From positions 1 through 64,000 of the forward strand of contig JAFLBN010000006.1 in the NCBI GenBank assembly GCA_017303395.1: 64,000 bases of DNA, given 5' to 3'. The position numbers were made by a program, and so were the translations under genes. Of the stretch, positions 1-64,000 are shown in pieces; the stretch's first letter is position 1; every line of letters starts with the position of its first letter. The notes below the pieces were generated by a model. It worked only from the letters and a program-made list of their open reading frames with translations. It did not search any database and was not told where the DNA came from. The DNA comes from Chitinophagales bacterium. GTDB lineage: Bacteria; Bacteroidota; Bacteroidia; Chitinophagales; Chitinophagaceae.

Positions 1-446
1 ACATACCTAAATACCAGTGGACCAGAAACGGAACGAATATTACAGGAGCCATCAGCAATGTATGGGGTGCAAGTACACTGAGCAACAACGACCAGATATG
101 CGTGGATATGACGAGTGGTTACCTGTGCCCGAATCCGAAGACAGCGAAGAGCAACTGTATCAAAGTGAGCATAGAGAGTACAGGCGGAACGAACATCACC
201 GGCATCTGGACAGGCAAAGAACCGAGCATCTACCCGAACCCCGCAACAGAGAAGCTGATAATAGAAGGGATAGATAAAGGAACAAAAATACAATTAACAG
301 ATGTACTGGGCAGAGTATTGATAAAAGCGACAGCTGCTAGCGAAACTATGGAGTTGACCATGAGCCATCTGGCATCTGGCAGCTACATGCTGACGCTTAG
401 CAAAGACAATGGCGATAGGATGAGTGTGAAAGTGGTGAAGGAGTAG
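1..446 (+). CDS. 3' end of a secreted protein with a type IX secretion sorting domain
   Basis: Only the C-terminal part is present; the frame is open from base 3 and the gene begins outside the window. The final 75 or so residues read as a T9SS C-terminal sorting domain: a YPNPAT motif, then a short beta-sandwich with a GSYMLTL-type strand and a terminal VKVVKE strand. In Bacteroidota this domain sends a protein across the outer membrane and is then cleaved or anchored. The preceding residues (QWTRNGTNITGA) look like an Ig/PKD-like adhesin repeat. The protein is probably a large surface or extracellular protein; its catalytic or binding part cannot be seen. Confidence 0.85.
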   Translation, partial: IPKYQWTRNGTNITGAISNVWGASTLSNNDQICVDMTSGYLCPNPKTAKSNCIKVSIESTGGTNITGIWTGKEPSIYPNPATEKLIIEGIDKGTKIQLTDVLGRVLIKATAASETMELTMSHLASGSYMLTLSKDNGDRMSVKVVKE

Positions 447-482
447 ATGGAATAATAGTTTTTTTATTGTATATTTGTAATA

Positions 483-518
483 TACTTGTCCTCTCTTAGT
501 ATTAAGAGAGGACAAGTA
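483..518. terminator. Intrinsic terminator after the T9SS protein
   Basis: A perfect 16-bp inverted repeat (483-498 with 503-518) around a 4-base GTAT loop begins 36 bases after the stop codon. The poly-U tract is weak (ATTTTAAG), so termination may be partial. Confidence 0.7.
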
Positions 519-558
519 ATTTTAAGCAACACTGAAACAAAAAATAAAATGCAGAAAT

Positions 559-666
559 CTGCAACAAACTGCAACAAAACATAAAAAGTTTAATTGGTTT
601 AATTGCAGTTATAGTATTACAGAATAAACCGTAACCATTCGTAACCGTTTTGTACAACAGGTACAA
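559..666. repeat. Four consecutive short tandem duplications upstream of aspS
   Basis: Four different 9-10 bp units are each present twice in direct tandem: CTGCAACAAA at 559-568 and 569-578; GTTTAATTG at 588-596 and 597-605; CGTAACCRTT at 630-639 and 640-649; GTACAA at 652 and 661 (9-bp period). AACTGCAA (567-574) is also the exact inverse of TTGCAGTT (603-610). The block fills the non-coding gap of about 290 bp before aspS. No good TAnnTTTG promoter was found there. It could be an operator array or a structured leader. Confidence 0.6.
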
Positions 667-735
667 GGTCAATTCCGCTAAATCGGTGTATCTTGCAGCA
701 CTTAGGAAATAGTATATTTATTTATAATTTTTAAT

Positions 736-2508
736 ATGTATCGTAGTCATACTTGTGGCGAATTAAGATTGGATAATCAAGGGGCTGAAGTAACCCTTGC
801 AGGATGGGTACAAACCGTCCGCAAATTTGGTAGCATCACTTTCGTAGATCTGCGAGACCGTTATGGCATTACGCAGTTGTTGTTCAACGAAGCACTGAAT
901 CCACGTCTTGATGAAACACCATTGGGCCGCGAGTTTGTACTACAGGTAAAAGGTACGGTTGCAGAACGCAGTAATAAAAACCCTAAACTGGCTACAGGCG
1001 ATGTTGAGATATTGGTGAATGATTTTGCCATCATGAATAGTGCTGCGACACCGCCGTTTACAATAGAAGAAGAAACGGATGGTGGCGATGAGTTGAGGAT
1101 GAAGTATCGTTATCTGGATTTGCGGCGCCCGGCGTTAAAACGCAATCTGGAACTGCGATATAAAGTGAATCGTAGTGTGCGAAATTACCTTGATACATTG
1201 GGCTTCTGGGATATAGAGACTCCATTCCTGATAAAGAGTACACCTGAAGGTGCGCGCGACTTCATTGTGCCTAGCCGTATGAACGAAGGTCAGTTTTATG
1301 CCCTGCCACAAAGCCCACAGACATTCAAGCAATTGCTGATGGTGAGCGGTTATGACAGGTACTATCAAATAGTAAAATGCTTCCGCGATGAGGATTTGCG
1401 TGCAGATAGGCAACCTGAATTTACACAGGTAGACTGTGAAATGAGCTTTGTAGAACAGGAAGATATCCTGAACACATTTGAAGGCCTGTTTAAACATGTT
1501 TTCAAAGATGTGAAAGGGGTAGAGATAGACTACAACTTCCCGCGCATGACGTGGGAAGATGCTATGTGGAACTACGGTAACGATAAGCCCGATATACGTT
1601 TTGAAATGAAGATTCAGAACCTGAAAACTGAGAACAAAGTATATGCTGAGGTGCTGAATGGGGTAGATTTCAAAGTGTTCAGCGAGGCCGAAACAATATT
1701 GGCAATAGCAGTTCCCGGTGCAAGCGAATATACACGTAAGCAACTGGACGAACTGACTGAATGGGTGAAGCGTCCGCAGATTGGCATGAGTGGGGTAGTA
1801 AATGTGAAATGCAATGCTGATGGTACTTTCAAAAGCAGCGTAGATAAGTTCTTCAGTGAAGATAAGCTCAAAGAGGTAGCTCAGTTCTGTGGTGCAAATG
1901 CCGGAGACCTGATACTGATACTGGCAGGTCCTGAAACTCGTACTCGCAAAGCAATGAGCGAGCTGCGCCTTGAAATGGGTAACAAACTGGGCCTGCGCAA
2001 TCCTGACGATTATAAACCTTTATGGGTTATAGACTTCCCATTGTTTGAATATGCGGAAGAAGAGAATCGTTGGGTGGCGCGTCACCATCCGTTTACATCG
2101 CCAAAACCGGAACAGATAGAGTTGATGAATAATCCTGCCCGTTTTGGTGAAATCAAGGCTAATGCCTACGACATCGTGCTGAATGGTACGGAAATAGGTG
2201 GTGGTTCTATACGCATCTACCAGAAAGATCTGCAGGAGAAGATGTTTGCAGCTTTGGGGATGGATAAGGAAGAAGCGCATGAAAAATTTGGTTTCCTTTT
2301 AGGTGCATTTGAATACGGTGCTCCACCGCATGGTGGTATTGCATTTGGCTTCGACAGGCTTTGTGCATTGCTCGGTGGTCAGGAAAGCATTCGCGACTTC
2401 ATAGCCTTCCCTAAAAATAATGCTGGCAGGGATGTGATGCTGGATGCGCCAAGTGCGGTAGATAAGGCTCAATTGGACGAATTGGGGCTACAGCACAAAA
2501 ACTCATAA
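736..2508 (+). CDS. aspS: Aspartyl-tRNA synthetase
   Basis: Class II aminoacyl-tRNA synthetase that charges tRNA-Asp with aspartate using ATP in the cytosol. The 590-residue length is that of the bacterial-type enzyme. An N-terminal OB-fold anticodon-binding domain (about residues 1-110) is followed by the catalytic domain with motif 2 ([16 protein letters not shown], near residue 216), the bacterial GAD insertion, and motif 3 (GIAFGFDRL, near residue 535). The ATG at 736 starts directly on the conserved [10 protein letters not shown] sequence. The gene stands alone, with its own repeat-rich upstream region. Whether it is the discriminating or the Asp/Asn type was not determined. Confidence 0.97.
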
Positions 2509-2528
2509 CATGTTGTGAAAAACAGCTA

Positions 2529-2559
2529 TTTTGAAATTATAATCTGATTGTTATCTTTA
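2529..2559 (+). promoter_or_regulatory. Candidate promoter of the lipoprotein gene
   Basis: TTTTG at 2529-2533 and TATCTTTA at 2552-2559 (7 of 8 matches to TAnnTTTG), 18 bp apart, lie 20-50 bases before the ATG at 2579. Position and spacing fit a housekeeping Bacteroidota promoter, with one mismatch. Confidence 0.4.
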
Positions 2560-2578
2560 TACTTTGTAATTATACAGT

Positions 2579-3151
2579 ATGAAAAAACTTCTTATAGGTT
2601 CTCTTTTAACGTTGGGCGTTGCAACTGCTATGACATCGTGCAATAATGGTGAGTATGATGCAAACCCTAAGGTGGACCAAAGCGGTGTTCTGAACCCATT
2701 AGACACGTCTATTCCAGGTATTGTGTACATTGGTACTATGAAGGGGTATATAGATGGAGGACTGGTATTGTTTTCGCCTGCCTACTATACTATAAACGCA
2801 GATAACAATACACGTACTATATACGGTATGGCTAAAAATGATACTGTGTTCTGGCGTACAATATCGCTTACAGTTAGTAACGACAATTTTGGTGCTACTA
2901 AAGACGATACTCTTACGAGCGCAGTGTTCACTTATTCTGTGTACGATACTGTTCGTAAAGTGCACAAAAAATACATTGCTAACCCAACTGATAAAAAGAT
3001 ATTTAAAGCTGTTATCAGAGCAAATGAGAATAATACAGTAAGAGGTGTATTTGATGGCAGGCTGAATAATATTGAGCCAATCCTTCCTGTACCAGACCCT
3101 AATGATACTGTTACATTCAAAGCAATGAACTTCTACGTAGAAAAGAAATAA
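2579..3151 (+). CDS. Putative lipoprotein of unknown function
   Basis: 190 residues. A lipoprotein signal peptide is visible: MKK, a hydrophobic stretch, then MTSC, so Cys20 or so would be lipidated. The mature part is Asn/Asp-rich, with features of a small beta-rich exported domain (VYIGTMKGYIDGGLVLFSP, and a C-terminal DTVTFKAMNFYVEKK strand). I do not recognise the family. The gene is monocistronic: its own candidate promoter lies upstream, a strong terminator downstream, and the next gene is convergent. Confidence 0.75.
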   Translation: MKKLLIGSLLTLGVATAMTSCNNGEYDANPKVDQSGVLNPLDTSIPGIVYIGTMKGYIDGGLVLFSPAYYTINADNNTRTIYGMAKNDTVFWRTISLTVSNDNFGATKDDTLTSAVFTYSVYDTVRKVHKKYIANPTDKKIFKAVIRANENNTVRGVFDGRLNNIEPILPVPDPNDTVTFKAMNFYVEKK

Positions 3152-3173
3152 TTGTATAGAGTTATTATAAAAT

Positions 3174-3200
3174 AAAAAGGATGCTATCAGCATCCTTTTT
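3174..3200. terminator. Intrinsic terminator (bidirectional)
   Basis: AAAAAGGATGC pairs with GCATCCTTTTT around a TATCA loop (11-bp stem). It has A-runs and T-runs on both sides and sits between two convergent genes. Confidence 0.85.
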
Positions 3201-3249
3201 ATTTTAATGAAATATTTTGGTGAAATGTCTTAATTAGAATTATAGCTAT

Positions 3250-4758
3250 CTACCTGTTAGAACCCGGTGGGCATATCAGACCTCTTCTGTACTTGTTTTC
3301 TCCTCCTCGCAGAAACCTTGGAACAAATCTTCTGAGTCCGCTGTTGGGGTCACTATAGCCGTTGTCATAAGTACGTGATCGTACTACTTTTTCACGTTTG
3401 GTAATTTTGAATGCAAGCCCTGAGTAGACGTCAATATTACTAATGTTTTGTCCCGCAACTGCTGATATCAGTGTATTAGACCCAAGGAACAATGGCCCCA
3501 GATACATAACTGCACCCATATTCAGCGAACGGTAACGCATCATTGTAATAGGTATTCCAAACTTAAAGAACTTAAGGTCTATTCGTGGTGTTACGTTGAG
3601 GTAACCAACATATCCCGGGCGGAATACGCTGCTGTTACTGCCTTTCATATTCAATAGGGTATTTACGGATATAAACAGCCCTCCGCCTGCATTGTAATCA
3701 AGGTTTGCCCTTAATGCAGTTGGCAATCCTATCCTGAACTTCTCACCGTCTTCCTGCACTTTAATACGTCCTGCAGTTGCCTGTCTGTTAAGAAATGAGC
3801 CAAACTCCTGTTGGTCTGCATCTGCAAATTCCAACTGGTCAAAGTCTGTCTTTCCTGCATTAACATTGTATGCTGCACTACCTCTGTCGCCCACATAGCC
3901 TACACTGCCTATATCTGTAATTGAAATGCCGATTTTATATAAATAAATGTCTTTCTTGTCAAGTTCTACATAAGGATGGTAGGAGTACTGTATTCCTATA
4001 TCTAAGCCCAAACCACCACGGCCTGCGCGTTGTGCAAGGTCGCCGTTTTGCCCAGGTACTGTGTTATAGGTATATAATGCAGTGAGGTCGCCATTGGCAT
4101 ATACTGCTGAATCGCCCAAGCGTTGGTAGGTAAGATCTCCTGCAAAGGCATTAATAGCTGCATAGCCTATCAGGTACTTTATTGTTACCCCACCGCTCAA
4201 CTTGTAATATTCATCTTCCCTGAGCATTTTGCCAAGTGTTACGCCTACTTCACCAAATGCATGTGCTGAAGCCCCTGCTTTTTTGAAGTTGAATGTGTGG
4301 TTGTAATACTGCGGGTCGTTTTCGTTGGTGTATACGTTGAATTGCTCTGCACTTACATTACCTGCATTAACTATAGCACGTGCGCGTGTATATATACCTA
4401 CCTGATATTGCTTTTTGATACTGAAAGAAGCTGCAGGCCCCATCACATCTACATTGGCCCATGCACGCTTTCTTTGGTTGTTGTTCATTTTGGTGTATTC
4501 ATAACCTTCGCGTGCTTCTTTTTCAAAATCACCTTTTATGAGCCAGCCACCATTTACCTGATATGCATTGTTGCCTGCCAACACATTGGCCGATATAACA
4601 TTAACCTCTGCTCCTGTAAGTGCGTTATTGACCAATGCCGGATTTAATGGTAACTGCATGATGGCAGGGTAGTAATTGGTAGTAAGCCCAATAAACTGCT
4701 GCGCCCCCGAATGGTAGGCCATCAATAGTAAACACCCTGATATTATTCGTTTAATCAT
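3250..4758 (-). CDS. DUF5723-family outer-membrane protein
   Basis: 502 residues with a signal peptide (MIKRIISGCLLLMAYHSGAQ, cleavage after about residue 19). The mature N-terminus (TTNYYPAIMQLPLNPALV) and the many alternating aromatic/Gly strands match the Bacteroidota family annotated DUF5723, predicted outer-membrane beta-barrels related to PorP/SprF-like proteins. The last 50 residues are Arg/Gly-rich (RFVPRFLRGGENKYRRG), which is unusual for a barrel C-terminus and may form a periplasmic tail. Function is unknown; membership in the class is inferred from the N-terminus and strand pattern. Confidence 0.75.
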   Translation of the reverse strand: MIKRIISGCLLLMAYHSGAQQFIGLTTNYYPAIMQLPLNPALVNNALTGAEVNVISANVLAGNNAYQVNGGWLIKGDFEKEAREGYEYTKMNNNQRKRAWANVDVMGPAASFSIKKQYQVGIYTRARAIVNAGNVSAEQFNVYTNENDPQYYNHTFNFKKAGASAHAFGEVGVTLGKMLREDEYYKLSGGVTIKYLIGYAAINAFAGDLTYQRLGDSAVYANGDLTALYTYNTVPGQNGDLAQRAGRGGLGLDIGIQYSYHPYVELDKKDIYLYKIGISITDIGSVGYVGDRGSAAYNVNAGKTDFDQLEFADADQQEFGSFLNRQATAGRIKVQEDGEKFRIGLPTALRANLDYNAGGGLFISVNTLLNMKGSNSSVFRPGYVGYLNVTPRIDLKFFKFGIPITMMRYRSLNMGAVMYLGPLFLGSNTLISAVAGQNISNIDVYSGLAFKITKREKVVRSRTYDNGYSDPNSGLRRFVPRFLRGGENKYRRGLICPPGSNR

Positions 4759-4942
4759 TTAGTCTTAATTCCTTGATTTGTATTGAAATACGTAGCTAAG
4801 GGGTTCGGCAAGATACTTATTATTGCTAAGTATTGACATACAACACTATAACGTAATTGTAAAATGTTTAGTGAGTAATAAGCTCAATATGTTTAATATT
4901 TACAATTTAAAGACATGTTTTGTTGATTACTTACTATAAATA

Positions 4943-4969
4943 AAATAGCCACTTATTAAGTGGCTATTT
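4943..4969. terminator. Intrinsic terminator after sucC
   Basis: AAATAGCCACTT and AAGTGGCTATTT form a 12-bp stem around a 3-base loop. It lies 26 bases beyond the sucC stop on the minus strand, with A/T runs on both sides. Confidence 0.8.
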
Positions 4970-4994
4970 ATTATTGAAATTGGTTTATTGCTTA

Positions 4995-6215
4995 TTAGTT
5001 TGCACTAACTGCTTGCTGTACAAGTGCTGCAGCCTCGCTCAGCAGTATAGCTGATTGTACTTTCAGACCACTGTTCTCAATCAGTTCTTTCGCTACTTCG
5101 GCATTGGTACCTTGCAGGCGAACGATGATTGGAATATTGATATTGCCCAGGTTTTTGTAAGCCTCGATAACACCGGCAGCAACCCTGTCGCAACGAACGA
5201 TACCACCAAAGATATTGATAAGGATAGCCTTAACGTTAGGGTCTTTCATGATGATACGGAAACCTGCTTCTACAGTTTGTGCGTTTGCAGTACCACCTAC
5301 GTCCAGGAAGTTTGCCGGCTCACCACCTGCAAGCTTAATCATATCCATTGTAGCCATTGCAAGGCCTGCACCGTTTACCATACAACCTACGTTACCGTCC
5401 AGTTTTACATAGTTCAGGTTGAATTCGCCTGCTTCTACTTCCGTAGGATCTTCTTCGCTCTTATCGCGCATGTCTGCGATGTCTGCATGACGCATCAGTG
5501 CGTTGTCATCCAGGCTCATTTTGCAGTCAACAGCAAATATTTTATCATCTGCAGATTTGAACAGTGGGTTGATTTCCAACATCGCACAGTCAAGACCTAC
5601 ATATGCATTATATAGGTTAGTTACAAACTTCACCATGTTTTTGTGAGCTTCACCGCTCAGACCCAGGTTGAAGGCAATTTTACGAGCCTGAAAACCTTGC
5701 AGCGGCATGTTTGGAGCTACCCACTCTTTGTATATTTTCTCAGGTGTGTGGTGTGCTACTTCTTCAATGTCCATACCACCTTCGGTACTGTACATGATTA
5801 CATTTTGTTTCTTAGCACGATCCAACAGGATAGAGATGTAGAATTCTTTACGTTCGCTAGGGCCATCGTAATACATGTCCTGCGCTATCAGAATCTTGTT
5901 TACTTTTTTACCTGCAGGACCTGTCTGGATGGTAACCAGTGTATTGCCCAGTATGTTTTTAGCTACTGTAGCAACGTCTTCTGCACTTTTGATAACTTTT
6001 ACACCGTTTTGCTCAGGTACTTCTACCATAGTACCCTTACCACGGCCACCGGCATGAATCTGCGCTTTAACAACGGCAAATTTTGTACCCGATTCTGTAG
6101 ATATCTGGTTGTATGCTTTTACTGCGTCGTCAACAGTTTCTACAGCTACACCGTTTTGTGTAGGTACGTTGTAACGCTTCAATAATTCTTTGGCTTGATA
6201 TTCATGCAAATTCAT
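4995..6215 (-). CDS. sucC: Succinyl-CoA synthetase (ADP-forming) beta subunit
   Basis: TCA-cycle enzyme subunit that, with SucD, interconverts succinyl-CoA and succinate with substrate-level phosphorylation. The 406 residues begin with the typical MNLHEYQAKELLKRY. An ATP-grasp domain occupies about residues 1-240 (AQIHAGGRGKG; CAMLEINPL; DCKMSLDDNA), followed by a CoA-ligase domain with NIFGGIVRCDRVAAG near residue 320. SucD is not in the window, so the two subunits are encoded apart here. A degenerate promoter (TTG 6272, TATCTTCG 6244-6251 on the minus strand) lies upstream. Confidence 0.97.
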   Translation of the reverse strand: MNLHEYQAKELLKRYNVPTQNGVAVETVDDAVKAYNQISTESGTKFAVVKAQIHAGGRGKGTMVEVPEQNGVKVIKSAEDVATVAKNILGNTLVTIQTGPAGKKVNKILIAQDMYYDGPSERKEFYISILLDRAKKQNVIMYSTEGGMDIEEVAHHTPEKIYKEWVAPNMPLQGFQARKIAFNLGLSGEAHKNMVKFVTNLYNAYVGLDCAMLEINPLFKSADDKIFAVDCKMSLDDNALMRHADIADMRDKSEEDPTEVEAGEFNLNYVKLDGNVGCMVNGAGLAMATMDMIKLAGGEPANFLDVGGTANAQTVEAGFRIIMKDPNVKAILINIFGGIVRCDRVAAGVIEAYKNLGNINIPIIVRLQGTNAEVAKELIENSGLKVQSAILLSEAAALVQQAVSAN

Positions 6216-6330
6216 GACTGCAAACGATTTTTAAAATACGGGGCGAAGATAATCTTAATTGCTTAATAACTCAACCTCGAATTTGGTCAATTTATATAGA
6301 TATGTGTAAAACTTGTCTATATATGAAGAA

Positions 6331-7227
6331 TTAGAATAATGTTCCCTCATTATACAGCCGTGGTGGTGTAAGGGTAGTGCCGCAATGCTTGTTCAGTTGC
6401 TCTATCAGGTACTTGATAAGTTCTGGGCTGTGCAGCTCTTCGTGCTGGTGCATAAAGAAGTAGCATTTTTCAAGCCCTTGCTCCATCCATACTTTTATCC
6501 GTTGCACCCAGTCATCGATACGGGTGTAATCGCTGGTATGCAGGGAATTGCCCACAAAACGTATGAAACATTCGGGTGTGCTCAGATGCATGTGTACGTA
6601 GTTGCGTTTGCCTGCGGCATCTGTGATGATAGTACCACGACTATTTGCCTGCAGATAATTGTAGATGTCTTTGTTATATCCATCGGCATATACATCATCG
6701 TGCCTCAGTTCCAGAAACAACGGAACATCTTGCGGAAAGTCGTCTATGAATGCACGTATCGTATCAAAATGTTTTACACCCATTTGCGGGTGAGGCATCA
6801 GGAAGATGGGGCCGAGGCTATCGCCAAATTCTGTAATGGCTTCCAGGAAAGCACCAGTTTCTACACCTGTATTCTTCAGGCGTTTCAGGTGTGTGATGGT
6901 TTGCGGAAATTTTGGGAAAAACTTGAAGCCTTTGGGTACTTTGCTCTTCCAGCGCAATACATCGGCAGGAGCGGGCGATTTGTAGAACGTGGCATTCATC
7001 TCTATACAATTGAAGAGACGTGCATAATGCTCCAGGAAGTCTTTGTCTTTAGTACCTAGCGGGTATAGCTTGCCTACCCAATCTTTGCGTCCCCATTTAG
7101 CACAGCCTATCCAGAATTGTGTATTGCCCTTGCCTGTTTTCAGTACTTCTGTAGTAACTGTAGGGTCGGGTGGAAGTGTAAAATTGATACTGTCAAGTTC
7201 CTGTTCAGATACTCTGCCAAATTCCAT
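6331..7227 (-). CDS. DUF72 family protein
   Basis: 298 residues with the DUF72 (YecE-like) TIM-barrel sequence: WIGCAKWGRKDWVGKLYP near residue 39, then NCIEMNATFYKSPAPADVLRW, PKGFKFFPKFPQTITH, and the C-terminal YFFMHQHEELHSPELIKYL. Family members are widespread but biochemically uncharacterised. The extra 35 residues before the barrel are common in Bacteroidota members. The gene is followed in the same direction by small genes without obvious functional links. Confidence 0.85.
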   Translation of the reverse strand: MEFGRVSEQELDSINFTLPPDPTVTTEVLKTGKGNTQFWIGCAKWGRKDWVGKLYPLGTKDKDFLEHYARLFNCIEMNATFYKSPAPADVLRWKSKVPKGFKFFPKFPQTITHLKRLKNTGVETGAFLEAITEFGDSLGPIFLMPHPQMGVKHFDTIRAFIDDFPQDVPLFLELRHDDVYADGYNKDIYNYLQANSRGTIITDAAGKRNYVHMHLSTPECFIRFVGNSLHTSDYTRIDDWVQRIKVWMEQGLEKCYFFMHQHEELHSPELIKYLIEQLNKHCGTTLTPPRLYNEGTLF

Positions 7228-7258
7228 AAGGTGAAGTTAATGCAAGAGCGGGTAAAAA

Positions 7259-7609
7259 TTACTTGCCTACAAACTCTACAAAATACAGCCAACCTAACAC
7301 TACGGCTGCCGCAGCCAGAAACTTGGCAAAGCGGATAATGATATGCGCTTCTTTCTTTTCGGTTTGTGGTGGGGTGTCGAAAACGGTGCGATAGCCCGAA
7401 TAGCGCAGCAGGTTTACAGCCAGTGGAACGTCTTGTTCTTTTACCTGTAGTTTAATGCCACCCAATGCATTAGAGAGTACAGGATTTACCTGTACAGTAT
7501 GCTCGTCTTGTATGTAGCACTCAATGCCATCGGCCTCCAATCTTCCCTTCAATAGCTGCGCGTGGAAGGCCACTGCAAATACGGCTATTGTTATCAGTCG
7601 TGTACTCAT
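7259..7609 (-). CDS. DUF2007-like protein with C-terminal membrane anchor
   Basis: 116 residues. Residues 1-70 (HAQLLKGRLEADGIECYIQD, then GGIKLQVKEQDVPLAVNLL) resemble the DUF2007 fold, a ferredoxin-like domain often called a putative signal-transducing protein. A single hydrophobic helix follows near residues 93-113 (FAKFLAAAAVVLGWLYFVEF), so the domain is probably held at the inner membrane facing the cytoplasm. It lies 31 bases upstream of the DUF72 gene on the same strand and may be co-transcribed with it. Confidence 0.6.
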   Translation of the reverse strand: MSTRLITIAVFAVAFHAQLLKGRLEADGIECYIQDEHTVQVNPVLSNALGGIKLQVKEQDVPLAVNLLRYSGYRTVFDTPPQTEKKEAHIIIRFAKFLAAAAVVLGWLYFVEFVGK

Positions 7610-7675
7610 GTTACATGCAAGTTAGGCCATAGGTCTTATGCGGCAGTATTGGTATCTGTGATGTGTGTATAAAGT

Positions 7676-8020
7676 TTATTGCTTCTTTTTCTTGCTCGAT
7701 TTTGCCTTGCTGTTAAAGTCGAGACAAAGATTAACCCAATACTGTAAGTCCGATTCCTTTTTGATGTAATCAAAGTCTACATACACATAGCCTTTCATCG
7801 GTTTGCCTTTCATATCCATCGGGCGAACGCCCTGTTTCTCAAGTGATACTTCATATACATCAGGGTCTATGCGGCAGAGGATTTCTTTGTCGTTCACACA
7901 GATGCACATCTTATCATTGACCATAAAACACATGCCGCTGAACATGGTTTTTTCTTCTAGTTGTTCTATATGTGCTAATGCCTCGCGGATGCGATTGGCT
8001 ACAGTTTCATTAACAGGCAT
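7676..8020 (-). CDS. TfoX/Sxy N-terminal domain protein
   Basis: 114 residues matching the TfoX N-terminal domain: a helix, then MFSGMCFMVNDKMCICVNDKEILCRID, then MKGKPMKGYVYVDFDYI. In gammaproteobacteria this domain belongs to a competence regulator; stand-alone copies in Bacteroidota have no shown role. The C-terminal TfoX domain is absent and the protein ends in a Lys-rich tail (KAKSSKKKKQ). It is 13 bases downstream of the next membrane-protein gene on the same strand. Confidence 0.75.
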   Translation of the reverse strand: MPVNETVANRIREALAHIEQLEEKTMFSGMCFMVNDKMCICVNDKEILCRIDPDVYEVSLEKQGVRPMDMKGKPMKGYVYVDFDYIKKESDLQYWVNLCLDFNSKAKSSKKKKQ

Positions 8021-8033
8021 GTCTGTGATGTGT

Positions 8034-8612
8034 TTATGCGTTCTTTACAAATTTAGTCTTTGCAATGAAACTACCCGTTATCAGCCCCAGTACTATACCA
8101 CCCGCCAGTATTAGCGATAGGTTGACGATGAAACCCAATAGCGGTTGCTTAATGTATTCCATAGATGAGTTGATAGCTGTGACTGTAAGTGCAGCACACA
8201 CCCAGCCGATGAGGCTGAGAGGTATCCAATTGATAGCTTTGGGTGAATAGGGTTTCAGCAACAGGTATTGCATAATACCAACAGACAGCCCTCCAACACT
8301 AACGCTATACAATAAGTAACGTTCACCGAAATCTACATGGCCGTATATTTTTACAAGATCGAAAATGAGGAAGGGGAGGCCTGCACCTAATGCAGTGTAC
8401 CATACCCATTTGATGCCGATGCTGCTATACTTGCGGAGGCGCAACCATTGTGTAAGCCCCACACCGAGCCCCACACTAATGCCGAGATAAAACTGATAAC
8501 CTTCTATACCCAGCCCATCAAATATGCCCGATAGGATGAGTATAAATACAACACTCAACAACCAACCAAGAAAAGTGGAGAGTGTCCATTTTTTGAGAGA
8601 TATGCTATTCAT
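8034..8612 (-). CDS. Predicted polytopic membrane protein
   Basis: 192 residues with about six hydrophobic helices and Gly-rich turns (YLGISVGLGVGLTQWLRL; SVSVGGLSVGIMQYLLLKPYS; LILAGGIVLGLITGSFIA). Two similar halves, each ending in GxxxGxxQxLxL plus a basic/aromatic segment, suggest an internal duplication. I do not recognise a named family. Its first 25 residues and the underlying DNA are nearly the same as the start of the unrelated lipoprotein gene at 8710-9369. Confidence 0.75.
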   Translation of the reverse strand: MNSISLKKWTLSTFLGWLLSVVFILILSGIFDGLGIEGYQFYLGISVGLGVGLTQWLRLRKYSSIGIKWVWYTALGAGLPFLIFDLVKIYGHVDFGERYLLYSVSVGGLSVGIMQYLLLKPYSPKAINWIPLSLIGWVCAALTVTAINSSMEYIKQPLLGFIVNLSLILAGGIVLGLITGSFIAKTKFVKNA

Positions 8613-8615
8613 AGC
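8560..8615 (-). repeat. Duplicated gene start, copy 1
   Basis: 56 bp covering the start codon and first 17 or so codons of the membrane-protein gene. It aligns without gaps to 9317-9372 with 7 mismatches (49 of 56 identical). Confidence 0.85.
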
Positions 8616-8709
8616 GTTTATTTTAAGCGCACAATATGAATATCTTAGACCAAATAAACAAAGAGATAAATCAGTTACGGCTTAATTTTATAATGGCTTT
8701 AACTTGAGA

Positions 8710-9369
8710 TTACTTTACGTAAAATGCATAACTGCCTGCGTTATTAAATGCATCTTCAGACCTTTTTTGGTAGAATTCGTCTACTGAATTTTTTAAAAAT
8801 GGATAGTTGCAATTTCCCTGATTACTGTTATAGAATGTAAAGGCATAGTATTCATGCTTGCATTGTGTCACACCAGTTATGCTCCCGGTTCCGTTACTTC
8901 GTGTAGTGGCAAATTCCAGCATATACAAGCCAGCTTGTTGGGTAATAAATGCTGCTTTGTATTTATAGGTGTTATTCTCATATTTGTAGGAGATGTCAGT
9001 AGAGCTTTCGCCACTCTTTGACCCCTCGTACACAATAATTTTAGGATTAGTAATCGCGATGCTACCCACCTTATTTAAGTCAATAAGACTGAACCCAGCG
9101 TTGAAGTCAAAGTTATTAAGCGTATAGTATTTGCCATTTTGTGAATTCTTTAGGCTATTGCTAAATTCTTGTTCTATCCATATAGTATCACCGATATTAA
9201 ATGTGTCTTTTACAGGAGATGTTTTTACAGGTAGTGTAAAGTATAAGTTTATCTGATTGCTGATTCCGTTACATTCTTTGTTCTTACCACAACTGATAAG
9301 AAAAAGGACACTTGGTAACCAACCAAGAAAGGTGGACAGCATCCATTTTTTGAGAGAGATGGCATTCAT
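8710..9369 (-). CDS. Putative lipoprotein with a borrowed N-terminus
   Basis: 219 residues. The start MNAISLKKWMLSTFLGWL is nearly the same as that of the neighbouring six-helix membrane protein, but here the helix ends in LISC, a lipobox with Cys27, so it should work as a lipoprotein signal peptide. The mature part (DTFNIGDTIWIEQEFSNSL; QQAGLYMLEFATT) has the beta-rich, Asn/Ser/Thr-rich look of a Bacteroidota surface lipoprotein; I know no family for it. The coding sequence is more AT-rich by eye than the genes around it. The chimera suggests that a 5' end was copied onto a new body. Confidence 0.7.
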   Translation of the reverse strand: MNAISLKKWMLSTFLGWLPSVLFLISCGKNKECNGISNQINLYFTLPVKTSPVKDTFNIGDTIWIEQEFSNSLKNSQNGKYYTLNNFDFNAGFSLIDLNKVGSIAITNPKIIVYEGSKSGESSTDISYKYENNTYKYKAAFITQQAGLYMLEFATTRSNGTGSITGVTQCKHEYYAFTFYNSNQGNCNYPFLKNSVDEFYQKRSEDAFNNAGSYAFYVK

Positions 9370-9372
9370 AGC
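9317..9372 (-). repeat. Duplicated gene start, copy 2
   Basis: Partner of 8560-8615. The similarity includes the bases just 5' of the ATG and ends around codon 18, where the two proteins diverge completely. Confidence 0.85.
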
Positions 9373-9425
9373 ATATGTGTAAGATACGGAATGTTAGGAA
9401 ATCGGGAGATTAGATGGTGGTGCGA

Positions 9426-9442
9426 CGTAGTCAGAGACTACG
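9426..9442. other. Small perfect hairpin
   Basis: CGTAGTC and GACTACG flank a 3-base AGA loop between the PLD-like gene and the lipoprotein gene. There is no T-tract on the minus strand, so it is an unlikely intrinsic terminator. It could be a stabilising 3' end or a REP-like unit. Confidence 0.4.
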
Positions 9443-9455
9443 CTAAGCGGGGGGA

Positions 9456-10304
9456 TTAAAGGTTTATTTCTCTCAGTTTATTTAATAGGATTATCAACCC
9501 ATTGTAGCAATATTCAACATCATCATTGACATTCTTGAAATTAATGTCTTTTTTATGATAGATATTGATGCTGTTATATGGTGAGTTCCAATAAACTCTA
9601 TAATTTGATAGAGAAGCCTTTATGTCCTCTAAATGTTTTTCTCGAAGTAGTTTAGAGTTTTTGTTCTGAAATTCTAAAGTGACAAAACCATAATCAGTAC
9701 TTAGAGTCATACCTTTATATATATCGTTACCCGAGAAAATAGAAGTATCTACTTTTGTGATATCACTTTTGGGAAATTCTTTTTTTAGTCGTTTGTACCA
9801 ATGATTTAAAAAATCGCTAAAATCATATTCTTCGACTACAATAGCTTGTTGCGATTGTACTATTTGAACTTTCTTTTCACTTTTTAATATCGAATTATCA
9901 AGAATAAAGTTCACATTACTTAAGCAGCTATTATAGTTGTCATAGTCGTTTGTTAAGTCAAATAATACCCCCATTTCATCATTGTTAACTTCTGAAAATG
10001 AATGAAGATTCATAGAGCATATTAAGGCATGTCTGTCATTTGCATAGCACTTAGCATGTAAATTTTCTCTGTAAAATATTCTGCAATTTAGTGCTGATAA
10101 TAAGTTGTACTGTTCGGTATTCAGTTCAGTTTTTCCATATATAATTACTATATCTACCCCTCTTCTAGAGGCTTGTTGTAATTGAGAGTAAATATTCTTT
10201 TCGAGTTTGATGTATGGGGTAACTATATAAAGCGTTTTTTGGGCATCCTTAATTATGTTTTCAATATTATGTCCTATTCCCCGTGTAGTAAGAAATTGTG
10301 CCAT
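9456..10304 (-). CDS. Stand-alone phospholipase D-like domain protein
   Basis: 282 residues from the ATG at 10304. An upstream in-frame start would run into the pgk terminator and is rejected. A single HKD motif is seen: HAKCYAND (H83, K85, D90), followed by ALICSMNLHS, preceded by YIVTPYI and RGVDIVIIYG, the usual PLDc_2 layout. Such one-motif proteins dimerise to make the active site; nuclease members degrade DNA, others act on lipids. The C-terminal half (residues 130-282) is not recognised. The gene is clearly AT-rich compared with pgk. No adjacent helicase or methylase supports a known defence system. Confidence 0.75.
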   Translation of the reverse strand: MAQFLTTRGIGHNIENIIKDAQKTLYIVTPYIKLEKNIYSQLQQASRRGVDIVIIYGKTELNTEQYNLLSALNCRIFYRENLHAKCYANDRHALICSMNLHSFSEVNNDEMGVLFDLTNDYDNYNSCLSNVNFILDNSILKSEKKVQIVQSQQAIVVEEYDFSDFLNHWYKRLKKEFPKSDITKVDTSIFSGNDIYKGMTLSTDYGFVTLEFQNKNSKLLREKHLEDIKASLSNYRVYWNSPYNSINIYHKKDINFKNVNDDVEYCYNGLIILLNKLREINL

Positions 10305-10331
10305 GAATTTATAAGTTAGGGCTAAAATAAT

Positions 10332-10358
10332 AAAAAAGCCCGCCAATTGGCGGGCTTT
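10332..10358 (-). terminator. Intrinsic terminator of pgk
   Basis: AAAGCCCGCC and GGCGGGCTTT form a 10-bp GC-rich stem around AATT, followed by T residues on the minus strand. It ends only about 27 bp before the start of the PLD-like gene, leaving little room for that gene's promoter. Confidence 0.85.
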
Positions 10359-10379
10359 GAATATCAATTTGTATAGAGA

Positions 10380-11591
10380 TTAGTTCTTTATAGCTGCTAT
10401 GCCCGGCAGTTGCTTTCCTTCAAAGAATTCGAGCATGGCACCACCACCTGTAGATACATAGCTGACATCGTTTGTATAGCCGAATTTGTTTACGGCTGCA
10501 ACGCTGTCGCCACCACCTACCAGGCTGAACGCACCATTTGCAGTAGCAGCTTTTACAGCGTCTGCTATGGTCTTGGTACCGTGCTGGAATTTCTCCATTT
10601 CAAACACACCCATAGGGCCGTTCCACAGTATGGTTTTGCTTTCGCGGATTACTTTGCTGAAAGTCTGGCAAGCCATGTTTCCTATGTCAAGACCCATCCA
10701 GCCATCAGGTATTTCTGTATTAACACCGGATGAAGTGTTGGCATCTGCTGCAAACTTGTCTGCAAAAATGCTGTCCTGCGGCAGGTGTATCTGTACGCCT
10801 TTCGCTTCTGCTTTTGCCAGCAGTTCTCTGGCAGTTTCCAGACGGTCATCTTCACACAGTGAGTTGCCAATCTGTCCGCCCATAGCTTTGAAGAAAGTAT
10901 ATGCCATACCACCACCAATGATGATGTCTGTAGCTTTCTCCAGCAGGTTTTCTATAATCAGTATTTTGTCTGAAACCTTTGCACCGCCAATGATGGCAAC
11001 AAATGGTTTCTGTGCTTCGTTCATTACTTTTTCGGCAGCAGCTACTTCGCCTTCCATCAGGAGGCCAAACATTTTTTTGCCCGCAGCAAAGCTATCAGCT
11101 ATCACAGCAGTAGATGCGTGCGCACGGTGTGCTGTACCGAATGCGTCGTTTACATACACATCGCCATAGGTAGCCAGCTTGTCTGCAAACTCTTTATCGC
11201 CTTTTTCTTCCTGCTTGTAGTAGCGCAGGTTTTCCAGCAGCAGTACTTGGCCCGGTTGCAGTGCAGCAGCTTTAGCAGCAGCATCTTCGCCAATGCAATC
11301 TTCTGCAAACTGTACCTCTGTACCCAGCAGGGTAGCCAGGTGTGCAGCTACAGGCTTCAGTGTAAAATCGGCCAGTGTAAGGTGTGGTTTCTTTTCAATG
11401 TCTTTCAGCGGACGGCCCCAGTGGCTCATCAGCACTACAGCACCACCGTCTGCCAATACTTTTTTGATAGTAGGCAGGGCAGCACGTATGCGCGTATCAT
11501 CTGTAATGTTACCGTCTTTGATAGGTACGTTGAAGTCTACACGTATCAGGGCTTTTTGTCCTGAGAAATTATGATTGTTGAATGTGCTCAT
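10380..11591 (-). CDS. pgk: Phosphoglycerate kinase
   Basis: Glycolytic enzyme moving phosphate from 1,3-bisphosphoglycerate to ADP. The 403 residues carry the substrate loop RVDFNVP (near residue 17), MSHWGRP (near 57), GGAKVSDK (near 203) and the C-terminal nucleotide loop GGGDSVAAV. Length is normal for the family. It lies downstream of gapA on the same strand, so two consecutive glycolytic steps are adjacent. A hairpin terminator between the two genes suggests that pgk receives only part of the gapA transcription. Confidence 0.97.
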
Positions 11592-11605
11592 AGTAACCTG
11601 TTTTA

Positions 11606-11642
11606 AAAAAGAGAAACGCCGCCCATAGAGGACAGCGTTTCT
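11606..11642 (-). terminator. Hairpin terminator/attenuator between gapA and pgk
   Basis: On the minus strand AGAAACGCTGTCC pairs with GGGCGGCGTTTCT (13 bp including G-U pairs), followed by CTCTTTTTT. It lies 14 bases after the gapA stop and 15 before the pgk start. Confidence 0.75.
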
Positions 11643-11656
11643 TATAGTTAGTGAGA

Positions 11657-12670
11657 TTATTTAGAAATCAGACCGGCGAAGTACTTAACAGTACGAACCA
11701 GTTGAGAAACATAGCTCATTTCGTTATCGTACCAGCTAACAGTTTTAACCAGTTGCTGATCGCCAACAGTCATTACTTTAGTTTGTGTAGCATCGAACAG
11801 AGAACCGAAAGATGTACCGATGATATCGCTAGATACGATTTCATCTTCTGTGTAACCGAAGCTTTCGTTTGATGCTGCTTTCATAGCTGCATTGATTTCT
11901 TCAGCAGTTACTTTTTTGCTCAGTACAGAAACCAGTTCAGTCAATGAACCTGTGATTGTAGGAACACGTTGTGCGCTACCATCCAGTTTGCCTTTCAGTT
12001 CAGGCAGTACAAGGCCAATAGCCTTTGCAGCACCTGTAGAGTTAGGAACGATGTTTGAAGCAGCAGCACGAGCACGGCGCAGGTCACCTTTCGGGTGCGG
12101 AGCATCCAGAGTGTTCTGGTCGTTTGTATAAGCGTGGATGGTAGTCATGATACCCGTTACGATGCCGTATTGGTCGTTCATGACTTTTGCCATTGGTGCC
12201 AGACAGTTTGTAGTACAAGAAGCGCAACTGATAACAGTTTCGCTACCGTCCAGTATGTTGTGGTTTACGTTGTAAACTACAGTTTTCAATTCGCCTGTAG
12301 CTGGAGCAGAGATAACTACACGCTTAGCGCCTGCAGTGATGTGAGCTTTTGCTTTATCAGCATCTGTAAAGAAACCTGTACATTCCAACACAACGTCTAC
12401 ATCGTGCTGACCCCAAGGAATCTGAGCAGGATCTTTCTGAGCGTATATTTTGATAGTGTTGCCATTAACAACGATAGCATCGTCAGTATGTTTTACTTCA
12501 ACATCGAAACGGCCTTGTGCAGTATCGTATTTCAACAGGTGAGCCAGCACGTTAGGCTGTGTCAAATCGTTGATAGCTACTACATCGATACCTTCCATGT
12601 TGTAGATCTGGCGGAAAGCCAGGCGGCCGATACGGCCAAAACCATTGATGGCAACTTTTACTTTACTCAT
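11657..12670 (-). CDS. gapA: Glyceraldehyde-3-phosphate dehydrogenase, type I
   Basis: Converts glyceraldehyde-3-phosphate to 1,3-bisphosphoglycerate with NAD. The 337 residues have the Rossmann motif GFGRIGR at 9-15, the catalytic SCASCTTNC (active cysteine near residue 154), the [10 protein letters not shown] loop and a terminal [15 protein letters not shown]. Its predicted product feeds the next gene, pgk. A good promoter match lies about 45 bp upstream. Codon use looks strongly biased, as expected for an abundant enzyme. Confidence 0.97.
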
Positions 12671-12712
12671 TTTATGGAGTGTTTTATAAACAGATTAATT
12701 AAAATTCGGGTG

Positions 12713-12744
12713 CAAAGGTACGTTCAATACTGGATATAGTGAAA
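12713..12744 (-). promoter_or_regulatory. Promoter of gapA
   Basis: Minus-strand TACCTTTG (12713-12720) is a full match to TAnnTTTG. TTTC at 12741-12744, exactly 20 bp upstream, is one base off the TTTG -33 element. Confidence 0.65.
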
Positions 12745-12824
12745 TGAAAATATATAAACATAAATAATAATTAAATGTGTATTAAATTCATAGGCATTTG
12801 ATGAATACGCAATAAACTTGCATT

Positions 12825-13214
12825 ATGTCTGAAACACACCATAAACGCCGCCAGCGCACCATACATGTTTCTCCATCCTTCAGGTGGATAGAGAATGCCC
12901 ATATACTTCTATGGCTCATCAAAGACTTTTGCTGGGCTATGGAATGGAAGACGGGTGGGGTTATCATGATATTCCCTACAGTAAGCGTGGCTTTTTACCT
13001 GCTCTGGAAATCGAGAAAGGTAAAAGCAGAGGCATATCATAACATTGCCGTTTGCTTCTGGATACTGGCAAACAGTACGTGGATGTTGGGAGAATTTAAC
13101 GATATAGATCTGCGTACGTTTGCAGCAGGCTTGTTTGGCTGTGGTTTGCTCGTGCTGGGCGTGTATTATGCAGTGTACTTCAAAAAAGACAGGCAGGCGT
13201 ACAATATGGAGTAG
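12825..13214 (+). CDS. Small predicted membrane protein
   Basis: 129 residues. A basic, His/Arg-rich N-terminus (about 25 residues) precedes three or four hydrophobic segments (HILLWLIKDFCWAMEW; GVIMIFPTVSVAFYLLW; IAVCFWILANSTWMLGEF; FGCGLLVLGVYYAVYF). The even spread of Trp, Phe and Cys is typical of a small inner-membrane protein. No family recognised. It is divergent from gapA and ends 4 bases before the convergent mltG stop. Confidence 0.7.
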   Translation: MSETHHKRRQRTIHVSPSFRWIENAHILLWLIKDFCWAMEWKTGGVIMIFPTVSVAFYLLWKSRKVKAEAYHNIAVCFWILANSTWMLGEFNDIDLRTFAAGLFGCGLLVLGVYYAVYFKKDRQAYNME

Positions 13215-13218
13215 GGGG

Positions 13219-14232
13219 TTAGTGTATTCCCCTGGCATCTAGCGCTTGTTGATATGCTCTTGCATTCTTTAGATGCTCGCTGAGTGTTGCTGCAAAGTTG
13301 CTGTAACCACTAAAATCTTCTCTTGCACAGAAGTAGATAAACTTAGTGTCAGGAGCGTTCAGCACGGCATCTATGGTCTTTTTAGACGGTGTGCAGATAG
13401 GTCCGGGAGGCAAGCCTGTATTCTTGTAGGTGTTATAGGGCGATACAATTGTAATGTGATTGCCTGTGATGCGTTTGATACTGAAATCGCCAATGGCAAA
13501 TTTTACGGTTGGGTCTGCCTGTAGTGGCATACCAATCTTCAGCCTGTTGATATATACGCTGGCAATATTGCCTTTGTCGCCTTCCATATTGGTTTCTTCC
13601 TCTACAATGGCTGCCATCGTTATCACTTCGTTGGGTGATAGGTTCTTCGAATTAGCTTTTTGCACGCGATTATCGTTCCAGAATTTCTTGTAGTTGGCTG
13701 CTATCTTCCTCAGTACTTTGGTGGCCGTCGTATTCCAATAAAACTCGTAGGTGTCGGGTATTATCAGACACATAGCTGTATTGGTATCAACATTGTGTGC
13801 TTTGGTAAATGCAGTATCGTTTAGCAGGTATAAAATACTATCGGCTTTTACCTCCAGATTGGCAGCTACAAAATTGGCAAAGTCTTGCTTGGTACGCAGC
13901 TTATTGATAACAAGCTTTACAGGCGATTGGCTGCCTGAGCGAAGCATGCGTACAATGCGGTAAGAGCTCATGCCCTGCGTTATTTTGTATCGCCCGGGTT
14001 TTACTTTTTCAGGATAGCCGGCAATCTTTGCCAGTTGCTCAAAACTCCAATTATTGTTAAGTATATGTTCGCGATGCAGAATAGCAGTAACTGTATCGTA
14101 ATTAGCCCCCGTGGGTATGTAGAGGTACTGTTCTTGCTTGCTGCTGTTGTTGCCAAAGAAGATATAGGTCGCAACCAAGCCAAGCACAGCTACAATAGCC
14201 CCGATAGTAATGAGTAGTTTTCTGCCCTGCAT
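13219..14232 (-). CDS. mltG: Endolytic murein transglycosylase MltG
   Basis: Inner-membrane lytic transglycosylase that cuts nascent glycan strands and so limits their length. The 337 residues have an N-terminal membrane anchor (LLITIGAIVAVLGLVATYIF), a LysM-like region (YLYIPTGANYDTVTAILHREHIL) and the YceG catalytic domain with AAIVEEETNMEGDKGNIASV, whose second or third Glu is the catalytic one, followed by MPLQADPTVKFAIGD and LPPGPICTPSKKTIDAVL. It is downstream of secG but separated by a terminator. Confidence 0.93.
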   Translation of the reverse strand: MQGRKLLITIGAIVAVLGLVATYIFFGNNSSKQEQYLYIPTGANYDTVTAILHREHILNNNWSFEQLAKIAGYPEKVKPGRYKITQGMSSYRIVRMLRSGSQSPVKLVINKLRTKQDFANFVAANLEVKADSILYLLNDTAFTKAHNVDTNTAMCLIIPDTYEFYWNTTATKVLRKIAANYKKFWNDNRVQKANSKNLSPNEVITMAAIVEEETNMEGDKGNIASVYINRLKIGMPLQADPTVKFAIGDFSIKRITGNHITIVSPYNTYKNTGLPPGPICTPSKKTIDAVLNAPDTKFIYFCAREDFSGYSNFAATLSEHLKNARAYQQALDARGIH

Positions 14233-14236
14233 AAAT

Positions 14237-14268
14237 AAAAATACCTGCTCAATATTACAGAGCAGGTA
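14237..14268 (-). terminator. Intrinsic terminator after secG
   Basis: TACCTGCTC and GAGCAGGTA form a 9-bp stem with a 9-base loop, followed by five T on the minus strand. It sits between secG and mltG and ends the secG operon. Confidence 0.8.
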
Positions 14269-14295
14269 CGGTATAGTAAAATATTTTTAGCTTAA

Positions 14296-14616
14296 TTATT
14301 TGCCAACACCGCCGGCAGGAGCCTGAGCCGGAGCTTGTTGCTGTGCAGGAGCGCCGCTTTTTTGCTTTTGCAGTTCTTTTACTTCTTTAGGTGTAGTATA
14401 GAACGTAACAGCAACCAGACAAAGTGCAGCAATGATAGCCATAGAACCCCACGTGCCTTTTTCCATAACGTCTGTAGATTGCTTAACGCCCATTACCTGA
14501 TTGCCCAGGCTACCGAAGCTACCTGCAAGGCCGCCACCCTTAGGGTTTTGGATAAGAACGAAGAAAGCCAGTACTACACAAGCCAGTATAATAAGTATGG
14601 TTACGAATGATATCAT
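14296..14616 (-). CDS. secG: Preprotein translocase subunit SecG
   Basis: Small inner-membrane subunit of the SecYEG channel. The 106 residues have two helices (SFVTILIILACVVLAFFVLIQ and MAIIAALCLVAVTFYT) joined by the typical GGGLAGSFGSLGNQVMGV loop, then a Gln/Ala/Pro-rich tail ending in PAGGVGK. Such a tail is usual in Bacteroidota SecG. Its start overlaps the 3' end of the TPR gene by 4 bases, so translation is probably coupled. Confidence 0.93.
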   Translation of the reverse strand: MISFVTILIILACVVLAFFVLIQNPKGGGLAGSFGSLGNQVMGVKQSTDVMEKGTWGSMAIIAALCLVAVTFYTTPKEVKELQKQKSGAPAQQQAPAQAPAGGVGK

Positions 14617-15665
14617 GATTGTTTTTCTTTTAAGAGAACCTCAATTTTCCGGGCAAAATAAGCCTTTTTTTGCGGATTGCGCAAACTTAATTTGCGATAC
14701 ATTTCTATCGCTTTGTCAAATTTGCCTTGTTTTGAATAGATTTCAGCAAGGCTTTCGCTTACCAGGTCGTCTTCTTTGGTAATGGAATTAACTGCCATTT
14801 CAAAGACTTTTTCAGGGATTTCCTCGTTTTCTTCTTCCAGCGCGGCAGCCAGTTTTTCCTTCTGCCACATGGTTTTTACTGCTTTCTGGCCTTCCACTTC
14901 TTCCTGTTCCTGCTCTTTACGTTTTTTGAAATAAAGCAGCCATTCAGAGAAGCTCATAACCACCATCAGCGATTTTGCCTCATCGGCAGGAGAAACGTCT
15001 TTGCCGGGAAGGTCTTCCGGTATTTTATTAGATACCTGCATGCCCTGATGCAGGAAATAATCTTCTGTATAAACAGGAAGTATAAAAGATTCGTCTGTTT
15101 CTGGCTGATAATCATCTTCCGATGCAACAGGTTTCTTTTGCGTATAGAGCGGCTCAGGCGTTGCAATAACAGGTTCAGGTGCTACAAATGCCTCTTCTGC
15201 TTGTATAATATTTACTTCTTCCTGTTCAGGTATTTCTATTGCTTCAACTATTGTTACAGCTTCTTCAACAACAATATCTTCTTCTGCAACTGTTATAGTA
15301 GGTTCTTCAACTGTTATTACTTCTTCTTCCGCCACCACAGGAGTTTCAGCTACTGCTTCTGCTGCCTGTGCAGGTGCTTGTTGTGGTGCAGCAGGTGCAG
15401 GTACTGCTATATCTGCACCATTCATAGCTGTTTGCAGAAACTGGCAATACATCAGCCAATTGCTCATATACAACTGCATAACCGACATCATCGGGTTGTT
15501 GTAAGGCTCTTTCTTATGTTTGTTGGCTGCATCCATATACCTTGCGGGTACAAAATACGGATAAGTTTCTATCAAAGCCGCAATGCTTTCAGCGTCTGTA
15601 TCTGAAATGTTTTGAGGCTCTGCCAGTACCTGCGATATATATTGTATGGAAGAAGATGTAATCAT
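14613..15665 (-). CDS. TPR-containing protein of the lptE-secG cluster
   Basis: 350 residues in three parts. Residues 1-80 are helical (AESIAALIETYPYFVPARYMDA). Residues 85-180 are a disordered, Ala/Pro/Val/Glu-rich linker with repeated acidic VxxEE units. The C-terminal 120 residues include a TPR-like pair (LVSESLAEIYSKQGKFDKAIEMYRKLSLRNPQ). Proteins with this architecture sit between lptE and secG in many Bacteroidota. No signal peptide is visible, so it is probably cytoplasmic. Exact role unknown; the neighbours suggest a link to secretion or envelope assembly. Confidence 0.75.
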   Translation of the reverse strand: MITSSSIQYISQVLAEPQNISDTDAESIAALIETYPYFVPARYMDAANKHKKEPYNNPMMSVMQLYMSNWLMYCQFLQTAMNGADIAVPAPAAPQQAPAQAAEAVAETPVVAEEEVITVEEPTITVAEEDIVVEEAVTIVEAIEIPEQEEVNIIQAEEAFVAPEPVIATPEPLYTQKKPVASEDDYQPETDESFILPVYTEDYFLHQGMQVSNKIPEDLPGKDVSPADEAKSLMVVMSFSEWLLYFKKRKEQEQEEVEGQKAVKTMWQKEKLAAALEEENEEIPEKVFEMAVNSITKEDDLVSESLAEIYSKQGKFDKAIEMYRKLSLRNPQKKAYFARKIEVLLKEKQS

Positions 15666-15682
15666 GTTTCAGCGTAAAACTA

Positions 15683-16180
15683 CTACCAATTTACAAATGC
15701 TTTATTAAAAATATCGTCTGCTAACTGATTTCCTATCGTTTCCATCAAAGAAGATTCTACCGCCTCTACCGTTTGAGATGCAGGGAAGTCTGCAAAACGG
15801 CTGAAAGTCTGCGTGAAATCTGCTTTCTCGTTAAGCTTGTTTTTGAATACTACAGATAGTGTAATGGTAAGCCTGTTTTGGGTAGCTTGTTGTGTATTCG
15901 CAACACCCGATACGGTAACCTCGTAACCTGTGATGGTTCCTGTGATATCATAATCGGCCTCGCCAACTGCAACAGGTGTAAGGCCTGTTTGGGTAAGTAT
16001 GCGGGCACGGATTTTTGAAGTAAGATTGGGGCTGAGGCTTGGCACTACGTTACGGGCACGGTTATCGAACGTATGTATATTAATCGACTTGCCTTCGATA
16101 CTTGCACCTGTGAAGCTGTAAACACCACAACCGCTGCATAGTAACAGGACAGGAAGTATTAGAACTAATAGTCTGCGCAT
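15683..16180 (-). CDS. lptE: LptE family LPS-assembly lipoprotein
   Basis: 165 residues from the ATG at 16180; an in-frame GTG at 16189 is less likely. The lipobox is seen in LLLCSGCGVYSFTG (Cys about 18). The Bacteroidota LptE signature follows: SINIHTFDNRARNVVPSLSP, then LTSKIRARILTQTGLTPV and DYDITGTITGYEV. LptE plugs and folds the LptD barrel that exports lipopolysaccharide to the cell surface. It lies 18 bases after the sigma-54 activator gene and 17 before the TPR gene, in one apparent operon. Confidence 0.9.
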   Translation of the reverse strand: MRRLLVLILPVLLLCSGCGVYSFTGASIEGKSINIHTFDNRARNVVPSLSPNLTSKIRARILTQTGLTPVAVGEADYDITGTITGYEVTVSGVANTQQATQNRLTITLSVVFKNKLNEKADFTQTFSRFADFPASQTVEAVESSLMETIGNQLADDIFNKAFVNW

Positions 16181-16198
16181 GATAACCACCCTGTAAAA

Positions 16199-17476
16199 TT
16201 AATCTTTGATGTCGTATTCTTTAATCTTTCTGTATAGCGTACGTTCCGAAATGCCTAATTCGTTGGCTGCATCGCGGCGGCGTCCTTTGTGCTTTTTCAG
16301 CGATTTTATGATGAATTCTTTCTCTCTGTCTGCCAGCATCAGCGATTCTTCTACATCCTCGTGATGGTCTACCGTACCTGCACCGTTGCTTGACGGATGC
16401 AATACTATCGGAGCATTAACAGGTGTAACTATTGGCTCCATAGGAGAAGAAACATCGTATGCAGGTACTATAGATGTAGCAGCATCGGGCATTGTAACAG
16501 GCGAAAACCCTGCGCCCTGATGCCCCATATTATATAACATCTGCTTTATCTCGGTCATGTCTTTCTTTAACTCGAAAAACAGCTTGTATAGTATATCGCG
16601 CTCTGTAGAGTTGAAGTCTGATGATGAAGATGCCGCATTGGGGCTTGGTATAGGTACGCCTGCAGGTTGCACTAATGCAAGGCCTCTGTTGCCGGTGTTT
16701 TGTGGCAGGAAGCGTTGCAGTGCATCGGCAGTCAGCATTTTTTCTGTGCTGAGTACAGAAATCTGTTCGGCTATATTTTTCAATTCGCGCACGTTACCGG
16801 GCCAGGGGTAGTTCATCAGCATTTGCTGTGCATTGGCATCGAGCTGAACGGACTGTGTTTTATAACGCTCTGCAAAGTCTGATGTGAATTTGCGGAAGAG
16901 CAGGGGAATGTCTTCTTTTCTGTCCCTCAAAGCAGGTACACGTATAGGTACTGTGCTGAGGCGATAATACAGGTCTTCGCGAAACTTGCCGTTTTGTGCC
17001 TGTTCCAGCAAATCGCGGTTGGTAGCGGCTATCACGCGTACATCTGTCTTCTGCACTTTGGAAGAACCAACGCGAATGAATTCGCCTGACTCCAGTACGC
17101 GCAACAAACGCGCCTGTGTGCCAAGTGGCATTTCACCTATTTCATCTAAGAATATAGTACCGCCATTCACGGTTTCGAAATAACCCTTACGGGCATCTAC
17201 CGCGCCTGTAAACGAACCTTTTTCGTGGCCGAAGAGTTCACTATCAATAGTGCCTTCGGGTATAGCGCCGCAGTTTACAGCTATAAAGGGATTGTGCTTG
17301 CGTGATGATAGTGCATGTATGATATTGGAAAAAGCTTCTTTACCCACACCGCTTTCGCCGGCTATCAGTACCGATAGGTCTGTAGCGGCTACCTGCACTG
17401 CCGTATCCAATGCATGGTTCAGCGCAGGCGTATTGCCTATGATACCGAACCTGTTTTTTATGCTTTGATTCTCCAT
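16199..17476 (-). CDS. Sigma-54-dependent transcriptional activator (AAA+ and Fis HTH, no receiver)
   Basis: 425 residues. The AAA+ domain starts near residue 10 with Walker A GESGVGKE (40-47), the sigma-54 contact loop as GSFTGA (87-92; the consensus is GAFTGA), Walker B GGTIFLDEIGEM and the arginine-finger region FREDLYYRL. After a Pro/Ser linker the C-terminus carries a Fis-type helix-turn-helix (RRRDAANELGISERTLYRKIKEY). No receiver, GAF or PAS sensor precedes the AAA+ domain, so control must come from expression or partner proteins. It lies between miaB and lptE, a position conserved in the phylum. Confidence 0.9.
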   Translation of the reverse strand: MENQSIKNRFGIIGNTPALNHALDTAVQVAATDLSVLIAGESGVGKEAFSNIIHALSSRKHNPFIAVNCGAIPEGTIDSELFGHEKGSFTGAVDARKGYFETVNGGTIFLDEIGEMPLGTQARLLRVLESGEFIRVGSSKVQKTDVRVIAATNRDLLEQAQNGKFREDLYYRLSTVPIRVPALRDRKEDIPLLFRKFTSDFAERYKTQSVQLDANAQQMLMNYPWPGNVRELKNIAEQISVLSTEKMLTADALQRFLPQNTGNRGLALVQPAGVPIPSPNAASSSSDFNSTERDILYKLFFELKKDMTEIKQMLYNMGHQGAGFSPVTMPDAATSIVPAYDVSSPMEPIVTPVNAPIVLHPSSNGAGTVDHHEDVEESLMLADREKEFIIKSLKKHKGRRRDAANELGISERTLYRKIKEYDIKD

Positions 17477-17490
17477 TGTTTTCAGTCGAA

Positions 17491-17529
17491 AGTCATGAAT
17501 AGGAAGTATGGAATACTCTTGTCATGACT
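17491..17529. promoter_or_regulatory. Nested inverted repeat between miaB and the sigma-54 activator
   Basis: AGTCATGA (17491-17498) and TCATGACT (17522-17529) are exact inverses. Inside them AGTAT-GGA-ATACT forms a second small stem. The minus strand has no T-tract, so a termination role for miaB is doubtful; an operator or processing hairpin ahead of the activator gene is possible. Confidence 0.5.
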
Positions 17530-17536
17530 GTTTTTA

Positions 17537-18952
17537 TTAATCAACTATTTCGCCAATCAACGTAGCGGATGTTGCCGTATTGACTTTCACATTTACATAG
17601 TCGCCTTTTTGCAATTGATAGTTTCCTTTAGGGAATACCATCATTTTGTTTTGCGAGTTGCGCCCGCACCAATCCATATCGCTGCGCTTGCTATCGCCCT
17701 CTATCAATACTTTGAAAGTTTTGCCGATATCGTTTTGATAGCTTTCGCGAGAGTGCTTGTTTTGAAGATTGATAATTTCTTCCAGCCTGCGTTTCTTCAC
17801 ATCTTCGGGTACATCGTCTTCGTATCGGCGTGCTGCCAGTGTGCCCGGGCGCTCGCTGTAAGAGAACATATATGCCATATCGAAACGGACGATTTCCATC
17901 AGGCTGATTGTGTCCTGATGTTCTTCTTCCGTCTCACTACAGAAACCACTGATAACGTCGGTGCTCAAACCACAGTCCGGCATTATTTCTCGGATGCGTT
18001 TCACTTTTGCCAGATACCACTCGCGCGTGTATGTGCGGTTCATGTGTTGCAGTATGCGGGTATTACCGCTTTGCACAGGCAGGTGTATATATTCGCAGAT
18101 GTTTTCGTATTTGGCCATGGTATGCAGTACATCATCCGTAATGTCTTTGGGGTGAGATGTACTGAAACGGATACGTAACAATGGTGACACCAGCGCTACC
18201 ATTTCCAGCAATTTTCCGAAAGTGATTTCTGTGCCATCTGCCGTGGTATAATAATAGCTGTCAACATTCTGGCCAAGCAAGGTAACCTCGCGGAAACCAC
18301 GGTTGAATAAATCCTGACATTCTGCAACAATGCTCTCTGCATCTCGGCTGCGTTCGCGGCCACGTGTGAAAGGTACTACGCAGAATGTGCACATGTTATT
18401 GCAACCACGCATGATGCTGACAAATGCCGTAACGCCATTGCTATCCAGACGAACAGGGGAGATGTCTGCATATGTTTCCTCGCGGCTCAGCAGTACGTTT
18501 ACGGTTTTTTGTCCGCCTTCAGCTTCGGTAATCAAACCCGGCAGGCTACGGTAAGCATCGGGGCCTACTACGATATCTACCAGTTTTTCTTCTTCCAGAA
18601 ACTTAGCTTTCAGGCGCTCTGCCATACAGCCCAATACACCAATCAGCATGCCAGGCTGGTCGTCTTTCAGCTTTTTGAAAGCTTGCAGGCGATTGCGCAC
18701 TGTCTGCTCTGCCTTTTCGCGGATAGAGCAAGTATTGATAAATATCAGGTTTGCCTCTTCCAGATTGCGCGTAGCACCAAAGCCTTCTTCATGAAGGATA
18801 GACGCCACGATTTCGCTATCGCTGAAGTTCATCTGGCAACCATAGCTTTCTATATAAAATTTCTTACTGTATGCATTCGGGTCTTCGGCAAATGGGGCAT
18901 AAGCCTCACCTTGCCTGTTTTCTTCAATTACCTTTTGCAGAATCTCTGCCAT
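17537..18952 (-). CDS. miaB: tRNA-2-methylthio-N6-dimethylallyladenosine synthase MiaB
   Basis: Radical-SAM methylthiotransferase that modifies A37 of tRNAs reading U-starting codons. The 471 residues contain the N-terminal UPF0004 domain with three cluster cysteines ([33 protein letters not shown]), the radical-SAM motif CNNMCTFC near residue 187, and a C-terminal TRAM domain ([13 protein letters not shown] to [15 protein letters not shown]). The 35-residue extension before YIESYGC is acidic and helical. It heads the cluster leading to secG, with a promoter match 20 bp upstream. Confidence 0.96.
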
Positions 18953-18972
18953 ATTTTCAGTTTCGGTTTGTG

Positions 18973-18980
18973 CAAAGGTA
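18973..18980 (-). promoter_or_regulatory. Candidate -7 element for the miaB cluster
   Basis: Minus-strand TACCTTTG (full TAnnTTTG match) lies 20 bp before the miaB start codon. No clear TTTG was found 19-23 bp further upstream. Confidence 0.5.
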
Positions 18981-19049
18981 ATATAAAGGCAGTTAAGGCT
19001 ATCTAAAAACTAGGGTTAAAAATGCTGATAGGCTTATAATAGGCACAAA

Positions 19050-19076
19050 AAAACCACCTCGTATTGAGGTGGTTTT
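19050..19076. terminator. Intrinsic terminator of the M16 protease pair
   Basis: AAAACCACCTC and GAGGTGGTTTT (11-bp stem, GTATT loop) with a seven-T run on the minus strand, 22 bases after the stop of the downstream protease gene. Confidence 0.85.
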
Positions 19077-19098
19077 GTATTTGAAATTAATCTAATGA

Positions 19099-21192
19099 TT
19101 AATTGAACTCGCTGTCAGGTATGTTTTTGTTGATTTCAACAGTTTCTACAACAGCAGGTATTGATTGGCCTCCTACAGATTGTTTAATACTGTAGGGTAT
19201 TTTATAACCATTAGCACCTGCAACTTCTTTATAGTCGCTATATTCTGTAACGATAGTCATAGACTGACCTTGTGCTTCTTCAGTAGCTACGCTTTTAACT
19301 AGCAAACCTGTTTTAGCATCATAGTATTCTGTAGATTTTTTGCCTTTTGCATCAACGTTTTCTACTGCATATACATCATTGCCATTTACATTTTCCATGC
19401 CTTTCAGCGTACGCTTATTAGCATATTTTTCAGGGTGTAGTTCGGCAGTGATGTCTGCTTCTTGTTTAGCTTCTGCTATAGCATCTGCATCCATATCCTG
19501 TTTCTGACCTTGTGCTTCTTCATAGCCCTTAGAACCATCAAATACTTTCTTCTGGAAAGTCATACCCATAGCTTCAACAGTAGATTTCAGCTTACCATTC
19601 TTCTTCATTTCGGTAATAGTAAGTGTCATTTGTTGTCCACCAGCATCCATTTTAGCTTTGCTTACAGTCTTGATGTCTTTGATGCTTGTTAGCGCTTTTT
19701 CACCACCAATAGCTGCAACGTATTTTTTCATAATCGCATCTACGGTAATACCTGCAGGTGCTGCTTTAGCTTCTGTGTTTTTCAGGATGTTGCCATAATT
19801 ATCATAATAGTCGATTTTACCATCGCTATCAAAACGAACCAGTGATTTATCTACATCACCTTTTGCACCTACAACTACGATGTTTGCTTTATCTGCATTT
19901 ACATATTTGCGTGCAATCATCTGAATGTCGTCAGCAGTTACTGCGTTCAGGTTTTTCAGATAGTTTTGGTAGTAGTCTTTCGGCATTTTGTAACGCTCGA
20001 TGTTGATAGCATACTGCGCGATAGTTTGTGCATTTTCCAGACCTATAGCAAAGCTACCAGACAGATAGCTAAGGTGGTTTTGCAGTTCTTCAGCACCTAC
20101 TTTTTCATTTTGCAGGCGTTTCATTTCTGCAATGATTTCGTTAACAGAGCTATCGCTAACTGCGTTACGGCATTTTGCATATGCAGTGAAATTACCTTTC
20201 AGTTCGTCCTGATTGATAGAAGAGTAAGAACCATAAGTCCAAGCGTGTTTTTCACGCAGGTTCAGGAACAGACGGCCGTTAGAACCACCACCCAGAATAG
20301 AGTTTGCAACACGAGCTTTGATAACATCTGGTGTACCCGGCAGCAGGTCTATCGGGTAAGTAACGTTGATAACGCTTTGTACAGCACCTTCGCGCGGAAC
20401 AAATGCTACGTTAGCTTTAGACGGAGCTGTCGGGTTGCTATAGTTTGCAGATGGTACTTCAGCTTTTTCCCAGTTTTTGAAGTATTTCTCAATCAGGCCT
20501 TTTGCTTCGCCTACTGTGATATCGCCTATCACCGCCATGTACGCAACATTAGGGCGGAAGTATGTGCTGTAGTATTTTTTACAGTCTTCCAGTGTTATGT
20601 TGTTTACAGTAGCATCTGTAGTAACCTCGCCATAAGGGTGTTGTGTACCAAAGTTTACAACAGCGCTTACGTTGTTCAACATATCATCAGGCTCGTTTTT
20701 GCTAGCTTCAAGACCAGAGAGGGTACGCTTTTTGATTTTATCCAGTTCATCCTGTTTGAAGTCTGAATTGATAGTGATATCAGACATCAGTTCCAGCATT
20801 TTGCCTACGTGCTTTTTCAGGCCCGATGCATAAACACTTTCGTTGGTAGCGCTGATATTGGCACCCATGTAGTCTATTTCCTTAGCCAGTTGTTCGCTGC
20901 TACGTGTTTTAGTACCACTTGTCAGCAATTCAGACATCATCTGACGGTAGCCTGTTTTGTTGCCTTCCAGCGCTGGTTTAATATCAAGCTGGATGCTGAT
21001 GCTTACTACAGGCAGTTTGTGTTTTTCAACAACGAAAACTTTCAGTCCGTTTGGCAGGGTGAAGCTTTGAGGCTCGCCCAGTTTCACTTCAGGAGCAGGA
21101 CCCGGTTTCGGGCGGATGCTGCGGTCCAGTTTTTGTGCAGATGCACTGAGTGCTACTGCTACGTATAATATAGATAGTGTTAACTTTTTCAT
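19099..21192 (-). CDS. M16 family peptidase, non-catalytic subunit with C-terminal extension
   Basis: 697 residues with a signal peptide (MKKLTLSILYVAVALSASAQ). Two M16 repeats occupy about residues 35-480. Where active members have HxxEH the sequence is TGYRQMMSELLTSG, so the zinc site is missing; the R/Y pair and the glycine-rich loop (NSILGGGSNGRLFLNLREKHAWTYG) that help substrate binding are kept. Residues 490-697 form a separate domain resembling a LolA-like outer-membrane carrier (GQQMTLTITEMKKNGKLKSTV; YYDAKTGLLVKS). It is predicted to pair in the periplasm with the catalytic protein encoded just upstream. Confidence 0.88.
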   Translation of the reverse strand: MKKLTLSILYVAVALSASAQKLDRSIRPKPGPAPEVKLGEPQSFTLPNGLKVFVVEKHKLPVVSISIQLDIKPALEGNKTGYRQMMSELLTSGTKTRSSEQLAKEIDYMGANISATNESVYASGLKKHVGKMLELMSDITINSDFKQDELDKIKKRTLSGLEASKNEPDDMLNNVSAVVNFGTQHPYGEVTTDATVNNITLEDCKKYYSTYFRPNVAYMAVIGDITVGEAKGLIEKYFKNWEKAEVPSANYSNPTAPSKANVAFVPREGAVQSVINVTYPIDLLPGTPDVIKARVANSILGGGSNGRLFLNLREKHAWTYGSYSSINQDELKGNFTAYAKCRNAVSDSSVNEIIAEMKRLQNEKVGAEELQNHLSYLSGSFAIGLENAQTIAQYAINIERYKMPKDYYQNYLKNLNAVTADDIQMIARKYVNADKANIVVVGAKGDVDKSLVRFDSDGKIDYYDNYGNILKNTEAKAAPAGITVDAIMKKYVAAIGGEKALTSIKDIKTVSKAKMDAGGQQMTLTITEMKKNGKLKSTVEAMGMTFQKKVFDGSKGYEEAQGQKQDMDADAIAEAKQEADITAELHPEKYANKRTLKGMENVNGNDVYAVENVDAKGKKSTEYYDAKTGLLVKSVATEEAQGQSMTIVTEYSDYKEVAGANGYKIPYSIKQSVGGQSIPAVVETVEINKNIPDSEFN

Positions 21193-21228
21193 TTTATAAT
21201 ACAGTTGAAGCTTGTTTAGAAAAATGGA

Positions 21229-22563
21229 TTATCCTTTCTTTTGTTGCGATTTTGGTAAATAATAAACTACCAGCCTGTTTTCTTTTGTGAGGTATTTGTT
21301 CGCAACACGCTTCAGGTCTTCTTTAGTTATTTTAGTGTATTTCTCCAGCTCTGTATTGATCAGGTTGGCATTGCCGAAGAAAGTATAGTAGGTAGCCAGG
21401 TTTTCTGCAATACCCGATACACGTTGGTTTTGAGAAACGAAATCGTTTTCTGCCTGATTCATCAGCTTCTGATATTCTTCGTCAGAGATTACAGCAGTTT
21501 TTACTTTTTCTACTTCTTCCAGCATAGATTTTTCCAGTTCTTCAGGCTTAACACCTGCGTTGGTGATACCGTACATGAAAGCAACACCCGGATCTTCGTT
21601 AGGAATCATGAATGCACCAACAGCAAGGCCTTTTTGTTGTTTCTCTACGATTTCTTTATTGAAACGAGAGCTTTTGCCCTGAGACAGCAGTTGAGACAAC
21701 AGTTGCATAGCATACCAGTCATCTGTACCCATTTTTGGTGTGTGGTAAGCAACGATAGTGGCAGGTAGCTGTACGTTGTCAAAGAATTCAACGCGTTTTT
21801 CTGCAGTTTGTTTAGGTTCTACTTCTGTAGGACGAGGAATAGCTTTTGTGCCTTTAGGAATTTCACCAAAATATTTAGTGATCATTTCTTTGGTCTTAGC
21901 AACATCCAGATCGCCTGCAATAGAAAGTACCGCGTTGTTTGGTACATAGAAGGTTTTATAGAAATCCATAAACTCTTCCAGTTTTGCCTGATCGATGTAT
22001 TGCTCTTTACCGATAGGGCTCCAACGGTAAGGGTGGATAGTGTATGCATTTTCATACACACAGTTCAGCAACTGGCCGTAAGGTGTATTATCGTAGCGTT
22101 GTTTCTTTTCTTCTTTTACAACTTTGCGTTGTGTTTCAACACCTACCATGTCTATTTTAGCCTGGAACATACGTTCAGATTCCATCCACAGTGCCAGTTC
22201 CAATTGGTTTGACGGCACAGTTTCGAAATAGTAAGTACGGTCCTGAGAGGTGTTGGCGTTCAGCTGGCCACCTGCTGCCTGTACCATTTTCATGTATTCG
22301 CCGCGGCCTATGTTTGCACTACCTTCAAACAACAGGTGCTCGAAGAAGTGTGCGAAACCTGTACGCTGCGGGTCTTCGTTTTTAGAACCTACGTGGTACA
22401 TTACAGATACACATACAATTGGTGTGGCGTGGTCCTCATGCAAAATAACATGCAGGCCGTTTGGCAGGTCGAACTCAGTAAACTTGATGTTACCTTCTGC
22501 TTTTGCTGTGTTAGCCAGCATAGACGCTCCTAACATCAAGGAGAAGAAAGCTTTGCGCTTCAT
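21229..22563 (-). CDS. M16 family zinc metallopeptidase, catalytic subunit
   Basis: 444 residues with a signal peptide (MLGASMLANTAKAEG). The inverted zinc motif HFFEH is present near residues 72-76 (TGFAHFFEHLLFEGS), with a downstream Glu in the YENAYTIHPYR region, as in active pitrilysin-type enzymes. The substrate loop SQGKSSRFNKEIVEKQQ is also present. It cuts peptides in the periplasm, probably as a heterodimer with the non-catalytic subunit 36 bases downstream. It is the first gene of the pair, preceded by a TATTTTTG element. Confidence 0.92.
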   Translation of the reverse strand: MKRKAFFSLMLGASMLANTAKAEGNIKFTEFDLPNGLHVILHEDHATPIVCVSVMYHVGSKNEDPQRTGFAHFFEHLLFEGSANIGRGEYMKMVQAAGGQLNANTSQDRTYYFETVPSNQLELALWMESERMFQAKIDMVGVETQRKVVKEEKKQRYDNTPYGQLLNCVYENAYTIHPYRWSPIGKEQYIDQAKLEEFMDFYKTFYVPNNAVLSIAGDLDVAKTKEMITKYFGEIPKGTKAIPRPTEVEPKQTAEKRVEFFDNVQLPATIVAYHTPKMGTDDWYAMQLLSQLLSQGKSSRFNKEIVEKQQKGLAVGAFMIPNEDPGVAFMYGITNAGVKPEELEKSMLEEVEKVKTAVISDEEYQKLMNQAENDFVSQNQRVSGIAENLATYYTFFGNANLINTELEKYTKITKEDLKRVANKYLTKENRLVVYYLPKSQQKKG

Positions 22564-22580
22564 AGATTATTAATTTGAGG

Positions 22581-22588
22581 CAAAAATA
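22581..22588 (-). promoter_or_regulatory. Candidate -7 element for the M16 pair
   Basis: Minus-strand TATTTTTG (full TAnnTTTG match) 18 bp before the start codon; a -33 element is not obvious. Confidence 0.4.
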
Positions 22589-22693
22589 ACCGATTGGCCT
22601 GTATAGATGAATGTTAATTAATCTTAATTGGAATAATTTCCCCCAAAATTTCCCCCGACTAGTGGATATTTGCAACCCCAACAGGACTTATTT

Positions 22694-23347
22694 ATGATAA
22701 ACACGGTGATATTTGATATGGATGGCCTATTGTTTGACACTGAACCGCTATGGGGCATCAGTATGCTGCAAGTGGCACAAAAGCATGGCATCCCCATCAC
22801 CCGCGAGCGCTTTAAGGATACACGTGGTTTTCATATATATGAGGTTACGGAGTTCTGGTCGGTAAAATATCCGTGGCAGGGAAAATCATCGCAAGATGTA
22901 GCTGAGGAAATACTGGACGATATTATTGCACTGACCATAAAGCAAGGTGCCATGATGCCGGGAGTGCAACAAGCATTGGATATGCTGAAGGCAAATGGTT
23001 TTAAAACAGGGCTTGCATCATCTTCGCCCATCAGAATGATAAATGCACTGGTAGAGCATTTTGGTATTAAAGATTATTTTGATTGCATATCATCAGCTGA
23101 TGAGGTAGAGCTGGGCAAGCCACACCCTGCGGTGTTTTTGCATTGTGCAAAACAGTTAGGGGCTACAGCATTTCAGTCATTAGTACTGGAAGACTCGATA
23201 AACGGGATAGTAGCAGGCAAGGCTGCGCGCATGAAGGTGATAGCGATACCCGAAGCAGCACATTATGAAGACCCACGCTTTTCGTTGGCAGATGCCAAAC
23301 TGCAAAGCCTTGAGCAGTTTGATATGGAACTGATACAGTCGCTGTGA
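22694..23347 (+). CDS. HAD-superfamily phosphatase (HxpB-like)
   Basis: 217 residues from the ATG at 22694. An earlier in-frame TTG overlaps a -7-like GATATTTG (22665-22672) and is rejected. All HAD motifs are visible: motif I VIFDMDGLLFDTEP, motif II LASSS, motif III lysine in ELGKPHPAVF, and motif IV VLEDSINGI. The alpha-helical cap and the GLLFDTEPLW start resemble E. coli HxpB/YniC, which acts on hexitol and 2-deoxyglucose phosphates; the true substrate is not known here. It is divergent from the M16 genes. Confidence 0.88.
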   Translation: MINTVIFDMDGLLFDTEPLWGISMLQVAQKHGIPITRERFKDTRGFHIYEVTEFWSVKYPWQGKSSQDVAEEILDDIIALTIKQGAMMPGVQQALDMLKANGFKTGLASSSPIRMINALVEHFGIKDYFDCISSADEVELGKPHPAVFLHCAKQLGATAFQSLVLEDSINGIVAGKAARMKVIAIPEAAHYEDPRFSLADAKLQSLEQFDMELIQSL

Positions 23348-23361
23348 TATTGATAAAATAA

Positions 23362-23721
23362 TTATCGGTTGTCCTGCAAATCTTGAATTCTTTTTTTGCT
23401 GCTCAGCCAGCGTTCTGCCAATATCATTAATAACACAATGTTGATACCCAGTAAGTATAGGCTGAAGTGTTGAGGTAGTTTATTTGTGTATTCAGGTAAT
23501 GAACCTGCGGCAGTAAACACTACAAATATTGATATTAGTATACACAGGATAAGCACTGCTGCAATACCTTTTACTACTAACGGATTTACATATCGCTTAC
23601 TGACAGGTGCAACTTCCATACCCTCAATGGCATCCATTACGTTTTTGGAAAAACGCATAGAGGGCTGCTCCGGTTCCAGTGCATCCATTACGTTTTTGTA
23701 TGCCTTATCTTCCTGTGTCAT
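23362..23721 (-). CDS. Membrane partner (possible anti-sigma factor) of the ECF sigma factor
   Basis: 119 residues. The cytoplasmic N-terminus (about 45 residues) contains the element KNVMDAxE twice (near residues 9 and 26, the second after PSMRFS), followed by two membrane helices (VVKGIAAVLILCILISIFVVF; SLYLLGINIVLLMILAERWL). Genes of this type follow ECF sigma genes in Bacteroidota, here by 21 bases, and are thought to hold the sigma factor at the membrane. No zinc-binding anti-sigma motif is seen, so the anti-sigma role is inferred from position and topology. Confidence 0.65.
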   Translation of the reverse strand: MTQEDKAYKNVMDALEPEQPSMRFSKNVMDAIEGMEVAPVSKRYVNPLVVKGIAAVLILCILISIFVVFTAAGSLPEYTNKLPQHFSLYLLGINIVLLMILAERWLSSKKRIQDLQDNR

Positions 23722-23742
23722 GTTCTTCTTATTAAAGTTACA

Positions 23743-24318
23743 TCAATTGCGATATAATAAAGTCTTTTCCTTGCCGTAGGAGCGCTCTACAATATCTTTT
23801 AACTTTTGTCTTGCACGGTGCAGTTTTACTTTGGCTGTATTTGGTTCCATCCGCATAATAACGCCTATTTCTTCTATAGATTGCTCTGCCATATAAAACA
23901 GGGTTATGATTTCGGCATCGTCGGGTGGCAGTAGTTTGATGCATGTGTTGACAGCACTTCGCAGCGAGTTGTGTTGTGGTTGATGAAATGCAGTACGGTT
24001 ATCAGTAATAGCTGCCATGGTGTTTTCGTCTGCAAATACTACGTTGGGGCCAGACTTGCGCAGGTGCGATATGGCAGTGGTATGAGCAATAGTATATAGC
24101 CATGTGCTAAACTTACTGGTACCCTTGAAGCCTGCAAGTGAGAGGTAAGCTTTTACAAATACTTCCTGCGATACATCTTCGGCTTCTTCCCGCATTGGTA
24201 TCAGCCTGCCAACTATTGTGAATACATAAGATTGATAACGCTCTACCAATACTGCAAAGGCAGCTTTATTGCCTTGCAATACAGATTGAATGATATCAAC
24301 ATCTTGTGCCTGCTGCAT
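23743..24318 (-). CDS. ECF-type RNA polymerase sigma factor
   Basis: 191 residues. Region 2 (AFAVLVERYQSYVFTIVGRLIPMREEAEDVSQEVFVKAYLSLAGF, then FSTWLYTIAHTTAISHLRK) and region 4 (LLPPDDAEIITLFYMAEQSIEEIGVIMRMEPNTAKVKLHRARQKL) are complete and the linker is short. It directs RNA polymerase to a small regulon, often under envelope stress. A promoter-like site TGTAACC-16-CGTC precedes it and the identical site faces the divergent DUF6249 gene, which suggests autoregulation. The presumed membrane regulator lies directly downstream. Confidence 0.93.
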   Translation of the reverse strand: MQQAQDVDIIQSVLQGNKAAFAVLVERYQSYVFTIVGRLIPMREEAEDVSQEVFVKAYLSLAGFKGTSKFSTWLYTIAHTTAISHLRKSGPNVVFADENTMAAITDNRTAFHQPQHNSLRSAVNTCIKLLPPDDAEIITLFYMAEQSIEEIGVIMRMEPNTAKVKLHRARQKLKDIVERSYGKEKTLLYRN

Positions 24319-24331
24319 AGTTTGGATATAA

Positions 24332-24358
24332 GACGCAAAATACCAGCTACAGGTTACA
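24332..24358 (-). promoter_or_regulatory. Predicted ECF promoter of the sigma gene
   Basis: On the minus strand TGTAACC (24358-24352), 16 bases, then CGTC (24335-24332). The AAC/CGTC pattern is that of ECF -35/-10 elements. The predicted start lies a few bases before the ATG at 24318. Confidence 0.7.
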
Positions 24359-24379
24359 GAAAATTATTTTTCCCTGTTT

Positions 24380-24406
24380 TGTAACCGAATAGCATCTGCC
24401 TGCGTC
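24380..24406 (+). promoter_or_regulatory. Predicted ECF promoter of the DUF6249 gene
   Basis: TGTAACC (24380-24386), 16 bases, CGTC (24403-24406), with the same two elements and the same spacing as the opposite promoter. It would give a leader of about 35 bases before the ATG at 24447. Confidence 0.7.
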
Positions 24407-24446
24407 ATAGATTCATCAACAAATTAATAACTTTAAAAACAGATAT

Positions 24447-24815
24447 ATGGAAGCAACGAAAGCAATGATACCGATTGTATTGTTTATATGTATGGCAGCA
24501 ACAATATTCGGCCTGTACTACATGCGCAACAAAGAAAACATGGCGCTGATTGAAAGGGGGATTAACCCGAGAGAAAGCTACAGAAAGTTTAGCTCACTTA
24601 CCTACCTGAAATATGGCATGTTGTTTATAGGTGTTGGCTTGGGGCTGTTGCTGGCATATATCATAGATGAGAGCATGCCACACAAAGGATTTCAAGTAGG
24701 GCCTGACAGAGTTGCGCTCTATTTCTCGCTGATAGGTATTTGTGGTGGACTTGGTTTAGTTATCTCCTATTTCATAGAAAGAAAGGAGATGCAGAAGCAA
24801 CAGCATAAAGATTAG
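24447..24815 (+). CDS. DUF6249-family small membrane protein, likely ECF sigma target
   Basis: 122 residues with three hydrophobic segments (MIPIVLFICMAATIFGLYYM; YLKYGMLFIGVGLGLLLAYII; VALYFSLIGICGGLGLVISYFI) and the cytoplasmic signature MALIERGINPRE after the first helix, which places it in the Bacteroidota family annotated DUF6249. Function unknown. It is transcribed divergently from the ECF sigma gene behind a matching promoter, so it is the best candidate member of that regulon. A hairpin terminator follows. Confidence 0.75.
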   Translation: MEATKAMIPIVLFICMAATIFGLYYMRNKENMALIERGINPRESYRKFSSLTYLKYGMLFIGVGLGLLLAYIIDESMPHKGFQVGPDRVALYFSLIGICGGLGLVISYFIERKEMQKQQHKD

Positions 24816-24822
24816 GAAACAT

Positions 24823-24853
24823 ATCCCTCGCTACGGCGGGGGATTTTGTTTTT
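24823..24853 (+). terminator. Intrinsic terminator of the DUF6249 gene
   Basis: ATCCCTCGC and GCGGGGGAT pair (9 bp, one G-U) around TACG, followed by TTTGTTTTTG. Confidence 0.75.
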
Positions 24854-24905
24854 GTGTTATTCATTTCCGTTTGCATGACGTATAAATCTGTTTCGTTGAA
24901 ATGAT

Positions 24906-24937
24906 TTTGTGAGCCTGAGTTATTGAAAATATGTTTG
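24906..24937 (+). promoter_or_regulatory. Promoter of the DUF2147 gene
   Basis: TTTG (24906-24909), 20 bp, TATGTTTG (24930-24937): both elements match fully. The element ends only 10 bp before the ATG at 24948, so the transcript should have a very short leader or none. Confidence 0.7.
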
Positions 24938-24947
24938 CTAAAAACTG

Positions 24948-25319
24948 ATGCGTTTACTATTTACCATATTGATGTCTGTAGCTGTAACGACAGCCATATA
25001 TGCACAACAATCATCTGATAAGATACTTGGACGTTATATTAATGAAGAGAATACCCGAAAAATAGAGGTGTATAAAGAGGGCGAATACTATTGGGGAAAG
25101 CTTGTGTGGATAAATGAAGCCAACGCCAAAGTGAAAGCAGGTACTGTTGTGCTGAAGAAGATAAAATATACAGGTAAGGATTGGGAAGGATACATATACT
25201 TGCCAGCAAAGAATAAAACGCTGGATGGTGTTTTCAGTATTGATAAGAATAACAACCTGCAGATAACTGCCGATGCGGGCATGATAAGCAAGACAAAAAT
25301 ATGGAAGAGAACCAGTTAG
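24948..25319 (+). CDS. Secreted DUF2147 domain protein
   Basis: 123 residues with a signal peptide (MRLLFTILMSVAVTTAIYAQ). The mature domain has the DUF2147 pattern: ILGRYINEENTRKIEVYKEGEYYWGKLVWI, then a long strand pair and a closing TKIWKRTS. These small beta-barrel-like, lipocalin-resembling proteins are periplasmic with unknown ligands. This copy is slightly shorter than usual in the middle (about residue 60), where members often have DxxNPD-type loops. It has its own promoter and a shared terminator. Confidence 0.8.
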   Translation: MRLLFTILMSVAVTTAIYAQQSSDKILGRYINEENTRKIEVYKEGEYYWGKLVWINEANAKVKAGTVVLKKIKYTGKDWEGYIYLPAKNKTLDGVFSIDKNNNLQITADAGMISKTKIWKRTS

Positions 25320-25346
25320 GAATACTTTGGTCGGTTTTATAGAATA

Positions 25347-25384
25347 AAAGCCTCCGTATATCTTTAAAAAGATAGGGAGGCTTT
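25347..25384. terminator. Bidirectional intrinsic terminator
   Basis: Outer stem AAAGCCTCC/GGAGGCTTT with an inner TATCTTT/AAAGATA stem, between convergent genes and with A/T runs on both sides. Confidence 0.85.
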
Positions 25385-25404
25385 ATTTATGCAGGACGTT
25401 CAGC

Positions 25405-25968
25405 TTATTTCTTCAGCCATTCGTCGGTAAAATGGCGTGTGCCTTTCTCTTCACTGAATTTCTTGTTGTTGTATTCGTTCGATTTATTGCGAGGAATGGA
25501 TAAACTATTCCAGCCATCGTTTTTGAACATCTTGGCAATGTAAACTATTTGCCCAACGTGGTAAGAATAGTGTGCTATCTGCCTGTTGGTGGCTTCGAGT
25601 ATGGTATGTCCTTCGTTGCGGATGTAAATAATCTTTTCAAGGTCGTCGTCTGTGATGCTACCCAATGCGTTGAACAGACATTGCCAGCCTTCTTCCCATT
25701 TTTGCATTAGTGCTTCGCGGGTGTTGATGTCGTTCTCGAACTCTGCATCGCGCTGTCGCCATTCTTTCTCGCCGTCTGTTGTCAGGAAATCCGTCCAGCG
25801 GCTGAGCATATTGCCCCACAAGTGTTTTACAATGATGGCAACACTATTGCTTTCTTCATTCGGCATAATGAACAGTTGCTCATCTGTCATTTGAGCCATA
25901 GCGCCTTCGCCCAGTTTCTTATACATCTGAAACTGCCTGTCTGCGCTTTTAAGATATTGAATAGCCAT
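25405..25968 (-). CDS. DUF1572/DinB-like four-helix protein
   Basis: 187 residues. The metal-binding histidine pattern of the DinB/YfiT superfamily is present: VKHLWGNM near residue 48 and RQIAHYSYHVGQI near 130-140 (two His). The sequence MAIQYLKSADRQFQMYKKLGEGAMAQM matches DUF1572. Superfamily members include bacillithiol transferases and metal-dependent hydrolases; the substrate here is unknown. It starts 11 bases after the GNAT gene stop on the same strand, and the two may form a small operon with ilvE upstream. Confidence 0.8.
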   Translation of the reverse strand: MAIQYLKSADRQFQMYKKLGEGAMAQMTDEQLFIMPNEESNSVAIIVKHLWGNMLSRWTDFLTTDGEKEWRQRDAEFENDINTREALMQKWEEGWQCLFNALGSITDDDLEKIIYIRNEGHTILEATNRQIAHYSYHVGQIVYIAKMFKNDGWNSLSIPRNKSNEYNNKKFSEEKGTRHFTDEWLKK

Positions 25969-25979
25969 AGCAAGTATGT

Positions 25980-26444
25980 TTAATTACAAGGATTAGTGAT
26001 GTCTCCATATATGGCAGGGCGTGTTATCTCCATCAGCCTTTCGGGTACCGCAGGTGCTTTAAAGCCAAACTGTTCATACAGCCCGTGTGCATCCAGTGTA
26101 GCCAACGATATGCGGCGAAGTTTCTTTACCCAATCAAGATTCATGAGTATCTCCATCATTTTTTTGCTAAGCCCTATACCACGGTGTGCTTCTTCTACAT
26201 ACACATCTGCCAGGTAGGCAAATACGGAATAGTCTGTTACAAAACGTGCGTAGCCTACCTGTTTGCCGTCTTTCAATATGCCTATGCAGTAAGAATGGTC
26301 GAATGCTGTTTTTACAACATCAAACGGAATCTTCTTGCACCAATAGGCCTCTGTAGATAGCCATTGATGTATGTCTTCTACACGCATCAATGTTTTATCT
26401 GTTGTTATGGTATAGCCTTTATAGTCTGTAGTTACGGGTTGCAT
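25980..26444 (-). CDS. GNAT family N-acetyltransferase
   Basis: 154 residues. The acetyl-CoA binding motif A is clear: LADVYVEEAHRGIGLSKKMMEIL, with RGIG as the pyrophosphate loop. The C-terminal LYEQFGFKAP is the usual GNAT motif B. The N-terminus (YWCKKIPFDVVKTAFDHSYCIGIL) matches a subgroup often found as single-domain enzymes in Bacteroidota. Substrate unknown. It lies 6 bases after the ilvE stop on the same strand. Confidence 0.9.
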   Translation of the reverse strand: MQPVTTDYKGYTITTDKTLMRVEDIHQWLSTEAYWCKKIPFDVVKTAFDHSYCIGILKDGKQVGYARFVTDYSVFAYLADVYVEEAHRGIGLSKKMMEILMNLDWVKKLRRISLATLDAHGLYEQFGFKAPAVPERLMEITRPAIYGDITNPCN

Positions 26445-26450
26445 GCTTTG

Positions 26451-27500
26451 TTATATTATATAGTTCCAGTTGTGTGTGTCTGTAGCCATACCTTTGCGTA
26501 CATTGTACAGTGCTTTTTGCAGTTTGTACATTGTAGCATCTTCGCCTGTGTAGCAATTATATTCTTTACCACCCATAGCAATGGTTTCTATCGGGGCAAT
26601 AACTGCTGCAGTGCCTGCACCAAATGCTTCTACGCGCTTACCTGCTTCCAGTGCTGCTTGTATTTCTTTATGTGCTATCGGGCGTACATCTGTAGCTATC
26701 CCCATTTCTTTAGCCAGTGTCAGCAAAGAGTCGCGGGTAATGCCATCCAGTATAGTGCCTGATAGCGGCGGTGTGAGTAATGTATTGTCTATGAAGAACA
26801 TCAGGTTCATGGTGCCTGACTCCTCAATCATTTCATGCGTTTTGCTATCTGTCCATATTACCTGGTCGTAGCCCTGTTCTTTTGCCAGCTTGGTAGGGTA
26901 GTAGGCACCACCGTAGTTACCACCACATTTAGCAAAGCCTGTACCACCATCTGCAGCACGTGCATATTTATCTTCCACTTTTACTTTCAGTGGTTTTGCA
27001 TAGTACTGATACGCAGGCGTACACACAATCATAAACAGGTATTCGTCTGATATCTTCACACCCAGCCTGTCTTCTGATGCTATCATAAACGGGCGCACGT
27101 AGAGCGAGCCATGCTCGTCATTCGGTATCCAGTTGCTATCCAGTTGTATCAGTTGGTGCATGGCTTCGGTAAACAAACCTTTTGGTACCTGTGGCATACA
27201 CATACGTTCCAGCGATTTTGAAAAACGGTCGTAGTGTTTATCCATGCGGAATATATTGACACGGCCATCATTCATCAGAAATGCCTTCATGCCTTCAAAC
27301 ACCGTTTGTCCGTAGTGCAAACATAGTGCAAAGGGACTCATGCTAAGGTTGGTAAATGGTACGATACGGCTGTTGTGCCACTCACCGTCTTTGTATTCGG
27401 CAATGAACATGTGTTCTGTAGGCTGCTGCCCGAAAGGTATAGATGTGGTGTCCTTTACCTGGCGCTCTGCCTGTGGCGTGATTGTGATTGCGTATTCCAT
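26451..27500 (-). CDS. ilvE: Branched-chain amino acid aminotransferase (class IV)
   Basis: PLP enzyme that transaminates Leu, Ile and Val with their 2-oxo acids. 349 residues from the ATG at 27500; an upstream GTG three codons earlier gives a less natural start. The group-II BCAT signatures are present: LHYGQTVFEGMKAF, the PLP lysine region GGTGFAKCGGNYG, THEMIEESGTMNLMFFI and GITRDSLLTLAKE. It follows the EamA transporter gene closely (13 bases), so amino-acid export and transamination may be co-expressed. Confidence 0.95.
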   Translation of the reverse strand: MEYAITITPQAERQVKDTTSIPFGQQPTEHMFIAEYKDGEWHNSRIVPFTNLSMSPFALCLHYGQTVFEGMKAFLMNDGRVNIFRMDKHYDRFSKSLERMCMPQVPKGLFTEAMHQLIQLDSNWIPNDEHGSLYVRPFMIASEDRLGVKISDEYLFMIVCTPAYQYYAKPLKVKVEDKYARAADGGTGFAKCGGNYGGAYYPTKLAKEQGYDQVIWTDSKTHEMIEESGTMNLMFFIDNTLLTPPLSGTILDGITRDSLLTLAKEMGIATDVRPIAHKEIQAALEAGKRVEAFGAGTAAVIAPIETIAMGGKEYNCYTGEDATMYKLQKALYNVRKGMATDTHNWNYII

Positions 27501-27513
27501 ATAATACACTTTT

Positions 27514-28455
27514 TTATTCCGCTTCGGGAATGGTTAATAATGCGGCTTTTTCAGCCTCTGTCTGTTTATGCTTACGGCGATAGCCGTAGTTTACTATATA
27601 GACACCGCCTGCAATGGTTGCAAATGCCAGTGCTGTGTACCATGTCAGTTGTTCGTTCAGCACAAAATAGCCAAGCACTACTGCCACCAGTGGATTGACA
27701 TAGGCATAGAGTGTTGTAATGCCAACAGGCAATTCCTTCAGCGCATACATATATAATGTATATGCCAGTACAGAACCAAAGATGACCAGATAGGCAAGGT
27801 TCCAGATGACTTTTGGCTGGAAGAAATTGAGGTTCTCGTAGCTATCGGCAAAAAGGCTGAGGATGAACAAACCTATACAACCAAATATTAGCTGCATACC
27901 CGAATTGAATATGGGGTTGACATCGGACACATGCTTTTTATTGATGACACTGCCGAATGACCAGCAAGACGTAGCAATGAATGTAGCTATGATGCCAAAC
28001 AGATAACTGCTGTTGGTAAGGTCTGCAAGATTGTCTTTGAATATCAGCGCAATGCCTGCAAAACCCGTAAGCATACCTGCTATTATAATGCCGTTGATGC
28101 GCTCTTTGGTGAGTATAATATTTATAACAACAGCGTTCAGTGGCATCAGCCCGCATATCAGTGCCGCTACACCACTTGGTATAAAACGCATGCCCCACAT
28201 TACAAGCCCGTTGCCCATGGTTATAAGCAGGAAGCCCACTTTTGCCTGATGCAGGATGTTTGCTTTGGTAAGGTCTGCTTTTTTGTTGATGAATAATGCA
28301 ATGGCAATGATGATGATACCCGATATTACCTGCCTGAGTGCTGCGAATAAAAATGATGGAAATACCTGCACTACAATACGCCCCGACAAGTACGTGGTAC
28401 CCCAGATGATGCAGATGTAGAATAGTGCTAATAGTGCTTTAGTGTGCCTTGACAT
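27514..28455 (-). CDS. EamA/DMT-superfamily transporter
   Basis: 313 residues with about ten hydrophobic helices in two EamA repeats (residues 8-140 and 152-293). Typical features are IIWGTTYLSGRIVVQVFPSFLFAALRQ in helix 1-2, GLMPLNAVVINIILTKERINGIIIAGMLTGFAGI in the first repeat and YAYVNPLVAVVLGYFVLNEQLTW in the second. Members export amino acids and related metabolites. The divergent MocR regulator next to it suggests regulated export of an amino-acid-like compound. A charged C-terminal tail follows the last helix. Confidence 0.9.
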   Translation of the reverse strand: MSRHTKALLALFYICIIWGTTYLSGRIVVQVFPSFLFAALRQVISGIIIIAIALFINKKADLTKANILHQAKVGFLLITMGNGLVMWGMRFIPSGVAALICGLMPLNAVVINIILTKERINGIIIAGMLTGFAGIALIFKDNLADLTNSSYLFGIIATFIATSCWSFGSVINKKHVSDVNPIFNSGMQLIFGCIGLFILSLFADSYENLNFFQPKVIWNLAYLVIFGSVLAYTLYMYALKELPVGITTLYAYVNPLVAVVLGYFVLNEQLTWYTALAFATIAGGVYIVNYGYRRKHKQTEAEKAALLTIPEAE

Positions 28456-28510
28456 AGCGTGCCTTAGTTAGAGATAATAGAATATCTACATGGCAAAAGT
28501 CTATAGATTA

Positions 28511-28545
28511 TTTGAAACAAAACAGATACAATTTTCGTATTTTCG
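28511..28545 (+). promoter_or_regulatory. Candidate promoter of the MocR regulator gene
   Basis: TTTG (28511-28514) and TATTTTCG (28538-28545; 7 of 8) are 23 bp apart, 31 bp before the ATG. A TCTATAGA palindrome at 28500-28507, between the divergent genes, could be part of an operator. Confidence 0.4.
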
Positions 28546-28576
28546 ACCAGAACAGTTTTTTTAACAAACTTCCTGT

Positions 28577-30019
28577 ATGAAGAAAGAAATAAAAGGAAAG
28601 GACGGCCATATATATCTGCATATAGCAGACGGTATAGAGCAACAGATAATGGACAGGGTGCTGAATATTGGCGATAAACTGCCGTCTGTAAGGGGATTGA
28701 GCGAACAGCAGGAAGTGAGTATGAGTACTGTTTTGCAGGCGTATTACCATCTGGAAGGGAAGGGGCTCATAGAGTCTCGTCCGCAGAGTGGGTATTATGT
28801 AAAGTATAATCCGTCTAAGTTTTTATTGTCTTTAGAAAAAAGCAATCCTTCATTAACTACGAAGAATAAAAACGTAGAAGCCATTATATCTGAAGTGTAT
28901 GATGATTTTGTGATGCCGGGTATTATGAAGTTTTCGCTGAGTGTACCTGCGCCTGAATTGCTGCCACTGCCCAAGCTGAACAAAGCGATGGCACAGGCAT
29001 TGAGAGACCTGCCCGATAACGGAACATCGTACGAGTCGATACAAGGTAATGCGCTGCTGCGCACGCAGATAGCAAGGTGGACACGCCAGTGGGATAGCGG
29101 ACTGAAGGCTGACGACCTGGTAACAACTGCCGGCTGCATGAATGCTATATCTTATTGCCTGATGGCCATTACAAAGCCGGGTGATACGATAGCGGTTGAA
29201 AGCCCTGTATACTTTGGTACGCTGCGCTTTGCACAAAGCATAGGGCTGAAGGTGGTAGAGCTGCCTACACATCCCGATACGGGTGTTGACCCCGATGATG
29301 TGAAACAGGCACTACAGAAGCATAATATAAAAGCATGTTTTTTTGTTACGAACTTCAGCAACCCGCTGGGCTATACCATGCCCGATGAGCAGAAAGAAGC
29401 CCTCGTAAAACTACTGAGCAAACATGGCGTGCCGCTGATAGAGGACGACCTGTATGGCGATGTATATTTTGGCAAAAACCGACCACGCTCTTGTAAGAGT
29501 TTTGATAAAGAAGGCAACGTACTGTGGTGCAGCTCTGTATCTAAAACACTGGCACCGGGGTATAGAGTAGGGTGGGTGGCACCCGGCAAATACCTGGAGA
29601 AAGTGAAACGCCTGAAGCTATACCACAGCATAACCAGTGCTACGGTGCAGCAGGCGGCTATTGCCAATTTTCTGGTAACGGGCAGGTACGAACACCACCT
29701 GCGCAAGCTGCGGCAAACACTGCACAGCAACAGCCTGCAATACTCTCGTGCTATAGGCGAGTACTTTCCCGAAGGGACGAAGATGAGCAGCCCCAAAGGT
29801 GGCTTTATACAATGGCTGGAACTGGATAAGCGAATAGATACCTACGAACTGTATCGCGAAGCCATACAACATAAAATAAGCATAGCACCGGGCAGTATGT
29901 TTACCCTGCAAGACCGCTACCGCAATTGTATGCGCCTCAGCTACGGTATGCAATGGACACCACAGGTAGAACGCTCGCTAAAGAAACTAGGTAGCCTGGT
30001 GAATCAGCTGATGCGATAG
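28577..30019 (+). CDS. MocR/PdxR-type transcription regulator (GntR wHTH fused to aminotransferase fold)
   Basis: 480 residues. Residues 10-80 form a GntR winged helix (LHIADGIEQQIMDRVLNIGDKLPSVRGLSEQQEVSMSTVLQAYYHLEGKGLIESRPQSGYYV). Residues 110-480 form a fold-type-I aminotransferase-like domain with the PLP lysine in SSVSKTLAPGYRVGWV (Lys near 322), the FFVTNFSNPLGYTMP loop and LIEDDLYGDVYF. Such regulators sense PLP or an amino acid and control neighbouring genes. The divergent EamA transporter is the most likely target. Confidence 0.93.
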   Translation: MKKEIKGKDGHIYLHIADGIEQQIMDRVLNIGDKLPSVRGLSEQQEVSMSTVLQAYYHLEGKGLIESRPQSGYYVKYNPSKFLLSLEKSNPSLTTKNKNVEAIISEVYDDFVMPGIMKFSLSVPAPELLPLPKLNKAMAQALRDLPDNGTSYESIQGNALLRTQIARWTRQWDSGLKADDLVTTAGCMNAISYCLMAITKPGDTIAVESPVYFGTLRFAQSIGLKVVELPTHPDTGVDPDDVKQALQKHNIKACFFVTNFSNPLGYTMPDEQKEALVKLLSKHGVPLIEDDLYGDVYFGKNRPRSCKSFDKEGNVLWCSSVSKTLAPGYRVGWVAPGKYLEKVKRLKLYHSITSATVQQAAIANFLVTGRYEHHLRKLRQTLHSNSLQYSRAIGEYFPEGTKMSSPKGGFIQWLELDKRIDTYELYREAIQHKISIAPGSMFTLQDRYRNCMRLSYGMQWTPQVERSLKKLGSLVNQLMR

Positions 30020-30102
30020 TTTATTGATGTTGCCTATAAATACGTATTACTCTTTTTGGAAGTATAACTATATTATTAGTATATTATTTTATATATTTCG
30101 GT

Positions 30103-30990
30103 ATGTCTCATGCCGGAAATAAAACGAATGTTTGCCCTAACTGTGGTTTTCATACATCGCACAATTACTGTGCAGAATGCGGGCAGCAAACACATCTGCA
30201 TAAAGAGACATTCTGGGGTTTGGTGCTTCATTTTGCAGAGCATTATTTCCATTACGATTCAAAGTTCAGGCAGACACTGAAAACGCTTATTGTGCAGCCG
30301 GGTATGCTTACTATTGCTTATTGGAATAATCAGAGAGCCCGATATATTTCGCCTATCTCGTTATATATTTTCATCAGCACCATATATTTCATTATTACTT
30401 TTTGGGTGCTACCGAATACTGCTCCATTTCAGGCTATTGAAGAAAACAGAGTTAAGGCCGAGCAGTTGGCTTATGCATCAGCCGGTGCTGAAAATACTGC
30501 CAATATACCACACCCTGCATCGCAGTATGCAACACTTTCTTTTAAACAAAAATTTAAGTTGATGATGCGCGATGGTGTTGCAATCAGTGATTTTATGGAG
30601 AAAGTGAAGCATTATGTATCGAAGGTCTTTTTCTTCACCTTACCGTTTCTCGGTTTTTTCTTACAGTTGTTGTTTTACAGACGGAAAGACTTGCTGTTTG
30701 TAGATCATGCAGTTTTCTCGCTGCACCTGCATTGCATGTATTTTGTTGTGATGCTGACGCAGCAATTGGCGATGCTTACATACGAGGTAGTAGCAAACAT
30801 ATATACAGGCATATCAACCATAGGGCTGATATTTTATGCAGCACTGGCATTCCGTAATGTTTATCATGTCTCTTTGGGCAGAGGGATTTTGTATGTGTTT
30901 ATAGTGATGCTTGTATATATACTAACGATATTGGCTATAGCTCTGTTGAGCCTGTATGTATATCTACAGTATTATTATCATCCGCATTAG
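30103..30990 (+). CDS. DUF3667 membrane protein with zinc ribbon
   Basis: 295 residues. The N-terminus is a zinc ribbon with two Cys pairs (CPNCGFHTSHNYCAECGQ, residues 11-28). The DUF3667 segment HYDSKFRQTLKTLIVQPGMLTIAYWNNQRARYISPISLYIFISTIYF follows. Further helices lie near residues 180-205, 215-240, 245-262 and 267-290. The family is common in Bacteroidota and of unknown function. The stop codon is only 6 bases from the first of the palindromes described below. Confidence 0.85.
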   Translation: MSHAGNKTNVCPNCGFHTSHNYCAECGQQTHLHKETFWGLVLHFAEHYFHYDSKFRQTLKTLIVQPGMLTIAYWNNQRARYISPISLYIFISTIYFIITFWVLPNTAPFQAIEENRVKAEQLAYASAGAENTANIPHPASQYATLSFKQKFKLMMRDGVAISDFMEKVKHYVSKVFFFTLPFLGFFLQLLFYRRKDLLFVDHAVFSLHLHCMYFVVMLTQQLAMLTYEVVANIYTGISTIGLIFYAALAFRNVYHVSLGRGILYVFIVMLVYILTILAIALLSLYVYLQYYYHPH

Positions 30991-30996
30991 CCGGTT

Positions 30997-31020
30997 CATT
31001 CCATTCCATGGAATGGAATG
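30997..31020. repeat. 24-bp palindrome, state A, copy 1
   Basis: CATTCCATTCCA followed at once by its exact reverse complement, with no loop. The right flank is CGCTATTCCTGAAAA. Confidence 0.95.
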
Positions 31021-31044
31021 CGCTATTCCTGAAAATGCAGTTTT

Positions 31045-31068
31045 TGTTCCGTTCCGCGGAACGGAACA
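31045..31068. repeat. 24-bp palindrome, state B, copy 1
   Basis: TGTTCCGTTCCG followed at once by its exact reverse complement. The right flank is CGCTTTATTTTAAAA. It begins the left arm of the composite inverted repeat. Confidence 0.95.
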
Positions 31069-31114
31069 CGCTTTATTTTAAAACGCACTAATTGATAGTT
31101 AAAAGTTTATACTT

Positions 31115-31138
31115 CATTCCATTCCATGGAATGGAATG
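31115..31138. repeat. 24-bp palindrome, state A, copy 2
   Basis: Same sequence as copy 1 of state A. The right flank CGCTTTATTTTAAAA is the same as that of B copy 1. Confidence 0.95.
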
Positions 31139-31212
31139 CGCTTTATTTTAAAATGTGATTTTCCACCTTCTCTTATTTATATTGTGATGGTATATTAAAT
31201 ACGCACATACAA

Positions 31213-31368
31213 ATGAAGGCACTAAAAATAAGCCTGAGGATAATAGGTATGATACTACTATTAATAGGTTTTGATTTTGTTGTACAGCATTATCCAAACT
31301 CCTTGTGGTATTTTAGTGCAGGGTGGCTTGCTGTATTAATCAGCTTCTTTATCAAAACTTCAGAATGA
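31213..31368 (+). CDS. 51-residue predicted membrane protein
   Basis: An ATG at 31213 opens a 51-codon frame: a short basic start (MKALKISLR) and two hydrophobic segments (IIGMILLLIGFDFVV; LWYFSAGWLAVLISFFI) joined by QHYPNS, ending KTSE. Its stop overlaps the next start in an ATGA, a sign of translational coupling that supports it as real despite the small size. The whole gene lies inside the inverted-repeat cassette. No family recognised. Confidence 0.55.
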   Translation: MKALKISLRIIGMILLLIGFDFVVQHYPNSLWYFSAGWLAVLISFFIKTSE

Positions 31369-31721
31369 AGCGGCTAAACATTATTAGTGCAATACTCTTA
31401 ATCTTATTGATTGTAGTAGTTATGCTGTTTTCAACATCTGTATTGTTTGATGTTGAACGTGTTAATAAAGCTACACTACAATACAGGAATGGTATAATTA
31501 CAGCAGATTATGTGGCTGGTAATGCAACCATGCAAGATGTATTACAGATAAGATTAAAGAGTGGAGATATAGATACAGTGCTGGCTAATTATGAACAATA
31601 TAATTCTGTAAAGTCTATACAACTATTCAATGATAGCCTTCTGGAGATAGTGATGGGGGATAGTATCAATTCTTATTCAATAAAAACTGATACAGTAGTG
31701 GTACCAATAAAGTACAAGTGA
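31365..31721 (+). CDS. 118-residue predicted membrane-anchored protein
   Basis: Starts at the ATG 31365 that overlaps the upstream stop; an upstream in-frame GTG inside the first gene is rejected. One N-terminal helix (LNIISAILLILLIVVVMLFS) acts as anchor or signal, followed by an extracytoplasmic domain of about 90 residues with alternating strands (KATLQYRNGIITADYVAG; SIQLFNDSLLEIVMGDSINSYSIKTDTVVVPIKYK). It lacks cysteines and a lipobox. It is AT-rich and of unknown family, and it forms a two-gene unit with the 51-residue gene. Confidence 0.65.
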   Translation: MKRLNIISAILLILLIVVVMLFSTSVLFDVERVNKATLQYRNGIITADYVAGNATMQDVLQIRLKSGDIDTVLANYEQYNSVKSIQLFNDSLLEIVMGDSINSYSIKTDTVVVPIKYK

Positions 31722-31752
31722 TTTCAAAATAACACGTTTTTAAAAATAAACG

Positions 31753-31776
31753 TGTTCCGTTCCGCGGAACGGAACA
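31753..31776. repeat. 24-bp palindrome, state B, copy 2
   Basis: Same sequence as B copy 1. The AT-rich tail is on its left side, so the unit is inverted relative to B copy 1. Confidence 0.95.
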
Positions 31777-31819
31777 GAGATGGTATTAACTATTAATTAG
31801 TGCAGTTTAAAAACATAGC

Positions 31820-31843
31820 CATTCCATTCCATGGAATGGAATG
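31820..31843. repeat. 24-bp palindrome, state A, copy 3
   Basis: Same sequence as A copies 1 and 2, with its tail on the left. It ends 9 bases from the mutS2 stop codon. Confidence 0.95.
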
Positions 31844-31852
31844 AGCTGTGCG

Positions 31853-33973
31853 TTATTTCTTCTTTTTGCCCTGTGGCTGTTCTTTCTTTTTCACTACCAC
31901 CCATTCGTCTATACTTACGTTAAATGGCATTTGTCCTATCTGTACAATGGCTTTTTTGCCGCGCAGTTCTGTAAGCTTGCCCACCTGGTGGTTGTCTTTG
32001 TTGCGTACCATATCGCCCAGCTTGGGTGTGCCGCCTACCACATCGTAGTTCTTATCGGCCTTCTTGGCTACGGCTACATTGGCGGCTATCTGCTTACGTT
32101 TAAAGAGTACATTCTCTGCTGCCGCTATTACCTCGCCTTTATTTTCGGCCTTCTTCCAGTCTGTTATTATCTGTTTAAACTTGCGCTCCATATCGCGCAG
32201 ATAATCCAGCTCTTCTTTCTTTATCTTGTTCTGCAGGCGCAGTGTATTGTATTGCTGTTCTTTCTTTTCCTTATCTATCAGTTCGCTGAATTCTTTTTCC
32301 AGCTCTTTATTCTTCTTCAGCAGTTTATCTATCTCTTTTTCTTTGTTGGCAAGCTTCTGGCTTTGCTGCTCTGTCTGGTGCAGCATCTTATCCAGCTTAA
32401 AGTGTCCGCGCTCTGTCAGTTGTCTAGCACGGTCTATAATAGCAGGAGGTAGTCCGCTGCGCTGTGCTATAGCAAATGTGTAAGAGCTACCCGGTTTGCC
32501 CACAGTCAGTTGGTATAGTGGTTCCAGTTTTTCTTCGTCAAAAGCCATCGCACCGTTAAAGATGCCCTGCACCTTTCCTGCCATTACTTTCAGGTTCAGG
32601 TAGTGTGTAGTGATGATGCCCATAGCATGGCGCTTGGCAAGTTCTTCCACAATAGCCTCTGCAAATGCACCACCCAGGTTAGGGTCTGAACCGCTACCCA
32701 GTTCATCTATAAAGAACAGTGTTTTACCATTGGCAAAATCCATGAAGTACTTCATATCGCGCAGGTGTGCGCTATAGGTACTCAGCTCGTGTTCTATGCT
32801 CTGTGTATCGCCAATGTGTATCATCATCTGCTTGAAGATCCCCACCTCGCTATCGGGGCTGGCAGGTATCAGCAGTCCCGCTTGTGTCATCAGTTGCAGC
32901 AGCCCTACGGTCTTCATAGATACCGTTTTGCCACCTGCATTGGGTCCACTTATTATAAGTACACGTTTATCTCTGTTCAGCGATATATATAATGGTATGG
33001 TGGGCTTGCCCTCGCGGTTGTTGTGCAGTAGCAGCAATGGGTGGGTAGATTTTATCAGGTCTACATGTGGGTGCGGACTCAGGCGAGGCATCTCAGCATT
33101 CATATCCATCGCCAGCAATGCCTTTGCACGTATAAAATCGTAGAGGCCACATAGGTGATAATAGCTATCCAATTGCGGGTGCCAGCCCGAAAGGGTAGCG
33201 GTGGTTTGTGCCAGTATGCGCTGTATCTCGCGCATCTCTGCACGCTCCAGCGATGCTACTTCGTTATTCAGTTCAATGGTCTCTTCAGGCTCTATAAACA
33301 CAGTACGTTGTGTGTCGCTTTCGCCATGATGAATACCTTTTACAATGCGTTTATGCTCTGCAAACACCGCCACTACACGCCTGCCATTCAGAAAGCCCTC
33401 GGCAATATCTGCTAGGTAGCCCTGTTTGTTCAGCTTGCGTAGCACACCTTCAAACATCTTGCGGAGGTCTTGGCGGCGGCTTGCCAGTTCGGCACGTATG
33501 CTCATCAGCTCGCGCGATGCGTTGTCGCGCACATTGCCCATCTCATCTATTACAGCGCTGATGGTTTCATTGATTTGTTTTTCGTACTGTATTTTATCTG
33601 CCAATGCGCGCAGGTTCACAAACAGCCCTTCGTGGTTTTTAAACCAGTTCAGTATATCGCGTATGTTCAGTGCCAGTTGCTGAAAAGCCAATAACTGGTC
33701 TGCAGCCAATACAGCACCGGGTAGTGATACCAGCTTCAGTTCTTTTTCAATATTGCGGGTAAAGTCGTTTGGGAAATAATCACCACTCATCAGTATCGAC
33801 TTGTACTCGCGTGTTTGCACCAGTGCCTTCTCCACATATTCTATACGGGTATGAAAACGTAAGGATTCCACCCGTTCGCGGGCGGCATCGGTACGGCATT
33901 TCAATTTCAACAATTGGGCTACCTTACTAAACTCCAGAGCATCTGCGGCGTGCGCAGGGTATAAAAGCATCAT
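31853..33973 (-). CDS. mutS2: MutS2 family ATPase lacking the Smr domain
   Basis: 706 residues. MutS core and lever helices (residues 1-310), Walker A GPNAGGKT (about 342-349), signature STYSAHLRDM, Walker B LFFIDELGSGSDP (about 420), a long coiled coil (about 510-610) and a KOW/SH3-like segment (TPKLGDMVRNKDNHQVGKL). The protein ends in KKKEQPQGKKKK without the Smr nuclease domain that closes most MutS2 proteins of about 780 residues. MutS2 suppresses recombination or rescues collided ribosomes in other bacteria; ATPase and clamp functions should remain here. Its 3' end abuts the palindrome cassette. Confidence 0.9.
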   Translation of the reverse strand: MMLLYPAHAADALEFSKVAQLLKLKCRTDAARERVESLRFHTRIEYVEKALVQTREYKSILMSGDYFPNDFTRNIEKELKLVSLPGAVLAADQLLAFQQLALNIRDILNWFKNHEGLFVNLRALADKIQYEKQINETISAVIDEMGNVRDNASRELMSIRAELASRRQDLRKMFEGVLRKLNKQGYLADIAEGFLNGRRVVAVFAEHKRIVKGIHHGESDTQRTVFIEPEETIELNNEVASLERAEMREIQRILAQTTATLSGWHPQLDSYYHLCGLYDFIRAKALLAMDMNAEMPRLSPHPHVDLIKSTHPLLLLHNNREGKPTIPLYISLNRDKRVLIISGPNAGGKTVSMKTVGLLQLMTQAGLLIPASPDSEVGIFKQMMIHIGDTQSIEHELSTYSAHLRDMKYFMDFANGKTLFFIDELGSGSDPNLGGAFAEAIVEELAKRHAMGIITTHYLNLKVMAGKVQGIFNGAMAFDEEKLEPLYQLTVGKPGSSYTFAIAQRSGLPPAIIDRARQLTERGHFKLDKMLHQTEQQSQKLANKEKEIDKLLKKNKELEKEFSELIDKEKKEQQYNTLRLQNKIKKEELDYLRDMERKFKQIITDWKKAENKGEVIAAAENVLFKRKQIAANVAVAKKADKNYDVVGGTPKLGDMVRNKDNHQVGKLTELRGKKAIVQIGQMPFNVSIDEWVVVKKKEQPQGKKKK

Positions 33974-33997
33974 ATATTCTTCTTCCTAAAAGGTATG

Positions 33998-34005
33998 CAA
34001 AGGTA
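33998..34005 (-). promoter_or_regulatory. Candidate -7 element for mutS2
   Basis: Minus-strand TACCTTTG, a full match, 24 bp before the start codon and within the divergent mutS2/DUF4175 gap. The -33 element is unclear. Confidence 0.5.
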
Positions 34006-34071
34006 TGGATACGGTTGATTTTTAGGATTTATGAAACATTTATTTCCGTTATATTGCATGTAGCGAAACTT

Positions 34072-37000
34072 ATGAGCAATTACGAGGAGTTAATATCGAG
34101 ATTAGACGCGTTCATCAGGAAGTATTATGCCAACCAACTGTTGCGCGGTTCGCTTATATTATTTATTTGCCTGCTTGCCTATATCCTTACCGTATCCGTG
34201 GGCGAGTATTATCTGTACCTGCCTGTGTGGGCAAAAATCAGCATTGTATCGTTATTTATGGTTGCGGGGCTTGCAGCATTGGTTATCTGGGTGGCTATGC
34301 CCCTCAGCAAGATGGCAAAGCTGGGCAAACAGATAAGCCACGAGCAGGCAGCCGTTATTGTGGGTAAGCATTTCCCCGAAGTAAGTGATAAGCTGCTGAA
34401 CATACTGCAACTGCGCCATCATGCCGATAGCCATGAAAGTCGCGAGCTGGCATTGGCAAGTATCGACCAGAAGGCAGCACAACTATCTGTAGTGCCATTT
34501 GCCAGTGCGGTAGATTTGGGTAAGAACAAAAAATATCTGCCATACCTATTGCCGCTTGTATTGGTAATGGCCATGATACTGGTAGCCGCACCCGATGTTT
34601 TCTCTGATGCATCGGAACGATTGCTGCAACCAACCAAGGCTTTTGAGAAACCAGCACCGTTTCGTTTCATAGTAAAGAATAAAAACCTGCAAGCCATTCG
34701 TGGGGCAGATTATGTACTGCAAGTAACAGTAGAAGGCAATGCACTACCTGCTGATATGTATATAGACCTAGGCAGTGATAGGTTGTCTATGCTGTCTACG
34801 GGCAAGAACGAGTTTCAGTATACGTTCCGCAATGTAACAGAGCAGTTCAGCTTCCGCTTGTTTGCTGCAGGGTTCAATTCGCAGCCATATATTATAAGTG
34901 TGGCGCAAAAGCCTGTGCTTAAATCATTCAATGTAAAGATTGACTATCCCGATTATACAGGCCGTAAAGACGAGCTGCGCAGCAGCATGGGAGATGTTAC
35001 CGTACCTGTTGGTACTTATATCAGTTGGGCATTTATAGCAGAGTACACAGACGATGCATTCATTCGCTTTGGAGAAGGGCAGCCAATAGCACTGACGCAT
35101 CAGGCAAGTTTGTTTGGTTCGCAGTTCAGGTTTATGAACGATACGAGTTATGTATTATCGCTGCGCAATAATACTACCAATATAACCGATAGCTTCAGGT
35201 ACACTGTACGTGTAATACCCGACGAACATCCTGTAATACAAATGCAAGAGTTCAGAGACAGTGTTTCTGGCAAGCAGATATTACTAACAGGTACTGCGGG
35301 CGATGATTATGGTATCAGCAAAGTATTATTTCACTACGACCTGACAAGCCCCAAGAATCAACCCATAGCCAGCAAGAGCATACCGCTGCCGCTGAATGGT
35401 GGTTCGCTTACCTCATTCCAGTATTATTTTGATGTAGAACCGCTGAACCTGCAACCGGGGCAAAAACTACAGTATTACATAGAGGCTTGGGATAATGATG
35501 GTGTGCATGGTGCAAAATCTACCCGTAGCGAGGTCAGGTCTTATAATATGTTCAACCCTGAACAGCTTGACTCTGCCATGAATGCCAATGCAGAACAAAT
35601 CAACTCTGGCCTCAACAACAGTTCTGAACAAACAAAAGATATACAGAACGAGTATAAAGACCTGCAAAGCAAGATGCTGGAAAGTAGTGATATGGGTTTT
35701 GAACAGAAACAAAATCTGCAGCAGCTATCCAACATGCAACAGCAACTGAAAAACCAGATGGAAGCTGTAAAGAAACGTCTGGATGAACAAGTGCAGCAAA
35801 GTCAGCACAAAGAGTATAGCGAAGATGTAAAGGAGAAACAACAGGAGTTGCAAAAGCAGATGGATAACCTGCTGAACAAGGAACTGAAAGAGCAGATGAA
35901 AAAGCTGCAAGAACTAATGCAACGCCTGAACAAGGAGAAGGCTTTTGAAACCATGAAGCAACTGGAGCAGGAGAATAAACTCTTCAACATGGATCTGCAA
36001 CGTATGCAGGAACTGATGAAGAAGCTGGAGATGCAAATGCGCATGGAAGACCTTGCCAACAAAATGGATAAGCTGGCAGAGAAGCAACTGGACCTGAAGG
36101 CAGAAACTGATAAAGGCAAAAAGGATAATCAGCAACTGTCTAAAGAACAGGAAGCTTTGAAGAAAGAACTGGAGCAGGCCATGAGCGAAGAGATGAAGCA
36201 GATGGAAGAGCTGAACAAGGAAATGAAGCAAGAGCAGGATGTAGCGAAAGAAAAAGACAAAGCCAACGATGCGAAGCAGGATATGCAGGATAGCAAGCAA
36301 CAGTTGGAGCAGGGGCAGAAAAGCCAATCGAGCAAGTCGCAGAGCCAGGCAGCAGAAAATCTGAAGTCTATGGCGCAGAGCCTGAAGTCGGGCGCAGGTG
36401 GTATGAATGCCATGCAGTTGAAAAAGGATATCCGTGCAGTAAGGCAGATACTCACCAATCTGGTACGCTTGTCTTTCGATCAGGAGCAACTGATAAAGAA
36501 AGTACAAAACACGCCCGCTACATCGCAAGGCTATATTGCTAATCAACAAGAGCAGAAGCGCCTGCATGCCAATAGCCGCATGATACGTGATAGTTTGTTT
36601 GCACTCAGTAAAGAACTGTTTAAGCTTGCGCCAACTATCAACAAAGAAACAACAGAGCTGGAAAATAATATTGCAGCAGCCATCAAAATGATGGAAAACC
36701 GTCGCCGAGAAGATGTGATGGCGAAACAACAGTATGCCATGATGCACACCAATAATCTGGCACTGATGCTTAATGAAGTGTTATCGAACCTGATGCAACA
36801 ACAAAGTCAGCAAAACAACTCTGCAGGGCAGCAAGGACAGTGTAATAATCCTGGAGGTAAAACACCGAAGCCGGGTGTTGGCAAACAGTTGAGCGATATC
36901 ATTACCCAACAACAACAACTGGGCAATGCTATGCAGCAAATGGAAAATGCCAAGCAACAGCGAGAAGGGCAGCAAGGCCAGGAATCGAAAGACGGCAAGC

Positions 37001-37482
37001 CACAGAATAAAGAAGGTAAGGAGGGTAAAGAAGGCAGCGAGGGTGAATATGGCAATGCACAAAAGCTGGCACAGATGGCACAGCAACAAGCAGCTATCCG
37101 ACGCCAGTTGCAGCAACTAAATAGCCTGCTGAACAGCAAAGGCATGGGTAATGCAAAAGAGCTGAAAGAGATACAGGAGAAGATGGATAGAATTGAGACA
37201 GACCTTGTAAACAAACGTATGAGTGCAGAGATGATGATGCGCCAGAAAGAAATACTGACAAGGCTTTTGCAGGCAGAGAAATCTCTTCGTGAGCAAGAGC
37301 AGGATGATAAGCGTTCATCAAAAAGTGCAGATGAAATAAGCAAGCAGATACCTGCGGAATTGCAACGTTATATCAACGAAAACAAACAGCTTTCAGAGCA
37401 ATACAAAACCACACCTGCACAACTGAAACCATACTATCGTAATATGGTGCAACAGTATTATCAATCGATAGGTACTAAGTAA
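34072..37482 (+). CDS. DUF4175-type large membrane/coiled-coil protein
   Basis: 1136 residues from the ATG at 34072; an in-frame TTG 19 codons earlier lies next to the mutS2 promoter and is rejected. The N-terminus has three membrane helices (LLRGSLILFICLLAYILTVSV; ISIVSLFMVAGLAALVIWV; YLPYLLPLVLVMAMILVAA). A beta-rich periplasmic part follows (FNVKIDYPDYTGRKDE; Ig-like, about 200-500). Residues 510-1130 are a Gln/Glu/Lys/Met-rich coiled coil with repeated MEELNKEM-type heptads and a Gly/Gln-rich break near 930-1010. The layout is that of Bacteroidota DUF4175 proteins, of unknown role. Confidence 0.8.
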   Translation: MSNYEELISRLDAFIRKYYANQLLRGSLILFICLLAYILTVSVGEYYLYLPVWAKISIVSLFMVAGLAALVIWVAMPLSKMAKLGKQISHEQAAVIVGKHFPEVSDKLLNILQLRHHADSHESRELALASIDQKAAQLSVVPFASAVDLGKNKKYLPYLLPLVLVMAMILVAAPDVFSDASERLLQPTKAFEKPAPFRFIVKNKNLQAIRGADYVLQVTVEGNALPADMYIDLGSDRLSMLSTGKNEFQYTFRNVTEQFSFRLFAAGFNSQPYIISVAQKPVLKSFNVKIDYPDYTGRKDELRSSMGDVTVPVGTYISWAFIAEYTDDAFIRFGEGQPIALTHQASLFGSQFRFMNDTSYVLSLRNNTTNITDSFRYTVRVIPDEHPVIQMQEFRDSVSGKQILLTGTAGDDYGISKVLFHYDLTSPKNQPIASKSIPLPLNGGSLTSFQYYFDVEPLNLQPGQKLQYYIEAWDNDGVHGAKSTRSEVRSYNMFNPEQLDSAMNANAEQINSGLNNSSEQTKDIQNEYKDLQSKMLESSDMGFEQKQNLQQLSNMQQQLKNQMEAVKKRLDEQVQQSQHKEYSEDVKEKQQELQKQMDNLLNKELKEQMKKLQELMQRLNKEKAFETMKQLEQENKLFNMDLQRMQELMKKLEMQMRMEDLANKMDKLAEKQLDLKAETDKGKKDNQQLSKEQEALKKELEQAMSEEMKQMEELNKEMKQEQDVAKEKDKANDAKQDMQDSKQQLEQGQKSQSSKSQSQAAENLKSMAQSLKSGAGGMNAMQLKKDIRAVRQILTNLVRLSFDQEQLIKKVQNTPATSQGYIANQQEQKRLHANSRMIRDSLFALSKELFKLAPTINKETTELENNIAAAIKMMENRRREDVMAKQQYAMMHTNNLALMLNEVLSNLMQQQSQQNNSAGQQGQCNNPGGKTPKPGVGKQLSDIITQQQQLGNAMQQMENAKQQREGQQGQESKDGKPQNKEGKEGKEGSEGEYGNAQKLAQMAQQQAAIRRQLQQLNSLLNSKGMGNAKELKEIQEKMDRIETDLVNKRMSAEMMMRQKEILTRLLQAEKSLREQEQDDKRSSKSADEISKQIPAELQRYINENKQLSEQYKTTPAQLKPYYRNMVQQYYQSIGTK

Positions 37483-37732
37483 AATATAAGGATTTTTATT
37501 TGTTTTTACAAAACTGATTAACAGCTGTTTTTACATAATTGTGAATAACATAAATGGAACAATCATTTCTTTGTAATTAATTGATTATCAATAATTTGTA
37601 TTATTAATTTGGCATAATTTTTGAACACATTAAAAAAGAAGCACAAATTTTAATCTGAGCCACATTGTAAGGCGTAGATATTGTGCTTAACTTTCAAGTA
37701 AACAAGTTCTTTTTAACCAAAAATTAGTGCCT
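37483..37732. other. AT-rich intergenic stretch
   Basis: 250 bp, strongly AT-rich. No convincing promoter match, hairpin or small gene was seen, apart from TTTCTTTG at 37568-37575, one base off TAnnTTTG. Confidence 0.4.
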
Positions 37733-38200
37733 ATGATATTCTCACGTACGTACCGGTACCAATCCTCAATGCGTCCGGATGACATTAAAGTCCGTTTACT
37801 CGGTAAGCATGTAAAAGTGCACAATCTTGATTTCGAAGTGTCTGAAAAAGACAGGGTTATCAGGGTGATACCACATGCAGAGCAGGAAAACGAAATCAGG
37901 ACTTTACCAATAACACATGTTGAGCTGAGTAATAAGGGGGACAAAACTCAGATTGTGATTAGTTCTAAAATGCGCAAAATAGACTCCGGGGGGCCGTTGT
38001 TGATTATGATATTTTGCATGTTTCTGTTTATAGCTACTATAGTAACGATGACAGTAGGTGAGGGGCTTATGATTTATACCTACACATTTGGTGCTATAGG
38101 TGTGCTTATATTTTCAGTCTTCTGGCTAAGGATGGAGAGGGGATATTTTGATTATGTCCGCAAAATCCGAGATTATATCAAAAAACAAAGTGTGGCATAA
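37733..38200 (+). CDS. Predicted membrane protein with C-terminal helix pair
   Basis: 155 residues from the ATG at 37733. The N-terminal 85 residues are a soluble, mixed alpha/beta segment (RPDDIKVRLLGKHVKVHNLDFEVSEKDRVIRVIPHAE; ITHVELSNKGDKTQIVIS). Two close helices follow (LLIMIFCMFLFIATIVTMTV and LMIYTYTFGAIGVLIFSVFW) and then a basic tail, so the domain is probably cytoplasmic. No family recognised. The last six codons form the left arm of the terminator shared with the convergent gene, and the stop codon lies in its loop. Confidence 0.75.
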   Translation: MIFSRTYRYQSSMRPDDIKVRLLGKHVKVHNLDFEVSEKDRVIRVIPHAEQENEIRTLPITHVELSNKGDKTQIVISSKMRKIDSGGPLLIMIFCMFLFIATIVTMTVGEGLMIYTYTFGAIGVLIFSVFWLRMERGYFDYVRKIRDYIKKQSVA

Positions 38201-38214
38201 GCCACACTTTGTTT
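38183..38214. terminator. Bidirectional terminator built around a stop codon
   Basis: AAACAAAGTGTGGC and GCCACACTTTGTTT (14-bp perfect stem) around ATAA. The TAA of the plus-strand gene is in the loop, and the stop of the minus-strand gene begins at 38215, directly after the stem. Confidence 0.9.
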
Positions 38215-38772
38215 TTATTGTAGATATGGTTTCAGCGAATCTATCGGCGTATCGCTGATAAATGTCTTGATGAGTTTCTTGTCTTTATTGTAAATGTTTA
38301 TTTGCGGTAATGCGCTATATGTAAAAGTATTCTTGATAAAGCCACTTTGATCCAGCAGCATTTTAAGTTCCGGTGTGTCAAACACTTTTGTTGTATTGTT
38401 GAAGAAGTCTATGTACTCTTTCATAACAGTATCTGCAAGTAACAATACTTCTGTGTTTTTGAAAGCGTCCAGATTCTTTTTAAACATTATTGTTTCTTCC
38501 TGGCAGTGCCCGCAAGTTGGGTTATACATCATTACCAGCACATTCTTTTTAGCCGGAATATCTTTTGTAGTGTAGATTTCTGCTCCTGCATTTTTGCCCA
38601 ATAAATGCATAGCTCTCAGAGGTGGCATAGGGGCGCCTATTTCCTTGTAGTTGGTGCTGGTATCAGCCTTTGTAGTAGTAGTTACTTCCTTATTGTTCTT
38701 TTTCTTCTTTTGGGCAAATGTTATCAAAACACTTCCCATCAGGCAAAGAATGATTAGTAATTTGCGTTGCAT
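38215..38772 (-). CDS. Exported thioredoxin-like (TlpA/redoxin) protein
   Basis: 185 residues with a signal peptide (LLIILCLMGSVLITFAQ) and a Lys/Thr-rich linker. The thioredoxin fold carries the motif CGHC at residues 87-90 (MMYNPTCGHCQEE) and the cis-proline region SALPQINIYNKDKKLI. It is predicted to reduce or relay disulfides in the periplasm. CGHC is more typical of PDI-like or oxidising members than the CxPC of TlpA. Divergent from rarA, with a gap of only 43 bp. Confidence 0.88.
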   Translation of the reverse strand: MQRKLLIILCLMGSVLITFAQKKKKNNKEVTTTTKADTSTNYKEIGAPMPPLRAMHLLGKNAGAEIYTTKDIPAKKNVLVMMYNPTCGHCQEETIMFKKNLDAFKNTEVLLLADTVMKEYIDFFNNTTKVFDTPELKMLLDQSGFIKNTFTYSALPQINIYNKDKKLIKTFISDTPIDSLKPYLQ

Positions 38773-38815
38773 AGAGCGAATTTAGTGAAATCCCTATTAA
38801 TGAATTGCTAATAAT

Positions 38816-40087
38816 ATGACAGACAATATTCAGGCACCGTTGGCAGAACGTATGCGCCCCAGAACACTGGCTAATTATATAGGTCAGCAGCATCTGGTGG
38901 GCAAGGGCAAGGTGTTGGAGCAGATGATACAAAACCGCAAAGCACATTCCATCATATTCTGGGGGCCTCCGGGTGTGGGCAAGACAACGCTTGCGCAAAT
39001 CATTGCACACTCGCTGGAGATGCAGATTTTTTCGCTCAGTGCCATAGATAGTGGGGTAAAGGAAGTGCGCAGTGTGATAGATGCTGCGAAAAAGTTGGGA
39101 CATGCTTTGTTGTTTATAGACGAGATTCACCGCTTTAACAAAGCACAACAAGATAGCCTGCTGGGTGCCGTAGAGAAGGGTATAGTAACACTGATTGGCG
39201 CTACAACAGAAAACCCGTCTTTTGAAGTAATAGGTGCATTACTCAGTCGCTGCCAGGTATATGTACTGCAACCACTTACGGAAGACGAACTGAAAGAAAT
39301 GGTGAATCAGGCATTGGAACAAGATGAATGGCTGAAAGGGAAACATGTAAAAGTACAGGAGTGGGAGGCACTGCTACGCCTTAGTGGTGGGGACGGGCGC
39401 AGGTTGTTGAACCTACTGGAGTTGATAGTAACATCGCTGACAGGAGAAGAGAAGCTGATAACAGATGCTGCAGTTCAGGATATTGTACAGCGCAAAATGG
39501 CACTGTACGATAAGACAGGCGAGCAGCATTATGATATCATATCTGCATTCATCAAGTCTATACGCGGTAGCGACCCTAATGCTGCTGTATATTACCTGGC
39601 ACGTATGATAGCAGGTGGCGAAGACCCTAAATTCATAGCCCGCCGTATGGTGATACTTGCCAGTGAGGATATAGGCAATGCCAATCCCAATGCGCTGTTG
39701 CTGGCTACAACTACGTTTCAGGCAGTAGAGATGATTGGTTATCCGGAATGCAGAATTATTTTGTCTCAATGTGCTACTTATCTGGCATCATCTGCCAAGA
39801 GCAACGCCTCCTACATGGCCATCAACTATGCGCAAGACCTTGTTGCTAAAACAGGAGACCTGCCTGTACCGCTACAAATACGCAATGCACCAACCAAGTT
39901 GATGAAGAACCTAGATTATGGCAAGGGATATGAGTATGCTCATAGCCACGAGGGTAATTTTGTGAATATGGAGTTCTTACCTGATGGCATATCGGGTGTT
40001 AAGCTCTACGACCCGGGCGATAACGCTGCAGAAGCACGCATCAGGGAGTACTTGCGCAATTGCTGGAAGGAGAAGTACGGGTATTAA
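38816..40087 (+). CDS. rarA: Replication-associated recombination protein A (RarA/MgsA AAA+ ATPase)
   Basis: 423 residues. The start PLAERMRPRTLANYIGQQHLVG and Walker A GPPGVGKT (about 49-56), Walker B LLFIDEIHRFNKAQQD, sensor 1 LIGATTENPSFEV and the C-terminal tetramerisation region (AFIKSIRGSDPNAAVYYLARMI; LASEDIGNANPNALLLA) are all typical. RarA acts at stalled replication forks and interacts with single-strand binding protein. Length is within the usual range. It is the last gene before the ribosomal protein cluster and functionally separate from it. Confidence 0.96.
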   Translation: MTDNIQAPLAERMRPRTLANYIGQQHLVGKGKVLEQMIQNRKAHSIIFWGPPGVGKTTLAQIIAHSLEMQIFSLSAIDSGVKEVRSVIDAAKKLGHALLFIDEIHRFNKAQQDSLLGAVEKGIVTLIGATTENPSFEVIGALLSRCQVYVLQPLTEDELKEMVNQALEQDEWLKGKHVKVQEWEALLRLSGGDGRRLLNLLELIVTSLTGEEKLITDAAVQDIVQRKMALYDKTGEQHYDIISAFIKSIRGSDPNAAVYYLARMIAGGEDPKFIARRMVILASEDIGNANPNALLLATTTFQAVEMIGYPECRIILSQCATYLASSAKSNASYMAINYAQDLVAKTGDLPVPLQIRNAPTKLMKNLDYGKGYEYAHSHEGNFVNMEFLPDGISGVKLYDPGDNAAEARIREYLRNCWKEKYGY

Positions 40088-40254
40088 TCAAGCTTATCCT
40101 TTTAAAATTAGCTGCAGATCATAATGCATTTATTTACAATGAATTGTGCCCGTCTTTATAGCCTGTGTTTAAATACAGGTACATTTACGAGGCGTCCATT
40201 CCCGCCTGCGTTTCAGGGAAATATTCAGAAATTTTAAAAATTTCTTTAAAATAT

Positions 40255-40286
40255 TTTGTCTGAATAGATTTAACGCATTACCTTTG
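40255..40286 (+). promoter_or_regulatory. Main promoter of the S10/spc ribosomal protein cluster
   Basis: TTTG (40255-40258), 20 bp, TACCTTTG (40279-40286): both elements match fully. The predicted transcription start is near 40292, about 33 bases before the rpsJ ATG. Confidence 0.8.
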
Positions 40287-40324
40287 CAGTCCCAAATTTT
40301 ACGGGTTAGAAGTTATTTATAAGT

Positions 40325-40630
40325 ATGTCACAGCGTATCAGAATAAAACTGAAATCTTACGACCACAGCTTGGTTGATAAGTCTGCAGAGAAAATCGTTA
40401 AGACTGTGCGCAATACAGGAGCAGTGGTTACAGGCCCTATTCCTTTGCCAACAGAGAAGAAGATCTTTACAGTGTTGCGTTCGCCGCACGTTAACAAGAA
40501 AGCACGTGAGCAGTTCCAGCTTTGCACGCACAAGCGTTTGTTGGATATCTACACGTCTTCTTCACGCACAGTAGATGCGCTTTCGAAGCTTGATTTGCCA
40601 AGCGGCGTAGAAGTAGAAATTAAAGCTTGA
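40325..40630 (+). CDS. rpsJ: Ribosomal protein uS10
   Basis: 101 residues, full length ([51 protein letters not shown]). uS10 sits in the 30S head and in other bacteria also acts with NusB in antitermination. It is the first gene of the cluster, directly behind a consensus promoter. The str genes (rpsL, rpsG, fusA), which often precede rpsJ in this phylum, are not upstream; rarA is. Confidence 0.98.
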
Positions 40631-40673
40631 TAGAAGCTTTATAGTTCTTTAAAAAATTAGAAAAACAGCTTAT

Positions 40674-40698
40674 CCCGGTCCACACATAGGCAACCGGG
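40674..40698 (+). promoter_or_regulatory. Hairpin in the rpsJ-rplC spacer
   Basis: CCCGGT and ACCGGG are exact inverses around a 13-base loop, in a 90-bp spacer. A possible mRNA regulatory or processing structure. Confidence 0.4.
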
Positions 40699-40720
40699 CG
40701 CTAGGCTAAAATATAAGAAA

Positions 40721-41338
40721 ATGAAAGGTATTATTGGTAAGAAAATCGGCATGACCAGTGTGTTCGAGCCGAACGGTAAGCAAACCGCTTGCACCATCAT
40801 AGAGGCCGGCCCTTGTGTGGTTACTCAAAAGAAAACCGTAGATACCGACGGTTATGATGCGTTGCAAATCGCATTCGGAGAAGCTAAAGAGAAAAACACT
40901 CCAAAAGCGCTCCTCAATCACTTCGCCAAAGCAAGCACATCTCCAAAGGCGATAGTAAAGGAAATTCGTAATTGTTCCATTGATAAACAAGTTGGTGAAT
41001 CACTGACATGCGAAATCTTCGCAGAAGGTGAGAAAGTAAGTGTAATCGGTACCACTAAAGGTAAAGGTTTCCAGGGTGTTGTTAAACGTCACGGATTCAG
41101 TGGTGTTGGTGAAGCATCGCATGGTCAGCACGATCGTCAACGCGCTCCGGGTTCTATCGGTGGTTCATCATACCCAAGCCGCGTATTTAAAGGTATGCGC
41201 ATGGCTGGCCGTATGGGTGGCGATCAGGTAAAGATCAAAGCACTGCGTGTTGTTAAAGTGTTCCCAGAACAAAACTACATCCTTGTTAGTGGTTCTGTAC
41301 CGGGTCACAATGGTTCAATCGTTTTAATCCAGAATTAA
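40721..41338 (+). CDS. rplC: Ribosomal protein uL3
   Basis: 205 residues with the uL3 start KGIIGKKIGMTSVF and the central extension that reaches the peptidyl-transferase centre (VKRHGFSGVGEASHGQHDRQRAPGSIG), including the glutamine that is methylated in some bacteria. Full length. It has a longer 5' spacer (90 bp) than most genes of the cluster, with a GC-rich hairpin, and is 7 bases from rplD. Confidence 0.98.
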   Translation: MKGIIGKKIGMTSVFEPNGKQTACTIIEAGPCVVTQKKTVDTDGYDALQIAFGEAKEKNTPKALLNHFAKASTSPKAIVKEIRNCSIDKQVGESLTCEIFAEGEKVSVIGTTKGKGFQGVVKRHGFSGVGEASHGQHDRQRAPGSIGGSSYPSRVFKGMRMAGRMGGDQVKIKALRVVKVFPEQNYILVSGSVPGHNGSIVLIQN

Positions 41339-41345
41339 TTAAGTC

Positions 41346-41975
41346 ATGCAAGTTGACGTTTATAATAGCAAAGGTGAGAAAACCGGTCGTAGCGTGGAGC
41401 TGCCGGAAGATATATTCAATATCGAGCCAAACGATCATTGTATATACCTCGCAGTGAAGCAATATCTTGCTGCACAACGCCAGGGTACGCACAAAACTAA
41501 AACTCGTGCCGAAGTACATGGTGCTTCTAAGAAGCTGCACCGTCAAAAAGGTACCGGTGGTTCTCGTAAAGGTAACATCCGCAACCCTTTATATAAAGGT
41601 GGTGGTGCTGTTAACGGTCCTCTTCCTCACGGTTACGATTTCAAAGTAAACCGTAAGGTGAAAGACTTGGCTAAGATGTCTGCATTGTCTCACAAAGCAC
41701 GTGCAAACAAAATAGTTGTAGTTGAAGATCTGAATATCGAGACTCCGAAAACTAAAGATTTCGCTACAATGCTGGGCAAAATCAACGGTACTCAAAAATC
41801 ACTGTTCATTATGCCTGAATATGATGCGAAACTGTACATGAGTGCTCGCAACATCGACAGGAACAAAACAGTAGTACTGAGCGATATGAATACTTACGAC
41901 CTTGTAAATGCACAAGTACTGGTATTCACAGAGACTGCAGCAAAAATGTTTAACGAAGCTCCTGTTGAAGCTTAA
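41346..41975 (+). CDS. rplD: Ribosomal protein uL4
   Basis: 209 residues: the globular domain plus the long internal loop that lines the exit tunnel (TRAEVHGASKKLHRQKGTGGSRKGNIRNPLYKGGGAVNGP). In E. coli uL4 represses the S10 operon; no counterpart leader was recognised here. The protein ends FNEAPVEA, a normal bacterial length. Confidence 0.98.
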   Translation: MQVDVYNSKGEKTGRSVELPEDIFNIEPNDHCIYLAVKQYLAAQRQGTHKTKTRAEVHGASKKLHRQKGTGGSRKGNIRNPLYKGGGAVNGPLPHGYDFKVNRKVKDLAKMSALSHKARANKIVVVEDLNIETPKTKDFATMLGKINGTQKSLFIMPEYDAKLYMSARNIDRNKTVVLSDMNTYDLVNAQVLVFTETAAKMFNEAPVEA

Positions 41976-42015
41976 TTAGGAAAAGAATTTTCGTAACACG
42001 AAATAATTAAATAAA

Positions 42016-42309
42016 ATGAAACTCACTAACGTATTGGTAAGGCCGGTGATTACTGAGAAAGTAAACACCCAAATGGAGAAATCCGGCCGCTATACCTTTG
42101 TAGTGGATAAGAAGGCTAATAAGCTGGAAATCAAAAAAGCTGTAGAGGAATTTTACGGTGTTAAAGTATCAGATGTAAACACAATCGTGGTTCCTGGTAA
42201 AGTTAAAAACCGTTTCACTAAAGCTGGTTTTATCAGCGGTATGAAATCTTCTTATAAAAAAGCAACAGTAACTCTTGCAGAGGGTGATTCTATCGATTTG
42301 TTCTCGTAA
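42016..42309 (+). CDS. rplW: Ribosomal protein uL23
   Basis: 97 residues (VLVRPVITEKVNTQMEKSGRYTFVVDKKANKLEIKKAVEEFYGVKVSDVNTIVV). It forms part of the docking site for trigger factor and signal recognition particle at the tunnel exit. Full length, 21 bases before rplB. Confidence 0.97.
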   Translation: MKLTNVLVRPVITEKVNTQMEKSGRYTFVVDKKANKLEIKKAVEEFYGVKVSDVNTIVVPGKVKNRFTKAGFISGMKSSYKKATVTLAEGDSIDLFS

Positions 42310-42330
42310 GATTTGATAAAGAATTAGAAA

Positions 42331-43182
42331 ATGGCATTACGTAAATATAAACCGGTAACAGCCGGTACACGTTGGAGAATAGGTAACGCTTACGCAGAGG
42401 TTACCACTAATGAGCCGGAAAAAAGCTTGCTGGAGCCTCAAAAGTCTACAGCTGGCCGTAACGCTCAGGGTCGCCGTTCTATGCGCTACATGGGTGGTGG
42501 CAACAAGAAAATGTACCGTATCGTAGATTTCAAACGCGATAAAAAGGACATTCCTGCAACCGTTAAAACTATCGAATACGATCCTAACCGTTCAGCATTC
42601 ATCGCATTGCTTAGTTATGCAGATGGTGAAAAACGCTACATCATCGCCCCTCAGGGCCTTGAAGTTGGAGCTACTGTAGTAAGTGGTGACAGCGTAGCAC
42701 CTGAAGTTGGTAACGCACTGCTGCTGAAAAACATGCCTTTGGGTACTGTTATTCACAACATTGAAATGCAACCTGGTAAAGGTGGTTCAATGGCACGCTC
42801 TGCTGGTACTTACGCTCAGCTGAATGCGAAAGAAGAAAAATATTGCGTACTGAAAATGCCAAGTGGTGAGTTGCGTAAAGTGCTGAGCACTTGTATGGCA
42901 ACTGTTGGTACAGTTTCTAACAGCGACCACGCTCTGCAATCAATGGGTAAAGCAGGCCGCAACCGTTGGAAAGGTATTAAACCACGCAACCGTGGTGTTG
43001 CAATGAACCCTGTAGATCACCCGATGGGTGGTGGTGAAGGCCGTTCTTCTGGTGGTCACCCACGTAGCCGCACTGGTAAATACGCGAAAGGTGAAAGCAC
43101 ACGTAGCACTACAAAAGGTAGCAACAAGCTGATCATCCAACGCCGTAACGGTAAAAAACTTTCAGGTAAATACAAAAAATAA
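42331..43182 (+). CDS. rplB: Ribosomal protein uL2
   Basis: 283 residues, a little longer than most bacterial copies. Conserved [19 protein letters not shown] near the start and the catalytically important C-terminal [15 protein letters not shown] (His near residue 229), followed by a basic tail ([22 protein letters not shown]). It is needed for subunit association and peptidyl transfer. Same operon, 32 bases before rpsS. Confidence 0.98.
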
Positions 43183-43213
43183 CCAGGGACTCCCTGATAA
43201 AATATAACGAATA

Positions 43214-43480
43214 ATGGCTCGTTCAATTAAAAAAGGACCTTATGTTGATGCAAAGCTGGACAAGAAAGTCTTAGCTATGAACGACGGCAAAACTAAGAAA
43301 GGTGTTATCAAAACGTGGAGCCGTCGCTCTACAATCACACCGGACTTCGTTGGTCAAACATTTGCAGTACACAACGGTAACAAATTCATACCTGTTTATG
43401 TAACTGAATTTATGGTTGGCCATAAGCTGGGCGAATTTGCACCTACACGCAACTTTAAAGGCCATAGTGGTAGTAAATAA
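43214..43480 (+). CDS. rpsS: Ribosomal protein uS19
   Basis: 88 residues ([64 protein letters not shown]). It contacts the tRNA-binding cleft with uS13. Full length; it is followed by a 60-bp spacer with a weak hairpin (TGCC/GGCA). Confidence 0.97.
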
Positions 43481-43540
43481 TTAATTAAATAAAATTTGGT
43501 GCCATCTTCTGGCGGCATCGCTTAAGTAATAAATAATAAA

Positions 43541-43903
43541 ATGGAAGCTGTAGCTCGTTTACGTAACTATCCTACATCGCCGCGCAAAATGCGCCTGTTG
43601 GCAGATTTGATTCGTGGTATGCATGTAGAAAATGCGCTGAATACATTGAAATTCAGTACTAAGCATCCTTCTGTTCCTTTGGAAAAACTGTTGTTGAGTG
43701 CCATTGCAAACTGGAGGGTTAAAAATGAAGGTGTTGACGTAGCAGGCGCAAACCTGTATGTAAAAACCATCTTCGTAGATGGTGGACGTACATTAAAGCG
43801 CATGAACCCTGCTCCGCAAGGCCGTGCCTACAGGTTGCGCAAACGTAGCAACCACGTAACTCTTATTGTGGACAGCAAAACTGCCGTAGCAGCTAACGCA
43901 TAA
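43541..43903 (+). CDS. rplV: Ribosomal protein uL22
   Basis: 120 residues ([23 protein letters not shown]; tunnel hairpin [32 protein letters not shown]). The hairpin narrows the exit tunnel and is the site of macrolide-resistance changes elsewhere; its length here is normal. 31 bases before rpsC. Confidence 0.97.
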
Positions 43904-43934
43904 TTTTTAAACATTCAACTTAATAATATAACGA

Positions 43935-44735
43935 ATGGGTCAAAAAACTAATCCTATAGGTAACAGGTTGGGTATCGTTCGCGGATGGGACTCAATGTGG
44001 TTTGGCGAGAAAAAGGATTTCGGTCAGAAACTGGTAGAGGATCACAAAATCCGTACTTACCTGAATGCACGTATCAATAAAGGCGGTATTTCTCGCATCG
44101 TTATTGAGCGTACTCTGGGTAAACTGATCATCACAATCCACACTTCTAAGCCTGGTATCATTATAGGTAAGGGCGGTTCTGAAGTTGATCGCATTAAAGA
44201 AGAGTTGAAAAAACTCACCGGTAAAGAAGACGTTCAGATCAACATTATGGAGATCCGTCGTCCTGAACTGGATGCGAACATCGTGGGCGAAACTATCGCT
44301 CGTCAGTTGGAAAGCCGTGTTAGCTACAAACGTGCTGTGAAAATGGCAATCTCTACCGCTATGCGCATGGGTGCAGAAGGTATCAAGATAAAAGTAGGTG
44401 GCCGTCTGGGTGGTGCTGAAATCGCTCGTTCTGAAGAGTTCAAGCAAGGTCGCACTCCACTGCATACATACCGTATGGATATCGACTATGCATCAGTATT
44501 TGCACTGACTGTATATGGTAAAATCGGTATCAAAGTATGGATATGTAAAGGTGAAGTACTGGGCAAACGTGATTTGAACCCTAACTTCTCTGCAGGTTCA
44601 GACAACCGTGGCAATGCTGCAGGTGGTGGCCGTCCGGAAGGTGGTCAGCGTGGCGAAGGTCGTGGTGGTGAACGTCGCGGTGGCGGTGAGCGCCGTGGTG
44701 GTGGCGAACGTCGCGGTGGTGGCAAAGGCCGTTAA
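43935..44735 (+). CDS. rpsC: Ribosomal protein uS3 with Arg/Gly-rich tail
   Basis: 266 residues. The KH domain ([24 protein letters not shown]) and the C-terminal domain ([30 protein letters not shown]) are typical and form the mRNA entry helicase site. After about residue 222 an extra tail of some 43 residues is built of GERRGG units repeated three to four times, basic and disordered. Such RGG tails occur in other Bacteroidota uS3 proteins and may add RNA binding. Confidence 0.97.
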
Positions 44736-44774
44736 TTGTAAAATAATTAGAGCAACTATTTAAATATTGTAACA

Positions 44775-45197
44775 ATGTTACAACCAAAAAAGACGAAACA
44801 TCGTAAAGCGCACAAGGGCAGAATCAAAGGTAACGCACAACGCGGTACAATGGTTGCTGCAGGTTCTTTCGGACTGAAAGCGCTTGAACCAAAGTGGATA
44901 AACAACCGCCAGATTGAAGCTGCGCGTCAGGCTCTTACCCGCCACATGAAACGTGAGGGTAATGTTTGGATACGCATTTTCCCTGACAAACCAATAACTC
45001 GCAAACCTGCTGAGGTAAGGATGGGTAAAGGTAAGGGTAGTCTGGAATTCTGGGCAGCTGTAGTACACCCGGGTCGCATCATGTTCGAAATTGATGGTGT
45101 ACCTATGCAAGTGGCTAAAGAAGCACTGGAACTGGCAGCTCAGAAACTGCCTATCAAAACCAAATTCGTAGTACGTAGAGACTACGTTGAGGCATAA
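44775..45197 (+). CDS. rplP: Ribosomal protein uL16
   Basis: 140 residues ([54 protein letters not shown]). It organises the A-site region of the 50S subunit. The start codon lies in the small palindrome GTAAC-AAT-GTTAC (44769-44781), which could affect initiation. Confidence 0.97.
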
Positions 45198-45212
45198 TCA
45201 AAAGTAAAATTA

Positions 45213-45240
45213 GGTTTGCGGCTTTCAATCGTTGCAAATC
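45213..45240 (+). promoter_or_regulatory. Hairpin in the rplP-rpmC spacer
   Basis: GGTTTGC pairs with GCAAATC (7 bp, one G-U) around a 14-base loop, before the rpmC start at 45267. Confidence 0.35.
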
Positions 45241-45266
45241 ATAATAAATAACAAATAGAAATTAAA

Positions 45267-45479
45267 ATGGCAAAAGCAAAAAAAGCGAAAGTTGACGATT
45301 ATCGTTCGCTGGATATCGATGCGCTGAATAATAAAATCGGCGACGAAGAGCTGCGTTTGAAGAAAATGAAGTTCAGCCATGCGGTAAACCCAATTGAAAA
45401 TCCGCTTACTATTCGCCAATTGCGCCGTACCATCGCGCGTATGAAGACGGAACAACGCAAAAGAGCATTAGGTTTCTAA
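45267..45479 (+). CDS. rpmC: Ribosomal protein uL29
   Basis: 70 residues: a basic start (MAKAKKAKVDDYRSLD) and the two-helix hairpin ending IARMKTEQRKRALGF. It lies at the tunnel exit next to uL23. Full length, 15 bases before rpsQ. Confidence 0.95.
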   Translation: MAKAKKAKVDDYRSLDIDALNNKIGDEELRLKKMKFSHAVNPIENPLTIRQLRRTIARMKTEQRKRALGF

Positions 45480-45494
45480 GTAAATTTTTTATAG

Positions 45495-45761
45495 ATGTCA
45501 ACAACGACTGAAAGAAAAAGCAGAAAAACCCGTATCGGGATTGTGAGCAGCAGCAAAATGGAAAAAACCATTACTGTAGCTGTAGAGCGTAAGGTAAAAC
45601 ACCCGATTTACGGAAAGTTCGTTAAAAAAACGACTAAATTCCATGCACACGACGAAAGCAGTACTGCCGGTGTAGGCGATACAGTTCGTATTATGGAAAC
45701 ACGCCCGTTGAGCAAAACAAAACGCTGGCGCCTGGTAGAAATTATTGAAAAAGCTAAGTAA
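45495..45761 (+). CDS. rpsQ: Ribosomal protein uS17
   Basis: 88 residues ([68 protein letters not shown]), an OB-fold primary binder of 16S rRNA. Full length, 12 bases before rplN. Confidence 0.97.
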
Positions 45762-45773
45762 TCTTATTAAGAG

Positions 45774-46142
45774 ATGATACAACAAGAATCAAGGCTCAAT
45801 GTAGCAGACAATAGCGGTGCAAAGGAAGTACTTTGTATCCGTGTATTGGGTAACTCGGGCCAGGACTATGCCGGTATCGGAGATAAAATAGTGGTAACCG
45901 TGAAAGACGCGTTACCGGGTGGTGGTATCAAAAAAGGTACTGTATCTAAAGCTGTTATCGTTCGTACCAAAAAGAAATTGCGCCGTAAAGATGGTTCGTA
46001 CATCAATTTTGATGACAATGCAGTAGTACTGCTGAACAACTCTGACGAACCACGCGGTACTCGTATCTTCGGGCCGGTAGCTCGTGAGCTGCGCGATAAA
46101 GGTTATATGAAAATAGTTTCATTGGCACCTGAAGTATTGTAA
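45774..46142 (+). CDS. rplN: Ribosomal protein uL14
   Basis: 122 residues ([54 protein letters not shown]). It forms an intersubunit bridge and is the RsfS target under stress. Full length. The spacer after it contains a consensus -7 element. Confidence 0.98.
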
Positions 46143-46151
46143 AATTTGTTG

Positions 46152-46159
46152 TACCTTTG
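46152..46159 (+). promoter_or_regulatory. Candidate internal promoter before rplX
   Basis: TACCTTTG matches TAnnTTTG fully and is the same octamer as in the main rpsJ promoter. It sits in a 63-bp spacer, 46 bp before the rplX start, and CGCCC follows. No TTTG was found 19-23 bp upstream. Confidence 0.45.
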
Positions 46160-46205
46160 CCGCCCGTTTGGGTAGTGAAGGCCTCAACGTTAAAAAAATA
46201 ACATT

Positions 46206-46544
46206 GTGAAACAAAGATTTCAACCAAAATTCAACATCAAAAAAGGTGATAACGTGGTAGTAATTGCCGGCGATGATAAAGACCGTAGCAACCCACGCAA
46301 GGTGTTGGCTGTTTACCCTCAGAAGAGCCGTGTGCTTATAGAAGGCGTAAACATGGTAACGAAACATCTGAAACCAAACGCGCAGAATCCTCAGGGCGGT
46401 ATCGTTAAAGAAGAAGCTACTATTCATATCTCTAACGTTATGCTGTGGGATGCTAAACAAAAAGCGCCGGTTCGCATCAAACGCGAACGCACTGAAGGTG
46501 GTTTTAAACGTATATCTAAAAAATCAGGGGAGGAAATTAAATAA
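46206..46544 (+). CDS. rplX: Ribosomal protein uL24
   Basis: 112 residues; initiation is at GTG 46206 (no ATG in place). KOW motif [38 protein letters not shown], then [24 protein letters not shown]. It starts 50S assembly. Its stop overlaps the rplE start by one base (TAATG), so the two are translationally coupled. The GTG start may set a lower basal level. Confidence 0.97.
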
Positions 46545-47119
46545 TGGCAACGACTACATATACACCTCGCTTACAGAAGAAGTATAAAGACGAAGTAGTA
46601 CCTGCTTTAATGAAAAAGTTTGGTTACTCTACAGTTATGCAGTGCCCTCGTTTGGTTAAGATATGCCTGAACCAAGGTGTTAAAGGTTCTGTTTCTGATA
46701 AAAAACTGATAGATGACGCGGTAACTGAAATGACTAACATCTCTGGTCAGAAAGCAGTACCTACATTGTCTAAAAAAGATATCTCGAACTTCAAGCTGCG
46801 TAAGGCTATGCCAATTGGCTGCCGCGTAACGCTTCGTCATACAAATATGTTCGAATTCCTGGATCGTTTTGTTGCTGTTACCCTGCCACGTGTACGTGAC
46901 TTTAAAGGTATCAACGATAAATCATTTGATGGTCGTGGTAACTACACAATGGGTGTTACTGAGCAAATCATCTTCCCGGAAATCAACATTGATAAGGTAA
47001 CTCGCATCAGCGGTATGGATATCACTTTCGTTACTACAGCACGTACTAACGAAGAGGCATACGAACTGCTGAAAGAACTGGGCCTGCCTTTCAAAAACAT
47101 TAAAAAAGATAACAACTAA
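46544..47119 (+). CDS. rplE: Ribosomal protein uL5
   Basis: 191 residues ([54 protein letters not shown]-like C-terminus [16 protein letters not shown]). It binds 5S rRNA and contacts P-site tRNA. About ten residues longer than the E. coli protein at the N-terminus. Six bases before rpsN. Confidence 0.98.
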
Positions 47120-47125
47120 TAATAA

Positions 47126-47395
47126 ATGGCTAGAGAATCAGTAAAAGCCCGCCAACGCAAACGCGAAGCTATGGTAGCAAAATTCGCTGAAAAGCGTGCT
47201 GCCCTGAAAGCTGCAGGTGATTATGCTGCTTTGGATAAACTTCCAAAGAATTCATCAGCAGTTCGCTTGAAAAACCGTTGCCAGCTTACCGGACGTCCTA
47301 AAGGATATATGCGTCATTTCGGTATCTGCCGTAACATTTTCCGCGATATGGCATTGGATGGCAAAATACCAGGTGTACGTAAAGCAAGCTGGTAA
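47126..47395 (+). CDS. rpsN: Ribosomal protein uS14, zinc-free type
   Basis: 89 residues ([59 protein letters not shown]). It lacks the CxxC pair of the zinc-binding 61-residue form and is the longer, zinc-independent type, so 30S assembly should not depend on zinc through this protein. An 85-bp spacer with small inverted repeats follows. Confidence 0.97.
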
Positions 47396-47480
47396 TTTAT
47401 AACGTATCAAGGTCGGGTAGAGTAATACTCAAAGCCGAAACCGGACACAATTAAAAACTTTACAAAACTCAACAAAAGAA

Positions 47481-47879
47481 ATGGTAACAGATCCTATAGC
47501 AGATTTTCTTACTCGTATCCGTAACGCGCAAATGGCTCGTCACCGCATCGTAGAAATCCCTGCTTCGAATGTTAAAAAGCGTATCACGGAAATCCTTTAC
47601 GATAAAGGTTATATCCTGAAATACAAATTTGAAGATGACAACAAACAAGGCATCATCAAAATAGCTTTGAAATACAATCCTCAAACAAAGGAACCTGCAA
47701 TCAAAGCTTTGGAACGCGTTAGCCGTCCGGGTTTGCGCCAGTACGCTAAGCCAACAGAAATTAAACGTGTAATGAGCGGTCTGGGTATCGCTATCGTTTC
47801 TACATCTAAAGGTGTAATGACTGATAAAGAAGCACGTGCAAACAACGTTGGTGGTGAAGTAATGTGCCACATTTATTAA
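47481..47879 (+). CDS. rpsH: Ribosomal protein uS8
   Basis: 132 residues ([64 protein letters not shown]). In E. coli uS8 represses the spc operon by binding near rplE; no matching site was identified here. Full length. Confidence 0.98.
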
Positions 47880-47893
47880 TAGATTTTAACACT

Positions 47894-47937
47894 GGTACCC
47901 CTGATACATTAAGCCGGTTCCTATACAGGCTGATCGA
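47894..47937 (+). promoter_or_regulatory. Hairpin in the rpsH-rplF spacer
   Basis: ACCCCTGAT and ATCAGGGT can pair with one bulged C; the loop of about 27 bases includes AAGCCGGTT. Part of a set of structured spacers in this cluster. Confidence 0.35.
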
Positions 47938-47970
47938 TCAGGGTTACTGCAATAAATAAAATAGTAGACA

Positions 47971-48525
47971 ATGTCTCGTATAGGTAAGAAACCAATTACA
48001 ATTGCAAAAGGCGTAACTGTTACTGTTACTCCTGCTAACGAAGTCATCTTCAAAGGTCCTAAAGGTGAACTGAAACAAGCTATCGACCGCGATATCAAAG
48101 TTGAAGTTGAAGGTGAAACTTTGAATGTTACTCGTCCTACAGACCAAATACGTCACCGCGCACTGCACGGCTTATACCGCGCACTGTTGTCGAACATGAT
48201 GCTTGGTGTAACTGAAGGTTTTAAAACTGAACTTGAACTGGTGGGTGTGGGTTATCGTGCCGCTGTTACTGGTCAGCAATTGGATATGGCTTTAGGTTTT
48301 TCTCACAACATCATCTTTGATCTTCCAAAAGAAATCAAAGCTGCTGCAACTGCAGAAAAAGGTCAGAATCCTAAAATTATTCTGGAATCTATCGATAAAC
48401 AACTGCTGGGTGCAGTAGCTGCAAAAATCCGTAGCCTGCGTAAACCAGAACCGTACAAAGGTAAAGGTGTTCGCTTTGTTGGTGAGGTTGTTCGTCGTAA
48501 AGCTGGTAAATCTGCTGGTAAATAA
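47971..48525 (+). CDS. rplF: Ribosomal protein uL6
   Basis: 184 residues (MSRIGKKPITIAKGVTVTVTPANEVIFKGPKGEL; LGAVAAKIRSLRKPEPYKGKGVRFVGEVVRRKAGKSAGK). It sits near the factor-binding centre. Full length. The 111-bp spacer after it is the longest in the cluster. Confidence 0.98.
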   Translation: MSRIGKKPITIAKGVTVTVTPANEVIFKGPKGELKQAIDRDIKVEVEGETLNVTRPTDQIRHRALHGLYRALLSNMMLGVTEGFKTELELVGVGYRAAVTGQQLDMALGFSHNIIFDLPKEIKAAATAEKGQNPKIILESIDKQLLGAVAAKIRSLRKPEPYKGKGVRFVGEVVRRKAGKSAGK

Positions 48526-48534
48526 TAAAGGTTA

Positions 48535-48556
48535 TCATCCGCCAAAGCGGGTGATA
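48535..48556 (+). promoter_or_regulatory. Hairpin in the rplF-rplR spacer
   Basis: ATCATCCGC and GCGGGTGAT pair (9 bp, one G-U) around a CAAA loop, with no T-tract after it. Probably a structural or processing element, not a terminator. Confidence 0.45.
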
Positions 48557-48636
48557 TCTGTATTTATAAATTTTGTAAACATTTCGGTAGCCACAAAGCC
48601 ACAAGCAGCGTGAGCCCGTAAAAAAATAGATAAAAA

Positions 48637-48996
48637 ATGTCATTAGATCCAAAAGTACTCCGCCGTCAGAAATTGCGTTGGCGCATTCGTGCCAAAGTTG
48701 TTGGCACAGCTCAAAAACCACGCCTTTCTGTATTCCGTAGCAACAAGGATATCTACGTTCAACTGATAGATGACGCAACAGGCACAACACTGGCTGCTGC
48801 AAACTCTCGTCAGAAAGATATCGCTGCGCAAAAAGGTACAAAATCTGAAAAGTCTGCAATGGTTGGTAAAGCAATCGCTCAGAAAGCAATCGCGCTGGGT
48901 ATCGAAGCTTGCACCTTTGACCGTGGTGGTTATTTGTATCATGGCCGTGTTAAGTCTGTAGCAGACGGCGCACGTGAAGGTGGTTTGAAATTCTAA
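48637..48996 (+). CDS. rplR: Ribosomal protein uL18
   Basis: 119 residues ([67 protein letters not shown]). It brings 5S rRNA into the 50S subunit. Full length, 36 bases before rpsE. Confidence 0.98.
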
Positions 48997-49032
48997 TTAT
49001 AACATTGTTTAACTTTTTCTTTTAGAAATATA

Positions 49033-49551
49033 ATGGCGAAGACACAATTAAATCGCGTAAAAGCCGGAGACCTTGAACTGCATGAAAAGGTAGTGGCTAT
49101 CAACCGTGTGGTAAAAACCACTAAAGGTGGCCGTGCATTCAGCTTTTCTGCATTGGTGGTTGTAGGTAATGGTCAAGGTGTGGTAGGCCACGGTCTGGGC
49201 AAGGCAAAAGAAGTACAGGAAGCTATCACTAAAGGTATAGATGACGCTAAGAAAAACCTGATAAAAGTACCTGTAATGAATGGTACTATCCCTCACGAGC
49301 AATTTGCTAAAGAAGGTGCTGCTAAAGTTTTGATTAAACCAGCTGCACACGGTACCGGCGTTATCGCAGGTGGTAGCATGCGCGCTGTGTTGGAAGCTGC
49401 AGGTGTTACTGACGTACTGTCTAAGTCTTTAGGTTCTGCTAACCCTCACAACGTGGTTAAAGCTACTTTCGTTGCACTGGGTATGCTGCGCGAGCCTGTT
49501 ACTGTTGCAAGACAACGTAACGTAAGCCTGAAAAAAGTATTCAACGGTTAA
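49033..49551 (+). CDS. rpsE: Ribosomal protein uS5
   Basis: 172 residues: the dsRBD-like domain ([52 protein letters not shown]) and C-terminal domain ([43 protein letters not shown]). It lines the mRNA entry tunnel with uS3 and uS4. Full length. Confidence 0.98.
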
Positions 49552-49600
49552 TAACTGTTGTTTGATAATCGAATTTTAACTCTTGAATTATAATAGCGTC

Positions 49601-49786
49601 ATGGCTAAAATTAAAATTACACAGACGAAGAGCGGAATTGACCGTCCTGAACGCCAAAAGCGTACGCTTGTAGCGCTGGGCCTGCGTAAAATGCACGCTT
49701 CTGTAGAAGTGGAAGCTACGCCTCAGATACTGGGTATGGTTCGTACCGTTAATCACCTGGTGAAAGTAGAAGAAGTAAAAGCTTAA
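49601..49786 (+). CDS. rpmD: Ribosomal protein uL30
   Basis: 61 residues from the ATG at 49601 (MAKIKITQTKSGIDRPERQKRTLVALGLRKM; TPQILGMVRTVNHLVKVEEV). An upstream in-frame TTG would add six residues unlike the family and is rejected. Followed by a 58-bp spacer with a hairpin. Confidence 0.96.
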   Translation: MAKIKITQTKSGIDRPERQKRTLVALGLRKMHASVEVEATPQILGMVRTVNHLVKVEEVKA

Positions 49787-49799
49787 TTCATTAACTGAT

Positions 49800-49825
49800 T
49801 TGCGAGCGGTTTTACATTCCGCGCA
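49800..49825 (+). promoter_or_regulatory. Hairpin in the rpmD-rplO spacer
   Basis: TTGCG pairs with CGCAA and, inside it, CGG with CCG across a 9-base loop, 20 bases before the rplO start. Confidence 0.4.
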
Positions 49826-49844
49826 AGTTCAAAAATTGTAAACT

Positions 49845-50291
49845 ATGCAATTGCACAATCTTAAACCTGCAGAAGGTTCAGTACACAAAGTAAAACGTAT
49901 CGGTCGTGGTGAAGGTAGTGGCCATGGTGGCACATCTACACGTGGTAACAAAGGTGCTCAGTCTAACACTGGTTACAGCCGCAAAGTAGGTCACGAAGGT
50001 GGTCAGATGCCAATCCAACGCCGTATGCCTAAACGTGGTTTCAAAAATATGAACCGCGTTGAATATAAAGTTTTCAATCTGGGTCAATTAGATTTCCTGA
50101 TCGAGCGTTATGCTATTCAGGAGTTCTCTCTTGACAATCTTTATATCAATGGCCTCATCAGCCGCACAGATCTGGTTAAGATCCTCGGTGCAGGCGAAAT
50201 GAAGACTAAAATGGTATTCAAAGTTAACGCTATCAGCGAAAAAGCTAAACAAGCTATCGAAGCTGCAGGCGGCTCAGTAGAACTGGTTTAA
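49845..50291 (+). CDS. rplO: Ribosomal protein uL15
   Basis: 148 residues (MQLHNLKPAEGSVHKVKRIGRGEGSGHGGTSTRGNKGAQSNTGYSRKVGHEGGQMPIQRRMPKRGF; KVNAISEKAKQAIEAAGGSVEL). A late-assembling 50S protein. It is the last ribosomal protein gene here; an intrinsic terminator lies between it and secY. Confidence 0.98.
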   Translation: MQLHNLKPAEGSVHKVKRIGRGEGSGHGGTSTRGNKGAQSNTGYSRKVGHEGGQMPIQRRMPKRGFKNMNRVEYKVFNLGQLDFLIERYAIQEFSLDNLYINGLISRTDLVKILGAGEMKTKMVFKVNAISEKAKQAIEAAGGSVELV

Positions 50292-50306
50292 GCTAATTCT
50301 ATTTCT

Positions 50307-50336
50307 AAAAGACGCATTTGGTAAAATGCGTCTTTT
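50307..50336 (+). terminator. Terminator/attenuator between rplO and secY
   Basis: AAAAGACGCATTT and AAATGCGTCTTTT form a perfect 13-bp stem around GGTA, with a T-rich right side (TCTTTTATCGTTTATT). Located inside the operon, it should reduce read-through into secY. Confidence 0.75.
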
Positions 50337-50378
50337 ATCGTTTATTCGCATTTCATTTTTGATTAACTACAGTTCCAA

Positions 50379-51731
50379 GTGAAGAAACTAATTGAAACGC
50401 TTAAGAATATCTGGAGTATAGAAGAACTCCGCAAGCGAATCCTGTTTACGCTATTGCTGGTATTAGTATACCGTGTAGGTTGCTATATTACACTTCCCGG
50501 CATCAACCCTAATATGCTTGCTCTTGACGGAGGACAAGACGGTCTGTTGGGCTTGTTCAACATGTTTGCAGGTGGCGCATTCAGCCGTGCATCTATTTTT
50601 GCATTAGGTGTTATGCCTTATATCTCTGCATCTATCTTCATGCAGCTTGCAGGTATTGTTATCCCTCAGTTTGCCAAAATGCAACGCGAAGATAGTGGCC
50701 GTAAGAAAATTAATCAATACACCCGTTACCTGACAGTACTGGTTACTGCATTCCAGGCAAGTGCTTATGTTGCTTATTTGCGTACACAAACTGCTGGTGC
50801 TATTGTTCCCGAATTCAGTGCTTTCATGTTCTGGTTATCTACAGTAGTGGTATTAACAGCAGGTACACTGTTTGTAATGTGGATGGGTGAAAAAATAACT
50901 GATAAAGGTATTGGTAACGGTACATCTCTTATCATCATGGTAGGTATCCTTGCTCGTCTGCCACACTCTATAGTACAAGAGTTCGATGCTAAAAACATCG
51001 GTGGTGGTGGTGGTCTGCTGATATTCCTGATTGAGATTGCTGTATTTATCGCAGTTATCGTTGGTCTGATATTGCTGACACAAGGTACACGTAAAATACC
51101 TCTGAACTACGCACGCCGCATCATCGGCAGCAATAACGCTGCTAAAGAAGTTTCTGGCGCACGCGATTTCATTCCTTTGAAAGTAAACTCTTCAGGTGTA
51201 ATGCCTATCATCTTTGCGCAAGCTATCCTTTTCATACCAGCAACTGTTACAGGTTTTGCATTCGGTGAAAATGAAACTGCACAAGGTTTTATCAAGGCAT
51301 TATCTAATCCTCAGTCTATGTGGTATAATATCATGTATGCTGTATTGGTAATAGCATTTACATATTTCTATACAGCGTTGATATTCAACCCGACTGAAAT
51401 GGCTGATAACCTAAAACGTAATAATAGTTTTATCCCGGGTGTAAAACCAGGCGAACCAACAGCTGATTATATCGCTACTATCATGGATCGTATCACATTG
51501 CCGGGTGCAATATTCCTTGCACTTGCTGGTATCCTTCCGGGTGTTGCTGGTTTGCTGGGTGTAACAAGCGGTTTTGCTTCTTTCTTCGGTGGTACTTCAA
51601 TGCTGATTGGCGTTGGTGTTATCCTCGATACATTGCAACAAATTGAAAGCCATCTGCTGATGCGCCAATACGATGGCCTGATGAAAACAGGACGCATCAC
51701 CGGTCGCCAGAGTGCAGGAGCTACAGTATAA
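50379..51731 (+). CDS. secY: Preprotein translocase subunit SecY
   Basis: 450 residues with ten membrane helices; the channel of the Sec translocon. Starts at GTG 50379, which lies on the conserved KKLIETLKNIWSIEELRKRILFTLLLVLVYRVGCYITLPGI. Other family segments: GIMPYISASIFMQL-type (GVMPYISASIFMQLAGIVIPQ), MGEKITDKGIGNGTSLIIM, NSSGVMPIIFAQAI and RQYDGLMKTGRI. A terminator hairpin lies in front of it and map follows after 18 bases. Expression is probably set apart from the ribosomal genes. Confidence 0.97.
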   Translation: MKKLIETLKNIWSIEELRKRILFTLLLVLVYRVGCYITLPGINPNMLALDGGQDGLLGLFNMFAGGAFSRASIFALGVMPYISASIFMQLAGIVIPQFAKMQREDSGRKKINQYTRYLTVLVTAFQASAYVAYLRTQTAGAIVPEFSAFMFWLSTVVVLTAGTLFVMWMGEKITDKGIGNGTSLIIMVGILARLPHSIVQEFDAKNIGGGGGLLIFLIEIAVFIAVIVGLILLTQGTRKIPLNYARRIIGSNNAAKEVSGARDFIPLKVNSSGVMPIIFAQAILFIPATVTGFAFGENETAQGFIKALSNPQSMWYNIMYAVLVIAFTYFYTALIFNPTEMADNLKRNNSFIPGVKPGEPTADYIATIMDRITLPGAIFLALAGILPGVAGLLGVTSGFASFFGGTSMLIGVGVILDTLQQIESHLLMRQYDGLMKTGRITGRQSAGATV

Positions 51732-51739
51732 TATTTTTG
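51732..51739 (+). promoter_or_regulatory. Possible -7 element before map
   Basis: TATTTTTG, a full TAnnTTTG match, sits directly after the secY stop and 10 bp before the map ATG. No -33 element is seen, so it may be chance in an AT-rich gap. Confidence 0.25.
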
Positions 51740-51749
51740 ATAAGCGTAC

Positions 51750-52589
51750 ATGATACATATTAGAACTAAAGACGAAGTTGAACTAATACGCAAAAGCGCT
51801 TTAACAGTCACTGCCACCTTAACACAGGTGGCAAACTTTTTAAGGCCAGGTATTACCACTGCATCTATTGATAAGATGGCAGAGGAGTTTATACGCGATA
51901 ACGGTGGTATTCCTTCTTTTAAAGGTTATGGCCCGTCATATTCTCCGTTTCCGGCTTCGCTTTGTATTTCTGTGAACGAAGTTGTTGTTCATGGTTTTCC
52001 TAGCAATTATGAATTGAAAGATGGTGATATCATTTCTGTAGATTGTGGTGTTTACATGAATGGTTATCATGGCGATCATGCTTATACATTTGCTATAGGT
52101 AATGTGAAGCCTGAATTGTTGAAACTGATGCGTGTTACCAAAGAATCGCTTGCAAGAGCTGTAGCCGAGGCGCACGAGGGTAACAGGATTGGCGATATAT
52201 CTTTTGCAGTAGAGAACTATACAAACCGTGAGCATGGCTATGGTGTAGTGCGCGAACTGGTAGGGCATGGCGTAGGCAAAAAGCTACACGAAGATCCGCA
52301 GGTACCCAACTATGGCCGTCGTGGTGATGGTAAGCGCTTGAAAGAGAATACAGTACTAGCTATAGAACCAATGATAAACCTCGGTACACGCGATGTACTG
52401 ACATTGGAAGATGGGTGGACAATCGTAACTGCAGATGGTAAACCATCTGTGCATTATGAGCACACCACACGCGTAGGTAAGAATAAAGGTGAGGCACTCT
52501 CCAGCTTCGTACCTATAGAAGCCGCAGAAAGGGCTAATAAGGAGCTAAATACAGGTCATTTGGATCCTGTTGATACTCCTGCATCATAA
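51750..52589 (+). CDS. map: Methionine aminopeptidase, type I
   Basis: 279 residues. It removes the initiator methionine from nascent proteins. All five metal ligands are seen: Asp in SVDCGVYMNGYHGDH (two Asp), His in ELVGHGVGKKLHEDP, Glu in LAIEPMINLG and Glu in VHYEHTTRV. The last 25 residues (EAAERANKELNTGHLDPVDTPAS) extend beyond the catalytic fold. In many Bacteroidota infA, rpmJ, rpsM, rpsK, rpsD, rpoA and rplQ follow map; here a strong terminator and the convergent lgt come next. Confidence 0.97.
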   Translation: MIHIRTKDEVELIRKSALTVTATLTQVANFLRPGITTASIDKMAEEFIRDNGGIPSFKGYGPSYSPFPASLCISVNEVVVHGFPSNYELKDGDIISVDCGVYMNGYHGDHAYTFAIGNVKPELLKLMRVTKESLARAVAEAHEGNRIGDISFAVENYTNREHGYGVVRELVGHGVGKKLHEDPQVPNYGRRGDGKRLKENTVLAIEPMINLGTRDVLTLEDGWTIVTADGKPSVHYEHTTRVGKNKGEALSSFVPIEAAERANKELNTGHLDPVDTPAS

Positions 52590-52594
52590 TATTG

Positions 52595-52620
52595 AAAAAG
52601 CCCCGAATTCGGGGCTTTTT
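52595..52620. terminator. Perfect bidirectional terminator after map and lgt
   Basis: A 26-bp perfect palindrome: AAAAAGCCCCG and CGGGGCTTTTT with AATT between. It lies 5 bases after the map stop and 2 before the lgt stop. Confidence 0.95.
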
Positions 52621-52622
52621 TC

Positions 52623-53690
52623 TTATACGTTAGATGTTGCTTTCTTTCGGTTGAATACTAACAGTAAAATACCTGCAATTATCAGTAGCGTAGATATTAT
52701 CTCTGCTTGTGTGGGGTGGATGAAGCCTAGGTCATATTTAGTATTTACACGAATCTTTTCTACCAAAAAACGTTCAGCGCCGTTGAATATGAGGTAGATG
52801 CCAAACATCTGCCAAGGCACAGTTATCTTTCTTCGGATTGCCCATAGGAAGCCAAATATACCAATACAAACCACAGCCTCGTATAGCGGAGTAGGGAAGA
52901 CACCCACAGGTAATACAGCACAGAAGTTGCCCGTACAGTTAGCTATTGCAACACCCTCGCTGTTTACGTTATGTGCGTAGTTCATTGCATACAACCAATC
53001 GGGCAGCCACGATGGTGCCGGTGCGTAGATGTGTGGTACTGTTCCAGGGAAATTGTTGGCAAAATAGCCTTTGGCCATATCCAGCATTTGTTCATATTGT
53101 CCTGCTGCTGCAAGATGCAATGATCCGTCGGGGTAGGTAATGTAAGCACTGTTGAAGATACCCCAGTCGCCGTCTCCTGAAAAATGACAACCCAGTCGGC
53201 CAACACCATAACCCAGTATCAATGCAGGTGCGGCGGCATCGCACAAGTGCTTAAAGCCTATTTTGTATTTGCGTGCATAGTAAACCAGTACAACTGTAGC
53301 ACATATCAAGCCACCATAAAAGGTAAGCCCTGAACGTGAGAAAAGATTGCCTATCGGGTCTTGTATAAAATCACTCCATGTTTCCAGTGCATTGAAAATC
53401 TTTGCACCTGCAAGACCCGCAACAGCACAAATGATAACTATTTCAGAAACACGTTGGTGAGGATATATCCATACCTGTTTTGTTTCGCCCGTTTTCTTGT
53501 CTTTTTCATTTCCGAGAACGGGTTGTAGCAAGCCCAGTTGTTCTTTGCGTTTCAGTTCAGATGTGAGTGCCCATGCTGCAGCTATGAAAGCGAATGCAAC
53601 AAACAGGCCGAATACCTGAAAGATGCTCAGGAAGCCCGGCACATCAGCACCTGTCAATTGCTCAAGTGCAAATTCGAAATTAGGATACAT
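52623..53690 (-). CDS. lgt: Prolipoprotein diacylglyceryl transferase
   Basis: Inner-membrane enzyme that adds diacylglycerol to the lipobox cysteine of prolipoproteins. 355 residues, longer than the 270 or so of E. coli Lgt because of an N-terminal helix and a soluble loop (about residues 45-70, ELKRKEQLGLLQPVLGNEKDKKTGET), as in other Bacteroidota. The signature is GYGVGRLGCHFSGDGDWG (residues about 157-174), with FYGGL before it and RFLVEKIRVN near the C-terminus. It matches the several lipoproteins encoded in the window. Confidence 0.95.
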   Translation of the reverse strand: MYPNFEFALEQLTGADVPGFLSIFQVFGLFVAFAFIAAAWALTSELKRKEQLGLLQPVLGNEKDKKTGETKQVWIYPHQRVSEIVIICAVAGLAGAKIFNALETWSDFIQDPIGNLFSRSGLTFYGGLICATVVLVYYARKYKIGFKHLCDAAAPALILGYGVGRLGCHFSGDGDWGIFNSAYITYPDGSLHLAAAGQYEQMLDMAKGYFANNFPGTVPHIYAPAPSWLPDWLYAMNYAHNVNSEGVAIANCTGNFCAVLPVGVFPTPLYEAVVCIGIFGFLWAIRRKITVPWQMFGIYLIFNGAERFLVEKIRVNTKYDLGFIHPTQAEIISTLLIIAGILLLVFNRKKATSNV

Positions 53691-53752
53691 GCGGGTAAAA
53701 TTAGTTGATTTGTTTTATTGCTGCATGTACAGCCTGTTAAATGTTTCTGCGA

Positions 53753-54634
53753 CTACAGAATAGCTTCAAGCGTATAACCAATCATATTATCAATAGCATG
53801 CTGCATATTGCCAGAAAAAGTTTTGGTTGCTCTGTTATTGATGACTGTGCTTACAGACAAGCAATGGTGCTGAAACACTTTACCAAGCCCGTATAGTGCC
53901 GATGTCTCCATTTCAAAATTCAGTACGCGCATATTGCGGCTGTTGAAACTCGCCAATGCATCCATCATGTTGGGTTGGCTGATGGGTACACGCATGGCCC
54001 TGGCTTGCGGGCCATAGAAGCCGGGTGTAGTAACCGTGATGCCGTGCAAAAACTGATTGCCGAAATATTTGCGTAGTTGAATGGACGCCTCTGCTATGTA
54101 TGGATTTATATTACTGTTTTGTAGCCTTGTATGCAAAGCAAATTCATGCAGTATATATTGCTCGTCAGTATTGTTTTCAAGCCTGTAGTAATGCATCAGA
54201 TTATCTATGCCTATTGCATAAGAAGATACTATCATGCTGTCCACAGGAGTATCTGCCTGCAGTGCGCCGCAAGTGCCCAGCCTTATGATGTTCAGGCTTT
54301 TTGTTTGTGGTTTGATGCTGCGTGTTTTGAAATCAATATTCACCAAGGCATCCAATTCGTTCATGACAATATCTATGTTATCTGTACCAATACCTGTACT
54401 GATAACGGAGATTCTCTTATTGCCTATATATCCCGTGTGCGTAATGAATTCTCTGTGCTGAGTTTTGTGTTCTATCTTATCAAATCTTTTTGATACTTCT
54501 GCAACACGCGCAGGGTCTCCAACCAGCAATATAGTATCTGCAAGTTGTTCTGGTTTTAGATTGAGATGATAAATAGCGCCGCGTTCAGTAAGTATTAATT
54601 CAGATGCTCCGAAAGATTTTTGCGGCAAACTCAT
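53753..54634 (-). CDS. Nucleoside phosphorylase (uridine phosphorylase family)
   Basis: 293 residues of the PNP/UDP phosphorylase family I: phosphate loop VGDPARVAEVSKRF near residue 39, ISVISTGIGTDNIDIVMNEL, IRLGTCGALQADTPV and the substrate motif VLNFEMETSALYGLG (Glu-Met-Glu near 240). It cleaves nucleosides to the base and ribose 1-phosphate; base preference cannot be told, though the Met-Glu loop favours uridine or broad purine use. It is upstream of lgt on the same strand, 62 bases apart. Confidence 0.9.
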   Translation of the reverse strand: MSLPQKSFGASELILTERGAIYHLNLKPEQLADTILLVGDPARVAEVSKRFDKIEHKTQHREFITHTGYIGNKRISVISTGIGTDNIDIVMNELDALVNIDFKTRSIKPQTKSLNIIRLGTCGALQADTPVDSMIVSSYAIGIDNLMHYYRLENNTDEQYILHEFALHTRLQNSNINPYIAEASIQLRKYFGNQFLHGITVTTPGFYGPQARAMRVPISQPNMMDALASFNSRNMRVLNFEMETSALYGLGKVFQHHCLSVSTVINNRATKTFSGNMQHAIDNMIGYTLEAIL

Positions 54635-54650
54635 TTTTTTATTTTTAGCT

Positions 54651-54681
54651 CTTGTAAAGAAACGATTTTTTACTACATTTG
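54651..54681 (+). promoter_or_regulatory. Promoter of tRNA-Cys
   Basis: CTTG (54651-54654), 19 bp, TACATTTG (54674-54681, full TAnnTTTG match). The predicted start is a few bases before the mature tRNA 5' end at 54694. Confidence 0.75.
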
Positions 54682-54693
54682 CAATCCGCTCGT

Positions 54694-54764
54694 GGTCCTG
54701 TGGCCGAGCGGCTAGGCAGAGCTCTGCAAAAGCTCGTACAGCGGTTCGAATCCGCTCGGGACCT
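54694..54764 (+). tRNA. tRNA-Cys (GCA)
   Basis: The acceptor arms GGTCCTG and CGGGACC pair (one G-U) with U73 as discriminator, as expected for tRNA-Cys. The D-arm GCCGAGCGGCTAGGC, the anticodon arm GAGCT-CTGCAAA-AGCTC with anticodon GCA, and the T-loop GGTTCGAATCC are clear. CCA is not encoded (the next bases are CAA). A promoter lies in front and a terminator follows at once, so it is a single-gene transcript. Confidence 0.97.
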
Positions 54765-54768
54765 CAAG

Positions 54769-54796
54769 AAAAAGCCTCACATTTGTGAGGCTTTTT
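54769..54796. terminator. Terminator after tRNA-Cys
   Basis: AAAAAGCCTCACA and TGTGAGGCTTTTT around TT, with a seven-T run. It is shared with the convergent gene whose stop begins at 54797. Confidence 0.9.
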
Positions 54797-55498
54797 TTAT
54801 TTAACGTTCTTTCTGTTGTAATAGTTATTCATGTGTTGGCTTAATACCTGAGCATAAGGTGTGTATGATATATCAAACAGCTTTGATTTGTATGTTGTGT
54901 ACCACCATTTTCTCATGTTTCGAAATTGTAGATATCTATCGTCATAATTAGTACCGTTCGGTACCGGATCAGGTATACGATTTTGTTGGTAGTTAAGTAA
55001 TACTAAACGGTCAGACTGAGTACCGGCATAGTAAGTATTTTCTTTGCCTTTTTTAGGATTGTCAGGGTTGCCAAATTCAGTAACATAACTGCCATAATAC
55101 GCTATTTGGTAGGTAGTGTCTCCTTCTTTTATAGGAGATGTTGTCACTGGCTTCATGTCTTTATCATAAAGATTGCCTGCAAGCTGTCCATTATTAACAG
55201 CATCTTGTACAGTATCGTAGAAGAAGTAATACTCGCAAAAGTTGAAATTTGCGTTGAAATCACGTATTAATTCGCGCTGCATGTTAGCTGCATCTTCTTT
55301 TATCTGTTTTGCATACTTGTAGTTTTTTGCATTTTCATAAATGGCGAAACGCTTATTGTATGTCGGCAATTTCACAAGTATTACAGAAGGCTTCGGATAT
55401 TCGCGATAGGTAGCGAACATTTGTGCGTTAGCTGTATGCTGAATAATTAACAATATCAGTACGAGCAAAAGGGTAAAATATCTACGGTTGTTATTCAT
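54797..55498 (-). CDS. Secreted protein of unknown function
   Basis: 233 residues with a signal peptide (FTLLLVLILLIIQHTANAQ). The mature part is rich in Tyr and Asn (ENAKNYKYAKQIKEDAANMQRELIRDFNANFNFCEYYFFYDTVQDAVNNGQL; RKWWYTTYKSKLFDISYTPYAQVLSQHMNNYYNRKNVK) and has one cysteine. No family recognised. It lies just upstream of the tRNA terminator; the DUF2723 gene upstream ends at a separate hairpin, so it may have its own promoter. Confidence 0.75.
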   Translation of the reverse strand: MNNNRRYFTLLLVLILLIIQHTANAQMFATYREYPKPSVILVKLPTYNKRFAIYENAKNYKYAKQIKEDAANMQRELIRDFNANFNFCEYYFFYDTVQDAVNNGQLAGNLYDKDMKPVTTSPIKEGDTTYQIAYYGSYVTEFGNPDNPKKGKENTYYAGTQSDRLVLLNYQQNRIPDPVPNGTNYDDRYLQFRNMRKWWYTTYKSKLFDISYTPYAQVLSQHMNNYYNRKNVK

Positions 55499-55512
55499 AC
55501 ACCAAAATTAAA

Positions 55513-55543
55513 AAATCCCCCTGCCAATCGGAGGGGGATTTGT
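55513..55543 (-). terminator. Terminator after the DUF2723 gene
   Basis: AAATCCCCC and GGGGGATTT (9-bp stem) with an 11-12 base loop, 22 bases beyond the stop at 55565. Runs of A before the stem give T on the minus strand. Confidence 0.75.
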
Positions 55544-55564
55544 AATCTATTTGTAATTACTCAA

Positions 55565-58500
55565 TTATTGTTGTATCTGCGGAGCCTGTGCCTGCATATC
55601 CAACTTTTGAGCTGCACGTTGGCTTATCATGTCAATTTTTTTGCCCAATTCATCTGCTGTAGCCATATCTCCGTTATTTCTAGCAACGTTCGATAGGATA
55701 TTGATGATAGTTGCATCGCGTTGCACATCATTTTTCAGGTTGTTGGCACGTACATCATCCAGCGACAGGATATAATTGATATCATCTTCGCAGTTTTTAA
55801 CAATGCGCATAGTCATTTCCTTGCCTGTTTTCTTATCTCCGCAGTTGTAGTATGCCATAGCAACATAGTATGCAGTAGCATCGTAGAAGTAAGAGCGTTC
55901 TGAAATATTATTCTTCACTTTGTTCAGTACTTCTATGGCTTCGTTTTTCTTGCCTTTAGCCATCAGCTCACTTGCTATACGTCCTACGTTCATGCGGTAT
56001 GCCGCAAACATCAGCCTGTTTTTCTCATCAAAGTACACATCGTTGCGCTCTGCATTACCCCATATGTATTTGTTCTTAAACAGGTCGTAGCTCTTTTCTA
56101 CATCTACAGAACCCATGTCTTGCTGCGTAGCTCTCAATGAGTCTGTAAGGCGGTATGGCAACAATCTGTACACAACACCTTCCATACGCAGGTAGTCATC
56201 CAACCCCTGATAGTTTTCGCTTGGCAGGAAGCCACCGAAATAGATAGGGCGTTTCCAACCATCCTGTGCTATCGATGCAATGATATTCAGCGTAGCAAGA
56301 TCATCTTTGTAAGCAACATTCTTAGGGAATTTGAATGCCATTTCGTTGATGATATTGTTAGTGTCTGCTGCTGCAACCAAACCATTTTTCACAAGGTCTG
56401 CCTTGCTCATACTTGGTACAAACAGGTTCTGAGTAGGGAAGTAGTTTTCCATTGTTCCGCCCATAGACTGTATTTTAGCCTCTGGTGCATCGCTGGTCAT
56501 AAACTTACATACCTCTGCCAGATTGATAAACTTATCTTTAGGTATTTGAGGGCTTGCATAGTATTGTATATAGTTGCCCTTATCGCCTGTGTAGTCTTTC
56601 TTCTTCCACAGCATAGGTACTGCATCAGCATCGTTGACTTTGTAATTCAACTGATCAATATACCAGTCTATACCCAGCAAGCTCAGGTTGATAACGCGTA
56701 CGTCTTTGCGTATACCCTCAATCTCTTGCAGGTACCATAGCGGGTAAGTATCATTATCGCCAAACGTGAACAGGATAGCGTTCGGAGCACAAGACTCCAG
56801 TACATTGTATGCAGTAGCGCGAGCCAGTGTTTTCTTAGAGCGGTCGTGGTCGTCCCACTCTTCTTTCGCCATCAATGCCGGTACAGCCAGCAAGCATATT
56901 GCTATGGTGGCATAAGCACCACCCGCACCTTTAATTGCTCGTTGGAACCAATCATTTACCATCAGTACGCCTAGGCCTATCCATATAGCAAATGCGTAAG
57001 TAGAACCTGCAAACGCATAGTCACGTTCACGTGGTTGCAGTGGTGGCATGTTCAGGTATATGGCAATTGCTATACCTGTAAAGAAGAACAGGGTAGCAGC
57101 GGTTATACCGTCGCGTTTGTTTCTGTTGAATTGGTATATCATGCCCAACACACCCAGTATGAACGGCAGCATATACAGCTTGTTGTTAGCTGCGCTGTAT
57201 TTATTGTTCTTAGGGTCGTTTACATAGCCATCAGCCATTTTGCTTTGGTCGCCAAGTCCCAGTATGCTTTTGTCTATAAATGATATACCTGTTATCCAGT
57301 TACCATTTTTAGCATTACCGTTGCTCATACCTTGTAAGTCGTTCTGGCGACCACTGTAGTTCCACATAAAATAGCGCCACCACATCCAGTTCATGTGATA
57401 TCCGAAGAAGAATTTAAAGTTATCACCGGCAGTAGGTGCTTCACCTTCTTCCAGGCCCAGGTAATCTTTATAGTACTGAATGTGTCCCGGATCGTTATAA
57501 TCCCAGATACGAGGGAAGAAACGCTTGTCCGCAGCATCAAATTCAGGCTCCAGTTTTTTACCTACCTCTTCATAATAGTCTTTACCATCTTTCTGAGAAC
57601 GAGAGTATTGTATGCCTTTGTCTTTGTATTCAATAGGACGTTTGTCAAAGTCTGGGCCAAATAACAATGGTTGCTGACCGAATTGCTCACGCTGGATGTA
57701 TGATGTCAAGCTGATAGCATTATCAGGGTTCGTCATGTCGATAGGTACATCTGCACGAGAACGGATGATTGGAGCAAGATAGCTTGAGAAACCTATTACA
57801 ATGAAGATGATACACAGCACACCTGTGTGCACCAGATACCAGTTCTTCTTCTTGGCATACATCAGGCCTGCTACCATTGCAGCTATTATCAATACTATAG
57901 AGAACAGTGCACCTGAATCGAATGGCAGCCCGAAGCTGTTAACAAACAGCAAATCAAGTTTCGATGCCAGGATAGGTACACCTTGCAGCACACCAAACTG
58001 TACAAATGCCAGCAATACGCAACCTACTATAAAGGCAATAATGCTGCCCGATGTTGTTGGTGTATAACGCTTATAGTAGTACACCATTGCAACTGCAGGT
58101 ATAGCCAGCAAGTTCAACAAGTGGATACCTACAGAAAGCCCCATCATGTATGCGATGAATACAAGCCACCTGTCGGCATACTTCTGGTCTGCTATATGCT
58201 CCCATTTAAGGATAGCCCAGAATACCAGTGCGGTAAAGAATGATGAAGTTGCATATACCTCGGCTTCTACGGCAGAGAACCAGAAGGTATCAGAGAATGT
58301 GTATGCCAAAGCACCTACAAGGCCCGAACCCATTATCAGGGTAGTTTGCAGCCCTGTTGGTTCTACATCGGCATTGCTTGGTACCATCAGTTTTTTGGCA
58401 AAGTGGGTGATGGTCCAGAAAAGGAACAGAATGGTTAAACCACTGGCTATTGCAGACCATGCGTTTATCATCATTGCGGCTTTGCTTACATCGCCACCGG

Positions 58501-58699
58501 CAAACAAGCCAAAGAAGCGTTGGATAAGCATAAAGAGTGGCGCACCCGGTGAGTGGCCTACCTCTACTTTGTATGCGCAAGACAAAAATTCACCACAGTC
58601 CCAGAAGCTTACGGTGGGTTCCATAGTCATCAGGTACACTATTGTGGCAATAGCACCCGTAATCCAACCAGTCAGGTTGTTGATTTTCCGAAAATTCAT
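55565..58699 (-). CDS. DUF2723 large membrane protein (glycosyltransferase-like)
   Basis: 1044 residues from the ATG at 58699; an earlier in-frame start lies upstream of the promoter and is rejected. The N-terminal DUF2723 region (LMTMEPTVSFWDCGEFLSCAYKVEVGHSPGAPLFMLIQRFFGLFA) has the acidic WDxGE motif of GT-C-type, PMT-like transferases. About 12 helices span residues 10-540. A long periplasmic part follows (FTFGDNDTYPLWYLQEIEGIRKDVRVINLSLLG), and the C-terminus (880-1040) is helical and TPR-like. It is probably an O-glycosylation or cell-envelope transferase; the substrate is unknown. Confidence 0.88.
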   Translation of the reverse strand: MNFRKINNLTGWITGAIATIVYLMTMEPTVSFWDCGEFLSCAYKVEVGHSPGAPLFMLIQRFFGLFAGGDVSKAAMMINAWSAIASGLTILFLFWTITHFAKKLMVPSNADVEPTGLQTTLIMGSGLVGALAYTFSDTFWFSAVEAEVYATSSFFTALVFWAILKWEHIADQKYADRWLVFIAYMMGLSVGIHLLNLLAIPAVAMVYYYKRYTPTTSGSIIAFIVGCVLLAFVQFGVLQGVPILASKLDLLFVNSFGLPFDSGALFSIVLIIAAMVAGLMYAKKKNWYLVHTGVLCIIFIVIGFSSYLAPIIRSRADVPIDMTNPDNAISLTSYIQREQFGQQPLLFGPDFDKRPIEYKDKGIQYSRSQKDGKDYYEEVGKKLEPEFDAADKRFFPRIWDYNDPGHIQYYKDYLGLEEGEAPTAGDNFKFFFGYHMNWMWWRYFMWNYSGRQNDLQGMSNGNAKNGNWITGISFIDKSILGLGDQSKMADGYVNDPKNNKYSAANNKLYMLPFILGVLGMIYQFNRNKRDGITAATLFFFTGIAIAIYLNMPPLQPRERDYAFAGSTYAFAIWIGLGVLMVNDWFQRAIKGAGGAYATIAICLLAVPALMAKEEWDDHDRSKKTLARATAYNVLESCAPNAILFTFGDNDTYPLWYLQEIEGIRKDVRVINLSLLGIDWYIDQLNYKVNDADAVPMLWKKKDYTGDKGNYIQYYASPQIPKDKFINLAEVCKFMTSDAPEAKIQSMGGTMENYFPTQNLFVPSMSKADLVKNGLVAAADTNNIINEMAFKFPKNVAYKDDLATLNIIASIAQDGWKRPIYFGGFLPSENYQGLDDYLRMEGVVYRLLPYRLTDSLRATQQDMGSVDVEKSYDLFKNKYIWGNAERNDVYFDEKNRLMFAAYRMNVGRIASELMAKGKKNEAIEVLNKVKNNISERSYFYDATAYYVAMAYYNCGDKKTGKEMTMRIVKNCEDDINYILSLDDVRANNLKNDVQRDATIINILSNVARNNGDMATADELGKKIDMISQRAAQKLDMQAQAPQIQQ

Positions 58700-58720
58700 G
58701 CAGATATATTTGACAGGCAA

Positions 58721-58728
58721 CAAAAATA
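58721..58728 (-). promoter_or_regulatory. Candidate -7 element of the DUF2723 gene
   Basis: Minus-strand TATTTTTG, a full match, 21 bp before the chosen ATG. It supports the start at 58699. The -33 element is unclear. Confidence 0.45.
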
Positions 58729-58825
58729 GAAAAATACGGCTATGCACCTAATCCCAAGTTCGGAATTAACATATTTATATGTGTTCTTGTCTGTATGTGT
58801 AGCTCTTGGTTAAAAGCCACATTTG

Positions 58826-59263
58826 TTATACCAACAGGTGGTAAGAGTTCTTCAATCTGTCAGGATCTATGATTTGTGCCAGTTGCACATCGGGCAGGTT
58901 GCGAAGCAGTTGTATCATTTCCTGCGCTTTTTCTTCATAGTCGGCACATTCTATCATCCACAGGTAGTCCAGTTGCTTTACTTCGGGTAGCAGTACTTCA
59001 TTATCGCTCTTCAGCCTGTACATGGCATACCTGCCGCCATTCAGTGGCAGGCAGTATTCATAGAAATGGAAAAAATGTTCTTCCTTTTTAGAGCTGATAA
59101 TTCTGGGGTCGCTTTCCTGCCTGCGCACAAAGTCCATATCCAACAGTCGGTTGATGGTGCCGCAGAAACGATGCGATGGCAAGGGGCAAACAATTCCGAT
59201 GAGGGCGGCTTCGGAAAAAAAGTTTTCCGTCATCTCATCCATATCCAGTACCAGCTTCGCCAT
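58826..59263 (-). CDS. IPExxxVDY family protein
   Basis: 145 residues. The motif LPEVKQLDY near residue 92 matches the IPExxxVDY signature that names this Bacteroidota family, and the N-terminal LVLDMDEMTENFFSEAALIGIVCPLPSHRFCGTINRLLDMDF plus KKEEHFFHFYEYCLP fit its usual form. Function unknown; no signal peptide, so cytoplasmic. It is divergent from the SPFH gene, with 67 bp between the starts. Confidence 0.7.
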   Translation of the reverse strand: MAKLVLDMDEMTENFFSEAALIGIVCPLPSHRFCGTINRLLDMDFVRRQESDPRIISSKKEEHFFHFYEYCLPLNGGRYAMYRLKSDNEVLLPEVKQLDYLWMIECADYEEKAQEMIQLLRNLPDVQLAQIIDPDRLKNSYHLLV

Positions 59264-59330
59264 TTACAGATTTTATTCTTCGGTCAAATTTCGCTCATAT
59301 TCGTATATTTCACAACAAATCTCAATATCT

Positions 59331-60266
59331 ATGTATGCCCTTATTACTTTAGGCGTTCTCCTGCTTATTTTATTTATGTGTCTGGTAACTGTACAACAGG
59401 GTACAGTAGCGGTTATTACCGTTTTCGGTAAATATAGGCGTGTATTGCGCCCTGGCCTCAATTTCAGAGTACCAGTGATAGAGCAGATATTCAAGCGCAT
59501 ATCTTATCAGAACCGTTCTATTGAGCTTAAGTTTCAGGCTATCACACAGGATCAGGCCAATGTAAACTTCTCGGCTATGTTGCTCTACTCTGTGCTGAAT
59601 GAGGAAAACGAAACCATACAAAGTGTTGCCTTCAAGTTTGTGGACGAACGCAGCTTTATGCAGGCGCTCATCCGCTCTGTAGAAGGTGCTGTTAGGGCTT
59701 ATGTAGCCACCAAGAAACAATCTGAAATACTGCAACTGCGTACAGAAATCATTTTCAACGTAAAGGAACAATTGGATAAACAACTGGAAGGCTGGGGCTA
59801 CCACTTGCTAGACCTCCAACTGAACGACATTGCTTTCGATGAAGCTATCATGCGCTCTATGGCGCAGGTGGTGGCGTCTAACAATCTGAAGGCTGCCGCA
59901 GAGAACGAAGGTCAGGCCTTGCTGATAACCAAAACCAAAGCTGCAGAGGCAGAGGGTAATGCCATCAAAATATCGGCTGAGGCAGAAAGGCAGGCAGCAC
60001 AGTTGCGTGGTCAGGGTGTGGCGCTGTTTCGCGAAGAGGTGGCACGCGGTATGGCTGTGGCAGCCAAAGAAATGCAGCATGCTAATCTGGATGCTTCATT
60101 TATCCTATTCTCTATGTGGACGGATGCAATCAAGCATTTTGCAGAAAACGGGCAGGGCAATACTATTTTCCTTGATGGTTCTAATGACAATCTTCAACGT
60201 ACCATGCAGCAAATGATGTCTTTAACGCAGCAATCGACTATTGTAAAAAATAACGGAGATAAATAA
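59331..60266 (+). CDS. SPFH/Band 7 (stomatin/prohibitin-like) membrane protein
   Basis: 311 residues from the ATG at 59331; longer in-frame starts would overlap the divergent gene. One N-terminal helix (LITLGVLLLILFMCLVTV), then the Band 7 domain (QQGTVAVITVFGKYRRVLRPGLNFRVPVIEQIFKRISYQNRSIEL), the region GWGYHLLDLQLNDIAFDEAIMRSMAQVVAS and a long helix rich in Ala/Glu (AAAENEGQALLITKTKAAEAEGNAIKISAEAERQA). Such proteins form membrane microdomain rings and often regulate proteases. A terminator separates it from purA. Confidence 0.93.
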   Translation: MYALITLGVLLLILFMCLVTVQQGTVAVITVFGKYRRVLRPGLNFRVPVIEQIFKRISYQNRSIELKFQAITQDQANVNFSAMLLYSVLNEENETIQSVAFKFVDERSFMQALIRSVEGAVRAYVATKKQSEILQLRTEIIFNVKEQLDKQLEGWGYHLLDLQLNDIAFDEAIMRSMAQVVASNNLKAAAENEGQALLITKTKAAEAEGNAIKISAEAERQAAQLRGQGVALFREEVARGMAVAAKEMQHANLDASFILFSMWTDAIKHFAENGQGNTIFLDGSNDNLQRTMQQMMSLTQQSTIVKNNGDK

Positions 60267-60292
60267 AAAAACTATACAGTATTTTTGCATCA

Positions 60293-60318
60293 GGTAGCTG
60301 TAGCAGCTGCCTTTTTTT
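60293..60318 (+). terminator. Terminator after the SPFH gene
   Basis: GGTAGCTG and CAGCTGCC (8 bp, one G-U) around TAG, followed by seven T. Confidence 0.8.
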
Positions 60319-60337
60319 CATTTTTTATAATCTCGGG

Positions 60338-60367
60338 TTTGTTTATTCAACTTATCCGGTAATTTTG
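60338..60367 (+). promoter_or_regulatory. Promoter of purA
   Basis: TTTG (60338-60341), 18 bp, TAATTTTG (60360-60367, full TAnnTTTG match), 17 bp before the purA ATG. A second -7-like octamer at 60280-60287 lies before the terminator and would not serve purA. Confidence 0.65.
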
Positions 60368-60384
60368 GGCGCGAAATTTTTTTT

Positions 60385-61650
60385 ATGGTTGACGTTTTGC
60401 TTGGTTTGCAGTGGGGTGATGAGGGTAAGGGTAAAATTGTAGATTACCTTGCCGCAAATTATGATATCATAGCCCGTTTTCAGGGTGGCCCCAATGCCGG
60501 GCATACATTATATGTAAATGGCAATAAGGTGGTATTACATACCATACCATCTGGTGTGTTTCAGTCACACTGCCTCAATCTGATAGGTAATGGTGTAGTA
60601 ATAGACCCTGTTACGTTGCAGAAAGAAATCAATACTATCGTTGCATTGCAACCGGATGTATTGTCTCGTTTATTCGTGTCACACCGCGCACACCTGATAG
60701 TGCCTACACACCGAGCACTGGATGCTGCATCAGAAGCATCAAAAGGCAGCGAAAAGATAGGTTCTACATTGAAAGGTATAGGCCCTGCTTATATGGATAA
60801 AACAGGCCGTAATGGTCTGCGTGTTGGCGATGTGCTGAGCAAAGACTTCAACGAAAAATATAACCGCATAAAAGAAAAACACCTGCAGATACTTTCTCAT
60901 TACGAGCATCAGGTTGACTGGCAGGAGTGGGAAAACCAATTCTTTGCAGCGGTTGAATTCCTGCGCACATTGCAGATAGTAAATGGTGAATATTGGTTGG
61001 ACAATCACCTGAAAGCAGGTAAGAAAGTATTGGCAGAAGGTGCACAGGGCAGTATGCTGGATATAGACTTTGGTACATATCCGTTTGTTACATCATCAAA
61101 CACCATCACGGCAGGTGTATGCAGTGGTTTGGGTGTTGCCCCTTCAAAAGTGGGCGAGGTATATGGTATCACAAAAGCTTACTGCACACGCGTAGGCGGT
61201 GGCCCGTTCCCTACAGAGCTGGAAGATGAAACAGGCGAAGCACTGCGCAAAGCTGGTAACGAATTTGGTGCTACTACAGGCCGCCCGCGCCGTTGTGGCT
61301 GGATAGACCTGGTTGCATTGCGTTATGCAGTAATGCTGAGTGGTGTTACAAAGCTTATCGTAACCAAAGCTGATGTTATGGATAGCTTCGACCCTGTGAA
61401 GCTGGCAGTAGCGTATAAGGTTGACGGTGTTGAAACACAGGAGCTTCCGTACGATCTGTGCAGTGTACAGGTAGAGCCAGTATTCAAAACTTTCCCGGGT
61501 TGGGAAAAGCCAATAGGCGAGTGCAAAAACTACGAAGAAACACCTGCAGTATTTAAAGAGTATTGCAACTTTGTAGAGCAGTATCTTGGTACAAAAGTTG
61601 CGTATGTTTCTAACGGTACAGGACGCGACCAGTTATTGCATATTCCTTAG
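60385..61650 (+). CDS. purA: Adenylosuccinate synthetase
   Basis: GTP-dependent enzyme that joins IMP and aspartate, the first committed step to AMP. The 421 residues have the start VDVLLGLQWGDEGKGKIVDYLA (GDEGKGK loop), FQGGPNAGHTLYVNG, EGAQGSMLDIDFGTYPFVTSSNTI, ATTGRPRRCGWIDL and the C-terminal SNGTGRDQLLHIP. Length is normal. It has its own promoter. An Asp/Lys-rich gene follows 86 bases downstream without a strong terminator between them. Confidence 0.98.
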   Translation: MVDVLLGLQWGDEGKGKIVDYLAANYDIIARFQGGPNAGHTLYVNGNKVVLHTIPSGVFQSHCLNLIGNGVVIDPVTLQKEINTIVALQPDVLSRLFVSHRAHLIVPTHRALDAASEASKGSEKIGSTLKGIGPAYMDKTGRNGLRVGDVLSKDFNEKYNRIKEKHLQILSHYEHQVDWQEWENQFFAAVEFLRTLQIVNGEYWLDNHLKAGKKVLAEGAQGSMLDIDFGTYPFVTSSNTITAGVCSGLGVAPSKVGEVYGITKAYCTRVGGGPFPTELEDETGEALRKAGNEFGATTGRPRRCGWIDLVALRYAVMLSGVTKLIVTKADVMDSFDPVKLAVAYKVDGVETQELPYDLCSVQVEPVFKTFPGWEKPIGECKNYEETPAVFKEYCNFVEQYLGTKVAYVSNGTGRDQLLHIP

Positions 61651-61736
61651 TAAAAAAATTATGTATTTAATACCCAAAAAAAATTTGGGAATTTCGAGAA
61701 ACTATTAAAATTTTACGTCATCAACGGATAAGTGCT

Positions 61737-62183
61737 ATGAAATCAGGTTCAAGCAAAAAAGAAACAGCAAGCAAAAAAAGCGCACCCGCTAAGTCTGCTA
61801 CTAAGAAAGCATCTTCTAAACCCGCTAAGCAGGAAGAGGAAGATGATGAAGATGATTTAGACGAAGAAGAAACGCCAAAGAAAAAAACTGCGGCTAAGAA
61901 GACTACTGCCGGCAAGTCGAAGAGCAAGGATGATGATGACGATGATGATGACGACGATATCGATGACGATGATGACATGGATGATGATGATTTTGCTGAC
62001 GAAGATGAAGACTTCGATCTGGATAAAGATTTTGAAGAATTCGAACTGCCAAAGTCTAAGTCTGCAAAGGGTGGTAAGAAATCTACCAAAGATGATGACT
62101 TTGATGTAGATGACGACTTCAAAGACCTGGGCTTCTTCAGCGAAGACAGTGGTGGCTTTGATGACGACGATGATGATTTCTAA
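61737..62183 (+). CDS. Low-complexity charge-segregated protein (Lys/Ala-rich head, Asp-rich tail)
   Basis: 148 residues with almost no hydrophobic core. Residues 1-32 are Lys/Ser/Ala-rich with histone H1-like repeats (KKSAPAKSATKKASSKPAK). An acidic block, a second basic block (TPKKKTAAKKTTAGKSKSK) and then a run dominated by Asp (about residues 65-100) follow. The end, DFKDLGFFSEDSGGFDDDDDDF, has the few aromatic residues. Probably disordered; nucleic-acid or protein binding is inferred from charge only. It is likely transcribed with purA. Confidence 0.7.
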   Translation: MKSGSSKKETASKKSAPAKSATKKASSKPAKQEEEDDEDDLDEEETPKKKTAAKKTTAGKSKSKDDDDDDDDDDIDDDDDMDDDDFADEDEDFDLDKDFEEFELPKSKSAKGGKKSTKDDDFDVDDDFKDLGFFSEDSGGFDDDDDDF

Positions 62184-62200
62184 TCATTAAATGCAATCAT

Positions 62201-63487
62201 TTGCAAAGACAAATTGCGACATTCGATATTGCCGAAGGGCGGTATGAAATATTGAAAAAAGAAATGCTGAACTGGGCACAACAGTTCAGCATTTTTCTTT
62301 TTCTTGATAGCAATAGCTATACAGATAAGTATAGCCGCTACGAATGTATGCTGGCAATAGGTGCGCACGAGCACATAGCTTTCAAAACACTGGAAGAAGT
62401 GCAGCAATGGCACGCCGACCACAAAGACTGGCTTTTTGGTCATATTGCCTACGATTACAAAAATCAACTGGAGCACAAACTCTCTTCCCGTCACGAAGAG
62501 CAGTCAGGTTTCGATCCGTTCTATTTCTTCCATCCGGAAATAGTATGCACGGTTAATACTGAAAAGACAAAACTAACCATTGCTTCGCTCGGCATTACCC
62601 CCTTAGAGGTTTATAAGTCTTTCCTCTTTGCAATGCCCGATGATGGTATTGAATTACCCAAGCTGCAATTCACTCAGCGGATAACTAAAGAGCCATACCT
62701 GCAAACAATCGATGCTCTCCGCAGGCATATTGAGGACGGTGATTGTTACGAAATAAACTTCTGCAACGAAGGCTATTGCAATGATGCTGAGATAGAACCG
62801 CTGCATGTTTTCAACGCACTCAATAAAATATCACCCGCACCCTTTGCTGCATTTTATCGCAATGATGAGTCTTACATGATGTGTGCCAGCCCCGAGCGCT
62901 ATTTGCGCAAAGAGGGTAGTGTGGTCATGTCTCAGCCCATTAAAGGCACTGCAAAGCGCGGCGAAGATCCAATACAGGATGCTTTGCAGAAACAAAACCT
63001 GCAAAACAGTATTAAAGACCGTGCAGAGAATGTAATGATTGTAGATCTGGTGCGCAACGACCTTGCCCGTAGCAGCGAAACAGGTGCAGTACAGGTAGAT
63101 GAATTGTTTGGCATCTACACTTTCCCGCAGGTGCATCAGATGATATCTACAGTTAGTAGCACTATGCGTGCCGATGTGCCGTTTACAGATGCTATACGAT
63201 ATAGTTTCCCTATGGGTAGCATGACGGGGGCACCAAAGATAAAAGTGATGCAACTGATAGATCAATATGAGCATGCTGCCCGTGGCTTATTCTCGGGTAC
63301 GGTTGGTTATATAACACCGGATGCCGATTTCGATTTCAACGTAATTATCCGCAGCCTGTTCTATAATGCAGAGAGCCGCTATCTTTCTTACCAAACTGGA
63401 GGTGCCATAACATTTGACAGCACACCGGAACAGGAGTGGGAAGAAATGCGTCTGAAAGCATGGGCATTAGAGCGTATCTTTAGTTAG
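62201..63487 (+). CDS. pabB: Aminodeoxychorismate synthase component I / anthranilate synthase I family
   Basis: 428 residues if it begins at TTG 62201. The conserved N-terminal QRQIATFDIAEGRYEILKKEMLNWAQQFSIFLFLDSN requires a start there or earlier, and no in-frame ATG exists before residue 22. The chorismate-binding domain shows DCYEINFCNEGY, FNALNKISPAPFAAFYR, SPERYLRKEG, QPIKGTAKRG, ENVMIVDLVRNDLARS and GSMTGAPKIKVMQLID. The GSMTGAPK form points to PabB (folate branch) over TrpE. The glutaminase partner PabA is not in the window. Confidence 0.88.
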   Translation: MQRQIATFDIAEGRYEILKKEMLNWAQQFSIFLFLDSNSYTDKYSRYECMLAIGAHEHIAFKTLEEVQQWHADHKDWLFGHIAYDYKNQLEHKLSSRHEEQSGFDPFYFFHPEIVCTVNTEKTKLTIASLGITPLEVYKSFLFAMPDDGIELPKLQFTQRITKEPYLQTIDALRRHIEDGDCYEINFCNEGYCNDAEIEPLHVFNALNKISPAPFAAFYRNDESYMMCASPERYLRKEGSVVMSQPIKGTAKRGEDPIQDALQKQNLQNSIKDRAENVMIVDLVRNDLARSSETGAVQVDELFGIYTFPQVHQMISTVSSTMRADVPFTDAIRYSFPMGSMTGAPKIKVMQLIDQYEHAARGLFSGTVGYITPDADFDFNVIIRSLFYNAESRYLSYQTGGAITFDSTPEQEWEEMRLKAWALERIFS

Positions 63488-64000
63488 AACCTGTAGCCAA
63501 ACGACAGTGAGAACTTGCCCAGTGCAGCGTATTTACTTTTGTCTGCATCTGCAAGGTCTGCATAGTTAACACCACCGCCACCTGCCAGTGATACAAATAG
63601 TTTTTGCGTCAGTTGAAAGTTTACACCTACTTCTGCAAGGAAACCAAGAAACATAGTCTCTTCTCTTGAATTGTACGATTTTTCGTAACCATATTTATCT
63701 ACACTGTCTTTGTAAATAAATCTCTCTCCATACCCCGCTATTAATGTTGGTGCAACAAAGAAGCTGGCAATTCGCTGCCCTAATGGATAGATGCGAAGAG
63801 ATGGGATGAAGTATGCACCTTTGTAGTCGAGTGTGCCGTAAACAGGTAAGTGTATGCCCAGTGTGCCACTTTTGTTGATGTGTTCGTAAGCGATACCACC
63901 ACCAAAGCCATTTACAACAACGGCTATAGGGCTTACCGAAACCATATTTCGTCCATATGCTTTACGGCTGCTACGGCGAATTGGGCTGGCGGCTCTATCT
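63484..64000 (-). CDS. Outer-membrane beta-barrel protein, 5' part outside the window
   Basis: The frame is open to the right edge: residues RAASPIRRSSRKAYGRN precede an internal Met, so the true start lies beyond 64000. The visible part has amphipathic strands typical of a small outer-membrane barrel (GGGIAYEHINKSGTLGIHLPVYGTL; FFVAPTLIAGYG; FLGFLAEVGVNFQLTQKLFVSLAGGGG) and ends in FSLSFGYRF, a classic C-terminal barrel strand with final Phe. The family is not identified. Its stop overlaps the convergent pabB stop (TTAG), so the genes overlap by 4 bases. Confidence 0.75.
   Translation of the reverse strand, partial: DRAASPIRRSSRKAYGRNMVSVSPIAVVVNGFGGGIAYEHINKSGTLGIHLPVYGTLDYKGAYFIPSLRIYPLGQRIASFFVAPTLIAGYGERFIYKDSVDKYGYEKSYNSREETMFLGFLAEVGVNFQLTQKLFVSLAGGGGVNYADLADADKSKYAALGKFSLSFGYRF

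Follow-up and report, generated by a model that had tools for sequence, protein, structure and literature searches.

The window analysed here is a 64,000-nucleotide stretch of a Chitinophagales bacterium genome (contig JAFLBN010000006.1, positions 1 to 64,000). At the locus under study, a MocR-type regulator with GntR and aminotransferase domains (28577..30019, + strand) forms the left conserved flank, and mutS2 (31853..33973, - strand) forms the right one. Between them lie a DUF3667 gene (30103..30990, + strand) and two small open reading frames, p52 (31213..31368, + strand, 51 aa) and p118 (31365..31721, + strand, 118 aa), whose overlap bears out the description of two coupled, enclosed genes in the initial annotation. 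The flank names given there, DUF3667 and mutS2, were likewise upheld, the latter by its MutS_V and MSSS domains. Pfam returned no match for p52 and nothing over the cut-off for p118. A relative of p52 with 80% amino acid identity occupies the same site in a related genome (G008), while tblastn found no match to p118 in 15 other regions compared and none was present among 50,697 phage records. As had been claimed, no transposase was found: a Pfam match to a transposase or recombinase was obtained for 0 of 67 window ORFs (a non-overlapping set of at least 90 aa) and none for p52. Elsewhere in the window, a TfoX_N-domain protein is encoded at 7676-8020 (- strand); TfoX is known from competence control in other organisms, so natural transformation may be worth considering in this genus.

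Five perfect 24-bp palindromes of two types, A (n = 3) and B (n = 2), span 30997-31843, as first described. The outermost, A1 (30997..31020), begins 6 nt past the DUF3667 stop codon and carries a tail, CGCTATTCCTGAAAATGCAG, unlike the TTTTAAAA type; it is the palindrome already reported to stand outside the left arm. It is followed by the left B (31045..31068) with its tail CGCTTTATTTTAAAAC and the 18-mer GCACTAATTGATAGTTAA (together 31069..31102, + strand; 18-mer at 31085-31102), and then by the inner left A2 (31115..31138) with the tail CGCTTTATTTTAAAATG (31139..31155, + strand). On the other side of the small genes lie the right B (31753..31776), whose T-rich tail reads leftward (31738..31752, - strand), and the right A (31820..31843), which is 9 nt past the mutS2 stop codon and is associated with the tail GCTATGTTTTTAAACT and the 18-mer GCACTAATTAATAGTTAA (together 31786..31819, - strand; 18-mer at 31786-31803). 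The reported 18-bp spacer is thus present on opposite strands, and the layout is B> A> genes <B <A plus the outer A, with all four units of palindrome and T-rich tail directed inward. However, the proposal that arms of ~120 bp form one composite inverted repeat did not hold. The inverted pairs detected by the repeat finder (B-B, A-A, and tail plus 18-mer) cross one another, the + strand order is B then A on both sides, and the 18-mer comes after B at left but after A (- strand reading) at right. Since the pairs cross and the order is the same on both sides, these are not the co-linear terminal inverted repeats of an insertion sequence or MITE.

The pattern TTCCRTTCCRYGGAAYGGAA, which covers both palindrome types, matched the window five times at up to 3 mismatches against 0.02 matches expected, and five matches were reached in 0 of 100 shuffles. 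The window has seven perfect palindromes with zero loop and an arm length of 9 or more, five of which are the A and B copies; the remaining two, also of A/B size, have A/T-rich ends. In a 400-kb sample of a relative's genome (G004), eight zero-loop perfect palindromes of comparable size were counted. All five copies of the exact motif in the 3.76-Mb genome (G000, the genome of the window) were at this site; when up to 3 mismatches were allowed, contig C22 contributed three further sites and C23 a fourth. Had such palindromes stood at most convergent gene ends across the genome, this would have counted against the bracketing of the genes, but exact copies elsewhere were zero. Among 99 genomes (this one and 98 relatives), the exact motif occurred in six, all of them among the 15 of the genus, and in 0 of the 84 more distant relatives. 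Five copies were present in G000, G002, and G008 and three in G012, G004, and G006, for a total of 24 that form a single cluster in each genome.

This distribution led us to reject a dispersed REP family, since each genome has a single cluster of three to five copies. REPs are defined by a GTAG or CGTC tag at one end and by multi-copy dispersal (excerpt of PMC3733652). The present units resemble REPs and BIMEs, so far as that excerpt describes them, in being clustered short extragenic palindromes with alternative paired bases, but the tag is absent from the flanks (judged by eye) and the copies are not dispersed. The earlier view that the layout is unlike IS and simple REP patterns therefore stands, given the crossing inverted pairs and the lack of both REP hallmarks. 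A wider scan of genome contigs gave 16 stretches, six of which came from five array-bearing relatives; the other ten were single exact copies in unrelated genomes and, like the exact motif in one viral contig, were taken as chance. Neither the 72,556 plasmid records nor the 50,697 phage records contained a match to the left arm (30990-31170). A known RNA family was excluded because a tRNA was the window's sole Rfam entry at the gathering threshold. A position at the replication origin or terminus was also rejected: the 3.32-Mb genome of G004 has its array at 1.58 Mb and its dnaA gene at 0.74 Mb. GC skew in that genome (20 sampled stretches) was mostly positive at 0.34-1.68 Mb and mostly negative at 2.1-3.05 Mb, and the array may lie perhaps a few hundred kb from the terminus side, at no visible skew switch. 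In the titles and abstracts of literature on palindromic repeats with cassettes in Bacteroidetes, GGAAT palindromes, and Chitinophagaceae, we found no account of such arrays (most subscription papers were outside the scope).

We compared the junction across the genus. The mutS2 gene is present in all 15 genomes, and arrays stand at its 3' end in five (G000, G002, G008, G012, and G004), with a thioredoxin-like gene instead of MocR on the far side in G004. The array of G006 sits at another convergent junction. A core chromosome role was rejected, mainly because 9 of the 15 genomes lack the exact motif and because the G006 array is ~1 Mb from mutS2. Two array-free genomes, G010 and G011, have 36 bp between the matches to MocR and mutS2, and in G011 a 38-bp perfect palindrome lies between or across the two gene ends. 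Other genes stand between MocR and mutS2 in G003, G005, G007, and G006. Since the junctions of the first three contain no perfect palindrome with an arm of at least 9, palindromes are not needed for insertion. G006 keeps one imperfect palindrome and tail beside MocR. MocR was not found in the stretches fetched for G014, G009, G013, and G001 (7.6 kb in the last). Examined by eye, the edges of the array-free junctions were too diverged for a target-site duplication to be read.

The genes at the array differ from genome to genome: DUF3667, p52, and p118 in the window; p122 and p142 in G002; p52 and p122 in G008; DUF3667 in G012; and p84, a GIY-YIG gene, and p122 in G004. By eye, the GIY-YIG nuclease gene (L039, about 8760-9180) lies between inverted repeats of ~32 bp, nested within the palindrome array. 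The p122 product (L038, 8868-9236) shows a weak likeness to the C-terminal part of EF-Tu (best E 0.16); elongation factors made up 27 of its 31 weak PDB matches, and its relatives include six Leptospira and one Bernardetia plasmid records. Matches to p122 occurred in 8 of 294 sampled genomes of the family, G004 among them, and at the seven other loci (2.0-3.4 kb) no pair of perfect palindromes was found.

Comparison of the window with its relatives, which is between species and not strains, located the limits of these differences. Nucleotide identity between the window and G002 is 96.0% in mutS2, 95.6% in MocR, and 96.9% in EamA, yet the two have no enclosed gene in common. Their homology blocks (window coordinates) are 29908-30028, 30995-31162, and 31726-31926, with edges 2 bp before A1, 24 bp past A2, and 27 bp before B; the edge at 30028 falls just past the MocR stop codon, away from any window palindrome. 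The DUF3667 gene is not at this place in G002 or G008, and homology to the window resumes at 30995 and 30994, respectively, i.e., at the edge of A1. The G008 blocks are 30994-31364, which extends through p52, and 31721-31850, and those of G012 are 30087-31072, ending 4 bp beyond B, and 31822-31930. Amino acid identity of p122 is 82.5% between G002 and G004 and 68.0% between G002 and G008, against 92.6 and 97.0 for mutS2 in the same pairs, so that p122 relationships are at odds with species order. The DUF3667 copies are 40-61% identical to one another, and since one is also located at this site in G003, the history of this gene could be vertical with fast divergence.

Within the arms, the palindromes mostly differed less than the adjacent bases. 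In the left arm, differences at palindrome versus other positions were 0/72 versus 32/105 (window-G008), 0/48 versus 5/35 (window-G012), and 2/71 versus 19/104 (window-G002); in the right arm they were 0/46 versus 8/116 (window-G002), 0/24 versus 10/39 (window-G004), and 8/46 versus 33/113 (window-G008), the high palindrome value in the last pair arising because the window A was aligned with an additional, imperfect palindrome in G008. Across five distinct palindrome forms, TTCC/GGAA was invariant, both members had changed in 4 of the 12 symmetric pairs, and 59 of 60 cells paired. The covariation score exceeded all 500 shuffles, while further pair types (4 versus a shuffle mean of 4.6) were not in excess. 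Covariation supports dyad symmetry, therefore, but five related forms are few and do not prove an RNA structure. The palindromes are also extended symmetrically to varied lengths (22, 24, 26, and 30 bp).

Two explanations start from this symmetry. The invariant half-sites and the paired changes could reflect clustered operators for a dimeric DNA-binding protein that recognizes TTCC/GGAA. We consider this very unlikely, given that just 6 of the 15 genus genomes have the motif, that G006 carries it elsewhere, and that the units are behind gene ends and not ahead of promoters, with no candidate regulator. Alternatively, the palindromes could be a functionless mutational product in which template switching keeps inverted repeats perfect, a mechanism described in PMC8794818 (excerpt) and agreeable with the varied symmetric lengths. 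That account would explain the symmetry but neither the same two sequences across species nor the breakpoints at the units, and it is the most improbable of those we weighed.

The reading we favor, at roughly even chances, is that the MocR-mutS2 interval is a site of accessory-gene exchange resembling the minimal mobile elements (MMEs) of Neisseria, bordered by palindromic units that supply homology for recombination and are probably terminators as well. It is drawn from the single-cluster distribution, the array-free junctions, the complete difference in cargo between close relatives, the several breakpoints at palindrome edges, and palindromes that are mostly more conserved than their neighbors. 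MMEs are sites, lacking a recombinase, at which different whole-gene cassettes lie between two conserved genes, and they are defined as incorporated solely by homologous recombination (excerpt of PMC3898611). As in that description, different whole-gene cassettes lie here between the same two conserved genes, and the site has no recombinase; the points of difference are that the variation is seen between species of another genus and that the cassettes have palindromic units at or close to their edges. Nearest in action among the systems compared are the NIME arrays of N. meningitidis, which have been proposed to promote recombination with incoming DNA near variable genes and whose dRS3 unit, ATTCCC(N8)GGGAAT, reaches almost 700 copies per genome (excerpt of PMC3898611). 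As far as that excerpt goes, both are short ATTCC..GGAAT inverted-repeat arrays near variable genes, but a by-eye comparison showed that the present unit does not fit the dRS3 formula, being a palindrome that is symmetric throughout and whose outer hexamers are separated by 10 nt, and in place of hundreds of dispersed copies there are three to five in one place (five, in a single cluster, in the window genome).

If the interval is such an exchange site, two conserved convergent genes would enclose a place where small genes come, go, and replace one another, with short repeated palindromic units at or near the exchange boundaries. By analogy to the Neisseria MMEs, the repeated units and the conserved flanks would be where homologous recombination or annealing replaces the cargo. 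Each palindrome with its T-rich tail might act as an inward-facing intrinsic terminator that shields the cargo from read-through, and perfect symmetry might be kept by selection for a hairpin or dyad or by template-switch correction. Several observations weigh against this reading. No recombination event was observed in what is a comparison among species, some edges fall away from the palindromes (30028, and the G008 block through p52 to 31364), and G003, G005, and G007 have genes at the junction without a perfect palindrome of arm at least 9. The DUF3667 gene at this place in G003 is compatible with vertical descent and fast divergence, and the right-arm palindromes of the window and G008 differ at 8 of 46 positions in the alignment to the imperfect extra palindrome. 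The terminator part also has exceptions, namely the offset of the T-run from the stem, its lack at the outer A, the reversed unit behind p118, and a separate terminator ahead of the palindromes in G006.

The initial annotation had considered an unusual insulating terminator array, and terminator-like features were indeed present. A terminator-like scan matched four of the five palindromes, each facing inward; it yields 15 sites in 8 kb versus 6.3 in shuffles. An 8-base window containing five or more T lay close to either side in 21 of the 24 copies in the six genomes, copies that are related, against a background of 0.231 per side or ~0.41 for either side. In the four matching palindromes the stem is followed by a T-run that starts 2-6 nt off it; the outer A has none. 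RNA folding of the arms was below that of shuffles (z -3.9 to -7.8), and the unit began 3-10 nt past a stop codon in the eight cases measured (two each in the window, G012, and G008 and one each in G002 and G004), while the unit at the 3' end of p118 has the opposite orientation. The G006 adhesin gene beside the array has, by eye, its own ordinary-looking terminator ahead of the palindromes. Termination by these predicted units is a probable but secondary role.

The same features could be explained by ordinary bidirectional terminators that were duplicated locally upon gene insertion, so that the palindromes would matter only as 3'-end RNA hairpins, with the bracketing as a by-product. The positions just past stop codons, the scan matches, the T-rich tails, and the folding below shuffles would fit, as would the 38-bp palindromic terminator at the same place in the array-free G011. 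Like bidirectional intrinsic terminators, the units are palindromes with a T-rich side at convergent gene ends, but here 2-6 nt separate the T-run from the stem and one locus carries repeats of the same sequences, whereas several other terminator-like palindromes in the window have stem-flush A/T runs and unrelated sequences. Moreover, the same two sequences recur across species despite diverging flanks, the central 4 nt are symmetric too, a feature not required of an RNA loop, and the G006 units come after a separate terminator. We regard this explanation as unlikely.

Related arrays occur at other loci. In G006, three direct copies of a 97-bp unit of palindrome and tail (100, 97, and 95% identical to the query copy) bracket a DUF3667 gene, the whole standing between the adhesin gene and p319; the corresponding gap is ~0.4 kb in G000 and G012 and ~1.3 kb of other sequence in G004. 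The tail of this unit was rejected as a dispersed repeat, having just one partial match in G006 outside its array. A looser pattern, TTCCRTTCCN{0,8}GGAAY, matched the window genome 24 times, with some overlap between matches; 15 of these were here and nine in contig C22. At the C22 locus (L149, G000:C22, 4854-7000; L150, 5340-6290; L151, 4970-5960), ATTCC/GGAAT pentamer arrays flank small genes, and G000 is ~555 bp longer than G002, the extra segment, with a 123-aa gene, lying between two copies of a 28-bp stretch of palindrome and tail. This could equally be an insertion in G000 or a deletion in G002 by recombination between repeats. A GTTCC/GGAAC array is present twice in G002, in direct orientation (L150, G002:C11, 1059 and 1682), on either side of a 197-aa gene. 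DUF3987 genes adjoin GTTCA/TGAAC or GTTCC/GGAAC palindromic arrays in G004 (L059, 11890-11935 and 13373-13410) and G006 (L101, 9266-9310), the G004 array being on both sides of the gene and next to a BT4734-like/PriCT_2 gene. By eye, inverted GGAAC/GTTCC arrays also surround a small ORF in G011 (G011:C64, L152, 4959 and 5795).

The direct units around DUF3667 in G006, with the differing gap in G012, G000, and G004, the C22 segment of G000, and the G002 arrays around the 197-aa gene would suit integron- or transposon-like cassettes, in which a gene moves together with one unit and the palindromes are recognized by a recombinase whose gene lies elsewhere. Set against this are the 0 of 67 window ORFs with a Pfam match to a transposase or recombinase, a target duplication that is not shown, the three to five copies in one cluster per genome, and the C22 direct-repeat insert, which is explicable as a deletion in G002; we judge such cassettes rather improbable. 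In integron cassette arrays and CALINs, a gene and a palindromic site are repeated in an array with variable cargo, and CALINs lack an integrase by definition. The present locus shares that organization, but its palindromes are perfect and loop-free, its units have both orientations, and 0 of the 67 window ORFs match an integrase. The earlier suggestion of a mobile cassette or recombination target thus survives in part: the array-free junctions in G010 and G011 and the differing cargo of close relatives speak for it, but a self-contained transposable cassette is unsupported, with no transposase in 67 ORFs and no target duplication shown. A genus-specific, low-copy class of cassettes with GGAAY/RTTCC pentamer-palindrome ends, moved by a dedicated putative recombination activity at several loci (mutS2, C22, the G006 adhesin, and the DUF3987 arrays), is a doubtful proposal.

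On the exchange-site reading, the locus offers a compact, testable case in which small accessory genes are exchanged at one set position of the chromosome that lacks a neighboring recombinase gene, the boundaries of the swaps being marked by repeated palindromes. If a dedicated activity exists, this would be a new cassette system; if there is none, it would be an exchange site like those of Neisseria, its edges resembling terminators, in a distant bacterial group.
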